A DNA stretch of 55,221 nt, taken from Bacteroidales bacterium. Lineage in GTDB: Bacteria; Bacteroidota; Bacteroidia; Bacteroidales; JAADGE01. The notes below the pieces were generated by a model, which was not told where the DNA came from, searched no databases, and worked only from the letters and a program-made list of their open reading frames with translations. The stretch lies in the NCBI GenBank assembly GCA_021108035.1, contig JAIORQ010000062.1, forward strand, positions 1-55,221. The letters run 5' to 3'. The translations under genes were made by a program, and so were the position numbers. Numbering within the stretch: the stretch's first letter is position 1; every line of letters starts with the position of its first letter. Positions 1-55,221 of the stretch are shown piece after piece.

Positions 1-54
1 ATAAGCTGATAAAAATGAAAAGATTTCGATTCATAATTGTTTATATTTTAATAA

Positions 55-207
55 TGAGTCCACTCCGAAAAGTAAATAAAATAAAAATGCCACTAAATCA
101 CCAAAACACAAAATTACAAAAAGAGCTTTCAATAAGTAATTTATTTTTTGTGATTTTTTGTGTTTTAGTGTCTTTGTGGCAAAAAATCATTTTTCGGAGT
201 GTGCTCA
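55..207. repeat. Palindromic MITE-like element
   Basis: The 153-bp stretch is an imperfect inverted repeat over most of its length. The ends are TGAGTCCACTCCGAAAA at 55-71 and the near reverse complement TTTTCGGAGTGTGCTCA at 191-207 (15 of 17 positions pair). The inner arms also pair (GCCAC, AAAACACAAAA, ACAAAAA). It encodes nothing convincing. A miniature inverted-repeat element mobilised by an absent transposase fits best. A similar end (TGAGTCC, then CACCGAAAAGT) occurs near 45,056. No target-site duplication could be assigned in the AT-rich flanks. Confidence 0.5.
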
Positions 208-411
208 ATAATATTACTTTTAATTAAGATACTGTAAATGAAAAATACCCTAAATTAATTTATTTTAAAAAACTTGACTAATTTTACATGTCCGAATTTC
301 CGGTAATCCGAATTTATTTTTGGTATTGAAGACTGAATACCTTATCTTCATCCGTAAAAGATAATAAAATTAGGCTTCAATTTCATATATTTAAGTAAAA
401 AACAAATAGAG

Positions 412-1353
412 ATGTCAATAAACAACAAAATACCATTAGTGGAATTTCCTGAAAAGGAAATGAAAGAATTAATAGAAAGTTTCACTCCCGAAAGCATTGC
501 AGCTTATCTTGATGTTACTGATTTGAAGGCAGATACTCTCGGAAACAAATTAGACAAAATGGCAATGTGGGCAAAAGACCTTAACTGTGCATCTGTTTGC
601 GTTAACCCTGTTGAAGTAGATGTACTCCCCGGTTTGCTTAAAGGAAGCAAGGTAAAAGAAACCTATGTTATGGATTTCCCCTTGGGAAAGTTACCGATTA
701 ATCAAAAAGCCTATATAACAGAAGATACTGTTAAGAAAAGCCGTGAAGTGAGAGGCGAAGGCAAAGGCTTTATTGATATTGACATTGTAATAAATACCGG
801 CAGATTTAAAAAAGACCCTGCTTATACTCTTGAAGAAATTAATGCAATGGCAGAAGCAGCAGACGGAGAAATATTAAAAGTAATTATAAGATCATCCGAA
901 CTCAGTGAAGAAGAACTTTTTAAAATTTCAGAACTTGTAGCAGAATCAAAAGCTCATTTTATAAAAAATTCAACAGGAATGGATGCCTACGGAGCACTTC
1001 CGGAACATATTCGGATAATGCGAGAAGTTGTCGGAAATAATTTCGGTGTAAAAGCAGCCGGAGGAATTTCTGATGCAATGACTGCAATGAGACTTTTCTA
1101 TGCAGGAGCAAAAGATAAATCATTACATAATCCGGATCTTTTCAGAATCGGAACAAGTAAACCCCTCGGTATAGTTTCCTCAATGGGTTGGTTGCTTCAA
1201 AACACAGAAGAATGGGTTAAAACCTCGGTAATACCTTGCACAATTTGTCCGTATTCTCACACGGCAAAACTAAGGCGCGATTTACGAGAAAGTCATAATA
1301 AACGTTGCAAAACGTGTAAACACAATCATTATTTAAAAAATAAAGATTATTAA
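412..1353 (+). CDS. deoC: Deoxyribose-phosphate aldolase with C-terminal Cys-rich tail
   Basis: The enzyme cleaves 2-deoxyribose 5-phosphate to glyceraldehyde 3-phosphate and acetaldehyde in cytosolic deoxynucleoside breakdown. The TIM-barrel catalytic set is visible: an acidic residue in FIDIDIVIN (Asp124), the Schiff-base Lys185 in FIKNSTG and the helper Lys214 in KAAGG. At 313 aa it is longer than the usual 220-260 aa. The extra C-terminal tail holds two CxxC pairs (Cys276/279 and Cys299/302) among basic residues and could bind zinc or a cluster. It lies 153 bp upstream of a co-directional aldehyde oxidoreductase that could oxidise its acetaldehyde product. The family call is firm; the role of the tail is unknown. 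Confidence 0.93.
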   Translation: MSINNKIPLVEFPEKEMKELIESFTPESIAAYLDVTDLKADTLGNKLDKMAMWAKDLNCASVCVNPVEVDVLPGLLKGSKVKETYVMDFPLGKLPINQKAYITEDTVKKSREVRGEGKGFIDIDIVINTGRFKKDPAYTLEEINAMAEAADGEILKVIIRSSELSEEELFKISELVAESKAHFIKNSTGMDAYGALPEHIRIMREVVGNNFGVKAAGGISDAMTAMRLFYAGAKDKSLHNPDLFRIGTSKPLGIVSSMGWLLQNTEEWVKTSVIPCTICPYSHTAKLRRDLRESHNKRCKTCKHNHYLKNKDY

Positions 1354-1420
1354 ACCATCTTTTTAATTTCTAATTAAATTGTAAATAAGACCAACACTAA
1401 AACGGCAATATATATTAAAA

Positions 1421-1440
1421 GCCACGAATGCACGAATAAA
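1421..1440. repeat. Dispersed short repeat (CACGAATGCACGAATAA type)
   Basis: The deoC-AOR gap carries CCACGAATGCACGAATAA. Related strings sit near 141-190 (TTTGTG...CTTTGTGGC) and 6,834-6,855 (GTCTTTGCGAC followed by AAAAAATCATTTTT). Such low-complexity strings are common between genes in Bacteroidota. No function can be assigned. Confidence 0.3.
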
Positions 1441-1506
1441 AAAAATTATAAAATTCAGCATTAGAAGCTAATAAAATAACCCTGTAAATACTTTTCAGAA
1501 CCAAAT

Positions 1507-3336
1507 ATGAAAAATATGAGAAATATAAAAGGTGCTTATCACGGCAAATTATTAAGAATAAACCTTACCACACGTACAATACAAACAGAAGAAATACCTG
1601 AAAAAATATTATCTGATTTTGTAGGAGGCAGAGGGCTCGGAACAAAATATTTGTTTGATGAACTAATGCCTAAAACTGATCCTTTGAGCAAAGAAAATAA
1701 ACTTTTTTTTGCAACAGGCCCGATATTAGGAACAAATGTTCCGACTTCAAGCAGATTTTCATTAGTAAGTAAATCACCTTTAACAGGAGCAATTGCCTGC
1801 TCAAGTTCCGGGGGGCATTTTGGTGTTGATTTGAAAAGCACCGGATATGACATGCTTGCTGTTGAAGGTAAAGCTGATACCCCTTGCTGTATTTATATTG
1901 ATGAAAATAAAGCGGAAATCAGAGATGCAAAAGCTCTGTGGGGAAAAAACACACAAGAAACAGTTGATATTTTACTGTCAGAAACCGACACTAAAGCAGG
2001 AATAGCATGTATAGGGCCTGCAGGAGAAAATTTATTAAGCCTTGCATCGGTTGTAAATGATAAACACCATTCTCTCGGAAGAGCCGGACTCGGAGCTGTT
2101 ATGGGCTCAAAAAATTTAAAAGCTGTTGTTGTTTTCGGAAATATCAAAACAACAATTCCGGATAAGGAAATTTTTAACAAAGCAAATTCACAATGGAGAA
2201 ACTTTATTGGTGATGCGCCTCTTACAAAAGATGTATTGAAAGAATTCGGAACTCCGGCTTTGGTTAAAATTATAAATAATTGCGGAGGTTTTGCCACACG
2301 TAATTTTCAACAAGGACATTTTGTCGATTATGATTCAATTTCAGGAGAAACAATAAAAGAACTGTATTACGATAAATCTTCTCCCTGCAAATCATGTCCT
2401 ATTGCTTGTTCACACCTGACAAAAACGGAAACACGAAGCGGAAAAGGGCCTGAATTTGAAACGGTTTGGGCATTAGGCCCGGCATGCGGAGTTAATGATC
2501 TTGAATCAATAATTCTCGGCAATTACAACTGCAACGAAGCCGGGATTGATACGATTTCAGCAGGTGCTACAATTGCTTGTGCTATGGAGCTTTCTGAAAA
2601 AGGATTTTTAGATAATGAAACTTCCGAATTAATAAAAAAAGATTTGGGCAGAGAGCTTAAATTCGGAGATGCAGATGCTGTGGTAAAATTAACAAAATTA
2701 ACAGGCACAGGTGAAGGTTCCGGAAAAATCCTCGGACACGGAAGTTTATACTTAGCAAAAAAATGCGGACACCCTGAAACAGCAATGCAAGTAAAAGGAT
2801 TAGAACTTCCGGCTTATGACCCGCGTGCTTTTCACGGAATGAGTTTATCTCTTGCAACCAATCCGAGAGGCGGATGTCATTTAAGGGCATATTTAATTGG
2901 AATAGAGGCTCTTGCAACACCGGTAGCTGTTCACAGATTTACTTTCGACGGAAAAGCCGGCCTGAATATTCTTTATCAAAACTTAACAACAATTATTGAT
3001 TCTATGGGTGCTTGTGTTTTTACATCATTTGCACTTAATCCCGATCATTATGCTGATATGCTTTCGGCTGTAACAGGTTTGGATATTGATACAAAAACAT
3101 TACTCAAAACAGGTGAAAGAATTTGGAATTTAGAACGATTATTTAATTTACGAGAAGGATTTACTCGAGCAGACGATACATTGCCGGATCGTATTCTTAA
3201 TGAGCCTTTTGATGAAGGACACGCAAAAAATAAACCTTTAAATCTTGAACCGTTGCTTGATGAATATTATGAGTTAAGGGGATGGTCAAAAGGGGGAATA
3301 CCCGGCGAATTAAAAACAGAAGAACTCGGACTTTAA
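1507..3336 (+). CDS. aor: Tungsten-dependent aldehyde:ferredoxin oxidoreductase
   Basis: This 609-aa protein has the full length and features of the AOR family, which oxidises aldehydes to carboxylic acids and reduces ferredoxin using a tungsto-bispterin and one [4Fe-4S] cluster. The N-terminal domain opens with the typical GKLLRINLTTR and GGRGLGTKYL. Cluster ligands are Cys294, Cys297 and Cys301 (CKSCPIAC) with the distant Cys503 (GACVFTSF). GPEFETVWALGPACG matches the cofactor-binding segment. It follows deoC, so acetaldehyde from that aldolase is a plausible substrate. It ends in a 4-bp convergent overlap with guaD. A second Met four codons in (MRNIKG) could be the true start. Confidence 0.92.
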   Translation: MKNMRNIKGAYHGKLLRINLTTRTIQTEEIPEKILSDFVGGRGLGTKYLFDELMPKTDPLSKENKLFFATGPILGTNVPTSSRFSLVSKSPLTGAIACSSSGGHFGVDLKSTGYDMLAVEGKADTPCCIYIDENKAEIRDAKALWGKNTQETVDILLSETDTKAGIACIGPAGENLLSLASVVNDKHHSLGRAGLGAVMGSKNLKAVVVFGNIKTTIPDKEIFNKANSQWRNFIGDAPLTKDVLKEFGTPALVKIINNCGGFATRNFQQGHFVDYDSISGETIKELYYDKSSPCKSCPIACSHLTKTETRSGKGPEFETVWALGPACGVNDLESIILGNYNCNEAGIDTISAGATIACAMELSEKGFLDNETSELIKKDLGRELKFGDADAVVKLTKLTGTGEGSGKILGHGSLYLAKKCGHPETAMQVKGLELPAYDPRAFHGMSLSLATNPRGGCHLRAYLIGIEALATPVAVHRFTFDGKAGLNILYQNLTTIIDSMGACVFTSFALNPDHYADMLSAVTGLDIDTKTLLKTGERIWNLERLFNLREGFTRADDTLPDRILNEPFDEGHAKNKPLNLEPLLDEYYELRGWSKGGIPGELKTEELGL

Positions 3337-3803
3337 TACTCAATTTTATCTTCCTTTTCTTCCCACTCTTTAAACACTTTAAGTGCTTCGTGCCTCATGA
3401 TTTGAATATTGGGTATGCTTCTTTTATCAACGGGCAATTCAATTTCTTTATAAATAAAAGAATCATCAAATCCAATATCTTTAGCATCAGCTTTTGTATT
3501 GGCAAAGTATATTTTATCCAAGCGAGCCCAATATATTGCACCGAGACACATTGGGCAAGGTTCGCATGAAGTATAGATTTCGCAACCGGATAAGTTAAAG
3601 GTATTTAATTTTTTTGCAGCTGAACGAATTGCAGTTACTTCGGCATGTGCCGTGGGGTCATTTTCTTGAGTAACATTATTTGAAGCTTTGGCAATTATTT
3701 TATCGTTTTTTACAATCACGGCACCAAAGGGGCCGCCTCCGTTTTTTACGCTTTCTTGAGACATTTGAATAGCCTCATTCATAAAACTTTCCTCTCTTGT
3801 CAT
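3333..3803 (-). CDS. guaD: Guanine deaminase (cytidine-deaminase fold)
   Basis: This 156-aa protein resembles the small guanine deaminase of Bacillus, which converts guanine to xanthine in purine salvage. The zinc site is HAE (His53, catalytic Glu55) with PCPMC (Cys83, Cys86). The C-terminal part, with GFDDSFIYKEI, is characteristic of GuaD and separates it from the tRNA adenosine deaminase TadA. The gene is convergent with AOR; the two stop codons overlap. A TAACTTTG -7-like box lies at 3,826-3,819 on the minus strand, but no clear -33 box was found. Confidence 0.88.
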   Translation of the reverse strand: MTREESFMNEAIQMSQESVKNGGGPFGAVIVKNDKIIAKASNNVTQENDPTAHAEVTAIRSAAKKLNTFNLSGCEIYTSCEPCPMCLGAIYWARLDKIYFANTKADAKDIGFDDSFIYKEIELPVDKRSIPNIQIMRHEALKVFKEWEEKEDKIEY

Positions 3804-3959
3804 TAAAATATTTTTTCACAAAGTTACATATTTTTTTTGGTTAAAGGTTTGTGAAAAAATAATTCATACAACATAAGAATTTTTATACTGTTATATTGTA
3901 AACAGCAAAGCCTCAACGTAGTTAATCTTTGTTTTTCAGCAAAGTTTTTTTCACAAGCT

Positions 3960-4205
3960 CTAAACCGCCACAACTTCTTTAATTTCCGGAATTGCATTTT
4001 TGAGCGCATTTTCAACACCGAATTTTAATGTTTGAGCACTCATCGGGCATGAATGGCAAGCCCCTTTAAGAATAACCTTAACTGTCAGGTCTTCTGTCAG
4101 ATCAACAAATTCAATATCTCCTCCGTCAGCATTAAGATATGGCCTGACCACGTCTAAGACTTCATTTATCCTGCTGATATATGTGTTTTTTTCTGAATTA
4201 TTCAT
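3960..4205 (-). CDS. NifU-like C-terminal domain (Nfu) iron-sulfur carrier
   Basis: The 81-aa protein is a stand-alone Nfu domain that carries [4Fe-4S] clusters to apo-proteins. It shows the hallmark RPYLNADGGDIEFVDL near residues 21-36 and the cluster-binding CHSC (Cys50, Cys53) in GACHSCPMSAQTL. It starts 42 bp after the end of mrp on the same strand, so the two are probably co-transcribed and act together in cluster delivery. Confidence 0.9.
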   Translation of the reverse strand: MNNSEKNTYISRINEVLDVVRPYLNADGGDIEFVDLTEDLTVKVILKGACHSCPMSAQTLKFGVENALKNAIPEIKEVVAV

Positions 4206-4247
4206 TATAATTGAATCAAATAAATATTTTTGTTTTTTTATAGACAG

Positions 4248-5378
4248 CTATACGGAACAACTTGCATCAGGATCAATTTCAACTTTTTTTGTCGGGTCTG
4301 AATTTTCATTTCTTTTTTCAATTTTTTCAGCTACATTTTTTGCCAATTCAACAAATGCTTTTCCAACTGCCGAATTTTCATCTAATGAAACCGGTTTCCC
4401 TTCATCTCCTGATTCTCTGATGCTTTGAACAAGAGGAATCTGACCTAAGAGAGGAATATCCATTCGCTCTGCCAAATCTTTTAATCCGTCTTTTCCGAAA
4501 ATATAATATTTATTATCCGGTAATTCTTCAGGTGTAAACCACGACATATTTTCAATGAATCCGATAACCGGAACTTCAATTTTATCAGTTCTGAACATTG
4601 TAACTCCTCTTACAGCATCAGCCAAAGCAACTTGTTGAGGAGTACTGACAATTACAGCTGCAGTTACAGGCATAGCTTGAACAATTGTTAAATGAACATC
4701 TCCGGTACCCGGAGGTAAATCAATAATAAAATAATCTAAATCACCCCAATCAGCATCTTTTATAAATTGATTTATTGCATTTGAAGCCATTGGGCCTCTC
4801 CATATCATTGCATCTTCCGGATTTACAAAAAAGCCGATCGATAACATTTTTATACCTTGGCTTTCAATAGGTACAATAACATCTTTACCGTTAAGCTTTT
4901 TTACATTCGGCCGTGCCTTTTCTACTCCCAACATTTTTGGTACGGAAGGTCCGTAAACGTCTGCATCCAACAATCCGACTTTTGCTCCGGTTTTTGCCAA
5001 TGAAACTGCCAGATTTACGGCAACAGTAGATTTCCCGACACCACCCTTACCGGAGGCAACGGCTAAAATGTTTTTAACTCCGGGAAGTATTTTTTGCTCA
5101 TCGGTTCTGCCGATACTTATTTTTTTTACCTCAATTTTGGATGTTGAATCTGTCTCTATTTTCAAATCTGCTGATAATTCAGTGTGAAGAGTTTTTTTGC
5201 ATGCTTTTTCAATTGATTTTAAAAAAGGATTTGCTTTCGGAATATTTAATTTAAATGATATTTTGTTATCCTCAATTATCAATGAATTAACAAAATTTAA
5301 ACTCACTATATCTTTACCGCTGTCAGGATCTTTAATTGCTGAAAGGACTTTCAGTACTTCGTCAATACTATACTTCAT
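4248..5378 (-). CDS. mrp: Mrp/ApbC-family iron-sulfur cluster carrier ATPase
   Basis: This P-loop ATPase loads Fe-S clusters onto target proteins. An N-terminal MIP18-like domain (about residues 1-80, DPDSGKDIV) precedes the deviant Walker A GKGGVGKST near residues 110-118. Family motifs LLDADVYGPSVP and DLPPGTGDVHL follow. I chose the start at MKYSIDEVL (376 aa), because a longer reading adds 27 non-conserved residues that overlap the promoter. The CxxC pair present in many Mrp proteins after NMSWF is missing here; the region reads FTPEELPDNKYYIFG. The chain ends in Cys-Ser-Val. It precedes nfu. Confidence 0.92.
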   Translation of the reverse strand: MKYSIDEVLKVLSAIKDPDSGKDIVSLNFVNSLIIEDNKISFKLNIPKANPFLKSIEKACKKTLHTELSADLKIETDSTSKIEVKKISIGRTDEQKILPGVKNILAVASGKGGVGKSTVAVNLAVSLAKTGAKVGLLDADVYGPSVPKMLGVEKARPNVKKLNGKDVIVPIESQGIKMLSIGFFVNPEDAMIWRGPMASNAINQFIKDADWGDLDYFIIDLPPGTGDVHLTIVQAMPVTAAVIVSTPQQVALADAVRGVTMFRTDKIEVPVIGFIENMSWFTPEELPDNKYYIFGKDGLKDLAERMDIPLLGQIPLVQSIRESGDEGKPVSLDENSAVGKAFVELAKNVAEKIEKRNENSDPTKKVEIDPDASCSV

Positions 5379-5428
5379 TTCTTTCTTTCTTTTTTTTACT
5401 TTAATAAATCTTAATAAAAATAACGCGG

Positions 5429-5460
5429 CAAATATAGTATTTAGATTGATTCTAAACAAG
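5429..5460 (-). promoter_or_regulatory. Promoter of mrp-nfu
   Basis: Read on the minus strand, CTTG at 5,460-5,457 is followed after 20 bases by TATATTTG at 5,436-5,429. This matches the Bacteroidota consensus of TTTG, 17-23 bases, then TAnnTTTG. The mrp ATG follows about 50 bases later. Confidence 0.5.
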
Positions 5461-5520
5461 AGAATTAAAATTATTTTTTTGATATTAAGGAGGGTGTAAA
5501 ACTATTTATGATAAGTGTCT

Positions 5521-5838
5521 TTATTCCGGGTTCCAAAAATGTTTTTCAAAATCAATAACTCTGTTGTTTGCAACTTTTACTCCCTCACTTTCAAGAAGTT
5601 CTTGCATTGTATTCATATTTGCAAAATTATTTTTTCCGGTAAGAAGTCCGTTTCTGTTTACAACCCTGTGAGCAGGAACAGGCGGATTTTGAAGTTCTGA
5701 TTTATTCAGCGCCCAACCAACCATTCGAGCAGATTTTGCAGACCCTGTGTGTTTTGCAATGCTTCCGTAACTTGTTACTTTACCGTAAGGAATTTTCCGT
5801 GTTATATCATATACTTTTTCAAAAAAATTAGAAACCAT
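5521..5838 (-). CDS. Alkyltransferase-like (MGMT DNA-binding domain) protein, no catalytic Cys
   Basis: This 105-aa protein is the DNA-binding domain of O6-alkylguanine-DNA alkyltransferase alone. IPYGKVTSYGSIA and the arginine-finger segment SARMVGWAL (Arg38) are present. The active-site PCHR motif reads PAHR, so the alkyl-accepting Cys is Ala56. It cannot transfer alkyl groups but may bind O6-alkylguanine and flag it for nucleotide excision repair, as known for alkyltransferase-like proteins. Its start overlaps the stop of the upstream rhomboid gene by one base, so they are likely co-transcribed. Confidence 0.85.
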   Translation of the reverse strand: MVSNFFEKVYDITRKIPYGKVTSYGSIAKHTGSAKSARMVGWALNKSELQNPPVPAHRVVNRNGLLTGKNNFANMNTMQELLESEGVKVANNRVIDFEKHFWNPE

Positions 5839-6740
5839 TACTTTTTATCTTTTTGCTGAAATAAGAAATCCTTTTCTTTTTTAGACAAACTTCCGTAACC
5901 TTTTTTTGATATCTTATCTAAAATTCTGTCAACTTCTTTCCTTTCGTCTGCTTTATCCTTATTATAATCCCAGTCCGATTTCGGTTTTGTAAAAAGATCG
6001 CCTTTTGTTGCTTTCATTTTTGTACGTTTTCTGTCGCTTTGATCTGTAGAAAACCAAGAAAAAAAATTGTTCAGAAAATTATTAAAAGATCTGGTAATGT
6101 CTTTTCCGTTTCGCATGCTGTAACCAAACCACAAACCGAATGCAGAACCTCCCATATGGGCAATATGAGCAATTCCGTCAGAACCGCTCATGCCGTTTTT
6201 TGCATTTCCGGCTAATCCCATAATATCAAGAATAAGAACAAAAATTGCTATATACTTAATTTTTACTTGACCAATAAATAATAAATTAATTGAATAGTCC
6301 GGTTTAAAAGCAACAACAGCAAATACAACTGACATTACAGCACCTGACGCACCAATAATCGGAACTTGGTTTGCCTCCGGAAGAAAATTATTGATCAGTA
6401 AATGAAAAAAAGCACCGACAAATCCACCCAGTAAATAAACAGCCAACAGTTGTTTCTCGTTAAAATAATTCAAGAACAAACGGCCAAACCAGAAAAGCCA
6501 TAACATGTTTATCAGAAGATGCCAAAGACCGCCGTGAATAAATTGGTAAGTAACAACAGACCACGGCTGATAGATTAACTCCTTAAATGTTCCCGGTACG
6601 GCAAAATAGGTTTGTAATTTATCAAAAAATAAAAACACAAAATATAATACAATAAATGCACCCACATTTATATATATCAGCTTTGTTAACATTGACCCTT
6701 TTTTAAAGGTCTTTATTATTTCGTCTTGTATTTTGCTCAT
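5838..6740 (-). CDS. Rhomboid intramembrane serine protease
   Basis: This 300-aa integral inner-membrane protein shows rhomboid signatures: HGGLWHLLINMLWL (oxyanion helix), catalytic Ser132 in GASGAV and catalytic His195 in HIAHMGG. Six or so membrane helices span residues 20-215. A charged cytosolic tail of about 85 residues follows. It lies downstream of a second rhomboid gene on the same strand, separated by about 120 bp. Its substrates are unknown. Confidence 0.9.
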   Translation of the reverse strand: MSKIQDEIIKTFKKGSMLTKLIYINVGAFIVLYFVFLFFDKLQTYFAVPGTFKELIYQPWSVVTYQFIHGGLWHLLINMLWLFWFGRLFLNYFNEKQLLAVYLLGGFVGAFFHLLINNFLPEANQVPIIGASGAVMSVVFAVVAFKPDYSINLLFIGQVKIKYIAIFVLILDIMGLAGNAKNGMSGSDGIAHIAHMGGSAFGLWFGYSMRNGKDITRSFNNFLNNFFSWFSTDQSDRKRTKMKATKGDLFTKPKSDWDYNKDKADERKEVDRILDKISKKGYGSLSKKEKDFLFQQKDKK

Positions 6741-6859
6741 TATTATGCTATTATGTAATGAAATTTTGTTTTTAAACAGTTAAACAATATACATTAAAAA
6801 AATTTCATATTTGTTTGTAGCTTTGCTGTCTTATGTCTTTGCGACAAAAAATCATTTTT

Positions 6860-7624
6860 TTAATGTTGTCGGTAAAAATTATTTCCTTGAGAATTGCCTT
6901 TGCCCCAAATTTTTATTAATATAAACCCGAAGACCATTCCTCCGAGATGTGCATAGTGTGCTATATTATCACCTTCAAAGTTTCCTACACCTAAAAACAA
7001 TTCTAAAACCCCGTAACCAATCACAAAATATTTTGCCTTAATCGGAATCGGAATAAACATCAGTTGTAATTCTGTATTAGGAAACAACATTCCAAAGGCT
7101 AATAAAATTCCGAATACTGCTCCTGATGCACCGACAGTCGGGAAATTCAATATTCCGTTATACCCTCCAAGTTGCGAATCAGTCCAGTTTAATCCTTTCA
7201 TTGCTTCCTTACCTCCGTTTTGGAGAACAAATTCAATTTGTTCAGGACTCATTGTGCTGATAATTGATTCAATTTGAAAATAATTGACTAAAGTATGCAA
7301 AGCCGCAGCACCCAAACCGGTAACAAAATAATAAATTAAAAATCGTTTCGATCCCCATACCTTCTCAATAATTTGTCCGAATAACCATAATGCATACATA
7401 TTGAATAAAAGATGCATAAACCCGCCGTGCATAAACATATGAGTTATGATCTGATATGGTTTAAAAAATTCAGATTCAAAATAAAACAAACCAAGTTGCC
7501 GGTTTAAGTCAGTAACCTGTGCATATGCGAGTAATTGGGTTAATACGAGCATTGCAATATTAATAATCAGCAAACCCTTGGTTGCCGGAGGAATATTTGC
7601 TAATATGTTTCGTCTTCCGTTCAT
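6860..7624 (-). CDS. Rhomboid intramembrane serine protease (second copy)
   Basis: This is a 254-aa membrane protease when started at MNGRRNILAN; an upstream start would add 11 poorly plausible residues. Catalytic Ser167 lies in GASGAVFG and His226 in HYAHLGG; HGGFMHLLFNMYALW is conserved. A loop of about 40 residues (118-160) between helices is longer than in the neighbouring paralogue and contains the QIES/MSPEQ segment. Tandem rhomboids are common in Bacteroidota. It is divergent from ftsX. Confidence 0.9.
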   Translation of the reverse strand: MNGRRNILANIPPATKGLLIINIAMLVLTQLLAYAQVTDLNRQLGLFYFESEFFKPYQIITHMFMHGGFMHLLFNMYALWLFGQIIEKVWGSKRFLIYYFVTGLGAAALHTLVNYFQIESIISTMSPEQIEFVLQNGGKEAMKGLNWTDSQLGGYNGILNFPTVGASGAVFGILLAFGMLFPNTELQLMFIPIPIKAKYFVIGYGVLELFLGVGNFEGDNIAHYAHLGGMVFGFILIKIWGKGNSQGNNFYRQH

Positions 7625-7751
7625 TGTATTGTTTTCAAAATTTTGGCAAAAATACAAAATTTTAACAATTTACACATAAGAAGTAGTATAGTGAAAATTA
7701 TTTAATATTTTTACAAAAATTTGCACAATTTTATACCTTTAGGAGATTATT

Positions 7752-8627
7752 ATGGAACCGAAACAAAAAAAGAATTCTGTTTGGAGAGTTCGAGGTGCAT
7801 ATTTCCTTTCCGTTGTCAGTATTACAATGGTTTTACTTATGTTAGGACTTGTTGCTTTAATGGTTTTTAATGCCAAAAAGCTTTCAGATTATGCTAAGAA
7901 AAATATCGGATTTACTGTTTTTATTGAAAATGATACTAAACAGGCTGAAATCGACCGACTTGAAAATGCTTTACAAATTGCCGATTATTCAGTTTCAGCA
8001 GAATTTGTTTCTAAAGAACAAGCAGCATTGATAATGAAAGAAGAACTCGGTAAAGATTTTACAAAAATACTGGGATACAACTCATTACCAAACTCTATTG
8101 AAGTTAAACTACAACCGGAATATACTTCAGAAGACAGTATTATTGTAATAAAAAACAGACTTCACAGATTTACATTTATTAAAGATATTTATTATCAAAA
8201 ATCATTAGTATCATTTATTAATGAAAACATAAGGAAAATGAGTTCTGTTGGTCTTGTCATTACTGCATTTTTACTTATGATAGCCGTAAGTTTAATTAAT
8301 AACACAGTAAGGTTATCCATTTTCTCAAAACGTCTGTTAATAAGAACAGCCCAATTGGTAGGAGCAACCGGAACATATATCCGGAAACCCTTTGTAACAA
8401 AAAGCGTTTTTTCCGGAATTATTAGTGCTTCAATGTCTTCTCTTATCCTTGCCGGAACAATACTGTTACTGCAAGAAAATTTTGGTGATATAATTACTGT
8501 TCAAGGACTTATTGAGATTGTAGTATTTATCTTTGTTTTCGGTATTATTATCACCGGATTTTCAGGAAGATTTGCAGTTAATAAATATTTAAGATTAAAA
8601 ACTGATGATCTTCATTTTGAATATTAA
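7752..8627 (+). CDS. ftsX: Cell-division ABC transporter permease FtsX
   Basis: This 291-aa protein has the FtsX layout: a short cytosolic N-terminus, one membrane helix near residues 17-37, a periplasmic domain of about 130 residues beginning with GFTVFIEND, and three C-terminal helices (about 165-270). With FtsE it activates peptidoglycan hydrolases at the septum. The gene has an unusual Shine-Dalgarno-like AGGAG ten bases before the ATG. It heads the conserved Bacteroidota gene series ftsX-DUF3098-uppP-truB-queA. Confidence 0.9.
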   Translation: MEPKQKKNSVWRVRGAYFLSVVSITMVLLMLGLVALMVFNAKKLSDYAKKNIGFTVFIENDTKQAEIDRLENALQIADYSVSAEFVSKEQAALIMKEELGKDFTKILGYNSLPNSIEVKLQPEYTSEDSIIVIKNRLHRFTFIKDIYYQKSLVSFINENIRKMSSVGLVITAFLLMIAVSLINNTVRLSIFSKRLLIRTAQLVGATGTYIRKPFVTKSVFSGIISASMSSLILAGTILLLQENFGDIITVQGLIEIVVFIFVFGIIITGFSGRFAVNKYLRLKTDDLHFEY

Positions 8628-8691
8628 AACAAATAATTCCCACAATTAATTAATAAACTCTGAAAATCTTGATACGAATTAATTATTAGTG

Positions 8692-8725
8692 CTTGCCTTA
8701 AATTTTATATTTTGTTTTATATTTG
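8692..8725 (+). promoter_or_regulatory. Promoter upstream of DUF3098-uppP
   Basis: CTTG at 8,692-8,695 lies 22 bases before TATATTTG at 8,718-8,725, matching the Bacteroidota -33/-7 pattern. The next ATG is 21 bases further. It would allow transcription of the DUF3098-uppP-truB part independently of ftsX. Confidence 0.45.
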
Positions 8726-8745
8726 CAAAAATTTGAGTATATATT

Positions 8746-9003
8746 ATGAAAGATAATTCAGAAAAATTTGGTTTTGCTTTAAGCAAACAGAACTATTATC
8801 TTCTTGCAATCGGATTTGTTATTATAATAATCGGATTTTTATTGATGATAGGCGGAGGATCCGAAGACCCCAATGTTTTTAACGAAGAAGAGTTGTTTAG
8901 TTTCAGAAGAATTACATTGGCTCCTATTGTAATACTGGCAGGTTTTGTTTTTGAAATCTATGCCATTATGAAAAAACCGAAAGATAAAGAAGAAGAAAAA
9001 TAA
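8746..9003 (+). CDS. DUF3098 membrane protein
   Basis: This small 85-aa protein has two membrane helices (about residues 16-36 and 53-74) and a Lys/Glu-rich tail. Its position between ftsX and uppP and the segment LLMIGGGSEDPNVFNEEELFSFRRI match the DUF3098 family of Bacteroidota. Function unknown; the context suggests a role in the cell envelope or division. It ends 16 bp before uppP. Confidence 0.85.
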   Translation: MKDNSEKFGFALSKQNYYLLAIGFVIIIIGFLLMIGGGSEDPNVFNEEELFSFRRITLAPIVILAGFVFEIYAIMKKPKDKEEEK

Positions 9004-9019
9004 TTCCTGATTTGTAATA

Positions 9020-9814
9020 ATGGATTGGTTAGAAGCCCTTATTCTCGGCATTATTCAGGGATTAACTGAATTTTTACCCGTCAGCAGCAGCGGACATCTT
9101 GAGATAGGAAAAGAAATACTAAACGTAGAAGCAAAAGAAAATATGCTTTTCACAATAGTTGTTCACGGAGCAACTGTGCTGAGTACAATTGTTGTTTTAA
9201 GGAAAGACATCATTAATATTTTTTCAGGTATTTTTAAATTTAAAAATAATCCTGAAACACATTATGTCCTGAAACTTTTCATTTCCATGATTCCGGTCAT
9301 AATTATCGGTTTGCTTTTTAAAGATGAAATTGAAGGTTTTTTTAATCAAAATCTTCTTTTCGTAGGATTAATGCTTTTGGTAACTGCGAGTTTATTGGCT
9401 TTTACTTATTATTCCAAACCGAAAGATAAAGATGTTTCATACAAAAATTCATTTATAATAGGCATTGCACAAGCAGTAGCAGTATTACCCGGTATTTCTC
9501 GTTCCGGAGCAACAATAGCAACAGGTTTATTATCCGGTGTCAGCAAAGAGAAAGCTGCAAAATTTTCTTTTTTAATGGTACTTATTCCGATTATTGCCGC
9601 TAATATTAAGAGTATAACAGACGGAGATATTTCAGCAGCAACCGATATTAGTCCGGTTGTTCTTTTAGTCGGTTTCTTTGCAGCATTTATTTCCGGTTTA
9701 ACAGCCTGTAATTGGATGTTGAAAATTGTAAAAAAAGGCAAATTAGTTTATTTTGCCGTATATTGTGCAGTTATCGGTTTAACAGTTGTTGCATATTCTC
9801 AGTTTATTGCATAA
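9020..9814 (+). CDS. uppP: Undecaprenyl-diphosphatase (BacA/UppP)
   Basis: This 264-aa integral membrane enzyme dephosphorylates undecaprenyl diphosphate to recycle the lipid carrier of peptidoglycan synthesis. Both signature regions are visible: GLTEFLPVSSSGH near residues 14-26 and PGISRSGATI near 158-167. Hydrophobic helices fill the rest. Length is normal. It is spaced 16 bp after the DUF3098 gene and 39 bp before truB. Confidence 0.95.
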   Translation: MDWLEALILGIIQGLTEFLPVSSSGHLEIGKEILNVEAKENMLFTIVVHGATVLSTIVVLRKDIINIFSGIFKFKNNPETHYVLKLFISMIPVIIIGLLFKDEIEGFFNQNLLFVGLMLLVTASLLAFTYYSKPKDKDVSYKNSFIIGIAQAVAVLPGISRSGATIATGLLSGVSKEKAAKFSFLMVLIPIIAANIKSITDGDISAATDISPVVLLVGFFAAFISGLTACNWMLKIVKKGKLVYFAVYCAVIGLTVVAYSQFIA

Positions 9815-9853
9815 TTTTTGTACAGACTTCTCATAAAAATAAATTCCGCATAA

Positions 9854-10543
9854 ATGATAAACCCGGCTACTGATTTTTTGACAGGAGAGCTTATCTTAAT
9901 TGACAAATTCAAAGAATGGACATCCTTTGATGTTGTTAATAAAATCAGAAGTCAAATTAAATATCGAAGAAATATTCCAAAAATTAAAGTCGGACATGCA
10001 GGAACATTAGATCCGCTTGCAACCGGTTTGTTAATTATTTGCACCGGTAAAAAAACAAAAGAATTACATAAATATCAAGCAGCAAAAAAAGAATATATTG
10101 CAAAAATAAAATTAGGAGAAACAACACCTTCATTAGATCTTGAAACAGAGGTTGACAAACAATTTCCAATTGATAATATCACAGAAAAACAAGTAATTAG
10201 TGTTATTGACGGTTTTATTGGAGAACAAGAACAAATGCCTCCTGTTTATTCTGCAAAAAGGGTTAACGGAAAAAGAGCATATAAAAGTGCCAGAAAAGGA
10301 GAATCTATTGATCTTAAGCCCGTTACAATAAACATATTTGATATTAAAATAATTAATCTTGATTTACCGATTATTGAACTGAAAATTATATGCAGTAAAG
10401 GAACATACATTAGAGCAATTGCCGGAGATATTGGCACTACACTAAAAAACGGAGCACATCTTATTGATTTACGAAGGACTAAGATTGGTGATTTTTGTGT
10501 AGAAGATGCAATTTCTGTTGAACAATTCGAAAAAATGTTGTAA
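9854..10543 (+). CDS. truB: tRNA pseudouridine(55) synthase TruB
   Basis: The 229-aa enzyme makes pseudouridine-55 in the T loop of tRNAs. The catalytic Asp53 lies in the hallmark GHAGTLDPLATGLL. Further family motifs are EQMPPVYSAKRVNGKRAY and CSKGTYIRAIAGDIG. The C-terminal PUA domain of longer homologues is absent, which is usual in Bacteroidota. Its stop codon overlaps the -7 box proposed for queA. Confidence 0.95.
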   Translation: MINPATDFLTGELILIDKFKEWTSFDVVNKIRSQIKYRRNIPKIKVGHAGTLDPLATGLLIICTGKKTKELHKYQAAKKEYIAKIKLGETTPSLDLETEVDKQFPIDNITEKQVISVIDGFIGEQEQMPPVYSAKRVNGKRAYKSARKGESIDLKPVTINIFDIKIINLDLPIIELKIICSKGTYIRAIAGDIGTTLKNGAHLIDLRRTKIGDFCVEDAISVEQFEKML

Positions 10544-10548
10544 CTTTG
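10518..10548 (+). promoter_or_regulatory. Promoter of queA
   Basis: TTG at 10,518-10,520 is followed after 20 bases by TAACTTTG at 10,541-10,548, a full match to the Bacteroidota -7 consensus. The first three bases of the -7 box are the truB stop codon. The queA ATG lies 31 bases downstream. Confidence 0.5.
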
Positions 10549-10579
10549 CAAGCCTTTTTTAAAAATTTTATTTTTTTTT

Positions 10580-11629
10580 ATGAAGCTTTCACAATTTATA
10601 TACGAGTTACCGCAAGATCATATTGCACAATATCCCGCAAAAAACAGAGATGATTCACGATTAATGGTATTACACAAAGATTCCGGGAAAATTGAACATA
10701 AAATATTCAAAGATGTCATTAATTATTTTGATGCAGATGATATTTTTGTTTTCAATAATACACGTGTTTTTCCTGCAAGATTAAAAGGAATAAAAGAAAA
10801 AACAGGAGCAAAAATTGAAGTTTTCCTTTTGAGAGAACTTAACAGAAAACAAAGACTTTGGGATGTCCTTGTCAGTCCTGCAAGAAAAATAAGAATAGGT
10901 AATAAATTATATTTCGGAGATTCAGAAACTCTTGTTGCAGAAGTAATAGACAATACAACATCAAGAGGAAGAACATTAAGATTCCTTTTTGACGGTGAGT
11001 ACGAAGAATTCAAAAAAACCTTGACAGAACTTGGTGAAACACCTCTGCCCGGTTTTATCGGCAGACCGACAGAACCTGAAGACAGTGAACGCTATCAAAC
11101 TGTTTTTGCAGAACAAGAAGGTGCAGTTGCTGCACCTACAGCCGGTATGCATTTCAGTAAAATTCTTTTAAAGAAATTTGAAATTAAGGGAATTAAAACA
11201 ACTGCTATTACATTACATGTCGGTTTGGGAAATTTTCGAAATATTAATGTTGAAGATCTTTCCAAGCATAAAATGGATAACGAACAAATCAACATTAATG
11301 ATGACGTTGCAGATATTATTAATGATACAAAGAGCAAGAAGCAACGTGTCTGTGCTGTCGGAACATCTGTAATAAGAACACTCGAAAGTGCAACAACTGT
11401 TACCGGGCTTCTTAAATCATACGAGGGGTGGACCAATAAATTCATTTTTCCGCCTTATGAATTCAGTATTCCTTCTGCAATGATTACTAATTTTCATATG
11501 CCAAAATCAATTCCCTTAATGTCAGCAGCTGCATTCGGCGGTTTTAAGAAAACAATGAAAGCATACAATGAAGCTTTAAAAAAAGGATATAAATTCGGCT
11601 CTTACGGCGATGCTATGTTGATAATCTAA
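10580..11629 (+). CDS. queA: S-adenosylmethionine:tRNA ribosyltransferase-isomerase QueA
   Basis: This 349-aa cytosolic enzyme transfers the ribosyl part of SAM to 7-aminomethyl-7-deazaguanine in tRNA to give epoxyqueuosine. Typical segments include [53 protein letters not shown] and the ending [13 protein letters not shown]. Length is normal for the family. It closes the co-directional gene series; lpxK converges on it. Confidence 0.96.
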
Positions 11630-11684
11630 ATTTTTTGACAGCTGAATTTAACAATGTGGCAATGAAACAATTATCAGTAATGCT

Positions 11685-12794
11685 TCAATATTGTCTTACT
11701 GTAGTTAAAAATCTGTATTGATCTTTTCCCTTATTTACAGAACTCAATATCTGTCTGTCCAAATCTTTTTTTTCATTATTTAAAATCTTCATTTCAATCG
11801 GATAATAAAAGAATTGTTTTTTAAAATGATCATCATTAATGTCCGGTGTTCTTAAACGAATTGCATCTTTTTCTGTGGTTACAATAATTTTATTATTATT
11901 ATTAATTTCATTAAACGCTTTCAATATTTTCTTCAAATCTTTCACTTCATATTTGTAATGATCCGGAAATTTTAATGTTCTGATGTCTTTACTTAGGGTT
12001 TTACAATAATTTTCAAGAGGTTTTGGATTTCCGATTCCTGTTACTAACAAAATTGAATAGTTTTTGCTTTTCAATGTTTCTGAATCTAAAGAAAATAATT
12101 CATTATTAAAAACAGGCATTAAACCTTTATAATCAATCATTGAAAAATACAATGTTTGGTATGGCTTTAATGTTAAGGTTGTTGCCATAATCCGCATATC
12201 AATGGGCTTTATGTCTTTTGGTGCTTTTGTAATAAAAATAATATCAGCTCGGTGCCTTTGAGCAGGGTTTTCTCTTAATCTGCCGTAAGGTAAATAATGA
12301 TCTTTCAGAAAAGCTTGTGTGTAGTCTATCAATAATACAGACAACCCCGGTTTTACATATCTGTGTTGAAAGGCATCGTCTAAAATTACAAGATCAATAG
12401 TTTTATCGGAATTAATCAGGTTTTGAATTCCTTTTACTCTGCTTTCACAAACAGCAACAGTAATTTCAGGAAATTTTAATTTAATTTGAAGAGGTTCATC
12501 ACCGATTGTTTGAACGGTAGAATTTTTATCTGCTAAAACAAAACCTTTAGTTTTTCTTTTATAACCCCTGCTTAAAACTGCTAATTGAAATTTTGTTTTT
12601 AACAGACTTATCAAATATTCAGTGATCGGTGTTTTTCCGGTACCTCCGACGGTAATATTACCAACGGAGATCACCGGAATATCAAATTCTTTTGATTTTA
12701 AGATATTAAGGTCAAACATTGTATTCCTGATATTTACAACAATACGGTAAATAATTGAAACAGGATACAATAATAAGGCCTTTAATATTTTCAT
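11685..12794 (-). CDS. lpxK: Tetraacyldisaccharide 4'-kinase LpxK
   Basis: This inner-membrane-associated kinase phosphorylates the lipid A disaccharide precursor. The N-terminal hydrophobic segment (about 1-20) is followed by the P-loop GNITVGGTGKTP near residues 44-55. Also visible are LSRGYKRKTKGF, VILDDAFQHRYV and LLVTGIGNPKPL. The 369-aa length is normal. It starts 3 bp after the end of sppA on the same strand. Confidence 0.94.
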   Translation of the reverse strand: MKILKALLLYPVSIIYRIVVNIRNTMFDLNILKSKEFDIPVISVGNITVGGTGKTPITEYLISLLKTKFQLAVLSRGYKRKTKGFVLADKNSTVQTIGDEPLQIKLKFPEITVAVCESRVKGIQNLINSDKTIDLVILDDAFQHRYVKPGLSVLLIDYTQAFLKDHYLPYGRLRENPAQRHRADIIFITKAPKDIKPIDMRIMATTLTLKPYQTLYFSMIDYKGLMPVFNNELFSLDSETLKSKNYSILLVTGIGNPKPLENYCKTLSKDIRTLKFPDHYKYEVKDLKKILKAFNEINNNNKIIVTTEKDAIRLRTPDINDDHFKKQFFYYPIEMKILNNEKKDLDRQILSSVNKGKDQYRFLTTVRQY

Positions 12795-12797
12795 CTG

Positions 12798-14570
12798 TTA
12801 TTTTATATCAACATAATAAGGCATTCTCATTTGAATTCCTTGTATTTTTGTTACATCTTTCATTCTTTTGTAATAAATATATGCCTCTCCCAATTCTTCT
12901 TCAACAAAAAATGATTTTGCATCCCCTAACATACTTTCAATTATTAAAGTAAGCTTGTCTTTTTCGGGATATGTTTTAATACTGTATTCTTCAAGACCGG
13001 ACATTTCTGCTGCCAAATCAACCGCTGTTTGCAAACCGCCCATTATATCAACAAGTCCTATTTCTAAGGCATCTTCTCCGCTCCAAACTCTTCCTTGTCC
13101 GATTTCATCAACCTCTTCTAAAGTTAATCCTCTGCCTTCACTGACTTTAGTAATAAATTTTTGATAAATTTCTTCAACAGAATTTTGAATTACAGCTCTT
13201 TCAAAATCACTCATTTTTCGTGCCGGGCTTCCAAAATCAGAATATTTATTAGTATTTACAGCATTAATATTTATTCCTATATCATTCATTAATTCTTTAG
13301 CATTGAACAATAATCCAAAAACTCCGATTGATCCTGTAATCGAATTTGGCTGAGACACAATAGTATCTGCTGCACAGGCAATAAAATAACCGCCGGATGC
13401 TGCAACATCTCCCATAGAAACAATAACGGGTTTTTCCTTTTCTGCTAAAACTATTTCTCTCCATATTACTACAGATGCTAAGGCACTTCCTCCGGGAGAA
13501 TTAATTCTTAAAACAATTGCTTTTACGTTTTCATCTTCTCTTGCTTCTCTTATTGCTTCTGAAAGAGTTTCTGAACCGATTTGATCATCTCCGCCTGAAC
13601 CGCTTACAATTGCACCCTCTGCATATATAATTGCAATTCTGTTTTCTGAAGGATTTAATATATCGTTGAAATTTTTATTATCTGTCATATATCGCATTAA
13701 ATCAACAAGATCAAGTTCTTCGTCTTCATCTTTTTCAATTCCTGATAATGTTTCTAATTCAGCTAAAATTTGGTCTTTAAATTTCAGATCATCAACAAAA
13801 TTAAGAGTTTTTGCTGTTTTAGAATTTGATATCATTAAACTGTCAGCATATAAATTCAATTGGTCTGCAGATATTTCCCTTTCTTTTTCAATTCCTTTTA
13901 TAATAGTGTTCCAAACAGAACCGACATATTTTAATGTTTGTTCCCTGTTTGCTTCACTAATTTCATCTAACATAAAAGGTTCAACAGCACTTTTAAATTT
14001 ACCGTGTCTTATAATTTCCGGCTCAATACCGATTTTTTCCAGCATTGATTTAAAAAACATAATTTGTGCAGATAAGCCTGAAAATTGTATCCTTCCTTCA
14101 GGTGTTAAATAAATATTATCTGCAACAGTTGCCAAATAATATGATTTATGGGAATAATAATCGGCGTGTGCAATAATAAATTTTTCTGATGATTTAAAAT
14201 CTAATAATACATTTCTGATTTCTTCAATTGAAGCCATCCCAACATTTACAGTAGAAAGATCAAGAAAAATACCTTTAATACGATCATCTTCTTTTGCTTT
14301 TTTTATTGTTTCCGTAAAACTTCTTAAACTCACGGTTTTATCAAGTTCAAACGTTGATAAATTTGGTTTTGCAGAAGACCTGTCTGCAACAGGAGTTTTA
14401 AAGTCAAGATGTAAAATCGCTTTTTCTGATATTTCTTTTTTATCGTCTGAAAGTGAGCCGATTGCAGACATCATTCCCAGCATAATTATTACATTAATAA
14501 TACCAAGTACCACTATCAGAAGAAATGTTCCTAACATACTTGCAAGAACATAATTAAAAAATCCTTTCAT
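12798..14570 (-). CDS. sppA: Signal peptide peptidase SppA, 67K type
   Basis: This 590-aa membrane-anchored protease degrades leftover signal peptides. One N-terminal membrane helix (about residues 8-33) precedes two tandem SppA domains, the long enterobacterial-type architecture. The catalytic dyad is split between them: Lys193 in KFKSAVEPF and Ser392 in AASGGYFIACAAD. RINSPGGSALAS also matches the family. A TATATTTG -7-like box lies at 14,626-14,619 on the minus strand, about 49 bases before the ATG. lpxK follows immediately. Confidence 0.94.
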   Translation of the reverse strand: MKGFFNYVLASMLGTFLLIVVLGIINVIIMLGMMSAIGSLSDDKKEISEKAILHLDFKTPVADRSSAKPNLSTFELDKTVSLRSFTETIKKAKEDDRIKGIFLDLSTVNVGMASIEEIRNVLLDFKSSEKFIIAHADYYSHKSYYLATVADNIYLTPEGRIQFSGLSAQIMFFKSMLEKIGIEPEIIRHGKFKSAVEPFMLDEISEANREQTLKYVGSVWNTIIKGIEKEREISADQLNLYADSLMISNSKTAKTLNFVDDLKFKDQILAELETLSGIEKDEDEELDLVDLMRYMTDNKNFNDILNPSENRIAIIYAEGAIVSGSGGDDQIGSETLSEAIREAREDENVKAIVLRINSPGGSALASVVIWREIVLAEKEKPVIVSMGDVAASGGYFIACAADTIVSQPNSITGSIGVFGLLFNAKELMNDIGININAVNTNKYSDFGSPARKMSDFERAVIQNSVEEIYQKFITKVSEGRGLTLEEVDEIGQGRVWSGEDALEIGLVDIMGGLQTAVDLAAEMSGLEEYSIKTYPEKDKLTLIIESMLGDAKSFFVEEELGEAYIYYKRMKDVTKIQGIQMRMPYYVDIK

Positions 14571-14805
14571 TTTTTCATTTTTTTAGTTAATAAATTTGTG
14601 TCGTATTTTTATTCCTTGCAAATATAATGAGTTCTTTTACAACTTGAAAATTTTTGAAGTCTTTTAAGTTAGTTGATAATCGCTTTATATTAAACAATAT
14701 CAGTTGTATATAGAATTTCTCCGAATTTGTTATTAACAACTTACTAAAACAGATAAATTATAAGGCGATATTTAATAATTTTACAGATTAATTGATTTAA
14801 CTATT

Positions 14806-17800
14806 ATGACAAATTTTACGCATCTGCATCTGCACACACAATACTCTATTTTAGACGGTGCATCAAATATTTCCGAATTAATGAAAACAGTTAAAGAAAA
14901 CGGTATGGAAGCCGTTGCAATAACAGATCACGGAAATATGTTCGGCGTAAAAAACTTTCATAAAACTGCTAAAAAAGAAGGAATTAAACCAATTTTAGGA
15001 TGTGAGGTATATGTTGCAAAAGAATCAAGACACAGAAGAGATAAGGAAAAAGATAAAAAATCTGATCATCTTATTCTTCTCGCTAAAAACAAACAAGGTT
15101 ATCAAAATTTAATAAAACTTGTAACATACGGTTGGACTGAAGGCTTTTACAGAAAACCGAGAATTGATTTGGAACTACTGAAAAAATATTCAGAAGGATT
15201 AATTGTATCTTCTGCATGTTTGGCGGGTTCTGTTCCGAGAGCAATAATGAACGAAGATTTCGAAAAAGCAAAAAATATTATTTCAACTTATAAAGAAATT
15301 TTCGGAGATGATTACTACCTTGAAATGCAAAGGCATAAAACAGGCAATTATGATAAAGATGAAAAGACATTTAAATATCAAGAACTTGTAAATAAAGGAA
15401 TTAAAAAGCTTGCAGATGAGTCGGGCATAAAATATATAGCAACAAACGATGTTCATTTTATAAAAAAGGAAGATGCTGAAGCACATGATATTCTTATTGC
15501 TTTAAGTACCGGTAAAGATCTTGACGATCCCACCAGAATGCAATATTCAGGAGAAGAATATTTAAAAACACCGGAAGAAATGGCAGAACTTTTTTCTGAT
15601 TATCCTGAAGCTTTGGAAAACACACAAGAAATAATTGCTAAAATTGAAGAATATGAATTAGACAGGGAGCCTGTTATGCCGGAATTTATTCTTCCTGAAG
15701 ATTTTGATGATGAGGGGAAATATTTAAGACATATAACTCACCAAGGAGCAAAACAAAGGTGGAGTAATGTTACAGATGACATAAAAGAACGAATTGATTT
15801 TGAGCTTGATACAATTATTAAAATGGGATTTCCGGGATACTTTTTAATTGTTTGGGATTTCTTGAAGGAAGCAAGAGATATGGATATATCTGTCGGGCCG
15901 GGGAGAGGTTCTGCTGCCGGATCTGCTGTAGCTTATTCTCTTAAAATTACTGATATTGATCCCATTAAGTATGGTTTGCTTTTTGAACGATTTTTAAATC
16001 CGGATCGAATATCAATGCCTGATATTGATATTGATTTTGATGAAGACGGCAGAGAAAAAATTTTGAACCGGGTTGTTGATAAATACGGAGAGAAAAGAGT
16101 TGCGAATATTATTACATTCGGATCTATGGCTGCTAAATCTGCAATAAGGGATGTAGCACGTGTATTAAGATTACCTTTGAACGAAGCAGATAAACTTGCT
16201 AAATTAGTTCCGGACAGACCCGGAATCAGCTTGAAAAAAGCTTTCGAAGAAGTTAAGGAATTAAGAGAAAGTCAAAATTCTAATGATGATTTGATCAAAA
16301 AAACATTGGTTCTCGCACAAACATTGGAAGGCTCAGTCAGGCACACAGGGGTTCATGCTTGCGGTATAATTATCGGAAGAGAGGATCTTGAAAATTACAT
16401 TCCGCTCAGTACGGCAAAAGATTCAAATCTGAGAGTAACCCAGTTCGACGGAAAGCATGTAGAGGATGTAGGTTTATTAAAAATGGATTTCTTAGGTTTG
16501 AAAACCCTTTCCATAATTAAAGATGCTGTTAAAATAGTGAAATATTCTAAAGGTATAGAAATTGATATTGATAATATTCCTTTTGATGATGAAAAAACAT
16601 TCGACCTTTATTCTCGAGGAGAAACAACCGGTTTGTTTCAATTTGAGTCTGACGGAATGAAAAAGTATCTGAAAGAACTTAAACCTAACAAGTTTGATGA
16701 TCTTATTGCCATGAATGCCTTGTATCGCCCGGGGCCAATGGAATATATTCCAAACTTTATAAAAAGAAAACACGGCAAGGAAAAGATAATATATGATCTT
16801 CCTGAAATGGAAGAATATTTAAGTGATACATACGGAATTACCGTGTATCAAGAGCAAGTAATGCTTCTGTCACAAAAGTTGGCGAATTTCACAAAAGGAC
16901 AAGCCGATTTTTTAAGAAAAGCAATGGGGAAAAAGATCAAGTCAATGATGGATGATCTTAAAGTAAAATTCATTTCCGGTTGTAAAGAAAACGGGCATGA
17001 TGAAAAGATAATAGAAAAAATTTGGCAAGATTGGGAAAAGTTCGCACAATATGCATTTAACAAATCACACTCAACCGGATATGCTTATATATCCTATCAA
17101 ACAGCTTACTTAAAAGCACACCATCCTGCAGAATATATGAGTGCTGTTTTAAGCAGAAACCTTTCTGACATAAAAAAAGTATCCCTTTTTATGGGTGAAG
17201 CCAGACGTATGGGGCTTGATGTTTTATTACCTGACGTTAACGAAAGTTATAATAATTTCACGGTAAACGATAAAGGACAATTAAGGTTTGGATTAGGGGG
17301 AATTAAGAATGTAGGCGGTTCAGCTGTTGAAGACATTATTAAAGAACGAAAAGAAAACGGAAAATATAAAAGTTTTTTCGACTTTATAGAGCGAATAAAT
17401 TTATCATCCGTTAACAAAAGAACTGTTGAGGCTTTAACATATGGCGGAGCTTTTGACGAACTTGATAATTTAAAAAGAAGTCAATATTTTGCAACATCTA
17501 ACGGAAATGAAAATAATTTTATTGAAGAAAGTCTGAAATACGCCGGAAAATTAAAAAACGGAAGTGATGATACACAAGTAAGTATCTTCAGTTCTGAGAG
17601 TATTGAAATAAAAAAACCTGATGTTCCTCAAGTTGATGAATGGAATAAGCTACATCGCCTGAATTTTGAAAAAGAAGTAATCGGAATTTATTTGTCAGAA
17701 CATCCTTTAGATGAATATAAATTAGAAATTGAAACTTATTGTAATGCAGAAGTGTCTGATCTGTCTGATCTTGAAAAGTTTAAAGGACAAAAAGTAAATG

Positions 17801-18297
17801 TTGCCGGAATTGTTAAAGAAGTTTTTCACGGCACAACAAAAACAGGCAAAGCATACGGCAGCCTTACCATTGAAGGTTATAAAGCATCGCATCGTTTATA
17901 TTTATTCGGAAATGATTATGTAAAACAAAAAAACTTCTTAACAAAAGATTTCTCTTTGTTAATAAAAGGCATGGTTCAAAAAAGATGGAACAGTAAAGAC
18001 GAAGATGATCTTGAATTTTCTGTAAAATCTATAGAACTTCTTTCAGAAGCAAAAAAAAATATGATTAAAAGAATAACGGTTTCTGTTTCTATTGATAATA
18101 TTTCGACTGAATTTTTATCTGATTTTACTCAAATATTTGATAACTATAAGGGAAATAAGGACTTGGAAATAAAAGTTACTGACAAAGAGGAAAACTTTAA
18201 CTTATTGCTTTTTTCAAGAACAAAACGAATTAAGATCAATAACAAGCTAATAAATACACTTGAAGAGATACCGACAATTGAATATAAGCTTTCGTAA
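14806..18297 (+). CDS. dnaE: DNA polymerase III alpha subunit
   Basis: This 1163-aa protein is the replicative polymerase catalytic subunit. The N-terminal PHP domain is clear (HLHLHTQYSILDG and ITDHGNMFG). The palm carries MPDIDIDFDE with the metal-binding Asp406 and Asp408. YGEKRVANIITFG, RHTGVHACGI and SKSHSTGYAYISYQTAYLKAHHP-type segments follow, then the helix-hairpin-helix region (FFDFIERI, RTVEALTYGGAFD) and a C-terminal OB fold (VNVAGIVKEV). Length is normal for the DnaE1 class. A strong terminator follows. Confidence 0.97.
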   Translation: MTNFTHLHLHTQYSILDGASNISELMKTVKENGMEAVAITDHGNMFGVKNFHKTAKKEGIKPILGCEVYVAKESRHRRDKEKDKKSDHLILLAKNKQGYQNLIKLVTYGWTEGFYRKPRIDLELLKKYSEGLIVSSACLAGSVPRAIMNEDFEKAKNIISTYKEIFGDDYYLEMQRHKTGNYDKDEKTFKYQELVNKGIKKLADESGIKYIATNDVHFIKKEDAEAHDILIALSTGKDLDDPTRMQYSGEEYLKTPEEMAELFSDYPEALENTQEIIAKIEEYELDREPVMPEFILPEDFDDEGKYLRHITHQGAKQRWSNVTDDIKERIDFELDTIIKMGFPGYFLIVWDFLKEARDMDISVGPGRGSAAGSAVAYSLKITDIDPIKYGLLFERFLNPDRISMPDIDIDFDEDGREKILNRVVDKYGEKRVANIITFGSMAAKSAIRDVARVLRLPLNEADKLAKLVPDRPGISLKKAFEEVKELRESQNSNDDLIKKTLVLAQTLEGSVRHTGVHACGIIIGREDLENYIPLSTAKDSNLRVTQFDGKHVEDVGLLKMDFLGLKTLSIIKDAVKIVKYSKGIEIDIDNIPFDDEKTFDLYSRGETTGLFQFESDGMKKYLKELKPNKFDDLIAMNALYRPGPMEYIPNFIKRKHGKEKIIYDLPEMEEYLSDTYGITVYQEQVMLLSQKLANFTKGQADFLRKAMGKKIKSMMDDLKVKFISGCKENGHDEKIIEKIWQDWEKFAQYAFNKSHSTGYAYISYQTAYLKAHHPAEYMSAVLSRNLSDIKKVSLFMGEARRMGLDVLLPDVNESYNNFTVNDKGQLRFGLGGIKNVGGSAVEDIIKERKENGKYKSFFDFIERINLSSVNKRTVEALTYGGAFDELDNLKRSQYFATSNGNENNFIEESLKYAGKLKNGSDDTQVSIFSSESIEIKKPDVPQVDEWNKLHRLNFEKEVIGIYLSEHPLDEYKLEIETYCNAEVSDLSDLEKFKGQKVNVAGIVKEVFHGTTKTGKAYGSLTIEGYKASHRLYLFGNDYVKQKNFLTKDFSLLIKGMVQKRWNSKDEDDLEFSVKSIELLSEAKKNMIKRITVSVSIDNISTEFLSDFTQIFDNYKGNKDLEIKVTDKEENFNLLLFSRTKRIKINNKLINTLEEIPTIEYKLS

Positions 18298-18387
18298 CAC
18301 TTCAAAAAAAGTCTTCGGCAGACAAATTAAGGGCTTGTAAAGAAATAATCTTGATCCTTTAAACTTGCTTGTCGTAAGCTGTTAAAC

Positions 18388-18427
18388 GCTCCGGAGTCCG
18401 CCTTTGGCAGATGTCCGGAGGTTTTTT
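18388..18427 (+). terminator. Rho-independent terminator after dnaE
   Basis: CTCCGGA at 18,388-18,394 pairs with TCCGGAG at 18,413-18,419, and a run of seven T follows directly. The hairpin is 91 bp after the dnaE stop codon. It abuts the stop of the convergent ATPase gene. Confidence 0.75.
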
Positions 18428-18429
18428 TG

Positions 18430-19608
18430 TTATTTATCGCTTAGAAAGTCCTCAATTTGTTCATGTGTTCTGATAATAAATTTTTGTTTTGCATCATAAC
18501 TCTCAAATAGTTTTTTTTGTTTGGGCGATAAATCTTGGTCGTGAAACTTTGCTTCTATTAAATCATTTTCATTTGTAATAAAATCTATTTCAACAGTATT
18601 TTGATAAACGTATTGCGGCTTTAAATGTTTAATTTTCAGGTACACATAATTTTCAAACAAACTGCCGATGTCTCTGAAACCGGTATAAAAGCTTCTTATT
18701 CCTATATCTGCTGCATAAATTTTTTTAGGAGCAAGCAAGCGTTCATTAGTTTTTCCTTTACGGCTCAAAGTATATATTAGAAAAGTGTCGGAAAAATATT
18801 GTAGATATCTTTTTGAAGTTTCCGCAGAGATGTTTAATATCGAAGCCGTCTTATTTATACTTACTTGTTTGCCTGACCTTTCCATTAAGAGTAAAAAATA
18901 ATCCTGTAAAATTTTAGGGTTACGAACGTGATATTGTGCTGCAATATCTTTATAAATAATGTCGTCAACCAATTCATGAATATAAGCAATCTCATTATGT
19001 AATACGTATTCAGGGATACCGCCTGTTTTAAGATATTGCATGAAATATCCGGATAATAAATGCGAATCTGATTTACGAAGTTTAATTTTACAAAATTGCA
19101 GATATTCGTAGAAATCCAAAGGTAGTAATTCAAACATTCTGTTACGTCCGGTCAGATACGGCTTTCCGCTTTTCAGCAAAGAAGCATTTGAAGAAGATAA
19201 AAATATTTTGCAATTACCGAAGTCGTATAAATTTTTTAATTGAATCTCATAATCAGTTTGGTATGTTACTTCATCTAAAAAAAGGTAAACAAAAGCGTCA
19301 TATTTTAATCTGTGAATTTTCCTGTAAGTTTCTACTATTTCAATAATACTGTTTTTCGTAAATAAATAGTTATCTAAGCTGACATACATAATTTTTGAAG
19401 ACTCAACACCTTTATCCTCAATTAAATAATTAATCAACATCTTCATTAAGGTAGTTTTGCCCACTCTTCTTAAACCGGTAATAAAAGTAATTTGCTTGTT
19501 TTGTAATTCATTGATTAATTTTTGTAAAATATTTTTACGCTCAAAATATTTATATACTGATATTTTGGATTCCCAATGAGGGTTATATTGATAAATAAGT
19601 TTTTTCAT
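18430..19608 (-). CDS. AAA ATPase with DUF4143 domain
   Basis: The 392-aa protein (start at MKKLIYQYNPHW; an upstream in-frame start adds 5 residues) belongs to the widespread AAA_14/DUF4143 ATPases. Walker A is GLRRVGKTTLMK near residues 45-56, and Walker B is VYLFLDEV. A winged-helix segment (ISAETSKRYLQYFSDTFLIYTL) and the C-terminal EIDFITNENDLIEAKF, reminiscent of a PD-(D/E)XK nuclease-like fold, follow. These genes are often gained and lost and their function is poorly known. It stands alone between terminators. Confidence 0.8.
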   Translation of the reverse strand: MKKLIYQYNPHWESKISVYKYFERKNILQKLINELQNKQITFITGLRRVGKTTLMKMLINYLIEDKGVESSKIMYVSLDNYLFTKNSIIEIVETYRKIHRLKYDAFVYLFLDEVTYQTDYEIQLKNLYDFGNCKIFLSSSNASLLKSGKPYLTGRNRMFELLPLDFYEYLQFCKIKLRKSDSHLLSGYFMQYLKTGGIPEYVLHNEIAYIHELVDDIIYKDIAAQYHVRNPKILQDYFLLLMERSGKQVSINKTASILNISAETSKRYLQYFSDTFLIYTLSRKGKTNERLLAPKKIYAADIGIRSFYTGFRDIGSLFENYVYLKIKHLKPQYVYQNTVEIDFITNENDLIEAKFHDQDLSPKQKKLFESYDAKQKFIIRTHEQIEDFLSDK

Positions 19609-19780
19609 AAGACAAACATACAAAACTATTTGATATTGTCAAACAGATTGTGTTAATTATATTCGATTATATCAAACATTCTTTATTGGAGCCTCTATAA
19701 TTCTAACAATAAAACTGCTGTATTATGGCAATTTGCAAAATCAGTTGCTTTGCACCAATGCAGGTTAAGGTAATATATGC

Positions 19781-19816
19781 AAAAACCGAAGCCTTCGCTT
19801 CAAGCGAAGGCTTCGG
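19781..19816 (-). terminator. Rho-independent terminator of the DUF4197 gene
   Basis: A perfect 15-bp inverted repeat (CCGAAGCCTTCGCTT, one base, then its reverse complement) spans 19,786-19,816. Read on the minus strand it is followed by five T. It lies 27 bp after the stop of the minus-strand lipoprotein gene. Confidence 0.75.
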
Positions 19817-19842
19817 TAAATTTGTTTCGGTTTTATAATTTA

Positions 19843-20676
19843 CTAAGATACTTTAAAAACGTAACCAAAAACCTTTTGTATTATATCAAGAGCCCATTCA
19901 TATGGATTTTTTCTGATTTTTTTCTCTTCTTCTCCGACCTTATAAAACAAACCGTCAAGAGCTTTGCCGGTAGCAAATTGTCCGAGAGTCAGTTCTTCAT
20001 TTACCTTAGATTCTTGTGATAAATTAATAATTATTTCAGGTGTAGTAATTCCAAGTAGTTCATTAGCAGTATATAATATATATGCAGCATCAACAGCACT
20101 ATTAAAATATTTTATTAATTCAAACCATAACTCATTTGTGGAGAGCCCTATACTAAGTAAATCTTTATCAAGAGTTGCATCAATCTTTGGTGCATATAAA
20201 CCTGTTAGGTCGTTATAAGTATTAGCTTTTAGATAATTGGTTGCTGCAATTGAATCAAAATCTGATTTTGACGTGCTTTTGCCTTGCAAAATATTTAATC
20301 CGTCTTGGATGCTCATTCCGGTTATTGCACCGACAAAAATTGGTTTTGCTTCTTTTGCTGCTTCCTCTGCTGAACGATTAATACTTAAAATTGTTTTTTC
20401 AACATATCCGCTGCCTGCAATGTCTTCAATTTGCTCAATATATTGAAGCATAGGCTCTGCTTCCGGCGGCAAGAAAATTTTAATAAGATCATCACCATAA
20501 TAGCCGTTAACTGCACTTAAAACCGTAACAGAAGAATCAGTACCGATTTTCAAGGCAGTTTTTAACCCTTCAACAATTTCTTCTTCAGATAATCCGTTTT
20601 CAGATTTATTAAATAAATCGCAAGAGCCAAAGAAAATAATACTCGCTAAAAATGTGTATAAAATAAATTTTTTCAT
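19843..20676 (-). CDS. DUF4197 lipoprotein
   Basis: The 277-aa protein begins with a lipoprotein signal (MKKFILYTFLASIIFFGSC, lipidated Cys19). The mature part matches the DUF4197 family: GLKTALKIGTDSSVTVLSAVNGYYGDDLIKIFLPP, INRSAEEAAKEAKPIFVGAI and the C-terminal ATGKALDGLFYKVGEEEKKIRKNP. It probably sits in the periplasm anchored to a membrane. Function unknown. It is monocistronic with its own terminator. Confidence 0.85.
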   Translation of the reverse strand: MKKFILYTFLASIIFFGSCDLFNKSENGLSEEEIVEGLKTALKIGTDSSVTVLSAVNGYYGDDLIKIFLPPEAEPMLQYIEQIEDIAGSGYVEKTILSINRSAEEAAKEAKPIFVGAITGMSIQDGLNILQGKSTSKSDFDSIAATNYLKANTYNDLTGLYAPKIDATLDKDLLSIGLSTNELWFELIKYFNSAVDAAYILYTANELLGITTPEIIINLSQESKVNEELTLGQFATGKALDGLFYKVGEEEKKIRKNPYEWALDIIQKVFGYVFKVS

Positions 20677-20962
20677 AATATATATATTTTAGATGGTTTA
20701 TGAAAAGATAATCTTATTGAAAATAATTCGCCGATGTTTTTCTAATTCATTTATTTTCAGTAATTATACGACAGTATTTATAACCGGCACTTATCCTCTA
20801 CAAATTTAATTATTTATTATTGATAAAACATGATTTTTCAGCAAAAACATTAGCTTGTAAACAAATAACTTTTTTTTATTACTTTTACTTCAATTTCTGA
20901 AATATTATAAGCCTTAAAACTTTTGATTATTTTTATAATGATATTAAAACTTAATTTTGGAT

Positions 20963-21946
20963 ATGAGTTCCTTCGAAAAAAAATTAAACAAACATATTGA
21001 CAAAGTGTTAGCTCTTCAAAAAAGCGAAGAAGAAAAAATGCTCAGTTTAGAGGAATTGAAAGAGATTGATATGGGTCTGGGAGTAACAGAAGAAGAATGG
21101 GAGCAGATGATGGAAAAGGCAAAAAAAGAAGAAAAGTTGGCACAAAATCATTTTTATTATAAAAATTATAAAGATGCATATACAACTGCTGAATCTGCTG
21201 TGTCAATAAACCCATATTTAACCCAAGCTCTTGTATTGATGGCTGATTCTGCTCTGAAAATATATGAAACAGAAGATGATGACGATTTTTTAATTAAAGC
21301 AGAAAATCATGCTAAAGAAGTTTTGAAACAATCTCCGGCAGAAAACAGAGCCGTTGAAATATTAGCAATCTTAAACAAACATAAAAAGACAGAAAAAACC
21401 CAACGTTCAAAGATGATTAAAATCGGTGGAGGAGTTGTTATTGTTGCAATATTGATATTAGCAATCATTTTTTGGCCGAGAGAGAAAAAACCAAAAAAAA
21501 TTAATGAGTCTGTTAAGTTTGAATTGATTGATGCTGAAGAAAATGCAAATGCAAAATGGGCACAAGTTGAAAATGTTATAAGCAGAAGAGATAATTTAAT
21601 TCCTCAGCTTTTTACACTTACTGTTTCAGAAGATGAAAATATTGTTCAACTCAAAAAAGATACAGAAAAAATCAAGCAAGAAATTGCTTTAGTTGATGGT
21701 GATAAACGAATTGAATTACAGGCTGAATTACAAAAAAAATACCAAGAGCTTACAAATTCAATTTCAAAAAATAACAATGATGAAAATATTGCAACATTGA
21801 TGGTTCAACTTGAAGGATCTTACAACAGAATTGCTGTTGAAGGAAAAAGATATAATGATGTTGTAAAAAATTATAATATTCTTGTAAAAAAATACGGAAG
21901 TGATTTTCCGGAATTCAAAATAAAACCCTATTTTAAGGGGCAATAA
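20963..21946 (+). CDS. TPR-like / LemA-domain membrane protein
   Basis: This 327-aa protein (ATG start; a TTG two codons upstream is less likely) has an acidic coiled N-terminus and a TPR-like segment NHFYYKNYKDAYTTAESAVS. One membrane helix follows near residues 154-171. The C-terminal domain resembles LemA: NAKWAQVENVISRRDNLIPQL, then ...NRIAVEGKRYNDVVKNYN. It lies 79 bp upstream of a TPM-domain gene; LemA and TPM-domain proteins are a recurrent pair across bacteria. Fusion of TPR repeats to LemA is unusual. Biochemical role unknown. Confidence 0.7.
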   Translation: MSSFEKKLNKHIDKVLALQKSEEEKMLSLEELKEIDMGLGVTEEEWEQMMEKAKKEEKLAQNHFYYKNYKDAYTTAESAVSINPYLTQALVLMADSALKIYETEDDDDFLIKAENHAKEVLKQSPAENRAVEILAILNKHKKTEKTQRSKMIKIGGGVVIVAILILAIIFWPREKKPKKINESVKFELIDAEENANAKWAQVENVISRRDNLIPQLFTLTVSEDENIVQLKKDTEKIKQEIALVDGDKRIELQAELQKKYQELTNSISKNNNDENIATLMVQLEGSYNRIAVEGKRYNDVVKNYNILVKKYGSDFPEFKIKPYFKGQ

Positions 21947-21992
21947 ACTGTTTACTGTAAATAAATTTTTTAATATCGGGATAAAGGGTTTA

Positions 21993-22010
21993 ACACAGAT
22001 TCCACAGAAA
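21993..22010. repeat. ACACAGATTCCACAGA dispersed repeat
   Basis: ACACAGATTCCACAGAA in the LemA-TPM gap recurs almost exactly at 42,660-42,676, where it forms half of a palindrome. It is probably a small intergenic repeat family of this genome. Confidence 0.35.
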
Positions 22011-22025
22011 AATAATTTAACAATC

Positions 22026-23288
22026 ATGAAAAAAATAACAATTTTAATTATAGGCTTTTTGTTTTTGAATTTGTATTCCTATTCACAATGGACGGTACAA
22101 ACTGTTCCCGATCCCAAACAAAGCGGCAAGGGTTTTGTTTCAAATCCGGATAATATTTTAACAGATACAGAGCTTGCATATCTTGACAGTATTATTCAAG
22201 AAGTTCAAGATTCATTAAAAGCAGAAATCGCAATAGTTATGCTGCAATCAATTGGAGCTGAAGTTCCTAAAACATTTGCAACAGAACTGTTTAATCATTG
22301 GGGAATAGGCAATGCAGAAACAGATAACGGTCTGTTGATCTTATTTGTTAAGGATCAAAGACGTATTGAATTTGAAACCGGCTACGGAACAGAGCAAATT
22401 CTTTCTGATGCAAAATGCTACGGTATTCAACAAGAGTACATGGTCCCGAGATTTAAAGAAGCAAATTACGGACAAGGAATTATAGACGGAACAAAAGAAG
22501 TTGTTCGAATATTTATGGGACGTGCAGAAGAGATAATACCTTCAGACACAGAAAGTACCAATACCTCAAATGATTATAATTATAAAGATGAATCTGACTG
22601 TGATTATAGTTTTTACGAAAGAAACAGAGGAATTCTTATTCTTTATTTTATAATTATTGCAGCTGTACTGCTTTTGTTTTTTATATTATTACTTATCAGC
22701 ATTTTAGAAAAAGATTATTTTAACAGATATCAAAGATTGAGATTATTTCGCTTATATATTTGGTTTATTTTATTTCCTGTTCCTTTTATTGCTGTTTATA
22801 TAATTGTCAGAATAATTATGGAGAGATGGCGTAATACACCAAGAATCAGTGAAAAAACCGGGCTGATAATGCATAAACTTACAGAAAATGAAGAAGATAA
22901 ATATCTTAAAAAAGGTCAAATTTCAGAAGAAAATGTCAGATCAATTGATTATGATGTTTGGATTTCGGGAGAAGAAGATGATATTTTGATTCAAGCCTAT
23001 AAACGTTGGTTTTCAAAATATAATGCTTGTCCCAAGTGCAAATTCAAAACATATTATAAAGTTTATGATAAGGTTATCAGACAACCAACTTATTCAAGTA
23101 CGGGAACGGGTGAAAAGTCTTATAAATGCACAAACTGCGGTCATGCAAAAGTATATACATACACAATTGCTAAAAAAACTAAAACCTCATCATCAAGTTC
23201 CGGTTCTTCATCTTCCTCTTGGAGCGGCGGCAGTTCTTCTTGGGGAGGAGGAAGTTCCGGAGGAGGTGGTGCAGGAAGCAGTTGGTAA
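22026..23288 (+). CDS. TPM-domain (DUF477) membrane protein
   Basis: The 420-aa protein starts with a signal peptide (about residues 1-21) and a TPM domain (about 30-160: GFVSNPDNILTDTELAYLDSIIQ, ELFNHWGIG, DNGLLILFV, RRIEFETGYG). Two membrane helices follow (about 200-226 and 237-262). A cytosolic zinc-ribbon-like motif has CPKC at 335-338 and CTNC at 368-371. It ends in a Ser/Gly-rich tail (about 385-420), which is typical of TPM proteins. It follows the LemA-like gene and probably acts with it. Confidence 0.88.
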   Translation: MKKITILIIGFLFLNLYSYSQWTVQTVPDPKQSGKGFVSNPDNILTDTELAYLDSIIQEVQDSLKAEIAIVMLQSIGAEVPKTFATELFNHWGIGNAETDNGLLILFVKDQRRIEFETGYGTEQILSDAKCYGIQQEYMVPRFKEANYGQGIIDGTKEVVRIFMGRAEEIIPSDTESTNTSNDYNYKDESDCDYSFYERNRGILILYFIIIAAVLLLFFILLLISILEKDYFNRYQRLRLFRLYIWFILFPVPFIAVYIIVRIIMERWRNTPRISEKTGLIMHKLTENEEDKYLKKGQISEENVRSIDYDVWISGEEDDILIQAYKRWFSKYNACPKCKFKTYYKVYDKVIRQPTYSSTGTGEKSYKCTNCGHAKVYTYTIAKKTKTSSSSSGSSSSSWSGGSSSWGGGSSGGGGAGSSW

Positions 23289-23327
23289 GACACACAATTA
23301 CGGCTCTACCATTATTTTTTGAAATTT

Positions 23328-23360
23328 TTTGAAATTTGAAAGCTGTTTTTTTTACTTTTG
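23328..23360 (+). promoter_or_regulatory. Promoter of trxA
   Basis: TTTG at 23,328-23,331, a 21-base spacer and TACTTTTG at 23,353-23,360 fit the Bacteroidota promoter pattern. The trxA ATG lies 28 bases downstream. Confidence 0.5.
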
Positions 23361-23388
23361 CAATTATTCAACTAAAAAAATTATTATT

Positions 23389-23709
23389 ATGGCAATAACA
23401 GAAGTAACCGATCAAAATTTTAACGAAATTGTTTTACAATCGGATATTCCCGTAATGGTTGACTTATGGGCAGCTTGGTGCGGACCTTGTAAAATGATAC
23501 ATCCTATTATTGAAGAAATATCTCAGGAATATGAAGGCAAGGCATTAATGGTAAAATTAGATGTTGACATAAACAAAGAAACAGCACTGAAATACGGAAT
23601 AAGAAATATCCCGACCGTTTTATATATAAAAAATGGGGAACTTGTTGATAAACAGGTTGGTGCTGTTCCGAAAAAGAAATTTATTGAGAAATTAGAACCA
23701 ATTTTGTAA
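23389..23709 (+). CDS. trxA: Thioredoxin
   Basis: This 106-aa cytosolic disulfide reductase has the active site WCGPCK (Cys31, Cys34) and the cis-Pro motif IPTVLYIKNGE. I chose the start at MAITEVTD; an upstream in-frame start would add 20 residues that cover the promoter and are not thioredoxin-like. It marks the left core-gene border of the cassette array. Confidence 0.95.
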   Translation: MAITEVTDQNFNEIVLQSDIPVMVDLWAAWCGPCKMIHPIIEEISQEYEGKALMVKLDVDINKETALKYGIRNIPTVLYIKNGELVDKQVGAVPKKKFIEKLEPIL

Positions 23710-23728
23710 AGCTTTTTAGTAAAGAAAA

Positions 23729-23816
23729 AGTAACAAAATAAAAATATGACCTCTACACAATGAAGAAATATCAACCGGAAAAATTGTTTTTGTTACTGTT
23801 ATACAAATGTTAGCAT
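23729..23816 (+). other. Left-most degenerate attC-like site
   Basis: AGTAACAAAA at 23,729 pairs with TTTTGTTACT ending at 23,797 across a 40-base interior. TTATACAAAT then leads to GTTAGCAT at 23,809-23,816. The last part matches the L'-R' end of the attC at 25,634-25,763 (TTATACAAATCGTTG). GTTAGCAT is the exact complement of ATGCTAAC at the end of the following cassette. A trxA terminator role for the hairpin is an alternative. Confidence 0.45.
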
Positions 23817-23831
23817 TAATAAAGAATTAAT

Positions 23832-24410
23832 ATGGAAAACGAATTTACAGAAGTTATGTCTCAACGGACAGACGAAGAATTAATCAATATAGTAACTGTA
23901 CAGAGAGATGATTATAATCCAATCGCCGTTGAAGTAGCTGAAAATGAAATTAAAAGACGGGGTATTGACACAAGTGAATTTGAAGAAATAGGAAAAAAAA
24001 TAATTGTCGAAATTGAAAAAAAAGAGAAAATTGACAAAAATAATGCAAAATCTTTTTTGCGATTAATTAATCTCTTAATTGACACAGCTTCGATATTTAT
24101 TATAATTGTTATAATTAGTTTTTTTATTCAACCTATCGGAAAAGAAATGAATCATTTTTTAAGTCTTATAATTTCTATTGGAACTTATATTATCTATTAT
24201 TTGGTACTGGAAATTCAATTCAATAAAACAATTGGGAAATTCTTGACAAAAACAAAAGTCGTTACTGTGAATGAACAAAAACCGAATAAATCTGATATTA
24301 TTACTAGAACTTTTTGCCGTTTAATACCTTTGGATAAAATATCATTTTTGTTTACTAAAAACGGATTTCACGATAATTTTTCTGATACAAAAGTTATTAA
24401 TGATAGATAA
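23832..24410 (+). CDS. RDD-family membrane protein (cassette gene)
   Basis: This 192-aa protein starts with a soluble acidic segment of about 70 residues (EVMSQRTDEELINIVTVQRDDY; similar segments occur in other Bacteroidota membrane proteins). An RDD domain follows with FLRLINLLIDTASI and two or three membrane helices (about 80-135), then GKFLTKTKVV and ITRTFCRLIPLDKISFLF. RDD proteins include putative ion transporters; its role is unknown. It starts 16 bases after the cassette border and ends 13 bases before the R'' arm of its attC, the compact layout usual for cassettes. Confidence 0.75.
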   Translation: MENEFTEVMSQRTDEELINIVTVQRDDYNPIAVEVAENEIKRRGIDTSEFEEIGKKIIVEIEKKEKIDKNNAKSFLRLINLLIDTASIFIIIVIISFFIQPIGKEMNHFLSLIISIGTYIIYYLVLEIQFNKTIGKFLTKTKVVTVNEQKPNKSDIITRTFCRLIPLDKISFLFTKNGFHDNFSDTKVINDR

Positions 24411-24423
24411 AATGAAAAACTAA

Positions 24424-24599
24424 TGCTAACAAGCAAATAAACAACATGCGGTGAAGCAGAAATACGCAAGCATAAAGGGAATTTGCAAGGTCGCAAAAAT
24501 TTTGAAATTAAAATAATTTATAAGGCAAAAATTTGTGCTGTGAGCAAACCGAGAGATTGTCGGAATTAACTCCGCACGTTGCCTATTTAAACGTTACCT
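24424..24599 (+). other. attC-like recombination site 1
   Basis: The 176-bp site runs from R'' TGCTAAC (24,424-24,430) to R' GTTACCT (24,593-24,599). The inner arms are AACAACATGCGG and CCGCACGTTGCC, so the single strand can fold into a long imperfect hairpin as integron recombination substrates do. It shares length (176 bp), ATGCGG/CCGCACG arms and CGCAAAAATTTT with site 3. Confidence 0.7.
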
Positions 24600-24626
24600 G
24601 CAAGGTAAAGAAACATACTACAAACT

Positions 24627-25622
24627 ATGAGCGATAAGAATATAAATAATCTTACATATGATTTTGCAATCTCTTACGCTGGAGAGGATACAGAAATAGC
24701 AAATGGAATATTTCAGTCTTTATCGGAGAAGTATGATGAATTTAAAATATTCTTTGCCAAAAGGGACAGAAATAAATTAATAGGAGAAGATGGAGAAGAA
24801 TTCTTCGAAAATCTTTTTAATTCAGCAAAACAAGTTATTGTTATTTTATCAGAGAGTTACAAGAAAAAGGAATGGACTCGATATGAATGGGATATAATTA
24901 AAGAACGAAATAAAGAAAATCGCTGTATTCCTATCAAAGTTGATAATGTCAAGATTCTCGGTTTGCCATCTAATTTCATTTATCTAAAATTCGAAGGTGA
25001 TTATGAGGATATTGCAAATTTATGCATTGAGAAAATTGTTACTTATGAAAAAAATGCTGGAATAATAAGAAAATCTCGTTTGCAAAAACTAACAGAAGCT
25101 CTTGAAAACTCAAGAGGGACAGTTGATAAGTCCGTTCAGTTGGTTGTTGACAAAAGAGAAAGGACTCCTCTTCAAGATATTAATATGCCTGATGGTGATT
25201 TTGAGGCGTCATATAAGATTGTAAAAACAGAGGAATTGCCCTATTCGACAATACAAAGAATTATTGCACGAATAGATTTACCTGATAACTTGACGAAAGA
25301 AGAAGTTTCTTTTAATATCAAATATTGCACCGCTGAAATCTTTAATCAAAGAAAACCTGATGCTCTAGGTATTTTCGCGTATTGCTCAAAAGCTTCTAAT
25401 TTTCTTGGTTTTGAGAAATTTAATGTCGCCAAGTCTGATTTTGCACCATTTGGAGATTGGGGACAGGCAGAACAAGGATTCGCATATAATTTACCATCAG
25501 GTAAATTTGATTGGAAAATTGACTTTGAGGAAAGCTATTTTGATAAAAAAAAACGAATTCAGACATCTGAAGAATTAGCAAGAGAATTAGTAATGGAAAT
25601 GCCGAAAAACAAAAGGAAATAA
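24627..25622 (+). CDS. TIR-domain protein (cassette gene, putative defence effector)
   Basis: The 331-aa protein has an N-terminal TIR domain (about residues 9-140). YDFAISYAGEDTEIA is the first strand and box, IVILSESYKKKEWTRYEW carries the conserved Trp-x3-Glu (Glu87, the position of the NADase catalytic Glu in active TIRs), and RCIPIKVD follows. The C-terminal half (about 165-325, including CTAEIFNQRKPDALGIFAYCSKASNF) is a separate domain I do not recognise; it may sense a trigger. Bacterial TIR proteins often degrade NAD in anti-phage defence; that role here is inference. It lies alone in its own cassette. Confidence 0.75.
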   Translation: MSDKNINNLTYDFAISYAGEDTEIANGIFQSLSEKYDEFKIFFAKRDRNKLIGEDGEEFFENLFNSAKQVIVILSESYKKKEWTRYEWDIIKERNKENRCIPIKVDNVKILGLPSNFIYLKFEGDYEDIANLCIEKIVTYEKNAGIIRKSRLQKLTEALENSRGTVDKSVQLVVDKRERTPLQDINMPDGDFEASYKIVKTEELPYSTIQRIIARIDLPDNLTKEEVSFNIKYCTAEIFNQRKPDALGIFAYCSKASNFLGFEKFNVAKSDFAPFGDWGQAEQGFAYNLPSGKFDWKIDFEESYFDKKKRIQTSEELARELVMEMPKNKRK

Positions 25623-25633
25623 GAAAACCCAGC

Positions 25634-25763
25634 AGGTAACAATGTATAAAAATAATAGCCGACACAGTAGTAAATTCAAGAGTTGTAGCCCGCTTCAACT
25701 TTCTTGTGCCTTGACAGGAAAGTGCCACGCAGTCGGCTAATATTCTTATACAAATCGTTGTGC
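25634..25763 (+). other. attC-like recombination site 2
   Basis: The 130-bp site has R'' AGGTAAC (25,634-25,640), L'' AATGTATAAAAATAATAGCC, L' GGCTAATATTCTTATAC and R' GTTGTGC (25,757-25,763). GCCGAC and GTCGGC pair exactly. The same arms recur in the site at 30,022-30,816, showing they belong to one site family. Confidence 0.75.
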
Positions 25764-25773
25764 TTCATAAGAA

Positions 25774-26295
25774 ATGAGACGAATAATATTCATATTAATA
25801 ATTGTCACTTTGATTTTAAATTCTTGTGTGGATAATAATCATGTAAAATATAAAGCTTTACAAATAAGATTTTATCCGAGTTTCATGACTAATTCAACAT
25901 TTAATCTTGACCTGAACAAATGGGAATGTGAATTCATTATAGATAAAGGTGTAATCTTATTAGACAAGAATGAAATAATTGAAATTGATGAAACCAAAAA
26001 ATATTGGATAGAAATAGAGCCAAATGAAAGACAAGATTTATATAATCTAACAGATAAAATTACTCAACTTGATGACTTGGATGGTATTGGGAGAGATGGG
26101 TTGACTGTTTTTTTCGATATTATAACAAATATGAATGATACAATTACAAAAACGGCTTGGTCACCAAAAGAAGGAACAGTTGAATATGATTTGATGACAA
26201 AAGTTCAATATATTTCATATGAGATTCATGAACAAGAACTGTATATATACTTTAATGAATTAGAAAAATATAAACGAAGCACAACAAACAACTAA
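25774..26295 (+). CDS. Lipoprotein of unknown function (cassette gene)
   Basis: The 173-aa protein has a lipoprotein signal with LNSC (Cys18). The mature part is rich in acidic and aromatic residues, with WECEFIIDKGVILLDKNEIIEID and an NDTITKTAWSPKEGTVEYDLMTK segment. I do not recognise the family. The last residues (RSTTNN) and the stop codon are encoded by the R'' arm and following bases of attC site 3, so the recombination site shapes the C-terminus. Start codon lies 17 bases after the cassette border. Confidence 0.65.
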   Translation: MRRIIFILIIVTLILNSCVDNNHVKYKALQIRFYPSFMTNSTFNLDLNKWECEFIIDKGVILLDKNEIIEIDETKKYWIEIEPNERQDLYNLTDKITQLDDLDGIGRDGLTVFFDIITNMNDTITKTAWSPKEGTVEYDLMTKVQYISYEIHEQELYIYFNELEKYKRSTTNN

Positions 26296-26454
26296 AAAAT
26301 CATGCGGTAGTCGTAAATTGAAAACAAGAGCAAGAAATTGGCTCCGCAAAAATTTTAATTTATAATAACAAAAGATAAGGCAAAATTTTGGCTAAATTGC
26401 AAACTGAAAAGTTATCAGAAAATATGCCGCACGCTTTTTAGTCAACCGTTCAGC
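26279..26454 (+). other. attC-like recombination site 3
   Basis: This 176-bp site runs from R'' GCACAAC (26,279-26,285) to R' GTTCAGC (26,448-26,454). ACTAAAAAATCATGCGG pairs with CCGCACGCTTTTTAGT. It resembles site 1 in length, arms and interior (CGCAAAAATTTT, ATAAGGCAAAA). Confidence 0.7.
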
Positions 26455-26474
26455 AAGCCATAACAAATAAAATA

Positions 26475-26732
26475 ATGACAGATGTTAAATTAGCATATTA
26501 CAAACAAAAAGATTGGAAAAGGTTTATCAGTTTGATTGATGACAGAGAAAGCATGCATGATAGTTGGGAAGAGTGGTATAATGCCTTTCTGAAAACTAAA
26601 CAAGGATTGATAAATCAAGGATTAAGGGTTTTTGATATTGAGGTTGATTTAGATAAGCTAACAGAATATTGTAAAATTCACAAGATAAAAAATAACGGGA
26701 AAGCACGCTCTCAATTTGTACAATCACAATAA
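26475..26732 (+). CDS. Small cassette-type protein of unknown function
   Basis: The 85-aa soluble protein reads as one helical domain with DSWEEWYNAFLKTKQGLINQG and DLDKLTEYCKIHKIKNNGKARSQFV. It resembles, from memory, small hypothetical proteins carried in cassettes and genomic islands; I cannot name the family. It begins 20 bases after the attC 3 R' arm. No attC follows it, and the DUF58 gene starts 6 bp after its stop. Confidence 0.6.
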   Translation: MTDVKLAYYKQKDWKRFISLIDDRESMHDSWEEWYNAFLKTKQGLINQGLRVFDIEVDLDKLTEYCKIHKIKNNGKARSQFVQSQ

Positions 26733-26738
26733 AAACAC

Positions 26739-27659
26739 ATGAAAAACATAGATGACATAAGCGAACTCAAGCAATTTGAAAATCTTGAACTTCTTGCAAA
26801 GTTGGTAGTTGAGGGTTTTATTACCGGCTTACATAAAAGTCCGTTTCACGGATTTTCTGTTGAATTTGCTGAACATCGATTGTATAATACCGGAGAGTCA
26901 ATTAAGAATATTGACTGGAAACTGTACGGCAAAACAGATAAAATGTTTGTAAAACGTTATGAAGAAGAAACCAACCTACGCAGCCGCATTATTATTGATA
27001 CCTCTTCTTCCATGTTATTCCCTTATAAAGAAAAGCACAGGCAAACTAAACTTATGTTTTCTGTGTATTGTGCGGCATCATTAATTCATCTTTTAAGAAA
27101 GCAAAGAGATGCTGTAGGTTTAACCCTCTTTTCCGATGAACTTGAGTTACATACGCAAACAAAAATGTCTTCTGTTCATTCAAGGTTGTTATACGGAAAA
27201 TTAAATCAATTAGCCTTTGGAGACATTCCTTTAAATAAAAAAAGTAAGCCGGCGGAACTGCTTCATTTAATTTCGGACAAAATACATAAACGCTCCCTTG
27301 TAATTATCTTTAGTGACATGTTCAGTTCCGAAGATCCGGAAAAACTGTTTTCGGCCTTGCAACACCTCAAACACAGCAAACATGAGGTAATTCTTTTTCA
27401 TGTAACAGATAAAGATCATGAAGCTGAATTTAAATATCATAACCGTCCGTATAAATTCATTGATATGGAAACAGGCGAAACCGTAAAACTCAATCCGAAT
27501 GAAGTAAGGGATTATTACAAAAATTCATCCGGACAGTTTTATAATAATCTGAAATTAAAATGCGGACAATATAAAATTGATTTCATTCAAGCCGATGTTA
27601 AATCCGATTTTAAGGAAATACTTGTTCCTTATTTGATTAAGAGGAGTAAGTTACATTAG
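26739..27659 (+). CDS. DUF58 (von Willebrand A-like) protein
   Basis: This 306-aa protein is of the MoxR-associated DUF58 family. SPFHGFSVEFAEHRLYNTGESIKNIDWKLYGKTD-type residues form the DUF58 core (about 34-66). It is followed by a VWA-like fold with the MIDAS DTSSS (Asp87) and VIIFSDMFSSEDPE. The usual MoxR and Bat genes are not adjacent. It is probably the ancestral neighbour of trxA now separated by inserted cassettes; that is inference. A 9-base match to the preceding cassette end inside the conserved EFAEH codons is judged a coincidence. Confidence 0.85.
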   Translation: MKNIDDISELKQFENLELLAKLVVEGFITGLHKSPFHGFSVEFAEHRLYNTGESIKNIDWKLYGKTDKMFVKRYEEETNLRSRIIIDTSSSMLFPYKEKHRQTKLMFSVYCAASLIHLLRKQRDAVGLTLFSDELELHTQTKMSSVHSRLLYGKLNQLAFGDIPLNKKSKPAELLHLISDKIHKRSLVIIFSDMFSSEDPEKLFSALQHLKHSKHEVILFHVTDKDHEAEFKYHNRPYKFIDMETGETVKLNPNEVRDYYKNSSGQFYNNLKLKCGQYKIDFIQADVKSDFKEILVPYLIKRSKLH

Positions 27660-27721
27660 AAGGTTTAAGACAACATTTTTATTTTCTGTTTATTGATTTT
27701 TAATTTTCGTGCAGATACAGA

Positions 27722-27998
27722 TTACCAATACCAATCTTCAAAATCTTGTTCAAATACTGTTGCTTGTTCATTTGTCAGACAGCTTTTTTGAGTATCGACA
27801 ACTATAATGTCAATTGCATCAGTCGGATGATTTTTTGCTTTTTGTATGTATTCTATATCCGCCACTTATAACACGTTCAATTTTTTGCTTACTTTTTTGA
27901 AAATCCTGAAAAAAATCTTGAAAATCAGTCAAGAGTAATGCTTTTTCGGCAATCTTCAATATATTTTCCTTAACATAAGCATATAAATCGTCATATTG
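27722..27998 (-). pseudogene. Decayed C-terminal coding remnant after the DKNYY gene
   Basis: Directly after the TAG stop of the DKNYY gene the same frame continues as QYDDLYAYVKENILKIAEKALL...KSKQKIERVI. A frameshift near 27,865 then moves reading to another frame with VADIEYIQKAKNHPTD, AIDIIVVDTQKSCLTNEQ and the final WYW stop. The composition is clearly protein-like. It is either a C-terminal extension of the DKNYY protein lost by a nonsense mutation and a frameshift, or the end of an unrelated gene joined by deletion. Confidence 0.5.
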
Positions 27999-28940
27999 CT
28001 ACTGATCTTTTATAGCTTTCCCGTATTTATATTTGGAATTTTTGTCTGATGCATCAAATTTATCGCTATTGGATTCATTTACTATAAAGCTTTGATTATC
28101 TGCTTCTTTAATGATTTCAGATTTATAATAAACATTGTTTTTATCTTTAGAATAATATTTTTTCAACAGAGGTTTAAAGCTCTCGGAATCAATATTCTCA
28201 ATAATATATAGTTGAGTTGTGTCTTTTATTTGTTCACGTTCGCAGTTGCTTTTTTGAATATCGAATAAGTAAGCATTTTTTTTGTCTTTATAAAATCGAT
28301 AAGAATAATACCCGTATTTTTTTGATAATTCTATACTAATAAAACTTTTACTGTCTGCATTATTTATTTTTCGCAATGGGAAATAAGTTCTGTAAACATT
28401 AAATTTATCTGCCACAAATAATTCATCAATTACTTTTAGGCTTGCGATGTCTTCTGCTCCTTGAATTAACTTTTCGTGATAAAATAAATTGCTGTCATCT
28501 TTTGCGAAATGTAAACCTATTTGCTCGAAAGTATTAGTATTTGCTTTTGAAATTATGTGTTGGTTACAGTATGCTCTATTTTTATCTTTTGAGAACATAT
28601 AACCAATGTATTCAAATGTTTTGGGGTCGGCATTTTCAATTCTTATGTTTTTAAAATAAACATTTTTATTATCCCTGCCCCAAAGGGAACAAGTAAAACA
28701 GTCTTCAAGAGTAGCTTCATGGGCAATAAGTTTGAAGGTTTCGGGATTGGCTTCTTGTAATTTTTTGCGAATTGTTCTTCCTGTTTCGGTTTGATATTCG
28801 TAAACGACCTTGCCTCTGTGCAATTTATAACATTTTCCGTAATTTTTCATGGTTTTATGTTCTTGTACTACACATGACGAAAAAACTACAAAGTATATAA
28901 AAACAGTAATATGTAATAATTGTTTTCTCACAATAAGCAA
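27999..28940 (-). CDS. DKNYY-family lipoprotein
   Basis: The 313-aa protein has a lipoprotein signal ending in FSSC (Cys23). Several copies of the DKNYY repeat follow: KDKNRAYCNQHIISKANTNTF, KDDSNLFYHEKLIQGA, KDKKNAYLF and KDKNNVYYKSEIIKEADNQSF, each a KDKNxxYY...A...F unit. The family is found in surface lipoproteins of unknown function. The chain may be truncated, because coding-like sequence continues in frame after the stop codon. Confidence 0.7.
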   Translation of the reverse strand: MLIVRKQLLHITVFIYFVVFSSCVVQEHKTMKNYGKCYKLHRGKVVYEYQTETGRTIRKKLQEANPETFKLIAHEATLEDCFTCSLWGRDNKNVYFKNIRIENADPKTFEYIGYMFSKDKNRAYCNQHIISKANTNTFEQIGLHFAKDDSNLFYHEKLIQGAEDIASLKVIDELFVADKFNVYRTYFPLRKINNADSKSFISIELSKKYGYYSYRFYKDKKNAYLFDIQKSNCEREQIKDTTQLYIIENIDSESFKPLLKKYYSKDKNNVYYKSEIIKEADNQSFIVNESNSDKFDASDKNSKYKYGKAIKDQ

Positions 28941-29024
28941 TATTTATTTACGGTAATTTGTTGGCAGGAAGAAAATTCTGTGTTTTTTTGTAACAAAAAT
29001 ACAATAATCATATGTTTTTATATC

Positions 29025-29948
29025 CTAATTATTTATCTTGATAACAGTTTGGTATAAATTGATAATTTCATTATTATATTCTGTTGCTTCATTTTCAATT
29101 ATTTTAAGTTCACTTTCATTTATTTCTCGTTTTCCTTTTCCTTCCTGAAATTTTACTAAATTGTCGTAATAATAGTATGAACTGTTTTCGATAAATTTGT
29201 CTGTTATTTCCCCGTTTTCTATATTAAACCCGGATTCATTTACATAAAAAATCTTATCCCCGAGAAAAAAAAATGAATTAACATATCTTTTTGAGTCATT
29301 TTCTGAAATATCATCGATTTTTGCAAATAATGATTTCCCGGTGTATTTTTCATAATGTCTGCCCGGATGAATTTCTTCATACACAAATTTAGAGAGTTTA
29401 CCTCTTTCAATTTCTGCATTAAGTTCTTTAATGTAGTACTTGATTGTTTTAGTAATTTGCTCGACATCAGCTTTCTGTTTTTTCGGTTGAAATACAGTAA
29501 AACCTGTTTCACTCGGCTGTAGTCCTGAAATTTCATTGGTTTCATGCTTGTGTTTGCCGTTATCAAGAACATTGAATGATTTGAAATTAAGTATTACATT
29601 TCCGTTTGGAAGTATTTCACCATCAACTTTTTCTTCATACCCTTCGCCGGACATGTTAGTATATTCTTTGCTGTCAATTACATTAAAGCTCGTATCCATA
29701 AGCACAAACAGGCATACGTTTGAAATTGGATATGTTTTGAAAACATATAATTTATCATGAGTGAAAGATGCTTGATGAATTTTTATTGAAGAAAATTCTA
29801 TATTTCCCTTTTGTTTGAAAAAATCGTAAATATCCACTTTTTGGTTTTGTTCGCTTGTTGTATTATCAGATTTTGTTTCATTTTTACTGTCGTTGCATGA
29901 AAATGAAAATATAAAAATCATTAATAATAATAAATGTCTTTTTTTCAT
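29025..29948 (-). CDS. Lipoprotein of unknown function
   Basis: The 307-aa protein starts at MKKRHLLLLMIFIFSFSC (lipidated Cys18), giving a better start than one 23 codons upstream. A polar Ser/Asn/Lys linker follows. The remainder is mixed alpha/beta with many aromatic residues and no recognised motif. The gene begins about 74 bases inside a cassette border (GTTAACC on the minus strand at 30,028-30,022) created by attC site 4, so it may be a cassette gene, although no attC was found at its 3' end. Confidence 0.6.
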   Translation of the reverse strand: MKKRHLLLLMIFIFSFSCNDSKNETKSDNTTSEQNQKVDIYDFFKQKGNIEFSSIKIHQASFTHDKLYVFKTYPISNVCLFVLMDTSFNVIDSKEYTNMSGEGYEEKVDGEILPNGNVILNFKSFNVLDNGKHKHETNEISGLQPSETGFTVFQPKKQKADVEQITKTIKYYIKELNAEIERGKLSKFVYEEIHPGRHYEKYTGKSLFAKIDDISENDSKRYVNSFFFLGDKIFYVNESGFNIENGEITDKFIENSSYYYYDNLVKFQEGKGKREINESELKIIENEATEYNNEIINLYQTVIKINN

Positions 29949-30021
29949 GTTTATTTTTTGTATTATTCTTTGATTATAAAATATTTGTGAAATTTTTGTT
30001 TTCTTGAGTCCCGACAAATTG

Positions 30022-30816
30022 GGTTAACGTTGAGTGTAAGAATAGTAGCCGATTGCACGTGTATAACTTATCAAACCGATACAAATTTGAAACGGCCTAT
30101 AACCGCTCGAAAATCTACTATCCCGGCTATTATTTTTACACATTGTGTGTGCCCTGCATATGCAGCAATGCACAGACTGCAAGTTAGAATAAAAATTCCG
30201 AAAAAACGAATAAACTTTTATTATAACAAGCAGTTTGCGTTCAATTTATTCCAAGAGGTGAAAGTCCATTATGGGTTGGGATTAAAGCCCTAACCATTAG
30301 TAAGCCGAAAGGGTGAAAATCGCGAGATTTTATCTGAAGATTATTTGCGATTAAGCAAAAACCGCATTTACCGGGAGAGGTCTCTGTAGTCGCGTGTCGG
30401 TATAACAGAGAAGTCAGCCGAAGTCATAGTAGGAAAAGCATTGTAATGATGCCTTGTGGCAATATAAAAGGTGTACCTAACTGATAAGAAGCGAAAGCCG
30501 AGCGAACAGAGCCTACGGTCTTATCCCATATTAGAAGCCACAGCCGAAGGACAGAACCCCGAATCAAGTTCGGGGCAGGCTATTGGAAGTGTTATCGTGA
30601 ATTTAATTTCATACCCAAAACATTGAAGGGCGATACCGAGTGTAGGGTAACGGTTAAAGGAGTGATATCTTTTATCTGATGAACCGCCGAGTACAGCCTG
30701 TTCCGAAGCATTTCGGAAAGACCCGTATGCTCGGTGGCCCCGAAATAAATACGGGATAAATATTGAGAGGCGTACCGGCTACCATTTGGTAGTCAGCCGT
30801 CTATTTGATTATCGCC
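30022..30816 (-). other. attC-like site 4, interrupted by a group II intron
   Basis: Read on the minus strand, the arms are AATGTGTAAAAATAATAGCC and GGCTACTATTCTTACACT, nearly those of site 2, ending in R' GTTAACC (30,028-30,022). The R'' arm is split: CAATG lies next to the intron and GGCGATA lies beyond it. Joining the exons at 30,146 and 30,810 gives GATAACAATGTG, with the required AAC triplet. The joined site is about 132 bp, the size of site 2. It lies just after the stop codon of the minus-strand Fnr-like gene. Confidence 0.65.
30147..30809 (+). ncRNA. ORF-less group II intron inserted in attC
   Basis: About 663 nt with group II intron landmarks: a 5' end GTGTGCCCTGC, the segments GAGGTGAAAGTCC and AGTAAGCCGAAAGGGTGAAA typical of domain I, and a domain V-like GAACCGCCGAGTAC...GTATGCTCGGTGG (30,681-30,737). 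The 3' end is GTCAGCCGTCTATTTGAT. No reverse transcriptase/maturase ORF is present, so splicing would need one in trans. The orientation is opposite to the attC and cassettes, and the insertion is within TTGT|T, as described for group IIC-attC introns. Palindromic inserts interrupt at least domains V and VI, so activity is uncertain. Confidence 0.7.
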
Positions 30817-30818
30817 TT

Positions 30819-31490
30819 TTAGTTTAAAAGTTGTATAAGTCTTTCTCTATCAATTATTTTAATTTTCTTATTTTTTATTTCAAGAAAAGAATCTTTTTTA
30901 AGTTGCAGTAGATTCCGGGTGAGAACAGGTCTTGTGATACCAAATAATGCAGCCAGTTCTTTATGGGTTTTTCCTAACATAAAACTTGTTTTACCCTCAT
31001 TTTCTTTTTCTAAATCCAGTATGTAATTTGCAAGCTTTGCTTTAACAGATTTAATCATTAAAAATTTAATTTTATCAGTTACAATTACAAATCTGTTAGA
31101 AATTATATTTAAATAATTATCCAAGATTTTTTTGTTGTTATTTAAAAGCTTGAGTAAATCATTTTTATAAATTATAAGAATTTTAGCACTTGTTTTAGCG
31201 ATAACATTTATCAGTAGTTTGTTCTTGTCAGCAAATAAAAATGCTTCTGCAAAAGTATCGGGAGCATGAATTTCGCTAATTACAATATTTTTTCCGGTAT
31301 AATTAAACATTTCGCCTCTGACACTACCGGCAAGCAAAATGTAAAGTTTTTCACACTTATCACCACTGTATGCTATAATGTGTTCAGGCTCATAAGAACG
31401 AATCTGATAATGTATTGTGTTTAAAAGTCGGATTATTTCAGACGCATTAACTCCCTTGAAGACAGGTGTTTCAGATATTTCGTTAATCAT
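30819..31490 (-). CDS. Crp/Fnr-family regulator, probably of hcp (HcpR-like)
   Basis: The 223-aa protein (start at MINEISETP) has an N-terminal cyclic-nucleotide-binding-like beta barrel (HIIAYSGDKCEKLYILLAGSVRG) and a C-terminal helix-turn-helix (KTHKELAALFGITRPVLTRNLLQL). Fnr-type N-terminal iron-sulfur cysteines are absent. It is divergent from hcp, with a perfect palindrome in between, the arrangement of NO-responsive HcpR regulators in anaerobes. Its stop codon lies 9 bp from the recombined attC arm, so its 3' flank was remodelled by the cassette event. Confidence 0.85.
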   Translation of the reverse strand: MINEISETPVFKGVNASEIIRLLNTIHYQIRSYEPEHIIAYSGDKCEKLYILLAGSVRGEMFNYTGKNIVISEIHAPDTFAEAFLFADKNKLLINVIAKTSAKILIIYKNDLLKLLNNNKKILDNYLNIISNRFVIVTDKIKFLMIKSVKAKLANYILDLEKENEGKTSFMLGKTHKELAALFGITRPVLTRNLLQLKKDSFLEIKNKKIKIIDRERLIQLLN

Positions 31491-31519
31491 TTTTAGTTGT
31501 AAAGGTAAAGAAAATATGT

Positions 31520-31543
31520 AAAATGTAACCAAAGTTACATTTT
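31520..31543. promoter_or_regulatory. Crp/Fnr-type operator in front of hcp
   Basis: AAAATGTAAC at 31,520-31,529 and GTTACATTTT at 31,534-31,543 are exact inverted repeats around a 4-base spacer. The half site TGTAAC/GTTACA has Crp/Fnr geometry. It overlaps the -33 element of the hcp promoter, and its centre is about 40-45 bases before the expected transcription start, the position of a class II activator site. Confidence 0.75.
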
Positions 31544-31568
31544 GTTAAGATTTTCCACTCTAACTTTG
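31541..31568 (+). promoter_or_regulatory. Promoter of hcp
   Basis: TTTG at 31,541-31,544 and TAACTTTG at 31,561-31,568 are separated by 16 bases and fit the Bacteroidota promoter closely. The -7 box is an exact match. The hcp ATG lies 46 bases downstream. Confidence 0.6.
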
Positions 31569-31613
31569 CAAATATTAAAATGCGTAAATAATTACTAATT
31601 AAAAATTAAAATT

Positions 31614-33269
31614 ATGAGTATGTTTTGTTATCAATGTCAGGAAACAGCAAAAGGAACAGGCTGTACAATTGCCGGTGTTTGCGGTAAAAAAGAAGATTTA
31701 GCTAATATGCAGGATCTTTTGATTTTTGTTTTAAAAGGAATTTCAATTTACGCTGCTAAAGCACGCGAATTAGGAATTGAAAATGAAAAAGTTAACAAAT
31801 TTGTTTTTGATGGTTTGTTTATGACAATCACAAATGCCAATTTCGACAACAATCGTATTATTGAAGCTGTTAGAAAAGGTTTGAAAATTCGTGAGGAAAT
31901 TAAAGATGCTTATATCAAAGCCGGAGGTACAATTCCTGAAAACATCCATGAATCAGCAACATGGACAGGAAACACTATCAAAGAATTTGAAGCTAAAAAC
32001 GGTTCAGTGGGCGTTTTAGCTACCGAAAATGAAGATGTCAGAAGCTTACGCGAATTAGTAATTTACGGATTAAAAGGTTTAGCAGCTTATACCGAGCATG
32101 CGTATAATCTAAAATACGAAGATAACTCGCTTTATGCTTTTATGCAGAAAGCTTTAACAGATACTACCAACGATAATTTAAGTGTTGATGAATTAGTTGC
32201 TCTGGTTCTTGAAACCGGTAAATACGGTGTTGACGGTATGGCTCTTTTAGACAAAGCAAATACAACAACTTACGGAAATCCGGAAATCACAAAAGTAAAT
32301 ATTGGTGTAAGTAATAAACCGGGTATTTTAATTAGCGGACACGACCTTAGAGATATGGAAGATTTACTTATCCAGACCGAAGGTACAGGTGTTGATGTTT
32401 ATACACACAGCGAAATGTTGCCTGCAAATTATTATCCTGCTTTTAAAAAGTACTCTCACTTTATTGGGAATTATGGAAATGCCTGGTGGCAACAAAAAAA
32501 AGAATTTGAAAGTTTTAACGGGCCGATACTTTTTACAACAAACTGTATTGTTCCTCCTCAAAAAGATGCTAAATATGCTGAAAGGGTATTTACAACAGGA
32601 GCTTCAGGATATCCGGGATCTAAGCATATTGCTGAAAGAGAAGAAAGCGGACGTAAAGATTTTTCGGAAATTATTGAACTGGCAAAAACCTGTGCATCAC
32701 CTGTAGAAATCGAAAAAGGAGAGATTGTCGGTGGTTTTGCACATAATCAAGTTATTCAGCTTACCGATAAAATTGTTGATGCTGTGAAATCAGGAGCAAT
32801 AAAAAAATTCTTCGTAATGGCAGGTTGTGACGGTCGCCATAAAACCAGGAGTTATTATACTGAATTTGCTGAAAAATTACCTAAAGATACAGTAATTCTT
32901 ACTGCAGGTTGTGCAAAATATCGCTATAACAAACTGCAATTAGGTGATATTGGCGGAATACCGCGTGTGTTGGATGCCGGACAGTGTAACGATTCATATT
33001 CATTGGTTGTTATTGCTCTTAAATTAAAAGAGGTATTCGAATTAGGAAATATAAACGAATTACCTATTGCGTACAATATTGCATGGTATGAGCAGAAAGC
33101 AGTAATCGTATTATTAGCATTGCTTTATCTTGGTGTAAAAAATATTCATTTAGGACCGACATTACCTGCTTTCTTATCACCAAATGTTGCTAAAGTTTTA
33201 GTTGAAAACTTTGGTATTGCAGGTATTGGTGATGTAGAAGACGATATCGAAATGTTTATGAAACCATAA
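31614..33269 (+). CDS. hcp: Hybrid cluster protein (hydroxylamine/NO reductase)
   Basis: This 551-aa protein carries a [4Fe-4S] cluster and the 4Fe-2S-2O hybrid cluster. It reduces NO or hydroxylamine in anaerobes under nitrosative stress. The N-terminal CX2CX8CX5C (Cys5, Cys8, Cys17, Cys23) is the class I pattern of strict anaerobes. Hybrid-cluster regions include [35 protein letters not shown] and [11 protein letters not shown]. Length is full. It is probably activated by the divergent Fnr-like regulator. Confidence 0.96.
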
Positions 33270-33282
33270 ATTAAGAAACACA

Positions 33283-33329
33283 GCTAAAATGTTCTTTAAT
33301 TTCAAGGGCATTTTAGCTTTTTTTTTTTT
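33283..33329 (+). terminator. Rho-independent terminator after hcp
   Basis: GCTAAAATG at 33,283-33,291 pairs with CATTTTAGC at 33,309-33,317, followed directly by twelve T. It begins 14 bp after the hcp stop codon, making hcp a single-gene unit. Confidence 0.8.
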
Positions 33330-33405
33330 GAGATTATTTTAGAGAGAACTTTATTAGCCTGAAATATAAGACAACAGGAAAAAGTTGCCGAGATTGTGCT
33401 GTTTG

Positions 33406-33839
33406 TTACATCCGGTTTCCAATCAAAGTTCTGAAAAATTCGTTTCCTTTGAGTAATCCGTAATACCCGTTTTTTGCACTTTCTTCATCATATTTTTCTA
33501 CTTGATCCGGTTCTGTACCCGGACGATAAATTACAAAAGGAACAGGGTCGTGTGTGTACGCAAAGCACAAGGTGTTGCATGATCGGGAATTATGGCAATT
33601 GTAACATCTTCTTTCATTTTTGCCGTTTCTTCGACTATATATTTTACAACTCTGCTGTCAAGATATTCGATTGTTTTAGTTTTTAATTTTTCGTCACCTT
33701 CACGGCCGGCTTCGTTACTTGCTTCAATATGTAAATACACAAAATCAACTTCTTTCAAAGCCTCAACCGCAGCTTTAGCTTTGCCTTCGTAATTTGTATC
33801 ATACAAGCCTGTTGAGCCTTCAACTTTAACAGGTTTCAT
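33406..33839 (-). pseudogene. Truncated, frameshifted cofactor-independent phosphoglycerate mutase
   Basis: The remnant encodes only the C-terminal third of an ApgM-type phosphoglycerate mutase: MKPVKVEGSTGLYDTNYEGK, LHIEASNEAGREGD, KTIEYLDSRVV and IIPDHATPCALRTHT. A one-base loss near 33,553 shifts the frame, and coding continues as DPVPFVIYRPGTEPDQVE, GYYGLLKGNEFFRTL and a stop at 33,406. The N-terminal two thirds, including the metal-binding active-site Ser region, are absent upstream. It is a non-functional relic between hcp and the CotH operon. Confidence 0.85.
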
Positions 33840-33955
33840 GCGCCTTGAACTTTGCTGTTTTTAAAGATTACCTTAAATCGTAAAAATATTGCCTTTTATC
33901 GTGTTTTCAAAAATATATATATGTTTTTAAATTATTTTTTTAAAACAAACAAGTT

Positions 33956-33963
33956 TATCTTTG
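33956..33963 (+). promoter_or_regulatory. -7 box of the CotH operon
   Basis: TATCTTTG matches the TAnnTTTG consensus and lies 28 bases before the CotH ATG. A -33 element is not clear in the AT-rich sequence upstream. Confidence 0.4.
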
Positions 33964-33991
33964 TTTTTAATTAATTATTTTTTTAAATCTT

Positions 33992-36325
33992 ATGTCTAAA
34001 CATTTACTATATATCTTTATCTTATCAATACTGTTTAATCCATATGCTTTTTCTCAAATCCTGCCTGAAAACGGGATTTTGTATGATGATACGGAAGTTC
34101 TGTTGATAAAAATTGAAATAGATCAAGATTCATTGGATGAATTATTGATGCCCGGCAATGAATATTCTTTTCATGAATATCCGGCTCGTTTTATTTTTAT
34201 AAGTTCAGTAACAACAGATACAGTTGAAAACATTGGTTTTCGATTAAGAGGCAATACTTCCAGGGTTTCGCAGAAAAAATCGTTTAAAGTTTCTTTTAAT
34301 ACTTTTTTTGGCGGAAGAAAATTTCACGGAGTTGAAAAATTAAATCTTAACGGTGAACATAACGATCCGTCAATCATTCGAACAAAGCTTAGTTTTGATC
34401 TGTATAAAAATGCAGGTGTTCCGGCTCCCCGTTCATGCCACATTGAGTTATTCATAAATGACGAATATAAAGGTTTGTACATAAATGTTGAACATATTGA
34501 TGAAGAATTTGCAGAATCACGATTCGGAAATAAAAACGGCAACCTTTTTAAATGTTTGTGGCCGGCTACATTAGAATATATAGACGATAATCCCGATTCT
34601 TATAAATTTATGGCCGGGGACAGAAGGGTTTATGATCTTAAAACCAATGAAGATATTGATGATTATACAGACCTTGCAAATTTTATTGATATTCTTAACA
34701 ATACACCGATTGAAAACCTGCATACAGAATTAGAACCTGTGTTTAATGTCAACTCATATCTTAAAAGTCTGGTAATTGAAGTATTAGCAGGACATTGGGA
34801 TGCTTATTCTTACAATAAAAATAACTTTTATCTGTATCATAATCAACAAACCGATAAATTTGAGTTTATTCCCTATGATCTTGATAATACTTTCGGAATT
34901 GATTGGTTTGGGATTGATTGGGCTGTCAGAAATATTTACAATTGGGCACACGATTCTGAAAACAGGCCTTTAACAAAGCGTTTGCTGCAAAATCAAGTTT
35001 ATAAAGATCGTTTTTCTTATTTTACGGCAGATATATTAAGTAATTATTTTGATCCGGCTGTTATATTCAGCAAAATTGATGTAATCAAAGCAATGATCAC
35101 CCCTTCTGCAGAAAATGATCTATACAGAACTTATGATTACGGTTGGGATGTTCAGGATTTTCATGATTCTTATATTCAAGCTTTAGGTGCACACGTTACA
35201 TACGGATTAAAACCCTACATTACAACTCGATTTACCGGTGCAAATTCTCAACTGATCTTGAATTCTGTTTCTCCGATAATCAGCAATGTCTGTTATACGA
35301 ACTTATTTGTAAACAGAGACTTGGAAATATTTGCTATAGTAGAAGATGAAGACCCTGATCCGGATGTTACGGTTCATTATCAAGTTAATTCAGGTTCTGC
35401 AATTGATGTAACAATGCTTGATAACGGAACAGGAAACGATCTTATTGCCGGAGATAAAGTTTATTCTGTTTTTATTCCGGCACCTTTAAGTGAACCCGGA
35501 ACTGTTGAATTTTATATTTCCGCAACGGATAATGAGATGAATACATCTTATGAACCTATTAACGGAATGTATTTAATTGTTATTCCCGAAAATTCAGATA
35601 TTGAATTGTATATCAATGAGATCATGGCATCAAACTCAAATACTGTTGCTGATGAATTCGGAGAATATGATGATTGGATTGAGATATTTAACGGAGGGAC
35701 TGAATCTGTTTGGCTGGGAGACAAATATTTATCGGATGATCATTTTAATCCTTCAAGGTGGCAAATGCCGGATGTTGAAATTCAAGCAGGAGAGTTTATA
35801 TTGTTTTGGACAGATGATGATACAGAACAAGGGGACTTTCATACAAGTTTCAAATTAAGTGCCGGCGGAGAAGAAATTGGGATATATGATTCACAAGATA
35901 ATAATTACGCAATAATAGATTTCGTCGAATTCGGTCAACAACAAACCGATGTTTCTATCGGCAGAATACCTGACGGAACAGGAAGTATTGCCGTTCTGCC
36001 CTATGCAACACCCGGATATTCAAATACATCTCCGCAAAATATTGCTTTTCAACAACAAAACGAACTGAATGTCTTCCCAAATCCGTTTAATAATGTATTA
36101 AATATAGCTTTTAGTAATAATCCGGATAAAAATATTATTGTTAAGATAAGTGATATTACCGGACGAATTGTTTCTGAACATTATTTCAATGATCCGGATG
36201 AAATAATAAGTCTGAATTCCGGTGAATTAAAAACAAAATCAGGCATTTATGTTTTGTCTGTAATTGTTGAAGATGAATTTGGAATGATACAAGTGTATGA
36301 AAATAAGTTGATTGTTCGAAATTAA
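33992..36325 (+). CDS. Secreted CotH-kinase / lamin-tail protein with T9SS tail
   Basis: The 777-aa exported protein has a signal peptide (about 1-23). A CotH domain follows (about 45-400: GFRLRGNTSRVSQKKSFKVSF, KGLYINVEHIDEEF, HWDAYSYNKNNFYLYHN, EFIPYDLDNTFG). A lamin-tail domain occupies about 540-650 (IYINEIMASNSN-like start, DDWIEIFNGG, LSDDHFNPSRWQMPD). The C-terminus (about 690-777) is a type A type IX secretion signal (NVFPNPFNNVLNI, ISDITGRIV, KSGIYVLSV). CotH domains can be protein kinases; the substrate is unknown. A TonB-receptor gene starts 7 bp later. Confidence 0.9.
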   Translation: MSKHLLYIFILSILFNPYAFSQILPENGILYDDTEVLLIKIEIDQDSLDELLMPGNEYSFHEYPARFIFISSVTTDTVENIGFRLRGNTSRVSQKKSFKVSFNTFFGGRKFHGVEKLNLNGEHNDPSIIRTKLSFDLYKNAGVPAPRSCHIELFINDEYKGLYINVEHIDEEFAESRFGNKNGNLFKCLWPATLEYIDDNPDSYKFMAGDRRVYDLKTNEDIDDYTDLANFIDILNNTPIENLHTELEPVFNVNSYLKSLVIEVLAGHWDAYSYNKNNFYLYHNQQTDKFEFIPYDLDNTFGIDWFGIDWAVRNIYNWAHDSENRPLTKRLLQNQVYKDRFSYFTADILSNYFDPAVIFSKIDVIKAMITPSAENDLYRTYDYGWDVQDFHDSYIQALGAHVTYGLKPYITTRFTGANSQLILNSVSPIISNVCYTNLFVNRDLEIFAIVEDEDPDPDVTVHYQVNSGSAIDVTMLDNGTGNDLIAGDKVYSVFIPAPLSEPGTVEFYISATDNEMNTSYEPINGMYLIVIPENSDIELYINEIMASNSNTVADEFGEYDDWIEIFNGGTESVWLGDKYLSDDHFNPSRWQMPDVEIQAGEFILFWTDDDTEQGDFHTSFKLSAGGEEIGIYDSQDNNYAIIDFVEFGQQQTDVSIGRIPDGTGSIAVLPYATPGYSNTSPQNIAFQQQNELNVFPNPFNNVLNIAFSNNPDKNIIVKISDITGRIVSEHYFNDPDEIISLNSGELKTKSGIYVLSVIVEDEFGMIQVYENKLIVRN

Positions 36326-36332
36326 TAATAAA

Positions 36333-39071
36333 ATGAATTCTAAACTAATTCTCTTAGCGTTTAATATCTTTCTTATATTTAATACAATTGATGCTACACC
36401 AAATTGTATACTAAATATAAAAAATTCTGAACTTTATACATTTACTTTTTCTTTTCCTGATGATACAATTACATCTAATACAGATACAATAACAAAAGAT
36501 AACAGTTTTGAGACACAATACGGTCTTTTAGAACTTAACTGTATAGCGGGTGTTGTTGATAAGATTAATGCTGAAAGTTTTATACAAGGAAGTATTAATT
36601 CTCCGGAACAATTAATAAAGGGATTGGTTGCCGGATTTCTGATATCCGATTATGACGGCTCACCCGGAAGTTCATCATTATACTCATTAAGAGGAGGTTC
36701 TTCTTTTTCTAATAACAATCCGCCTTTAGTAATTATTGATGGTTTTCCTATTGATCTTTCCGAATATTCAACAACACAAAATCCCTTATCCGTCATTCAT
36801 TCTAATGATATTGAAAGCATTACAGTCTTAAAAGACGGAACTGCATTGAATTATGGAGCTAAGGCATCAAATGGTGTAATAATTATAACAACAAAGAAAG
36901 CTTATGTTAATTCTCCTTTCCGAGTAAGTTATTCAGGAAATGTTTCATTAAGTGCAAACCAAAAAACGCATGATGTATATTCTGCAAACGAATACAGAAC
37001 TTTGATAAATGAACAGTATTCCGATAATCCTGAAGCAATATCTTTATTGGGAAACTCTGATACAGATTGGCAAAATGAAATATTTCAAAAATCAATCAGT
37101 ACAAATCATCATATCAATTTGTCAGGTTATTTTAACAAAATAAATACACCTTATAGTGTTTCATACGGATATCAGAAACAAAACGGTATTCTTAAAGCAT
37201 CTTCATTGCAACGAAATAATTTGGCTCTTAAACTGCAACCTTCTTTTTTTAAAGATCATTTAAGATTTAATCTTGATATTAAGAATTCCTTTAACAAAGG
37301 TCAAACTGCTGATACCATGGCAATTACAAATGCAATTTTATTTGATCCCACACAAGCGGTTTATGATGAAGGAAATGATTTCTACGGTTACTTCACATGG
37401 CAAGTTTCCTCCGGAGATATGAACCATATAGCAACAAGAAATCCGTTAGCGATATTAGAATTGAATAATGACAGAATAAAAGAGAAACATGCAATGTATA
37501 ATTTTGCAATGAATTACCAATTTCATTTTATTCCTGACCTAAACATCAGCATTCGATACGGACATCATAATATCTTATCTGACAGAACAATAATTCTGCC
37601 TGCAAATTCACCGTATAATTATTTTTATGAGAATGAATCAAAAGAAGAATATATTGACAGTGTCTCTTCAAATATTATTGATTCGTATTTGTCATATAAT
37701 AAGGAGTTTAAAGCAATTAACTCAAAAATGAATATTCTGTTAAGCAATTTTAACCAATCGTCTTCTAAAAAAAATTCATATTCAAAATCAGAATTAAATT
37801 CCATTACAGAAAGCTCATCTTCAAGCATAACGCATATTCAATCTTCTTTTGCCGGAAGATTGAATTTTTGTTTTAATGACAGATACTTTGTTAATCTTTC
37901 AATAAGGAGAGAAGCATTATCAAAATACTCAAAAGAATTTGAAAATTATCCGTATATCGGAATTGCTTGGAAAATTGTAAAGGAAAATTTTTTTAAAAAG
38001 AATATCTTCTTAAACGATTTAAAGTTGTTTATTAACTACGGAATCAGCAGTCAACAAACTAATAGTGATGAAATATATTATCTGTACAATAGTTTTTCAA
38101 ACCCTCTTTATGATCCTTTGACACGTTTCAATAATTTTGACATTAAAACACCTGTACAATCAGATTTTAATTTTGGATTAAATTATGGTTTTTATAAAAA
38201 CAGATTTAAGGGTTACTTGAATTATTATATGAGAAACTCAAAGGATATTATTGTTCCCGCTTCTTTTAGTTTTGCTACAGGATATAGTATAATAAATATA
38301 AGTTTAGGTGAAATAAAAAATAAAGGTGTTGAAATTTCATTAAACTCAATATTATTATCTAAACAAAACTTTAACTGGAGTGCCGGCTTACGTTTTGCAT
38401 ATAATAAGAATGAAATAAATTATCTTTTAAAAGACACTGTTTTAACATGTTTAATTTCAGGAGGCATATATGGAGGTGTCGGAAATTCGATACAAGTACA
38501 GATGCCGGATTATCCTGTTAATTCTTTTTTTGTACTTGGGCAGGTCTATGGTGCTGACAAACTGCCTGTTGAGGGGCTGTATATAGATATGAATGAAGAC
38601 GGAGTTTTTGACTATGATGATTTTTATGCTAATAAAAAACCATCACCGGATTACACTATGAGTTTCAACTCTTCATTAAAATATAAAAAATTTGATCTTT
38701 CCGTTATTGGGAGAGTATATTTTGGAAACTATGTATATAATAACGCAGCTTCATATACATCAAGTTATTCAAGTCTATATAGTCAATCCGGATATTTGAG
38801 TAATATAACAAAAGGTTATAATTTCGAAGAAGCTCAATATTTCTCTGATTATTATATTGAAGATGCATCTTTTATAAAAATTGATAATATCAATATAGGT
38901 TACAGTTTAAATAAAAACAAGAAACTAAATGCGAGGCTATATATAACTGTTCATAATGCATTTACTTTTACAAAATATTCGGGTATTGATCCCGAAATAC
39001 CATCAGGAATTGATGGTTTCAGATATCCTGTGCCGAGAATATTCAGCATTGGATTAGATGTAAATTTTTGA
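36333..39071 (+). CDS. SusC/RagA-like TonB-dependent outer-membrane receptor
   Basis: The 912-aa protein (start at MNSKLILLAF, with a signal peptide to about residue 21) contains a SusC/RagA plug: LRGGSSFSNNNPPLVIIDGFPID, IESITVLKDGTALNYGAKASNGVIIITTKK. A 22-strand-type barrel follows, rich in alternating aromatic residues and ending in RIFSIGLDVNF. The usual N-terminal carboxypeptidase-regulatory-like domain is replaced by a short segment of about 70 residues. No SusD partner gene follows; its operon partner is the CotH protein 7 bp upstream. The ligand is unknown. Confidence 0.87.
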   Translation: MNSKLILLAFNIFLIFNTIDATPNCILNIKNSELYTFTFSFPDDTITSNTDTITKDNSFETQYGLLELNCIAGVVDKINAESFIQGSINSPEQLIKGLVAGFLISDYDGSPGSSSLYSLRGGSSFSNNNPPLVIIDGFPIDLSEYSTTQNPLSVIHSNDIESITVLKDGTALNYGAKASNGVIIITTKKAYVNSPFRVSYSGNVSLSANQKTHDVYSANEYRTLINEQYSDNPEAISLLGNSDTDWQNEIFQKSISTNHHINLSGYFNKINTPYSVSYGYQKQNGILKASSLQRNNLALKLQPSFFKDHLRFNLDIKNSFNKGQTADTMAITNAILFDPTQAVYDEGNDFYGYFTWQVSSGDMNHIATRNPLAILELNNDRIKEKHAMYNFAMNYQFHFIPDLNISIRYGHHNILSDRTIILPANSPYNYFYENESKEEYIDSVSSNIIDSYLSYNKEFKAINSKMNILLSNFNQSSSKKNSYSKSELNSITESSSSSITHIQSSFAGRLNFCFNDRYFVNLSIRREALSKYSKEFENYPYIGIAWKIVKENFFKKNIFLNDLKLFINYGISSQQTNSDEIYYLYNSFSNPLYDPLTRFNNFDIKTPVQSDFNFGLNYGFYKNRFKGYLNYYMRNSKDIIVPASFSFATGYSIINISLGEIKNKGVEISLNSILLSKQNFNWSAGLRFAYNKNEINYLLKDTVLTCLISGGIYGGVGNSIQVQMPDYPVNSFFVLGQVYGADKLPVEGLYIDMNEDGVFDYDDFYANKKPSPDYTMSFNSSLKYKKFDLSVIGRVYFGNYVYNNAASYTSSYSSLYSQSGYLSNITKGYNFEEAQYFSDYYIEDASFIKIDNINIGYSLNKNKKLNARLYITVHNAFTFTKYSGIDPEIPSGIDGFRYPVPRIFSIGLDVNF

Positions 39072-39103
39072 TCTGATAACTAAAAGCTAATCTTTAAAAT
39101 AAG

Positions 39104-39135
39104 AAAAGGAACAACATAACAGTTGTTCCTTTTTA
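39104..39135. terminator. Bidirectional terminator
   Basis: AAAAGGAACAAC at 39,104-39,115 pairs with GTTGTTCCTTTT at 39,122-39,133. The stem ends in A and T runs, so it can terminate the SusC-like gene on the plus strand and the VWA-like gene on the minus strand. Confidence 0.7.
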
Positions 39136-39159
39136 ATACAGGGGAAATTAAACGAATTG

Positions 39160-39948
39160 TTATCTTATTGTATATTTAACACCATTCAAAATAATATTGT
39201 CCGGATCAATTTTGCTTTTATCTGCAAAGTCTAAGTCATCATTTGGTGTTATAACAGTACCGCCTGTTTCATAGGCTAACTTTACGTAATCATACACATA
39301 ACCGCCGTTACATAAAATTACATGTACGGGTCTGTCAATTTTGTTTAATAAAGATATATCTCTTATTGCAGAATTATCAGCCATTAAAACAATATCATTT
39401 GCATCGTCATATTCAGTAATAGCCGCAATAATTGCTTCCACATCATTTTCTTCTGCATCTCCGCCTCCGCCGTTATCTACTGCTGTTTCTACTTTTCCGA
39501 GAAAATCATCCATGTCATTAGGATCAACATAATAAATACCGCCGGTTTTCCCAATTTCCTTTGTCTTATTATAACGAAGACGATCGTCTCCGTCATTAAA
39601 AAGCACCATGTTTTTTAATAATTTTTTATCAACATTTACTTTATGCCATCTCATAATCTGACCGACATAAGTGTACATACTCCCTGTCCAATCAACAACA
39701 ACGGTCATATTTTTCCATTCCGGATGCATTCTAAAGGCTTTATAAACAACAGAATTTACTTCATCAACTTCCTGTCCCCCAATCGTATGTGTTTTCTTAC
39801 CTGAAGTGCTTCCGTTTCCTTCACCTTCATGATCCGCAAAAATATATACTTTAAGATCGTTAGCAATTTCGGCACCTTGCGCATTAATCATAGTGTAGCT
39901 CAGCATAATTATGCCGGCTAATAAAATTTGTAATTTTAAATTTTTCAT
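39160..39948 (-). CDS. Secreted protein with von Willebrand A-like domain
   Basis: The 262-aa protein has a signal peptide (about 1-23, ending INAQG). The rest reads as a VWA-like fold: VVVDWTGSM with a DxTxS MIDAS (Asp86, Thr88, Ser90), VLFNDGDD, and NGGGGDAEENDVEAIIAAI, which matches the GGGDxxE step of VWA domains. A later strand (VHVILCNGGYVYDYVKLAYETGG) also fits. It is probably periplasmic or surface-bound and may bind a metal and a protein partner. Function unknown; it is monocistronic. Confidence 0.65.
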   Translation of the reverse strand: MKNLKLQILLAGIIMLSYTMINAQGAEIANDLKVYIFADHEGEGNGSTSGKKTHTIGGQEVDEVNSVVYKAFRMHPEWKNMTVVVDWTGSMYTYVGQIMRWHKVNVDKKLLKNMVLFNDGDDRLRYNKTKEIGKTGGIYYVDPNDMDDFLGKVETAVDNGGGGDAEENDVEAIIAAITEYDDANDIVLMADNSAIRDISLLNKIDRPVHVILCNGGYVYDYVKLAYETGGTVITPNDDLDFADKSKIDPDNIILNGVKYTIR

Positions 39949-39979
39949 TGTAATAAGTATTTAAGGTTTAATATTTTTC

Positions 39980-40264
39980 TTAATGTAAACATGTTAAACA
40001 ATAATTTTTTGTTTCGTAATACAACCAAGCTTTAACATTATAAGCATCAATCTGTTTCAACAGTTTATTCAGTCTTTTAAATATTTGTAATACAGCATCT
40101 TTACTCTTTTCTTCATCTTTAAGATATTTCATTGAAATTAAAAAAACAAAGCTTGAATATTGTCTTGCCAATACAGTCACATTCAGATTCTTACATTCAT
40201 TATCCGAATTTTGCTTCTTATTAAGCATAATAGGTGTTTTATTTATATTTGCTGAATAATTCAT
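39980..40264 (-). CDS. Truncated sigma-70-like (ECF region 2) fragment
   Basis: The 94-aa product resembles only region 2 of an ECF-type sigma factor: LARQYSSFVFLISMKYLKDEEKSKDAVLQIFKRL and NVKAWLYYETKNYCL. The C-terminal -35-binding region 4 is missing; the frame ends three residues after TKNYCL. It lies 31 bp upstream of the VWA-like gene on the same strand. It may be a relic of the sigma factor for that gene or a short anti-/co-regulator; relic is more likely. Confidence 0.5.
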   Translation of the reverse strand: MNYSANINKTPIMLNKKQNSDNECKNLNVTVLARQYSSFVFLISMKYLKDEEKSKDAVLQIFKRLNKLLKQIDAYNVKAWLYYETKNYCLTCLH

Positions 40265-40367
40265 CCTTTTTCAAGCTTTGTTGATGTTTTTTTCATTACA
40301 GCATTTTTGTATTATCGCATTTAGTAAATGTTCCGCTAAATTCACGGCAGAACCTTTACAGTTGCTT

Positions 40368-41429
40368 TTAAAATGTTGTAATATGTATCTTTCTGTTTTT
40401 ATATTCGTATTGTCCACCTTTTTCATTAATTGCATTATCTTGTTTGTCTTGTTGAACAGTCAGTATTTCTTCAAGATAATTCTTAACATCATTATATTTT
40501 ATATTTACTGTACTACCATGAATGATTGCTTCTGTAATGTATCCGTTTAATATTGTTTCTGATTGTTTATTAAACAAATCGGGAGTTGCAAAAATGTCGC
40601 AACCTATGATTTTGTCTCCTGAAACACCAACAAATCCGATACAATTGGATTTTGTTTTCAAAGATTTCATAAAGAAGTTTATATATTCGCTTAAATCCTT
40701 ATTATACTCTTTAGAGTTTACGAGGCTTGTATATGTTCCGGTATTTGTTTCTGTTTTATTTTTCTTTACGGTTTTGCCAACTTCTTCCCAAACGGCAGAT
40801 TGATCTTGATCTTGAATAACTTTTTGCCTGATACTGTTTGAACTTACAGAGAAATACTTATCAAATTTTCCGGATTCGCCGTAAGACCATCTGTTTCTTT
40901 CAACACAGAATACAGAAATATCAACTTTTTTTCCGTTTGGCGGAAGAATCATATCTTGAGCAAGAACTCTGTCTTGTTTGCCTCCTTTTACAACCTCTCC
41001 GGCCATAATGTATATGGTATCTTTTGAAATATTCTGTACATATAAGGTATTAACTTGTGCTCCTCCGCCTCCGGAGACATTTTGTTGAACCTGAATATTA
41101 TTCTGATTGGTATTTACTTGATTTTCATTACTGTTATTTACAATATCTTCATTAATACTTGAAGTATTATTACTCTCTGTTTCTGTAATCTTAATCTTTT
41201 TTTGTTCCAAAGATTCTTTTAAAGTAGTGTATTTACCAATGTCTTTATGAGCTTCTTTAAACTTATTCCCTGCCATAAGCGGATAAATTCTTAAATGTTT
41301 ATAAGTAAAAGAAGCCTTAGCATTATTGTCTGAAATCGTTTCAATATAACCTTCTTCCATATTGTATTGAGAAAAGGAAAAATTTGTTGTAAATAATACA
41401 ACTGCTGTCAGTAATAATAATTTTTTCAT
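40368..41429 (-). CDS. Secreted ARPP-1/DUF6569-like protein
   Basis: The 353-aa protein has a signal peptide (about 1-20, ending SFSQ). The mature part shows NTLYVQNISKDTIYIMAGEVVKGGKQDRVLAQDMILPP, VFCVERNRW and GFVGVSGDKIIGCDIFATPDLF, which recall the ARPP-1 (DUF6569) domain. An Asn/Gln-rich low-complexity stretch (about 88-125, NTNQNNIQVQQN) interrupts it. Localisation is probably periplasmic. Function unknown. Confidence 0.65.
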   Translation of the reverse strand: MKKLLLLTAVVLFTTNFSFSQYNMEEGYIETISDNNAKASFTYKHLRIYPLMAGNKFKEAHKDIGKYTTLKESLEQKKIKITETESNNTSSINEDIVNNSNENQVNTNQNNIQVQQNVSGGGGAQVNTLYVQNISKDTIYIMAGEVVKGGKQDRVLAQDMILPPNGKKVDISVFCVERNRWSYGESGKFDKYFSVSSNSIRQKVIQDQDQSAVWEEVGKTVKKNKTETNTGTYTSLVNSKEYNKDLSEYINFFMKSLKTKSNCIGFVGVSGDKIIGCDIFATPDLFNKQSETILNGYITEAIIHGSTVNIKYNDVKNYLEEILTVQQDKQDNAINEKGGQYEYKNRKIHITTF

Positions 41430-41673
41430 GAGTCTGTTATTTGAATTAATAAATATTTTAAATCCGCAAGCACGGCACGAATACCCTTAATAAGCAACAG
41501 GTTGTTTCAAATATATTCTTACTGTAGTGAACTGTGCCACGCTTATTTCATCAAATTAACGTCATAATTTTCAACTCTCATAAAATATTGCTTGTAAAAC
41601 AATTGTATAATATTTACAAGCATTGTATTTTAATTTACAAGCACTTTTGTTGTATTTTTTGTAAATTTGTCAT

Positions 41674-42612
41674 ATGATTACAAAAGAAACAGAATATTTA
41701 TCCTTATTAAAAGATGAACTTGATAATAAGTATAAAGAAACTTATCCTGAATGTTCTTTGAAGATCACTGAATGGAGGCAACAGGAAATAATTAGGTTTC
41801 AGAAGCTTATGCAAGATGTTGTGAAAGGCAGAATAAGTGAGAAATGGTTCTATACACATATAAAACCGGAACAAAATACAAAAATGCCGAGAATTGATAC
41901 ATTAAATCTGTTGGCAGAATTTTTAGGATATGAGAATTGGGTAAAATTTAAAAATAAAAAGGGTCATTTAAAAATATCTAAACCGAAAAACAAAGAAAAG
42001 ACAGGTTTCATTTATAAAAACAGAATAATTCTTACTCTGCTTATAATAATAATGACAGCAACCGGCATAGCATATTCAGCAGGTATTTTCAGCAAAAATA
42101 AAACGTATGAATTTTGTTTTGTTGATGCCGATACTAAAGAACCAATCGAAAATTCAGGTGTTGAAATTTCGTTATTACATGAAAATCAATCTCCTGAAAT
42201 AATTAATTGTAATGAAAATGCTTGTTTTAATATTGAAACAAAAAATAAAAAAATAACTTTTACTGTAAAAGCTCAATACTACAAAACAGATACTATAACA
42301 AGATATTTAAATAAAAAGAACAAAAAAGAAGTAATAAAACTAAAACTTGATGATTATGCATTTATGATTCATGTTATTTCTACATCAACAACCTCTGACC
42401 GGCAAAAACAAAGAGACCGATTGAATAAAATGATTGCTGATGATGCAGAAATTTACCAAATTGATAAAAAAGAAAGAGGTATTGAGATTTATAACAAACA
42501 TGAGTTTATTGATAAAATGACAATACCTTTAAGCAGTTTAAAAAACATTGAAATTATTGAAGTAACATATAAAAATAATAAAATTGCAATGATGCGGTTT
42601 ATGCAAAATTAA
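41674..42612 (+). CDS. Single-pass membrane protein, N-terminal helical domain
   Basis: The 312-aa protein has a cytosolic N-terminal helical domain (about 1-95) with WRQQEIIRFQKLMQDVV, RIDTLNLLAEFLGYENWVKF. Similar sequences in Bacteroidota pair a regulatory or DNA-binding-like domain with one membrane helix (here about 112-134). The extracytoplasmic part starts with YEFCFVDADTKEPIENSGVEISLL, a carboxypeptidase-regulatory/PEGA-like beta sandwich. TAAATTTG at 41,662-41,669 is a possible -7 box, but it is close to the ATG. Function unknown. Confidence 0.55.
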   Translation: MITKETEYLSLLKDELDNKYKETYPECSLKITEWRQQEIIRFQKLMQDVVKGRISEKWFYTHIKPEQNTKMPRIDTLNLLAEFLGYENWVKFKNKKGHLKISKPKNKEKTGFIYKNRIILTLLIIIMTATGIAYSAGIFSKNKTYEFCFVDADTKEPIENSGVEISLLHENQSPEIINCNENACFNIETKNKKITFTVKAQYYKTDTITRYLNKKNKKEVIKLKLDDYAFMIHVISTSTTSDRQKQRDRLNKMIADDAEIYQIDKKERGIEIYNKHEFIDKMTIPLSSLKNIEIIEVTYKNNKIAMMRFMQN

Positions 42613-42659
42613 GCTCTTTTTACAAATATTATTATTTGCGATGCAAATATGAATAACGT

Positions 42660-42706
42660 CACACAGATTCCACAGAATAACACAGAAAATCTGTGAGTTC
42701 TGTGTG
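42660..42706. repeat. Palindromic CACACAGA repeat
   Basis: CACACAGATTCCACAGA at 42,660-42,676 and TCTGTGAGTTCTGTGTG at 42,690-42,706 form an imperfect palindrome. The left arm recurs at 21,993-22,010. It may form a hairpin in RNA, but it has no T run and is not a terminator. Confidence 0.4.
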
Positions 42707-42797
42707 AAAATATAAAAGTATTCTTTCTAAAAGGAAAAACATAGTTTTTAGAAATAAAATAATTTAAAATATAAACTGAAATCAAAATTGAACGATT

Positions 42798-43421
42798 ATG
42801 AAACTAATAATTAAATATATTCTCCTCGTAGTGTTTATGTTTGTTTTCTTTTCTGCTTTTTCACAAGCAGATGTACAAGAAAATAATTACTCTCAACTTC
42901 AAAATACAATGACTGTTGAACGGCAATCAACATACAATTTGGTAGGATTTGAAGGAAGAGCAATTCAAAAAACAGAAGAATTTGCAGGTTATTTAGAAAT
43001 AATTTCGAATAAAGAGTATGAAATGACATTGAGAAAACATGCGATAAACACTGCATTAAAGTTATTTTTCCGCGATTTGGTCAATATCGAAAATTCTGAT
43101 GTAAACATAAGTAAGTTAAAAATTATCAGTCTTAATGATTATATTGATCTTTTCTTGAACACAGAATATACTAAAATTACGGTTGAAATTACTGATTTTG
43201 AGTTCAAAGAAAATTTAAAATCTGACAAATCTGATTCATACAAGGGGAAGCTTGAATTTAACCAAACAAATAAGTTTTATAATAACAACAATATATCAGA
43301 TAAAACAACAGAACGAAAAGAAGTAGAAATTATCCTTGTAAAAACAACAAAAGAATTCGGAAAAAAAACCAAAAATGTGTGGAATGTTTTTTTAGGAGAA
43401 ATAAGAGCAATTAAAGAATAG
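42798..43421 (+). CDS. Exported protein of unknown function
   Basis: The 207-aa protein has a clear signal peptide (about 1-24, ending AFSQA). The mature part is polar with LVGFEGRAIQKTEEFAGYLEIISN and a C-terminal EIILVKTTKEFGKKTKNVWNVFLGEIRAIKE. No family recognised. It follows a membrane protein gene on the same strand after 185 bp; the minus-strand gene converges on it with an 11-bp gap. Confidence 0.5.
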   Translation: MKLIIKYILLVVFMFVFFSAFSQADVQENNYSQLQNTMTVERQSTYNLVGFEGRAIQKTEEFAGYLEIISNKEYEMTLRKHAINTALKLFFRDLVNIENSDVNISKLKIISLNDYIDLFLNTEYTKITVEITDFEFKENLKSDKSDSYKGKLEFNQTNKFYNNNNISDKTTERKEVEIILVKTTKEFGKKTKNVWNVFLGEIRAIKE

Positions 43422-43432
43422 GCTTATATTTC

Positions 43433-43927
43433 TTATTTTATTTTGCTGAAAACATCAAAACTTATCATAATTTCAGATAAATAATAAGTGTCTTTGTATT
43501 TATAAACCGATAATGCAAATTCACCTTCTTTCTTTTTATAAATATATTTTATTGCTAAACTAAAAGGCATCTTCTCGTCTTCCCATATCTTTACGATTTT
43601 AGAACTTTTAAACCTAATTTCTTTTAAGTTTATCTTTTCTTTTTTTGCAGAATACATAATGTTATTAAAATCTAATATCAACTTTTCGTTTTTATTAGCT
43701 TTAAGTATAATTTCATCATCTGTCATATCTTTTGTTTCTTTTTCCAAAATCAATCTCCAAAATTCAGGACTTGGTTTTAAATTCACAATTTCATCAATGT
43801 TTTCGGCAGCAATTGCCTTAATAAATTTCACCGAAAAATTATCTTTCAAATTTTGTGCATTTACAAATTGAGATGATGAAAATAAAATAAAAACGGAAAG
43901 TAGAATTATTTTGTAAGTTGAATTCAT
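43433..43927 (-). CDS. Exported protein of unknown function
   Basis: The 164-aa protein has a signal peptide (about 1-24, ending VNAQ). The mature part has NFSVKFIKAIAAENIDEIVNLKPSPEFWRLILEKE and a beta-rich end (KKEGEFALSVYKYKDTYYLSEIMISF). The layout recalls small secreted NTF2-like domains, but I cannot establish this. Its 5' flank shows nothing notable. Confidence 0.5.
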   Translation of the reverse strand: MNSTYKIILLSVFILFSSSQFVNAQNLKDNFSVKFIKAIAAENIDEIVNLKPSPEFWRLILEKETKDMTDDEIILKANKNEKLILDFNNIMYSAKKEKINLKEIRFKSSKIVKIWEDEKMPFSLAIKYIYKKKEGEFALSVYKYKDTYYLSEIMISFDVFSKIK

Positions 43928-44134
43928 GATCTTGAAATTTTAGTCAAATAAATTGAATCGTTAAAAATACAAAGAAAACTTTAGTTTTGAAAATCTACAA
44001 TTCTTTTTTCACAAAATTCACTATAAAACCTCAAAACCCGTAAAGTATTTGAGTGCTTGATATTGAATTGCAACATCAAATTGAAGCAAACGGTGTATAA
44101 TTTCCTCCTTCGTCATATTAGGATATATAAGAAG

Positions 44135-44332
44135 CTATAGCGGCAAACTTTCGCAAGCTTTGCCGTCCCCGTCTCTGTCAAGATTTTTATAGCATTCTTT
44201 GTCAGAATCAAACGCTTTTTGTGCTTCTTCCTGAGTGTCAAAATCTTTACATGTTTTATGTTCACATTCAGATCCGCAAGTACAACCGGATAAGCTTCCG
44301 GCTATCAGTATAACAAAAAGATACTTTTTCAT
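44135..44332 (-). CDS. Small excalibur-domain lipoprotein
   Basis: The 65-aa lipoprotein (Cys17 in SLSGC) consists of an excalibur calcium-binding domain: [17 protein letters not shown] then the EF-hand-like loop [13 protein letters not shown]. Cys residues in [11 protein letters not shown] may form disulfides. The excalibur domain usually occurs at the end of surface nucleases; here it stands alone. Probably periplasmic; function unknown. Confidence 0.75.
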
Positions 44333-44563
44333 AATTTTTTACTTTCTACAAATATAAGGTTTTAGAATTGTTCGCGAAATAAATAATCATAAAATTATCT
44401 CTTTTGAATAATTTTTAAACTGTGATAATGCTTGATTGTTATATAAAAAATCGTAACTTTATTGAAAATTTAAATTATGAAATGTGCCATATTCAAAAAA
44501 TAATACAATTCCCGAAAATGGTGTTTAACTTTTAAAAAATTAATAACAAAAAAATGTAAAGAC

Positions 44564-45058
44564 ATGAAAAAAATTCTTCTGATTTCGACAATTTCAATAT
44601 TAATTATCAGCTCTGCTACAGCACAAAACTATCCGAAAGCCAGATATTTAAATGTGCAAAATGATAAGAATATTATTATTCATACCAATCCTGAATTTTG
44701 CTTAAGTTGCAGTGATAATAATTTTATTGTTGACGGTAACGAATCCATGGGATATATTGAATTATATTTCTCAGGAATTAATTCATACAGCCAAGCCCAA
44801 ACGATAGAATTAATAATGAATGTTTCGGATGAAAAATGGGCAGAATCCGGAGAAGGGTTTGGCGTATTTTTCAATGATGAGAAAATTGGTAATATAGACA
44901 ATATAAGCAGAAATTCTTGTTTTGTTGTAAATCTGAACGCTTTAAAAATTACCGGAAAAAAGAATATTAAACTTGTTTTGAAAGCAAACGGAAACGACGG
45001 ATTATACCTATTGTCAAAAAAATCAGGATTTGGTGCTGTCTTAAAATTACAATATTGA
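44564..45058 (+). CDS. Exported protein of unknown function
   Basis: The 164-aa protein has a signal peptide (about 1-20, ending TAQ). The mature part is predicted all-beta (SMGYIELYFSGINSYSQAQTIELIMNVSD, GFGVFFNDEKIGNIDNISRNSCFVVNLNALKITGKKNIKLVLKANG), which suggests a jelly-roll or carbohydrate-binding-like fold. This is a guess from pattern only. Single gene. Confidence 0.5.
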   Translation: MKKILLISTISILIISSATAQNYPKARYLNVQNDKNIIIHTNPEFCLSCSDNNFIVDGNESMGYIELYFSGINSYSQAQTIELIMNVSDEKWAESGEGFGVFFNDEKIGNIDNISRNSCFVVNLNALKITGKKNIKLVLKANGNDGLYLLSKKSGFGAVLKLQY

Positions 45059-45339
45059 GTCCTCACCGAAAAGTTTATTAAATGAAGGTGCTGCTAAGAC
45101 ACCTCTGTTCCGACAAAGCTGATTTAAGCAGAAATCAACAGGAGGATATTTTAAAAATATGCTGTCAAATTCGCAGAAAATAACTGAATTAATTAAAACA
45201 TCTTTTTTAACCGGCAGAATGAAACTAAACTATCTGCAAACTTATCAAACAAGAATTAATAAACTTACACGAGAATAATATGACACCTCTAAAATCCAAA
45301 CTTACTGTAAAGCATTTAAAACCAGAGAAGAGTAAGTTT
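45054..45339. other. Gap with IS/MITE-end-like sequence
   Basis: Just after the stop of the preceding gene, TTGAGTCC and CACCGAAAAGTTTATT resemble the end of the palindromic element at 55-207. The following 270 bases hold short broken frames (for example one starting at 45,281) but no convincing gene. A decayed insertion is likely. Confidence 0.3.
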
Positions 45340-46194
45340 TTAGTGTATCCGGTTGTATATAGGTTCTAATTCTGTTTTTATCTTTATTAAAACTTTTTCA
45401 AATGAAAGACTATCAATTCCCTTTACTTTACGTTTAAAAGCATCCCATTGTTTTAATTTATCTTTATTTGTGTAAAATGTATTATTGAATATACTGTGAT
45501 TTTCGGTATATATTGTATTTCGTGTTTTGAAAGTAATTTTAATTGTATTTTCAAGTTCATCTTTGTCAATTTTATGATTTATCAGCAAAGTATAGATGTC
45601 ATAAAAATCCTTCATTCTGCTGTTAGCTTCTGAAAGTTGTATCATTGCTTCGAATTTCTCTGAAATTGCTGAATAAATGGAATATACTTGTATTATAGGC
45701 TGTTCCATGTCAAGTATTACTGGAAAACTTACAATTAAAGGTTTTGGATAAACTTTATCTCCAAAACCAATATCTATCTGAATACGTTGTTTTATTGTAT
45801 CTAATTTTCCTGTTAAATTTATTCTGATTCCGCTGTAATTTGCTCTTTTTCCAATTTCTGTAACTATTATATTTTGAGAATCAAAAGTAACAGCATCTTT
45901 TTTGTATTCTATTTTGCAAATTTCAGAAAAAATGCACTTTATATAATTTTGCTCATTATCTGTATTAATTGCAAGAAAATCTATATCAATAGTCGGACGA
46001 CTTTTCTTTTTGTCTAATAAGTAGAGCAAAACTCCGCCTTTTAAACAAAAATTATTTTTAAATTCAGAAAGTGACAACCTATAAAGTAGTCTTTCTTGAA
46101 AATAACGAATAATCATCAGTTGATAACTAATATTTTCTTCTTTGGAGATATGTAAAAGCTTTGCTTTTATTGATTTTGCGATGTTTTCTTTCAC
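45340..46194 (-). CDS. AbiEii-family nucleotidyltransferase toxin
   Basis: The 284-aa protein has the AbiEii/type IV toxin core: FCLKGGVLLYLLDKKKSRPTIDIDFLAI, which holds the GG motif and the DxD metal site (Asp-Ile-Asp). RIQIDIGFGD and AISEKFEAMIQLSEANSRMKDFYDIYTLL follow, as in the family. AbiEii-like enzymes modify tRNA or nucleotides and arrest growth, which can abort phage infection. It starts with GTG overlapping the TGA of the antitoxin gene, so translation is coupled. Confidence 0.88.
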   Translation of the reverse strand: MKENIAKSIKAKLLHISKEENISYQLMIIRYFQERLLYRLSLSEFKNNFCLKGGVLLYLLDKKKSRPTIDIDFLAINTDNEQNYIKCIFSEICKIEYKKDAVTFDSQNIIVTEIGKRANYSGIRINLTGKLDTIKQRIQIDIGFGDKVYPKPLIVSFPVILDMEQPIIQVYSIYSAISEKFEAMIQLSEANSRMKDFYDIYTLLINHKIDKDELENTIKITFKTRNTIYTENHSIFNNTFYTNKDKLKQWDAFKRKVKGIDSLSFEKVLIKIKTELEPIYNRIH

Positions 46195-46781
46195 AACAGA
46201 ACGTCTAAATAATTTTTCAATATTTTTTCAACTCTTAAAATTTTTGAATATTTAATTAATAAATCTAAATTTCGATTTTTGCGTTTTAAATATTCTGTCA
46301 ATATTTCATTTAATATGTCTTTTCCTATTTTATTTCTGAATTTCACAGCATCACATACGGACTTTTCAATATCGTATATTAAAATATTAAAATTGTCAAA
46401 ATTTATGTTTTTTACACCTGTGTTAAGTGTATTATTATCCCAATAGTATAACTTTATCGGCGGATAATCAGGTAATTTTACTTTTGATTTTTTTTTAATT
46501 GCAACATGAAATTCATGAGGCAAATAAGTTGTTAATTCATAGTAATTCCATGCCGAAAAAAGACAAATTATTCCGTTTGGAACAAGACTTTTAATTTCTA
46601 AATATTCATTTGTTTGATAATCTGTCAGTTTATAAATTCCATGCTTCAACTTTTCTACTTCACCTGTTTCTACAAGTTTTAACAAATGGTATTTATTAAT
46701 TCCTTGCTCGGTAATTTCTTTAAGTTTAACAATACCGCCTTTTTGTTTAAAAGTTCTTAATATTTTATTTTTATTTGTCAA
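46191..46781 (-). CDS. AbiEi-family antitoxin
   Basis: The 196-aa protein has an N-terminal winged helix (ILRTFKQKGGIVKLKEITEQGINKYHLLKLVETGEVEKLKHGIYKL) and the AbiEi C-terminal domain (GIICLFSAWNYYELTTYLPHEFHVAI, IYDIEKSVCDAVKFRNKIGKD). AbiEi proteins repress their own operon and counter the toxin. It precedes and overlaps the toxin gene. A chromosomal defence or addiction module is the likely role. Confidence 0.88.
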   Translation of the reverse strand: MTNKNKILRTFKQKGGIVKLKEITEQGINKYHLLKLVETGEVEKLKHGIYKLTDYQTNEYLEIKSLVPNGIICLFSAWNYYELTTYLPHEFHVAIKKKSKVKLPDYPPIKLYYWDNNTLNTGVKNINFDNFNILIYDIEKSVCDAVKFRNKIGKDILNEILTEYLKRKNRNLDLLIKYSKILRVEKILKNYLDVLL

Positions 46782-46911
46782 TTGTTGTCTTTTTGTACGG
46801 ACATTAAAATTATTAGCCGTAAAATTAGTTAATTAATGCAAAAGTTCAAAATTTAGATAATTAATTAAATTGTAACTTAAAAAAATATAATGAGATTGAG
46901 AAACTTTATAC

Positions 46912-47247
46912 TTATAACATTAAAGATACTTGTCCAAACGAGTTCATTTTATTTATGTATATGTAATTTTTAAATACATTAAATGCTCTTTCCCGAAATT
47001 CTTTGCGTAAATTTATTTTTACAGTTAAAGGCTCTAAAAATGGCTGAATAGTGTCGATAATTTTCATTATTCTATCTATATACCCTTCTAAATCATAGTC
47101 AATCATACGTCCAAATTCATTTAGATGACTTTTTCCTTGTTCAAAAAAAGCATCCCAAAAAACTTGTTTCGTAAGTTCTTTACCATTTAAATAATTAAAA
47201 AGAAATTCAATCTCATCAAAAAAGTCTTTTTTGCTAACTAAAAGCAT
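46912..47247 (-). CDS. Small protein of unknown function
   Basis: The 111-aa protein is predicted helical and soluble, with FFDEIEFLFNYLNGKELTKQVFWDAFFEQ. I do not recognise it. It is the last of three minus-strand genes (47,974 to 46,912) with gaps of about 80 and 33 bp, so they probably form an operon. Small helical proteins in such clusters are sometimes immunity proteins, but nothing here proves it. Confidence 0.45.
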   Translation of the reverse strand: MLLVSKKDFFDEIEFLFNYLNGKELTKQVFWDAFFEQGKSHLNEFGRMIDYDLEGYIDRIMKIIDTIQPFLEPLTVKINLRKEFRERAFNVFKNYIYINKMNSFGQVSLML

Positions 47248-47280
47248 ATTTTCAACATTACGAATACCATCATTATCTCT

Positions 47281-47412
47281 TTAACATTCTCCGTGAACTT
47301 GATCTTTTATTATTTCATTTATTTTAACAATTACCTCAATTGGCTGATCATTAAGATTATATACACATGTTGCATATTCTATATCTGCAATTTTTTTTAT
47401 TCTAATTTTCAT
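47281..47412 (-). CDS. Very small conserved-looking ORF (43 aa)
   Basis: A 43-codon frame from an ATG at 47,412 to TAA at 47,281 reads MKIRIKKIADIEYATC, then VYNLNDQPIEVIVKINE and IIKDQVHGEC. The amphipathic beta pattern is protein-like, and it sits 33 bp upstream of the 111-aa gene on the same strand. It may be a genuine small gene. No family recognised. Confidence 0.4.
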   Translation of the reverse strand: MKIRIKKIADIEYATCVYNLNDQPIEVIVKINEIIKDQVHGEC

Positions 47413-47491
47413 AATTATACTTTAAGTAAATTATTATTCTTAAAAATAAGAGTAATATCTTTTGTTTATATTTTTTAAAATTAGTAGTGCT

Positions 47492-47974
47492 TTATGGATA
47501 TTGACCTATAGAACCTAATAAATTCATTTCATGCAATTTCTGTGTTTCTGTCTGAAATTCAGCCATAGGCAATATTTGCAAATTTCCATCTTCTTTTATG
47601 TATGCAGCTATGGGACTTGAATTATTATATTTATCATCTAAAAAGAATTGAGGGAATCCATCAAAAGTCATAATTAATTCAATTATTAAATCTGTATTGA
47701 TAAACTGTTTTTTCTTTAAATCATCTAAATCTTTTTCAAACTCACTAAGAATATAAATGTTAATTTTTTCATCAAAAAAACCGATGGCTTTGAAGCGATT
47801 TCCCATAAATGTTGATATTAAAATTTCGAGATTGATTGTATTGTTATCTGTCAGAAATAAACGAAAATTCATGTCAAATATATCAATAGGGATACGTTTT
47901 TTCTTTGAAGTAAATTGTTCCTTTACTATAATTAATGTATCCTTTGAATAAATCAAAGGAATTTCATCCAACAA
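47492..47974 (-). CDS. Protein of unknown function, no ATG start
   Basis: The 160-aa frame encodes a soluble mixed alpha/beta protein (IPIDIFDMNFRLFLTDNNTINLEILISTFMGNRFKAIGFFDE). There is no ATG at the 5' end: the first candidates are two adjacent TTG codons, with an in-frame TAG two codons before them. The gene therefore starts with TTG or has lost its 5' part. It heads the three-gene minus-strand cluster. Function unknown. Confidence 0.45.
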   Translation of the reverse strand: MLDEIPLIYSKDTLIIVKEQFTSKKKRIPIDIFDMNFRLFLTDNNTINLEILISTFMGNRFKAIGFFDEKINIYILSEFEKDLDDLKKKQFINTDLIIELIMTFDGFPQFFLDDKYNNSSPIAAYIKEDGNLQILPMAEFQTETQKLHEMNLLGSIGQYP

Positions 47975-48294
47975 ACTCTAAAATTAGAAAAAATATATAA
48001 CTTATTATAAAAATAGAAAAACAATATCCAAGGTTCGGACGAAACTCCCGCCTCGTTCGTAATACCGGCACCTTTAAAATATGGTTTATATCTTATATAT
48101 TATATATTTTCTACATTATGTTGTTTTGTAAATTCAAAAAAAACATTAGTTTTGGTGTTAAATAACATAATTATAATTAATATTCTAATAATAATTATCT
48201 CAAAGGAAATTCCGGAAACATAAAATGCCGTGGCAAATTTGCAAAAGACCTTTTAAGTAACGGATACGATCTTTTATACGAAACATCAAACAAT
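47975..48294. other. Gap upstream of putP with in-frame coding-like remnant
   Basis: No full gene is seen. The 3' end, from about 48,190 to 48,294, is open in frame with the symporter and reads like protein (LKGNSGNIKCRGKFAKDLL, then SNGYDLLYETSNN) before the Met. It has no start codon and is preceded by a stop, so it is probably the tail of a lost gene. The region around 48,030-48,070 is unusually GC-rich (TCCCGCCTCG). Confidence 0.35.
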
Positions 48295-49833
48295 ATGGAT
48301 TACAATGTGCAATTATTGATCGTCATGATCATTTATATGACCTTGCTGATCGGCTGGGGTATTTATCAAGGCAGAAAAGTAAAAACAAGTTCAGATTTTG
48401 CAATTGCCGGACGAAAATTACCCGGTTGGGTTGCAGCACTCAGCGAACGTGCAACCGGAGAATCTTCATGGGCATTATTAGGATTGCCGGGGGCAGCTTA
48501 TGCAACAGGGCTGTTAGAGGTTTGGACAGCCGTCGGTTGTGTTGTCGGTATTCTTTTTGCATGGATTGTATTGGCTTGGAGGTTACGTGAAGAAGCAGCC
48601 AAGTATGAGATTGATACTTTCACGGATTATATTGCTCAAAAACACGGCGAAGTCGGGAAATGGATTCGCATTGTCGGAAGTTTTACTATAGTATTTTTTT
48701 TCTTCTTTTATGTAGGTGCTCAATTCCTCGGAGGAGGAAAAACTTTACACAATTTATTCGGAATTAATGTTACTTGGGGAATGATAATTGTGGTATTGCT
48801 GGTTGTTCCTTATACAATCTACGGCGGATTCAGAAGTGTAACATATACAGATGTTATCCAAGCAATATTAATGATTATTACCTTAATTGCTGCACCGATT
48901 GCCGGTATTATCTATTTGGCAAATCAACCGGAAGGAACTTTGTTTGCCGGTTCAATTTCTGAAGCTTTGACTAAAGCCGGCGAGAGCTATTCTACTTTGG
49001 CGGGAGGTGCAAATTTAAAGGAAGGTTCAGAATTATCAAATGCCTTAATGTCTGTATTTCCCAAAAGTTTGAATATTGTTAAAGGCTTAGGAACAGGAAT
49101 AATTATTGCCGGTGCTTTCTCGTGGTTTTTCGGATATTTGGGAGGGCAACCTCAATTAAGTATGCGATTTATGGCAATAAAGGATGCAAAGCATGCCAAG
49201 CAAGCAAGAAATATAGGTGTAATTTGGACAGTTATTGCTTATATAGGAGCATTAATGATAGGATGGATAGGAATAGCCGTCTTCGGACCGAAAGGTCTGG
49301 AAGATCAAGAAACTGTAATGCCTGAAGTTCTCACCACCTTGTTTAATCCTTTGATTGCCGGCATTCTTATCACGGGAGTTTTAGCTGCCATTATTTCTAC
49401 AGCAAATTCTTTATTAATTTTGTCTGCAACCGAGTTATCGGAAAACCTGATTAAACCTTTAAGTAAGCCTTCTAAAGGTTCCGGAAATTCATTAATGCAA
49501 TCTCGATTGGTAACAGGTATATTGGCTATTGTCGCACTTGTATTGGCATATTTCTCACCGAGTGATCTCATATATACCATTGTGGGATATGTATGGGCAG
49601 GTATTGGTTCTACATTCTCAATAGTAATATTATTAACATTATTCTGGAAACGCTTTCACGGTATTCCGGCATTATTGACCATTATTACCGGTTTGGGATT
49701 TACCATTATATGGATCAGCACAGGACTTGATAAAATTATTACAGCTCGTATAATGACCTTTATTATTGCTTTAATTGTTGCTGTTTTAAGCACTTACTTG
49801 ATTCCTAAAAGGGAAAAATATCCTAAAAGTTAG
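48295..49833 (+). CDS. putP: Sodium:solute symporter, PutP (proline) type
   Basis: The 512-aa protein has about 13 membrane helices and the PutP-type SSS motifs: SDFAIAGRKLPGWVAALSERATGESSWALLGLPGAAY near residues 33-69, YGGFRSVTYTDVIQ, and GGQPQLSMRFMAIKDAKHAKQAR. The last motif and IISTANSLLILSATELSENL are typical of sodium/proline symporters. Proline uptake is likely but related substrates cannot be excluded. Start at MDYNVQLL; the frame is open upstream but without Met. Confidence 0.88.
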   Translation: MDYNVQLLIVMIIYMTLLIGWGIYQGRKVKTSSDFAIAGRKLPGWVAALSERATGESSWALLGLPGAAYATGLLEVWTAVGCVVGILFAWIVLAWRLREEAAKYEIDTFTDYIAQKHGEVGKWIRIVGSFTIVFFFFFYVGAQFLGGGKTLHNLFGINVTWGMIIVVLLVVPYTIYGGFRSVTYTDVIQAILMIITLIAAPIAGIIYLANQPEGTLFAGSISEALTKAGESYSTLAGGANLKEGSELSNALMSVFPKSLNIVKGLGTGIIIAGAFSWFFGYLGGQPQLSMRFMAIKDAKHAKQARNIGVIWTVIAYIGALMIGWIGIAVFGPKGLEDQETVMPEVLTTLFNPLIAGILITGVLAAIISTANSLLILSATELSENLIKPLSKPSKGSGNSLMQSRLVTGILAIVALVLAYFSPSDLIYTIVGYVWAGIGSTFSIVILLTLFWKRFHGIPALLTIITGLGFTIIWISTGLDKIITARIMTFIIALIVAVLSTYLIPKREKYPKS

Positions 49834-49864
49834 GGTTGTTGAAATATAAAGTTTTCAACAACCC
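49833..49864. terminator. Bidirectional hairpin between putP and the next gene
   Basis: GGGTTGTTGAAA at 49,833-49,844 pairs with TTTCAACAACCC at 49,853-49,864. It starts at the putP stop codon and lies 14 bp from the stop of the convergent gene. A long T run is missing, so efficiency is uncertain. Confidence 0.5.
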
Positions 49865-49878
49865 AAATCTTAATACAC

Positions 49879-50586
49879 TTAATTATTAAGAAATTTTACT
49901 GATAACCCAAATTTGAGATTACTTAAAAACCCCATTTCTTTATTGTAAATATCTTCATATATCACTGCTCCGCGAAATATATCCAAATACAGCCCTAAAT
50001 CGAATTTGTTATTAATTCTGATCGGATATGTTGCCAGTCCTACAGTAGGTGCAAAATTAAAATTATTCATACTGTATTCAGGTAAAGTACCCTTGTCTGT
50101 TATTGTTTCAGAAAAGGTGTATCCAATTGATAACCCCGCCTTTAAAAATAATAATGCTCTGTTTTCATTATTCTTAAAAAGCTGAAAATTATATGTAAGC
50201 GGCATACGTAATTGATGAAAAGAAAAATCTCTTACCCCGTCAATGCTTTGAGCAGGGTCCAAGTATGTAAATGCTTGTTTAAAGGCAATATAGTCCAATC
50301 CTGTTTCTAAAAGACGACCTTTGATACTAATCTCTGAATGCACACCTGTGTTGTATTTCATGGTAGTGGCACCGGAAACAGCATCTGTTTCTGTATCTTC
50401 AATAATCCCGCCGGTACTGCAACCGCCTAAAAAAGAAAACGATGAAATTTCTGTTTTTTTATTATCATTATCAGTAACATTTTTTGTAGATGAACATGCA
50501 ATAAATGTAAAACATAATGCAATAAATGTCCCTTTAATATAAAACCGGCGAAAAATTCCTTTTCGTAATTCAATGTTTTTTTTCAT
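49879..50586 (-). CDS. Lipoprotein / outer-membrane beta-barrel-like protein
   Basis: The 235-aa protein has a lipoprotein-like signal ending FIACSS (Cys31). The rest has amphipathic beta strands (HSEISIKGRLLETGLDYIAFKQ, LRMPLTYNFQLFK, FLKAGLSIGYTF, FDLGLYLDIFRGAVIYED, LKFGLSVKFLNN) that end in a hydrophobic barrel-type terminus. It resembles small OmpA-like or PorT-like barrels. It is last in a four-gene unit with an ECF sigma factor; its start overlaps the previous stop (ATGA). Confidence 0.6.
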   Translation of the reverse strand: MKKNIELRKGIFRRFYIKGTFIALCFTFIACSSTKNVTDNDNKKTEISSFSFLGGCSTGGIIEDTETDAVSGATTMKYNTGVHSEISIKGRLLETGLDYIAFKQAFTYLDPAQSIDGVRDFSFHQLRMPLTYNFQLFKNNENRALLFLKAGLSIGYTFSETITDKGTLPEYSMNNFNFAPTVGLATYPIRINNKFDLGLYLDIFRGAVIYEDIYNKEMGFLSNLKFGLSVKFLNN

Positions 50587-51398
50587 TTTTTATAATTTAG
50601 TTTTGATTTTAATATTTTTTCGTACAAGAAAACTCCGGAACAAACAAACAAAATATCTGTAATCGGACGAATAAAATTATTAAATAAGGATACTTGTTGA
50701 ATTATCGGCACAAAAGAATAAAATAAAAGCCAATTTACACCAAAAATTATTACTCCGAACCAAACTGCTTTTTTAAACGGAGAGTATCCGCTCAAACTTT
50801 CTGATGCTGTGTGGTAAATATATCCGATTGATAAACCGATTCCGACAGTCCAAATAAATATTTCAACCGGCTGTGTATGTACATTAGAATCAATATTCAA
50901 TACAATATATAAAAAATAACGTCCTAAAAAATAGAAACCGGTAATTATTGCCGGTGCTGAAAAATTGATTTTACTGCCGGATTTTTTAATACTCCTGTTT
51001 TCTAAAAGTCCTAATACAAAAAACATGAGTGTAATAGATATTCCGTCTGCTAATCCGTGAAGAATGTCGTGTTTTAAGGAAGTTCCGTAATATAACACAC
51101 CCTCAAGAAAACCCAACATCCATAATATTGAAAATGCTGCTCCAAATTTTAAACCTATTGTATATTTTGTACCGCTGATTTTATCTTTAATCAGATTAAA
51201 TATAATTGCTAATAAACTGAATGTTACCAGTAAATCTACAGCGATTATCGGCCCGAAAATACCTTGTTTATAAAAAATACTGACAGGAACTCCTTCTTTT
51301 TTCGGATCCGGTGCAAATTGATGTAAAAAAATACAAATACCGGTAAATAAAAAAATAACGATAATATTCTTCCAATTTGTTCTGAAAAATTTAATCAT
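50583..51398 (-). CDS. Polytopic membrane protein of unknown function
   Basis: The 271-aa protein has about seven hydrophobic helices (starting near residues 11, 46, 83, 117, 148, 181 and 218). Conserved-looking polar residues include LEGVLYYGTSLKHDILHGLADGI and IYHTASESLSGY. I do not recognise the family. Both ends overlap neighbouring genes by 4 bp (ATGA), so translation is coupled to the lipoprotein genes on either side. Confidence 0.55.
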   Translation of the reverse strand: MIKFFRTNWKNIIVIFLFTGICIFLHQFAPDPKKEGVPVSIFYKQGIFGPIIAVDLLVTFSLLAIIFNLIKDKISGTKYTIGLKFGAAFSILWMLGFLEGVLYYGTSLKHDILHGLADGISITLMFFVLGLLENRSIKKSGSKINFSAPAIITGFYFLGRYFLYIVLNIDSNVHTQPVEIFIWTVGIGLSIGYIYHTASESLSGYSPFKKAVWFGVIIFGVNWLLFYSFVPIIQQVSLFNNFIRPITDILFVCSGVFLYEKILKSKLNYKK

Positions 51399-52591
51399 TG
51401 TTTATTCAATTTTTTTATCCATAATGATTTCATATTTACTGTCTTATCATTATCAACTGTTATTTCTGCATTCCATTTATATGCTTTTACCCATACTGTC
51501 CCGGGAATAGGGGAATATGCTTCGACAGGCTGTAATGTAATTATAATTTTGTTGTTATTGCTGTTTATCTGATATTCTCCGGCAACAATACCTGTAATAC
51601 TGTCAGATTCCATTGAAAACTTTCCTTTAATTTCAATATTTTCTTTTAGATTAATAATATCAGGTACAGGAGGTGAAAATGTAATTCCGACAAAACGGTT
51701 GTGAGATGAATATGTCATCTTTTTCAACTCCCTGTGCCCGGTGTTTTCAACAAAATGATAATTCATATCGTCAAGTTTGTAATTATCTTTTTCATTAATA
51801 TTAATAAAAGATAATTGCCCGTCATATTCAGTGTTTATTTGTGCAATTACAGGTTTTGTTGCATACCTGGCCATATAAACAAAATTCCCGTTTGCTAAAC
51901 CGGGAATTTTTCCGGGTTTGTATTCAATATCATCAATTATTACTTTAATTTCCGTATCCGGTCTTTGAACAAGATTGAACCCGTGCATATAAAAAAACGG
52001 GAAGAAAGGAAATGTTTTTATCCCTCCTCCAACAGGTGCCAACATCGAAGTTAGTTTGTTTTCGCTTTTCTTTTCAATAATCTTTACATCAATTTTTCTG
52101 CCTGATTTATCACGCATTTTTAAAAATGAATTAAGTCCCTGTTCTGAAACATTTAACGCATATTCCATTTCCTTGTTTTCAAACAAATCATCCTCAAACA
52201 ATACTCCGTCAGCAAATACGGAATCTGTGTAATAAACATCATTTTGTCCGTCTTTACCATATAGAATTACAGTAGCTCCTTTACCTCTGCTGTCGTTATA
52301 AAGTTGTAATTCAATTGTTCTGTATTCTGTGTCTCCGTCAAAATCTACCAACATTAACTTTTCCATTGGTTTGATGTTTATATCAAAAGGAATGTAAAAT
52401 ATATCTGAATCATCTGTTTTGTAGATATCACCGGGATTTTTTAAATTTCCTAAATATTTTTCCTGATTTACAGAAAATTCTTTCGAGCTCATGCATGAAA
52501 AAAACCCTGATATTATTACAAAAAAAACAATAATAAAACAGGTATTTGGTTTTAACTCATTAAAATTGAATGCGATGTAATGTAATTTCAT
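51395..52591 (-). CDS. Large lipoprotein of unknown function
   Basis: The 398-aa protein has a signal ending SGFFSC (Cys33). The mature part is beta-rich, with a segment listing physical changes of state (DIKPMEKLMLVDFDGDTEYRTIELQLYNDSRGKG). It probably sits on the periplasmic or outer face. It is the second gene after the ECF sigma factor (90-bp gap) and overlaps the membrane protein gene by 4 bp. Function unknown. Confidence 0.5.
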   Translation of the reverse strand: MKLHYIAFNFNELKPNTCFIIVFFVIISGFFSCMSSKEFSVNQEKYLGNLKNPGDIYKTDDSDIFYIPFDINIKPMEKLMLVDFDGDTEYRTIELQLYNDSRGKGATVILYGKDGQNDVYYTDSVFADGVLFEDDLFENKEMEYALNVSEQGLNSFLKMRDKSGRKIDVKIIEKKSENKLTSMLAPVGGGIKTFPFFPFFYMHGFNLVQRPDTEIKVIIDDIEYKPGKIPGLANGNFVYMARYATKPVIAQINTEYDGQLSFININEKDNYKLDDMNYHFVENTGHRELKKMTYSSHNRFVGITFSPPVPDIINLKENIEIKGKFSMESDSITGIVAGEYQINSNNNKIIITLQPVEAYSPIPGTVWVKAYKWNAEITVDNDKTVNMKSLWIKKLNKQ

Positions 52592-52681
52592 AATTTGTAC
52601 CTTCTTTTATGATTAATAAGAATTTTGCCTTCTATACTGTATGATAGTATATTTGAAAAAAAGGTACGGGTAAGATGTATT

Positions 52682-53464
52682 TTATTTAAATTTTTTTAAC
52701 GGATAAGTTTTATATTCCAAATTCGGCAGATTTTTGTAAACAGCTTCAATATCATCAATTTGTTTAATGCGAGCAGCAGCCATTTTATAATATTCGGGCT
52801 TATTAGCAGCTTCGCTGACTATATTAAAAAGTTCGGGTGTCGTTTTTAGTGCAAAGCCAATACATTTCTCACAAGTACAACTGCTTTTGTTATTGTACCA
52901 TTGACATCTGTTTCTGACATGCTTATTCAAATTCTCTTTTGCCCTGTTATATCTGCTTTTAATGATATTTACAGATACATCAATAATTGCGGAAATCTCC
53001 TTAAATGTAAAGCCGAGAAGTATTCTGAAAATAAAAACTATACGTTGTTCTTCCGTTATTCTAAACAACATAAAATGATGGCATCCGTCTTTTATTTCTT
53101 GTAATAAAGCCTTATAAATTAACTCTTTTTCAGGGTCGGTTTGCAGTTGTTTTATTTCTGACGGAACATTGTCTTTAAATTGTTCAATGCCTGTGTCTAT
53201 ACTTTCAAAATGCTTTTTATCTATAGTTACTTTCTTTTTTATTTTTAAACTTTCATTTAAAGCAATTCTGTATATCCATGTAAAAAGTTTACTTTCTCCG
53301 CGGAATTTATTTAAATTTTGGTGTATTTGCAAAAAAGTATTTTGCATGGCATCTTCAGCATCATACCTGTCTCCTGTTATTCTGTAAGCCAGATTATAAA
53401 TATTTTTACTGTATAACTTAACAAGTTCTTCAATATTAATAACTGTTTCTGTTTTATTCTCCAT
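52682..53464 (-). CDS. ECF-type RNA polymerase sigma factor with Cys-rich C-terminal extension
   Basis: The 260-aa protein (start at MENKTETVI) has sigma region 2 (LVKLYSKNIYNLAYRITGDRYDAEDAMQNTFLQIHQNLNKF; KLFTWIYRIALNESL) and region 4 (FRILLGFTFKEISAIIDVSVNIIKSRYNRAKENL). A C-terminal extension of about 75 residues begins with a CX8CXCX2C cluster (CQWYNNKSSCTCEKC) that could bind zinc and sense redox or metal state. No anti-sigma gene is adjacent; the following three envelope genes may be its operon and targets. Confidence 0.87.
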   Translation of the reverse strand: MENKTETVINIEELVKLYSKNIYNLAYRITGDRYDAEDAMQNTFLQIHQNLNKFRGESKLFTWIYRIALNESLKIKKKVTIDKKHFESIDTGIEQFKDNVPSEIKQLQTDPEKELIYKALLQEIKDGCHHFMLFRITEEQRIVFIFRILLGFTFKEISAIIDVSVNIIKSRYNRAKENLNKHVRNRCQWYNNKSSCTCEKCIGFALKTTPELFNIVSEAANKPEYYKMAAARIKQIDDIEAVYKNLPNLEYKTYPLKKFK

Positions 53465-53527
53465 TTTTCTGTTCTTTTGGTATGGCATCTATGGTTAAGT
53501 GTGTGAAAAATAAGCGATTCCGAAGCA

Positions 53528-54082
53528 TTAATCTTTCAAGTTACAATAAACTTGAAACGAGCGGCAATCGTTGAAATGACATTTACACCCATTTAATTTC
53601 AAATTCATCAAACGCAAATATTTTTGCATTTTTTGAACTGTTGCACCGGACTGTTTCAGTATATTTTGTCTGTGTCGAGAATAGGTTCTTATAATATCTG
53701 TTGTGCTGTCAGGCAAAAAACTACTACTCAATAATCCAAGAGTATGCAGTTTTTGTATCCACTGACAATCCAAAATATCAGTCTTTTTACCCTTGATATT
53801 TTTAGTCTGACGGCCATTTACTAAAATCACTTCAAATCCTTCGGCAACAAGAAATGAAAATATATTTTGCCAATAAGTTCCTGTGCTTTCCATTGCAATT
53901 GTTGTAACTTCATGCTCTTTAAGCCATATGCTTAATTTTTGATGGTCTTCTGTGTAAACACCAATTTCTTTAATATCTTGTTCATCCTGTCCCACCGCTG
54001 CCCAATGACTTCGACTTCCAATGTCAATACCTGCTGCATTTGGATTGACTACTTCAAGTGATATTTGCTTTTTTTTACTCAT
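53528..54082 (-). pseudogene. Truncated IS110-family transposase
   Basis: The 184-aa frame holds the N-terminal DEDD catalytic half of an IS110-type transposase: GIDIGSRSHWAAVGQD, AMESTGTYWQNIFSFLVAEGFEVILVN and KKTDILDCQWIQKLHTLGLL. After QKMQKYLRLMNLKLN, where the family continues into a second, Ser-containing domain, the frame reads about 20 unrelated residues and stops. At 184 aa against the usual 300-plus, it is inactive. Confidence 0.85.
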
Positions 54083-54353
54083 AATAAAAAAGTTTAAAGA
54101 TGAATATTATGAGTTTCAAGGAATGTAACTTCTAACTTTGAAATTATTCCAATCGGGATATTTACCTTTGGCAAACTCACCACTTAATTCAAACCCAAGT
54201 AATAAAAAAACTTTTACTACTTTTTACATTCTGCCCATGATTGCGCTCGGACTTTTTAAGCACCATTTAAGAAATCGGGCTCTACAAGAAACTCAATGCA
54301 AATATACACCCGTTAGCGAAAATATTCAACTGAATTTTTTAGTAGGGGGATTG
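54083..54353. other. Gap between IS110 relic and attC site 5
   Basis: The 271 bases hold no convincing gene; a 76-codon plus-strand frame here is probably chance. On the minus strand a cassette starting with GTTATAGC (54,361-54,354) should run into this region, but its far end is not found. The IS110 insertion probably broke it. Confidence 0.35.
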
Positions 54354-54409
54354 GCTATAACGTTCTAAATAAAAGCCGTTTCTTATGGCTTTTATTTTTG
54401 TGTTAGCAA
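54354..54409 (-). other. attC-like site 5 (short, classical size)
   Basis: Read on the minus strand, R'' TTGCTAAC (54,409-54,402), an 11-bp perfect stem (AAATAAAAGCC / GGCTTTTATTT) and R' GTTATAGC (54,361-54,354) form a 56-bp site, the size of classical integron attC sites. The stop codon of the 230-aa gene lies inside R''. The hairpin with its T run could also act as a terminator. Confidence 0.55.
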
Positions 54410-55095
54410 CTTTTTTTATTTTTTTCATCTAATAATTTTTTAAAGAAATCTGCATTCTTGATATTTTTATTTTTAATATCAACAAAAACAGTTTTTAACT
54501 CTGGACTTAATTCACCATCGTGTTCTAAAATTGATTGTTGAACAAAATCTGTATATATTTTTATCAATTCTTGATTTTTATTTATGCCTAGCGATAAATT
54601 GTCAATCATTTTTTTATAATCATCTGTAATTTCTTTTATTTCATTGATGTTTGATTCTAAACTATATTCCATTTTAATTTTTTCAAATCCTTTTTGTGAA
54701 ATATATTTACTATAAATTCTATATTTTAATGCATTATATAACACAATAAAACTCATCCCTGAAGTCAAAATACCAAGTAAGAGATGTAATATAGCTTTAA
54801 CATAATGATCAGTGTATTGTATTGCAAATTCTTTATCAGGTAAATCTCCATTTAATAACAACTGATTAATTGACTCAGATGAAGAATAAAAGATGTTAAA
54901 TAAATAAGTTGTTATAGCAGGAAATGATAATAAAATAATGAAAAATAAGATTTTTCTAAAGATTCCTAAGCTGAATATTTTTAAATTAAGGAAAATCCTT
55001 TTATATAAATCTTTTCTTTCATCATAGTGTCTTAAAAAGACTAGAAACCCAATAATCAAGGCAAGTGTTGCTATAATAGCACCATATATCATCAT
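54403..55095 (-). CDS. Membrane protein of unknown function (cassette gene)
   Basis: The 230-aa protein has about three membrane helices (near residues 3-21, 47-68 and 100-125) and a cytosolic helical C-terminus (about 140-230) with NINEIKEITDDYKKMIDNLS. No family recognised. It fills a cassette bounded by GTTAGCAAC (minus strand, 55,132) and GTTGCTAAC (54,402), an exact complementary pair. The last codons and the TAA stop lie in the attC arm. Confidence 0.6.
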   Translation of the reverse strand: MMIYGAIIATLALIIGFLVFLRHYDERKDLYKRIFLNLKIFSLGIFRKILFFIILLSFPAITTYLFNIFYSSSESINQLLLNGDLPDKEFAIQYTDHYVKAILHLLLGILTSGMSFIVLYNALKYRIYSKYISQKGFEKIKMEYSLESNINEIKEITDDYKKMIDNLSLGINKNQELIKIYTDFVQQSILEHDGELSPELKTVFVDIKNKNIKNADFFKKLLDEKNKKSC

Positions 55096-55123
55096 TTATT
55101 ATATTTTAAATTTAATAGTAATT

Positions 55124-55221
55124 GTTGCTAACATATAAGCATTCTATCAACAGTTGCGACATGCAGAATGCGAGTACTCAAAATTAACAAAAAATACTGT
55201 AAAAAAGATATACTTCTAAAT
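55124..55221 (-). other. Partial attC-like site 6 at the window edge
   Basis: On the minus strand, GCATTCT (55,161-55,155) and AGAATGC further on flank about 13 bases, followed by TTATAT and GTTAGCAAC (55,132-55,124). This fits the L''-L'-R' end of another attC. Its R'' arm would lie beyond or near the window edge, and the stem seen is only 7 bp. Confidence 0.4.

What the first reader, a model, noticed from the sequence alone, without database searches (positions are those of the whole stretch)
30022..30816. Group II intron sits exactly inside an attC site and its removal restores the site
Deleting 30,147-30,809 joins the flanks to GATAACAATGTGTAAAAATA on the minus strand, recreating the R'' AAC triplet and arms of site 2 (GGTAACAATGTATAAAAATA). 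The intron runs opposite to the attC orientation and the junction is TTGT|T. Both are described features of group IIC-attC introns. Finding this retrohoming pattern, with an ORF-less intron, in a Bacteroidota cassette island is unusual.
Basis: partly seen in the sequence, partly recalled or inferred. Interest (0 to 1): 0.85.

Follow-up and report, generated by a model that had tools for sequence, protein, structure and literature searches.

The report
Broken intron in a cassette-recombination site
A decayed, protein-less group IIC intron sits cleanly inside a gene-cassette recombination-like site of a Bacteroidota bacterium, and it belongs to a family of such introns whose landing sites point to an integron-like cassette system in that phylum.

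Summary
Removing it rejoins GATA|ACAATG, the A|AC point of an attC-like R'' box (TTGT|T on the other strand), opposite to the cassette direction, as described for group IIC-attC introns.

Two corrections. This copy is probably dead: it lacks a conserved domain I block (Rfam RF02001, 110-140 bits in relatives) and has inserts in the domain V loop and before domain VI; its genome has no maturase over the cut-off. And the pattern is not unusual in Bacteroidota: a capped scan gave 88 likely members; 65 abut a model site exactly, and 20 of 35 with a located 3' end lack an RT motif.

The landing sites form a coherent class: 17-bp stem, compensatory changes in 15 pairs, two mostly G.T pairs, one orientation within loci. 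The model matches 143 of 296 Bacteroidota genomes. An Xer/IntI-like integrase lies upstream of sites in four records, but weaker homologues do not share that arrangement. Recombination is untested.

The parts
30147..30809 (+). group IIC-type intron, 663 nt, ORF-less, internally deleted in domain I
   Evidence: ends fixed by homologues; D1D4-1 signature 30386-30450; alignment with 8 correctly placed ORF-less relatives
30022..30146 (-). attC-like site, the part left of the intron (R' box, both stem arms, inner part of R'')
   Evidence: R1 match 86.6 bits on the bottom strand; in the training set
30810..30816 (-). outer part of the R'' box (GGCGATA), separated from the rest by the intron
   Evidence: rejoined site; sister genome G015 carries GGCGATAAC uninterrupted
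30684..30737 (+). domain V: stem kept, AG/CT where Tenacibaculum has TA/TA; 30-nt loop with a palindromic insert
30738..30763 (+). 26-nt insert between domains V and VI
   Evidence: absent from the other rows of A2
30766..30809 (+). domain VI hairpin and 3' splice site ...CTATTTGAT
25639..25763 (+). second attC-like site, uninterrupted, 3' of a TIR-domain gene
   Evidence: R1 match 88.7 bits; Pfam TIR_2 for 24627-25622
30819..31532 (-). Crp/Fnr-type regulator whose stop codon lies just before the R'' box; 97% identical protein in sister genome G015
27685..30808 (.). 3.1-kb stretch absent from the same place in sister genome G015; holds the interrupted site and two minus-strand genes
23711..26739 (.). 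3.0-kb stretch absent from the same place in G015 (154 nt of it occur elsewhere on that contig); holds the TIR gene and the second site

Best explanation
The insert is a copy of a Bacteroidota clade of group IIC-attC introns. An ancestor with a full ribozyme, helped by a maturase encoded in cis or in trans, reverse-spliced into the folded bottom strand of an attC-like cassette site at TTGT|T in the R'' box. That split the site from the gene in front of it (a crp-type regulator). The copy has lost part of domain I and gained inserts, so it is now most likely an immobile, non-splicing relic. Shown: ends, target geometry, orientation, the family, the missing block. Inferred: bottom-strand reverse splicing, the helper, whether the deletion came before or after insertion, and loss of activity.
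For: Ends confirmed by homologues. Rejoined site matches the site type. Of 88 family members with a 5' flank ending in GT, 65 abut an R1 match exactly; 42 of the 44 training rows come from these loci, so for those adjacency is not independent. Before any model was built, 60.7% of 84 such flanks reached an arm-complementarity score of 10, against 2.6% of 38 other pattern hits and 1.9% of 2,480 random stretches. A sister-genome homologue, L054, also lies at an R1 match (70.5 bits). Same A|AC position in named plasmids of Tenacibaculum, Chryseobacterium and Persicobacter. RF02001 110-140 bits in ten of ten introns of six relatives' loci, no match in this copy; the distance between two domain I landmarks is 151 nt here and 264-335 nt in eight relatives. 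Domain V pairs 1-4 vary and stay paired in 53-56 of 57 distinct sequences.
Against: Rfam's domain V/VI model RF00029 does not reach its threshold in this copy; among the six relatives' loci only L079, L113 and L194 reach it. I could not locate EBS1 by covariation and did not test EBS3. Of three sister-genome homologues with a 5' end, only L054 lies at an R1 match; L052 and L057 do not. The domain V stem is intact and its loop insert is shared with other copies, so some activity with the insert cannot be excluded.
Confidence: 0.88

Rival explanations
1. The hairpin sites have nothing to do with cassettes: they are terminators or a dispersed palindromic repeat, and the intron is an ordinary terminator-targeting IIC intron.
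For: One homologue (L057) follows a terminator-like hairpin; 23 of 88 members do not abut a model match; in the own genome 19 sites lie on 14 contigs, not in one array; no site on the short contig with the own genome's integrase homologue.
Against: 58 further matches in the intron loci (one only 2 nt from an intron start) all lie on the strand of the intron-bearing site; 61 matches in 50 kb of Persicobacter plasmid pPP2 lie on one strand with 50 of 52 genes on the other, though 21 of the 61 score under 40 bits; AAC/GTT boxes outside the stem.
Confidence: 0.12
2. The window copy is still active: it splices and moves with a maturase in trans although it is ORF-less and shortened.
For: Domain V stem paired; the sister genome G015 encodes two proteins over the maturase cut-off; Chryseobacterium and Persicobacter plasmids carry ORF-less and RT-bearing copies a few kb apart.
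Against: The RF02001 block of domain I is missing; no second full copy in the genome, only 3' pieces; no maturase over the cut-off in the own genome.
Confidence: 0.08
3. The ORF-less members are all independent decay products of RT-bearing introns, with no ORF-less lineage that spreads as such.
For: ORF-less lengths vary from about 325 to 707 nt; the window copy and L052 have different internal deletions.
Against: Tenacibaculum has two ORF-less copies of 595 nt, 99.5% identical, at two different sites; Belliella has two ORF-less copies 99.3% identical over their first 543 nt at two different sites. Such copies have moved or been duplicated.
Confidence: 0.35

Closest known systems
group IIC-attC introns (S.ma.I2 type)
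   Same: insertion in the R'' sequence at TTGT/T, opposite to cassette transcription, also in arrays without an integrase; S.ma.I2 splits a gene from its attC (passages read in PMC7923331, and PMC8876359)
   Different: Bacteroidota hosts, AT-rich sites of another consensus, many members without RT; this copy decayed
group IIC introns after terminators
   Same: part of this family sits after simple hairpins
   Different: 65 of 88 members abut attC-like model matches; PMC4424553 says that attC is the smaller fraction for IIC introns (passages)
integron attC sites and CALINs
   Same: hairpin sites of about 55-130 nt with RYYYAAC-like and GTT boxes, roughly one per gene in pPP2, one orientation, the bottom strand folding better
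   Different: strand asymmetry goes with two mostly G.T pairs in the stem; classical sites use extrahelical bases (recalled); the nearby integrase lacks about 60 positions of the IntI model (shown for the own-genome homologue)

Membership tests
group IIC-attC intron | insertion at TTGT|T in the R'' box of an attC site | tested here: met
   criterion from PMC7923331 passages; the site is attC-like, not proven attC
group IIC-attC intron | orientation opposite to the cassette gene | tested here: met
   intron on +, site and crp-type gene on -
group IIC-attC intron | 5' GUGYG and 3' CUACUCGAU-like ends | tested here: met
   GTGTG...CTATTTGAT, shared with homologues; the consensus is recalled
group IIC-attC intron | domain V/VI recognised by Rfam RF00029 | tested here: not met
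   no gathering match in this copy; met by relatives in L079, L113, L194
group IIC-attC intron | complete domain I with EBS1 | tested here: not met
   RF02001 block absent; EBS1 not located
group IIC-attC intron | class C maturase encoded in the intron | tested here: not met
   no such ORF; none over the cut-off in the genome; 15 of 35 relatives with a located 3' end have YxDD
integron attC site | R''/R' boxes around a hairpin with covarying stem | tested here: met
   17 pairs, 15 with changes on both sides, 44 sites; GTT and arm complementarity were selection criteria for the 44, which favours paired stems
integron attC site | bottom strand folds better than the top strand | tested here: met
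   42 of 44 training sites; 37 of 37 pPP2 sites chosen by score from 61, none in the training set
integron attC site | extrahelical bases | tested here: inconclusive
   the consensus shows G.T pairs where the asymmetry lies; extrahelical bases were not searched for
integron attC site | recombination by an integron integrase | not testable with these tools
   needs an excision assay
integron integrase IntI | over the TIGR02249 cut-off, with the IntI-specific insertion | tested here: not met
   Chryseobacterium protein 206.7 bits and own-genome C90 protein 199.1 bits against a cut-off of 265; C90 matches positions 4-179 and 239-313 only

The most novel reading that the evidence does not exclude
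Bacteroidota carry a phylum-wide integron-like cassette system of their own. It has an attC class whose strand choice is marked by two conserved G.T pairs, and an Xer/IntI-like integrase without the IntI insertion, oriented with the cassettes. A dedicated and often RT-less IIC intron lineage parasitises it. The introns act as a natural footprint that finds the sites without any integrase. (Odds lowered from 0.5 on checking: the integrase arrangement rests on four records with six, two, one and one sites.)
Probability: 0.45. Interest if true: 0.85.

Novelty: new variant of a known kind. Interest (0 to 1): 0.6.

Why it matters
The papers that I could see report few integrons in Bacteroidetes: IntegronFinder 2.0 names In0 elements and one complete integron in Salinibacter (PMC9024848, passages). 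Here a site model derived from intron landing places matches 143 of 296 Bacteroidota genomes. If these sites recombine, much cassette exchange in Bacteroidota has been overlooked, and the introns give a way to find it that needs no integrase. [quoted passage not shown]

Tried and rejected
Rfam gathering search of the window: nothing. Phage collection: no match to the intron. Covariation search for EBS1 against 5' exon positions -1 to -8: no convincing column (z at most 4.5, scattered). Search for a group II maturase in the own genome: one 363-aa frame at 45.3 bits against a cut-off of 300, rejected. The RT intron of G015 in L237 has a different domain V and L076 another domain VI; neither is an obvious partner of this lineage. 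The crp-side sequence in G015 looked to me like the left arm of another attC-like site, but R1 does not match it at E 0.5; I use only the fact that homology stops at GGCGATAACA.

Literature: ten searches; 'group IIC' with 'attC' and 'Bacteroid' gave 0 papers. Of the papers cited I saw passages only. Three papers on IIC-attC introns are not held, so prior description in subscription journals cannot be excluded.

Rows dropped before counts: 39 of 127 pattern matches whose 5' flank does not end in GT (counts printed before it failed). Most look like chance matches in genes, but L141 and L199 look like true introns lost by this rule. Of the 88 kept, 53 have no located 3' end, mostly because the stretch is cut. 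Lengths are approximate, since several calls do not end at the GAT; of the 20 called ORF-less, L101 and L139 rest on weak 3'-end matches (E about 0.002) and L107 runs into a second GTGTG start. In alignment A2 the row L181 has wrong coordinates and must be ignored. In one search the Adhaeribacter 5' end was set by guess and is wrong. In one search, domain V pairs 5-7 were imposed by the search expression and say nothing.

Against the integrase reading: of 13 homologues of the Chryseobacterium integrase in the loci (itself included), the four strongest lie upstream of and in the direction of the cassettes (L208, L235, L195, L234); the nine weaker ones point the other way relative to sites in the same locus (my comparison).

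Full report
Observation. The stretch 30,147-30,809 begins GTGTGCCC and ends CTATTTGAT. Deleting it joins TTTTTACACATTGT to TATCGCC, which on the minus strand is GGCGATA|ACAATGTGTAAAAATAATAGCCG, followed by a loop and CGGCTACTATTCTTACACTCAACGTTAACC. That is a hairpin site like the one at 25,639-25,763. The ends do not rest on the window alone: in sister genomes three homologues (L052, L054, L057) begin to match exactly at GTGTRCCC, and twelve distinct places match to the last base, each followed by T before diverging.

What the insert is. The group II signature AGAAGTCAGC..GAAGTCATAGTA is present (RF01998, 21.4 bits, below gathering). Domain V is recognisable and paired, with AG/CT where Tenacibaculum has TA/TA; at the four pairs not fixed by my search expression, 53 to 56 of 57 distinct sequences keep a standard pair. 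ORF-less relatives of 583-674 nt occur in Tenacibaculum, Chryseobacterium, Persicobacter, Belliella, Algoriphagus and Maribacter. Against them the window copy lacks the block that Rfam calls RF02001, which scores 110-140 bits in ten of ten introns of six relatives' loci. Between two domain I landmarks it has 151 nt where eight relatives have 264-335. It carries a 30-nt domain V loop with a palindrome, and a 26-nt insert before domain VI. I read it as a relic; splicing was not tested.

The genome. The own genome (4.96 Mb, 95% complete) has one full-length copy and several 3' pieces of related introns, no maturase over the TIGR04416 cut-off and no IntI over the TIGR02249 cut-off. Site model R1 finds 19 sites at E below 0.01 on 14 contigs; 150 of 8,324 candidates were scored. 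In sister genome G015 the crp-hcp segment is 98% identical to the window up to the insertion point, and homology stops at GGCGATAACA, that is, at the R'' core. Window stretches 27,685-30,808 and 23,711-26,739, each with one site, are absent from that place. Gain or loss of cassettes at these sites would leave this picture, but two genomes cannot show the mechanism.

The family. Of these, 88 have a 5' flank ending in GT. The other 39 were dropped; most look like chance matches in genes, but L141 and L199 are probably true introns. Among 84 GT-ending members with 200 nt of flank, 60.7% reach an arm-complementarity score of 10 next to a GTT, against 2.6% of 38 other hits and 1.9% of 2,480 random stretches that begin with AC. 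Of 35 members with a located 3' end, 15 contain YxDD (1,842-1,989 nt) and 20 do not (about 325-707 nt). Tenacibaculum has two ORF-less copies of 595 nt, 99.5% identical, at different sites, and Belliella two that are 99.3% identical over 543 nt, so copies without RT have moved or been duplicated. A Chryseobacterium plasmid holds an ORF-less and an annotated ltrA copy, and a Persicobacter plasmid an ORF-less copy and one with a 432-aa YADD frame. Of 88 members, 23 do not abut a model match: some are short sites of about 55 nt, some look like terminators, some lie at contig ends.

The landing sites. Forty-four of them, chosen for a GTT and arm complementarity, were aligned as bottom strands. RNAalifold gives a 17-bp stem, 15 pairs with changes on both sides; one pair is G.U in 39 of 44 and another in 30 of 44. 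On the complementary strand these are A.C mismatches, and the bottom strand folds better in 42 of 44 sites and in 37 of 37 of the better-scoring pPP2 sites, none of which was in the training set. Model R1 finds 123 matches in 84 loci that include the intron loci (563 kb) and none in 34 other loci from the same scan (256 kb), at E 0.01. Fifty-eight of the 123 are not at an intron start, except that one of them lies 2 nt off; all 58 have the strand of the intron-bearing site. In 50 kb of Persicobacter psychrovividus plasmid pPP2 there are 61 matches, 21 of them under 40 bits, all on one strand, with 50 of 52 annotated genes on the other. R1 matches 143 of 296 Bacteroidota genomes at E 1e-4, the own genome included, with at most 11 candidates scored per genome, and 0 of 17 genomes with non-Bacteroidota titles. 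That control is small and holds no known positive.

The recombinase. On the Chryseobacterium plasmid a 347-aa protein that NCBI names site-specific tyrosine recombinase/integron integrase lies upstream of six sites, in cassette direction. It scores 221.5 bits with NF040815 (cut-off 220) and 206.7 with the IntI model (cut-off 265). Its three strongest homologues in the loci have the same orientation: L235 (two sites), L195 (one site) and L234 (one site, 13 kb away). Nine weaker homologues point the other way. The own genome has a homologue on contig C90, which matches IntI positions 4-179 and 239-313 with a gap where I recall the IntI insertion; no site was found on that 7-kb contig. By sequence the nearest solved structures are XerC-like and XerA proteins, then IntI4.

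Reading. The geometry is that of group IIC-attC introns: R'' box, TTGT/T, opposite orientation (PMC7923331, passages), and S.ma.I2 likewise splits a gene from its attC (PMC8876359, passages). So it works like one, and by target and ends it belongs there, but this copy fails the tests for a complete domain I and for the Rfam domain V/VI model. What I did not find described is the scale in Bacteroidota, the high share without RT, and the site class. General statements that Bacteroidota have integrons are in print (PMC9668308 and PMC8618304, one passage each). I found no paper on attC arrays of this kind in Bacteroidota in the ten searches listed, but the library lacks the main papers on IIC-attC introns.

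Noticed in passing
L083:1179-1265 (Escherichia coli plasmid NZ_CP106955.1): The last 87 nt of this Bacteroidota intron family (86% identical to the Tenacibaculum copy) lie about 20 nt beyond the tet(X4) stop codon, in the opposite orientation, as expected of an intron between a cassette gene and its attC. The search with the Tenacibaculum intron matched 372 plasmid records, 184 Escherichia; of the Escherichia records only this one was inspected.
   Followed up: partly
L080:4003-4690 and L107 (minus strand, start 6686): In Persicobacter and Flavivirga the 3' end of one intron is followed directly by GTGTGCTGTGAG, which looks like the start of a second IIC-type intron in tandem.
   Followed up: no
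window 30695-30724; L108, L156, L002: The domain V loop carries a palindromic insert at the same place in this genome and in two Algoriphagus introns; common ancestry or repeated insertion is open.
   Followed up: partly
G000:C84:1381-6250 (L030): Four pieces that hold only the 3' end of such introns lie within 5 kb; three share an upstream stretch that reads like the end of a transporter gene.
   Followed up: no
window 24627-25622: The gene in front of the uninterrupted site encodes a TIR-domain protein, a possible defence gene carried as a cassette.
   Followed up: no
L204, L205 (IMGVR_UViG_2883400621_000001): A contig filed as viral carries three copies of the 5' end, two of them with YxDD, at attC-like sites; it may be a plasmid or island rather than a virus.
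   Followed up: no
L208, L235, L195, L234 against L207, L169, L205, L095, L117: Stronger homologues of the array-side integrase run with the cassettes, weaker ones against them; whether these are two integron layouts or unrelated recombinases is open.
   Followed up: partly
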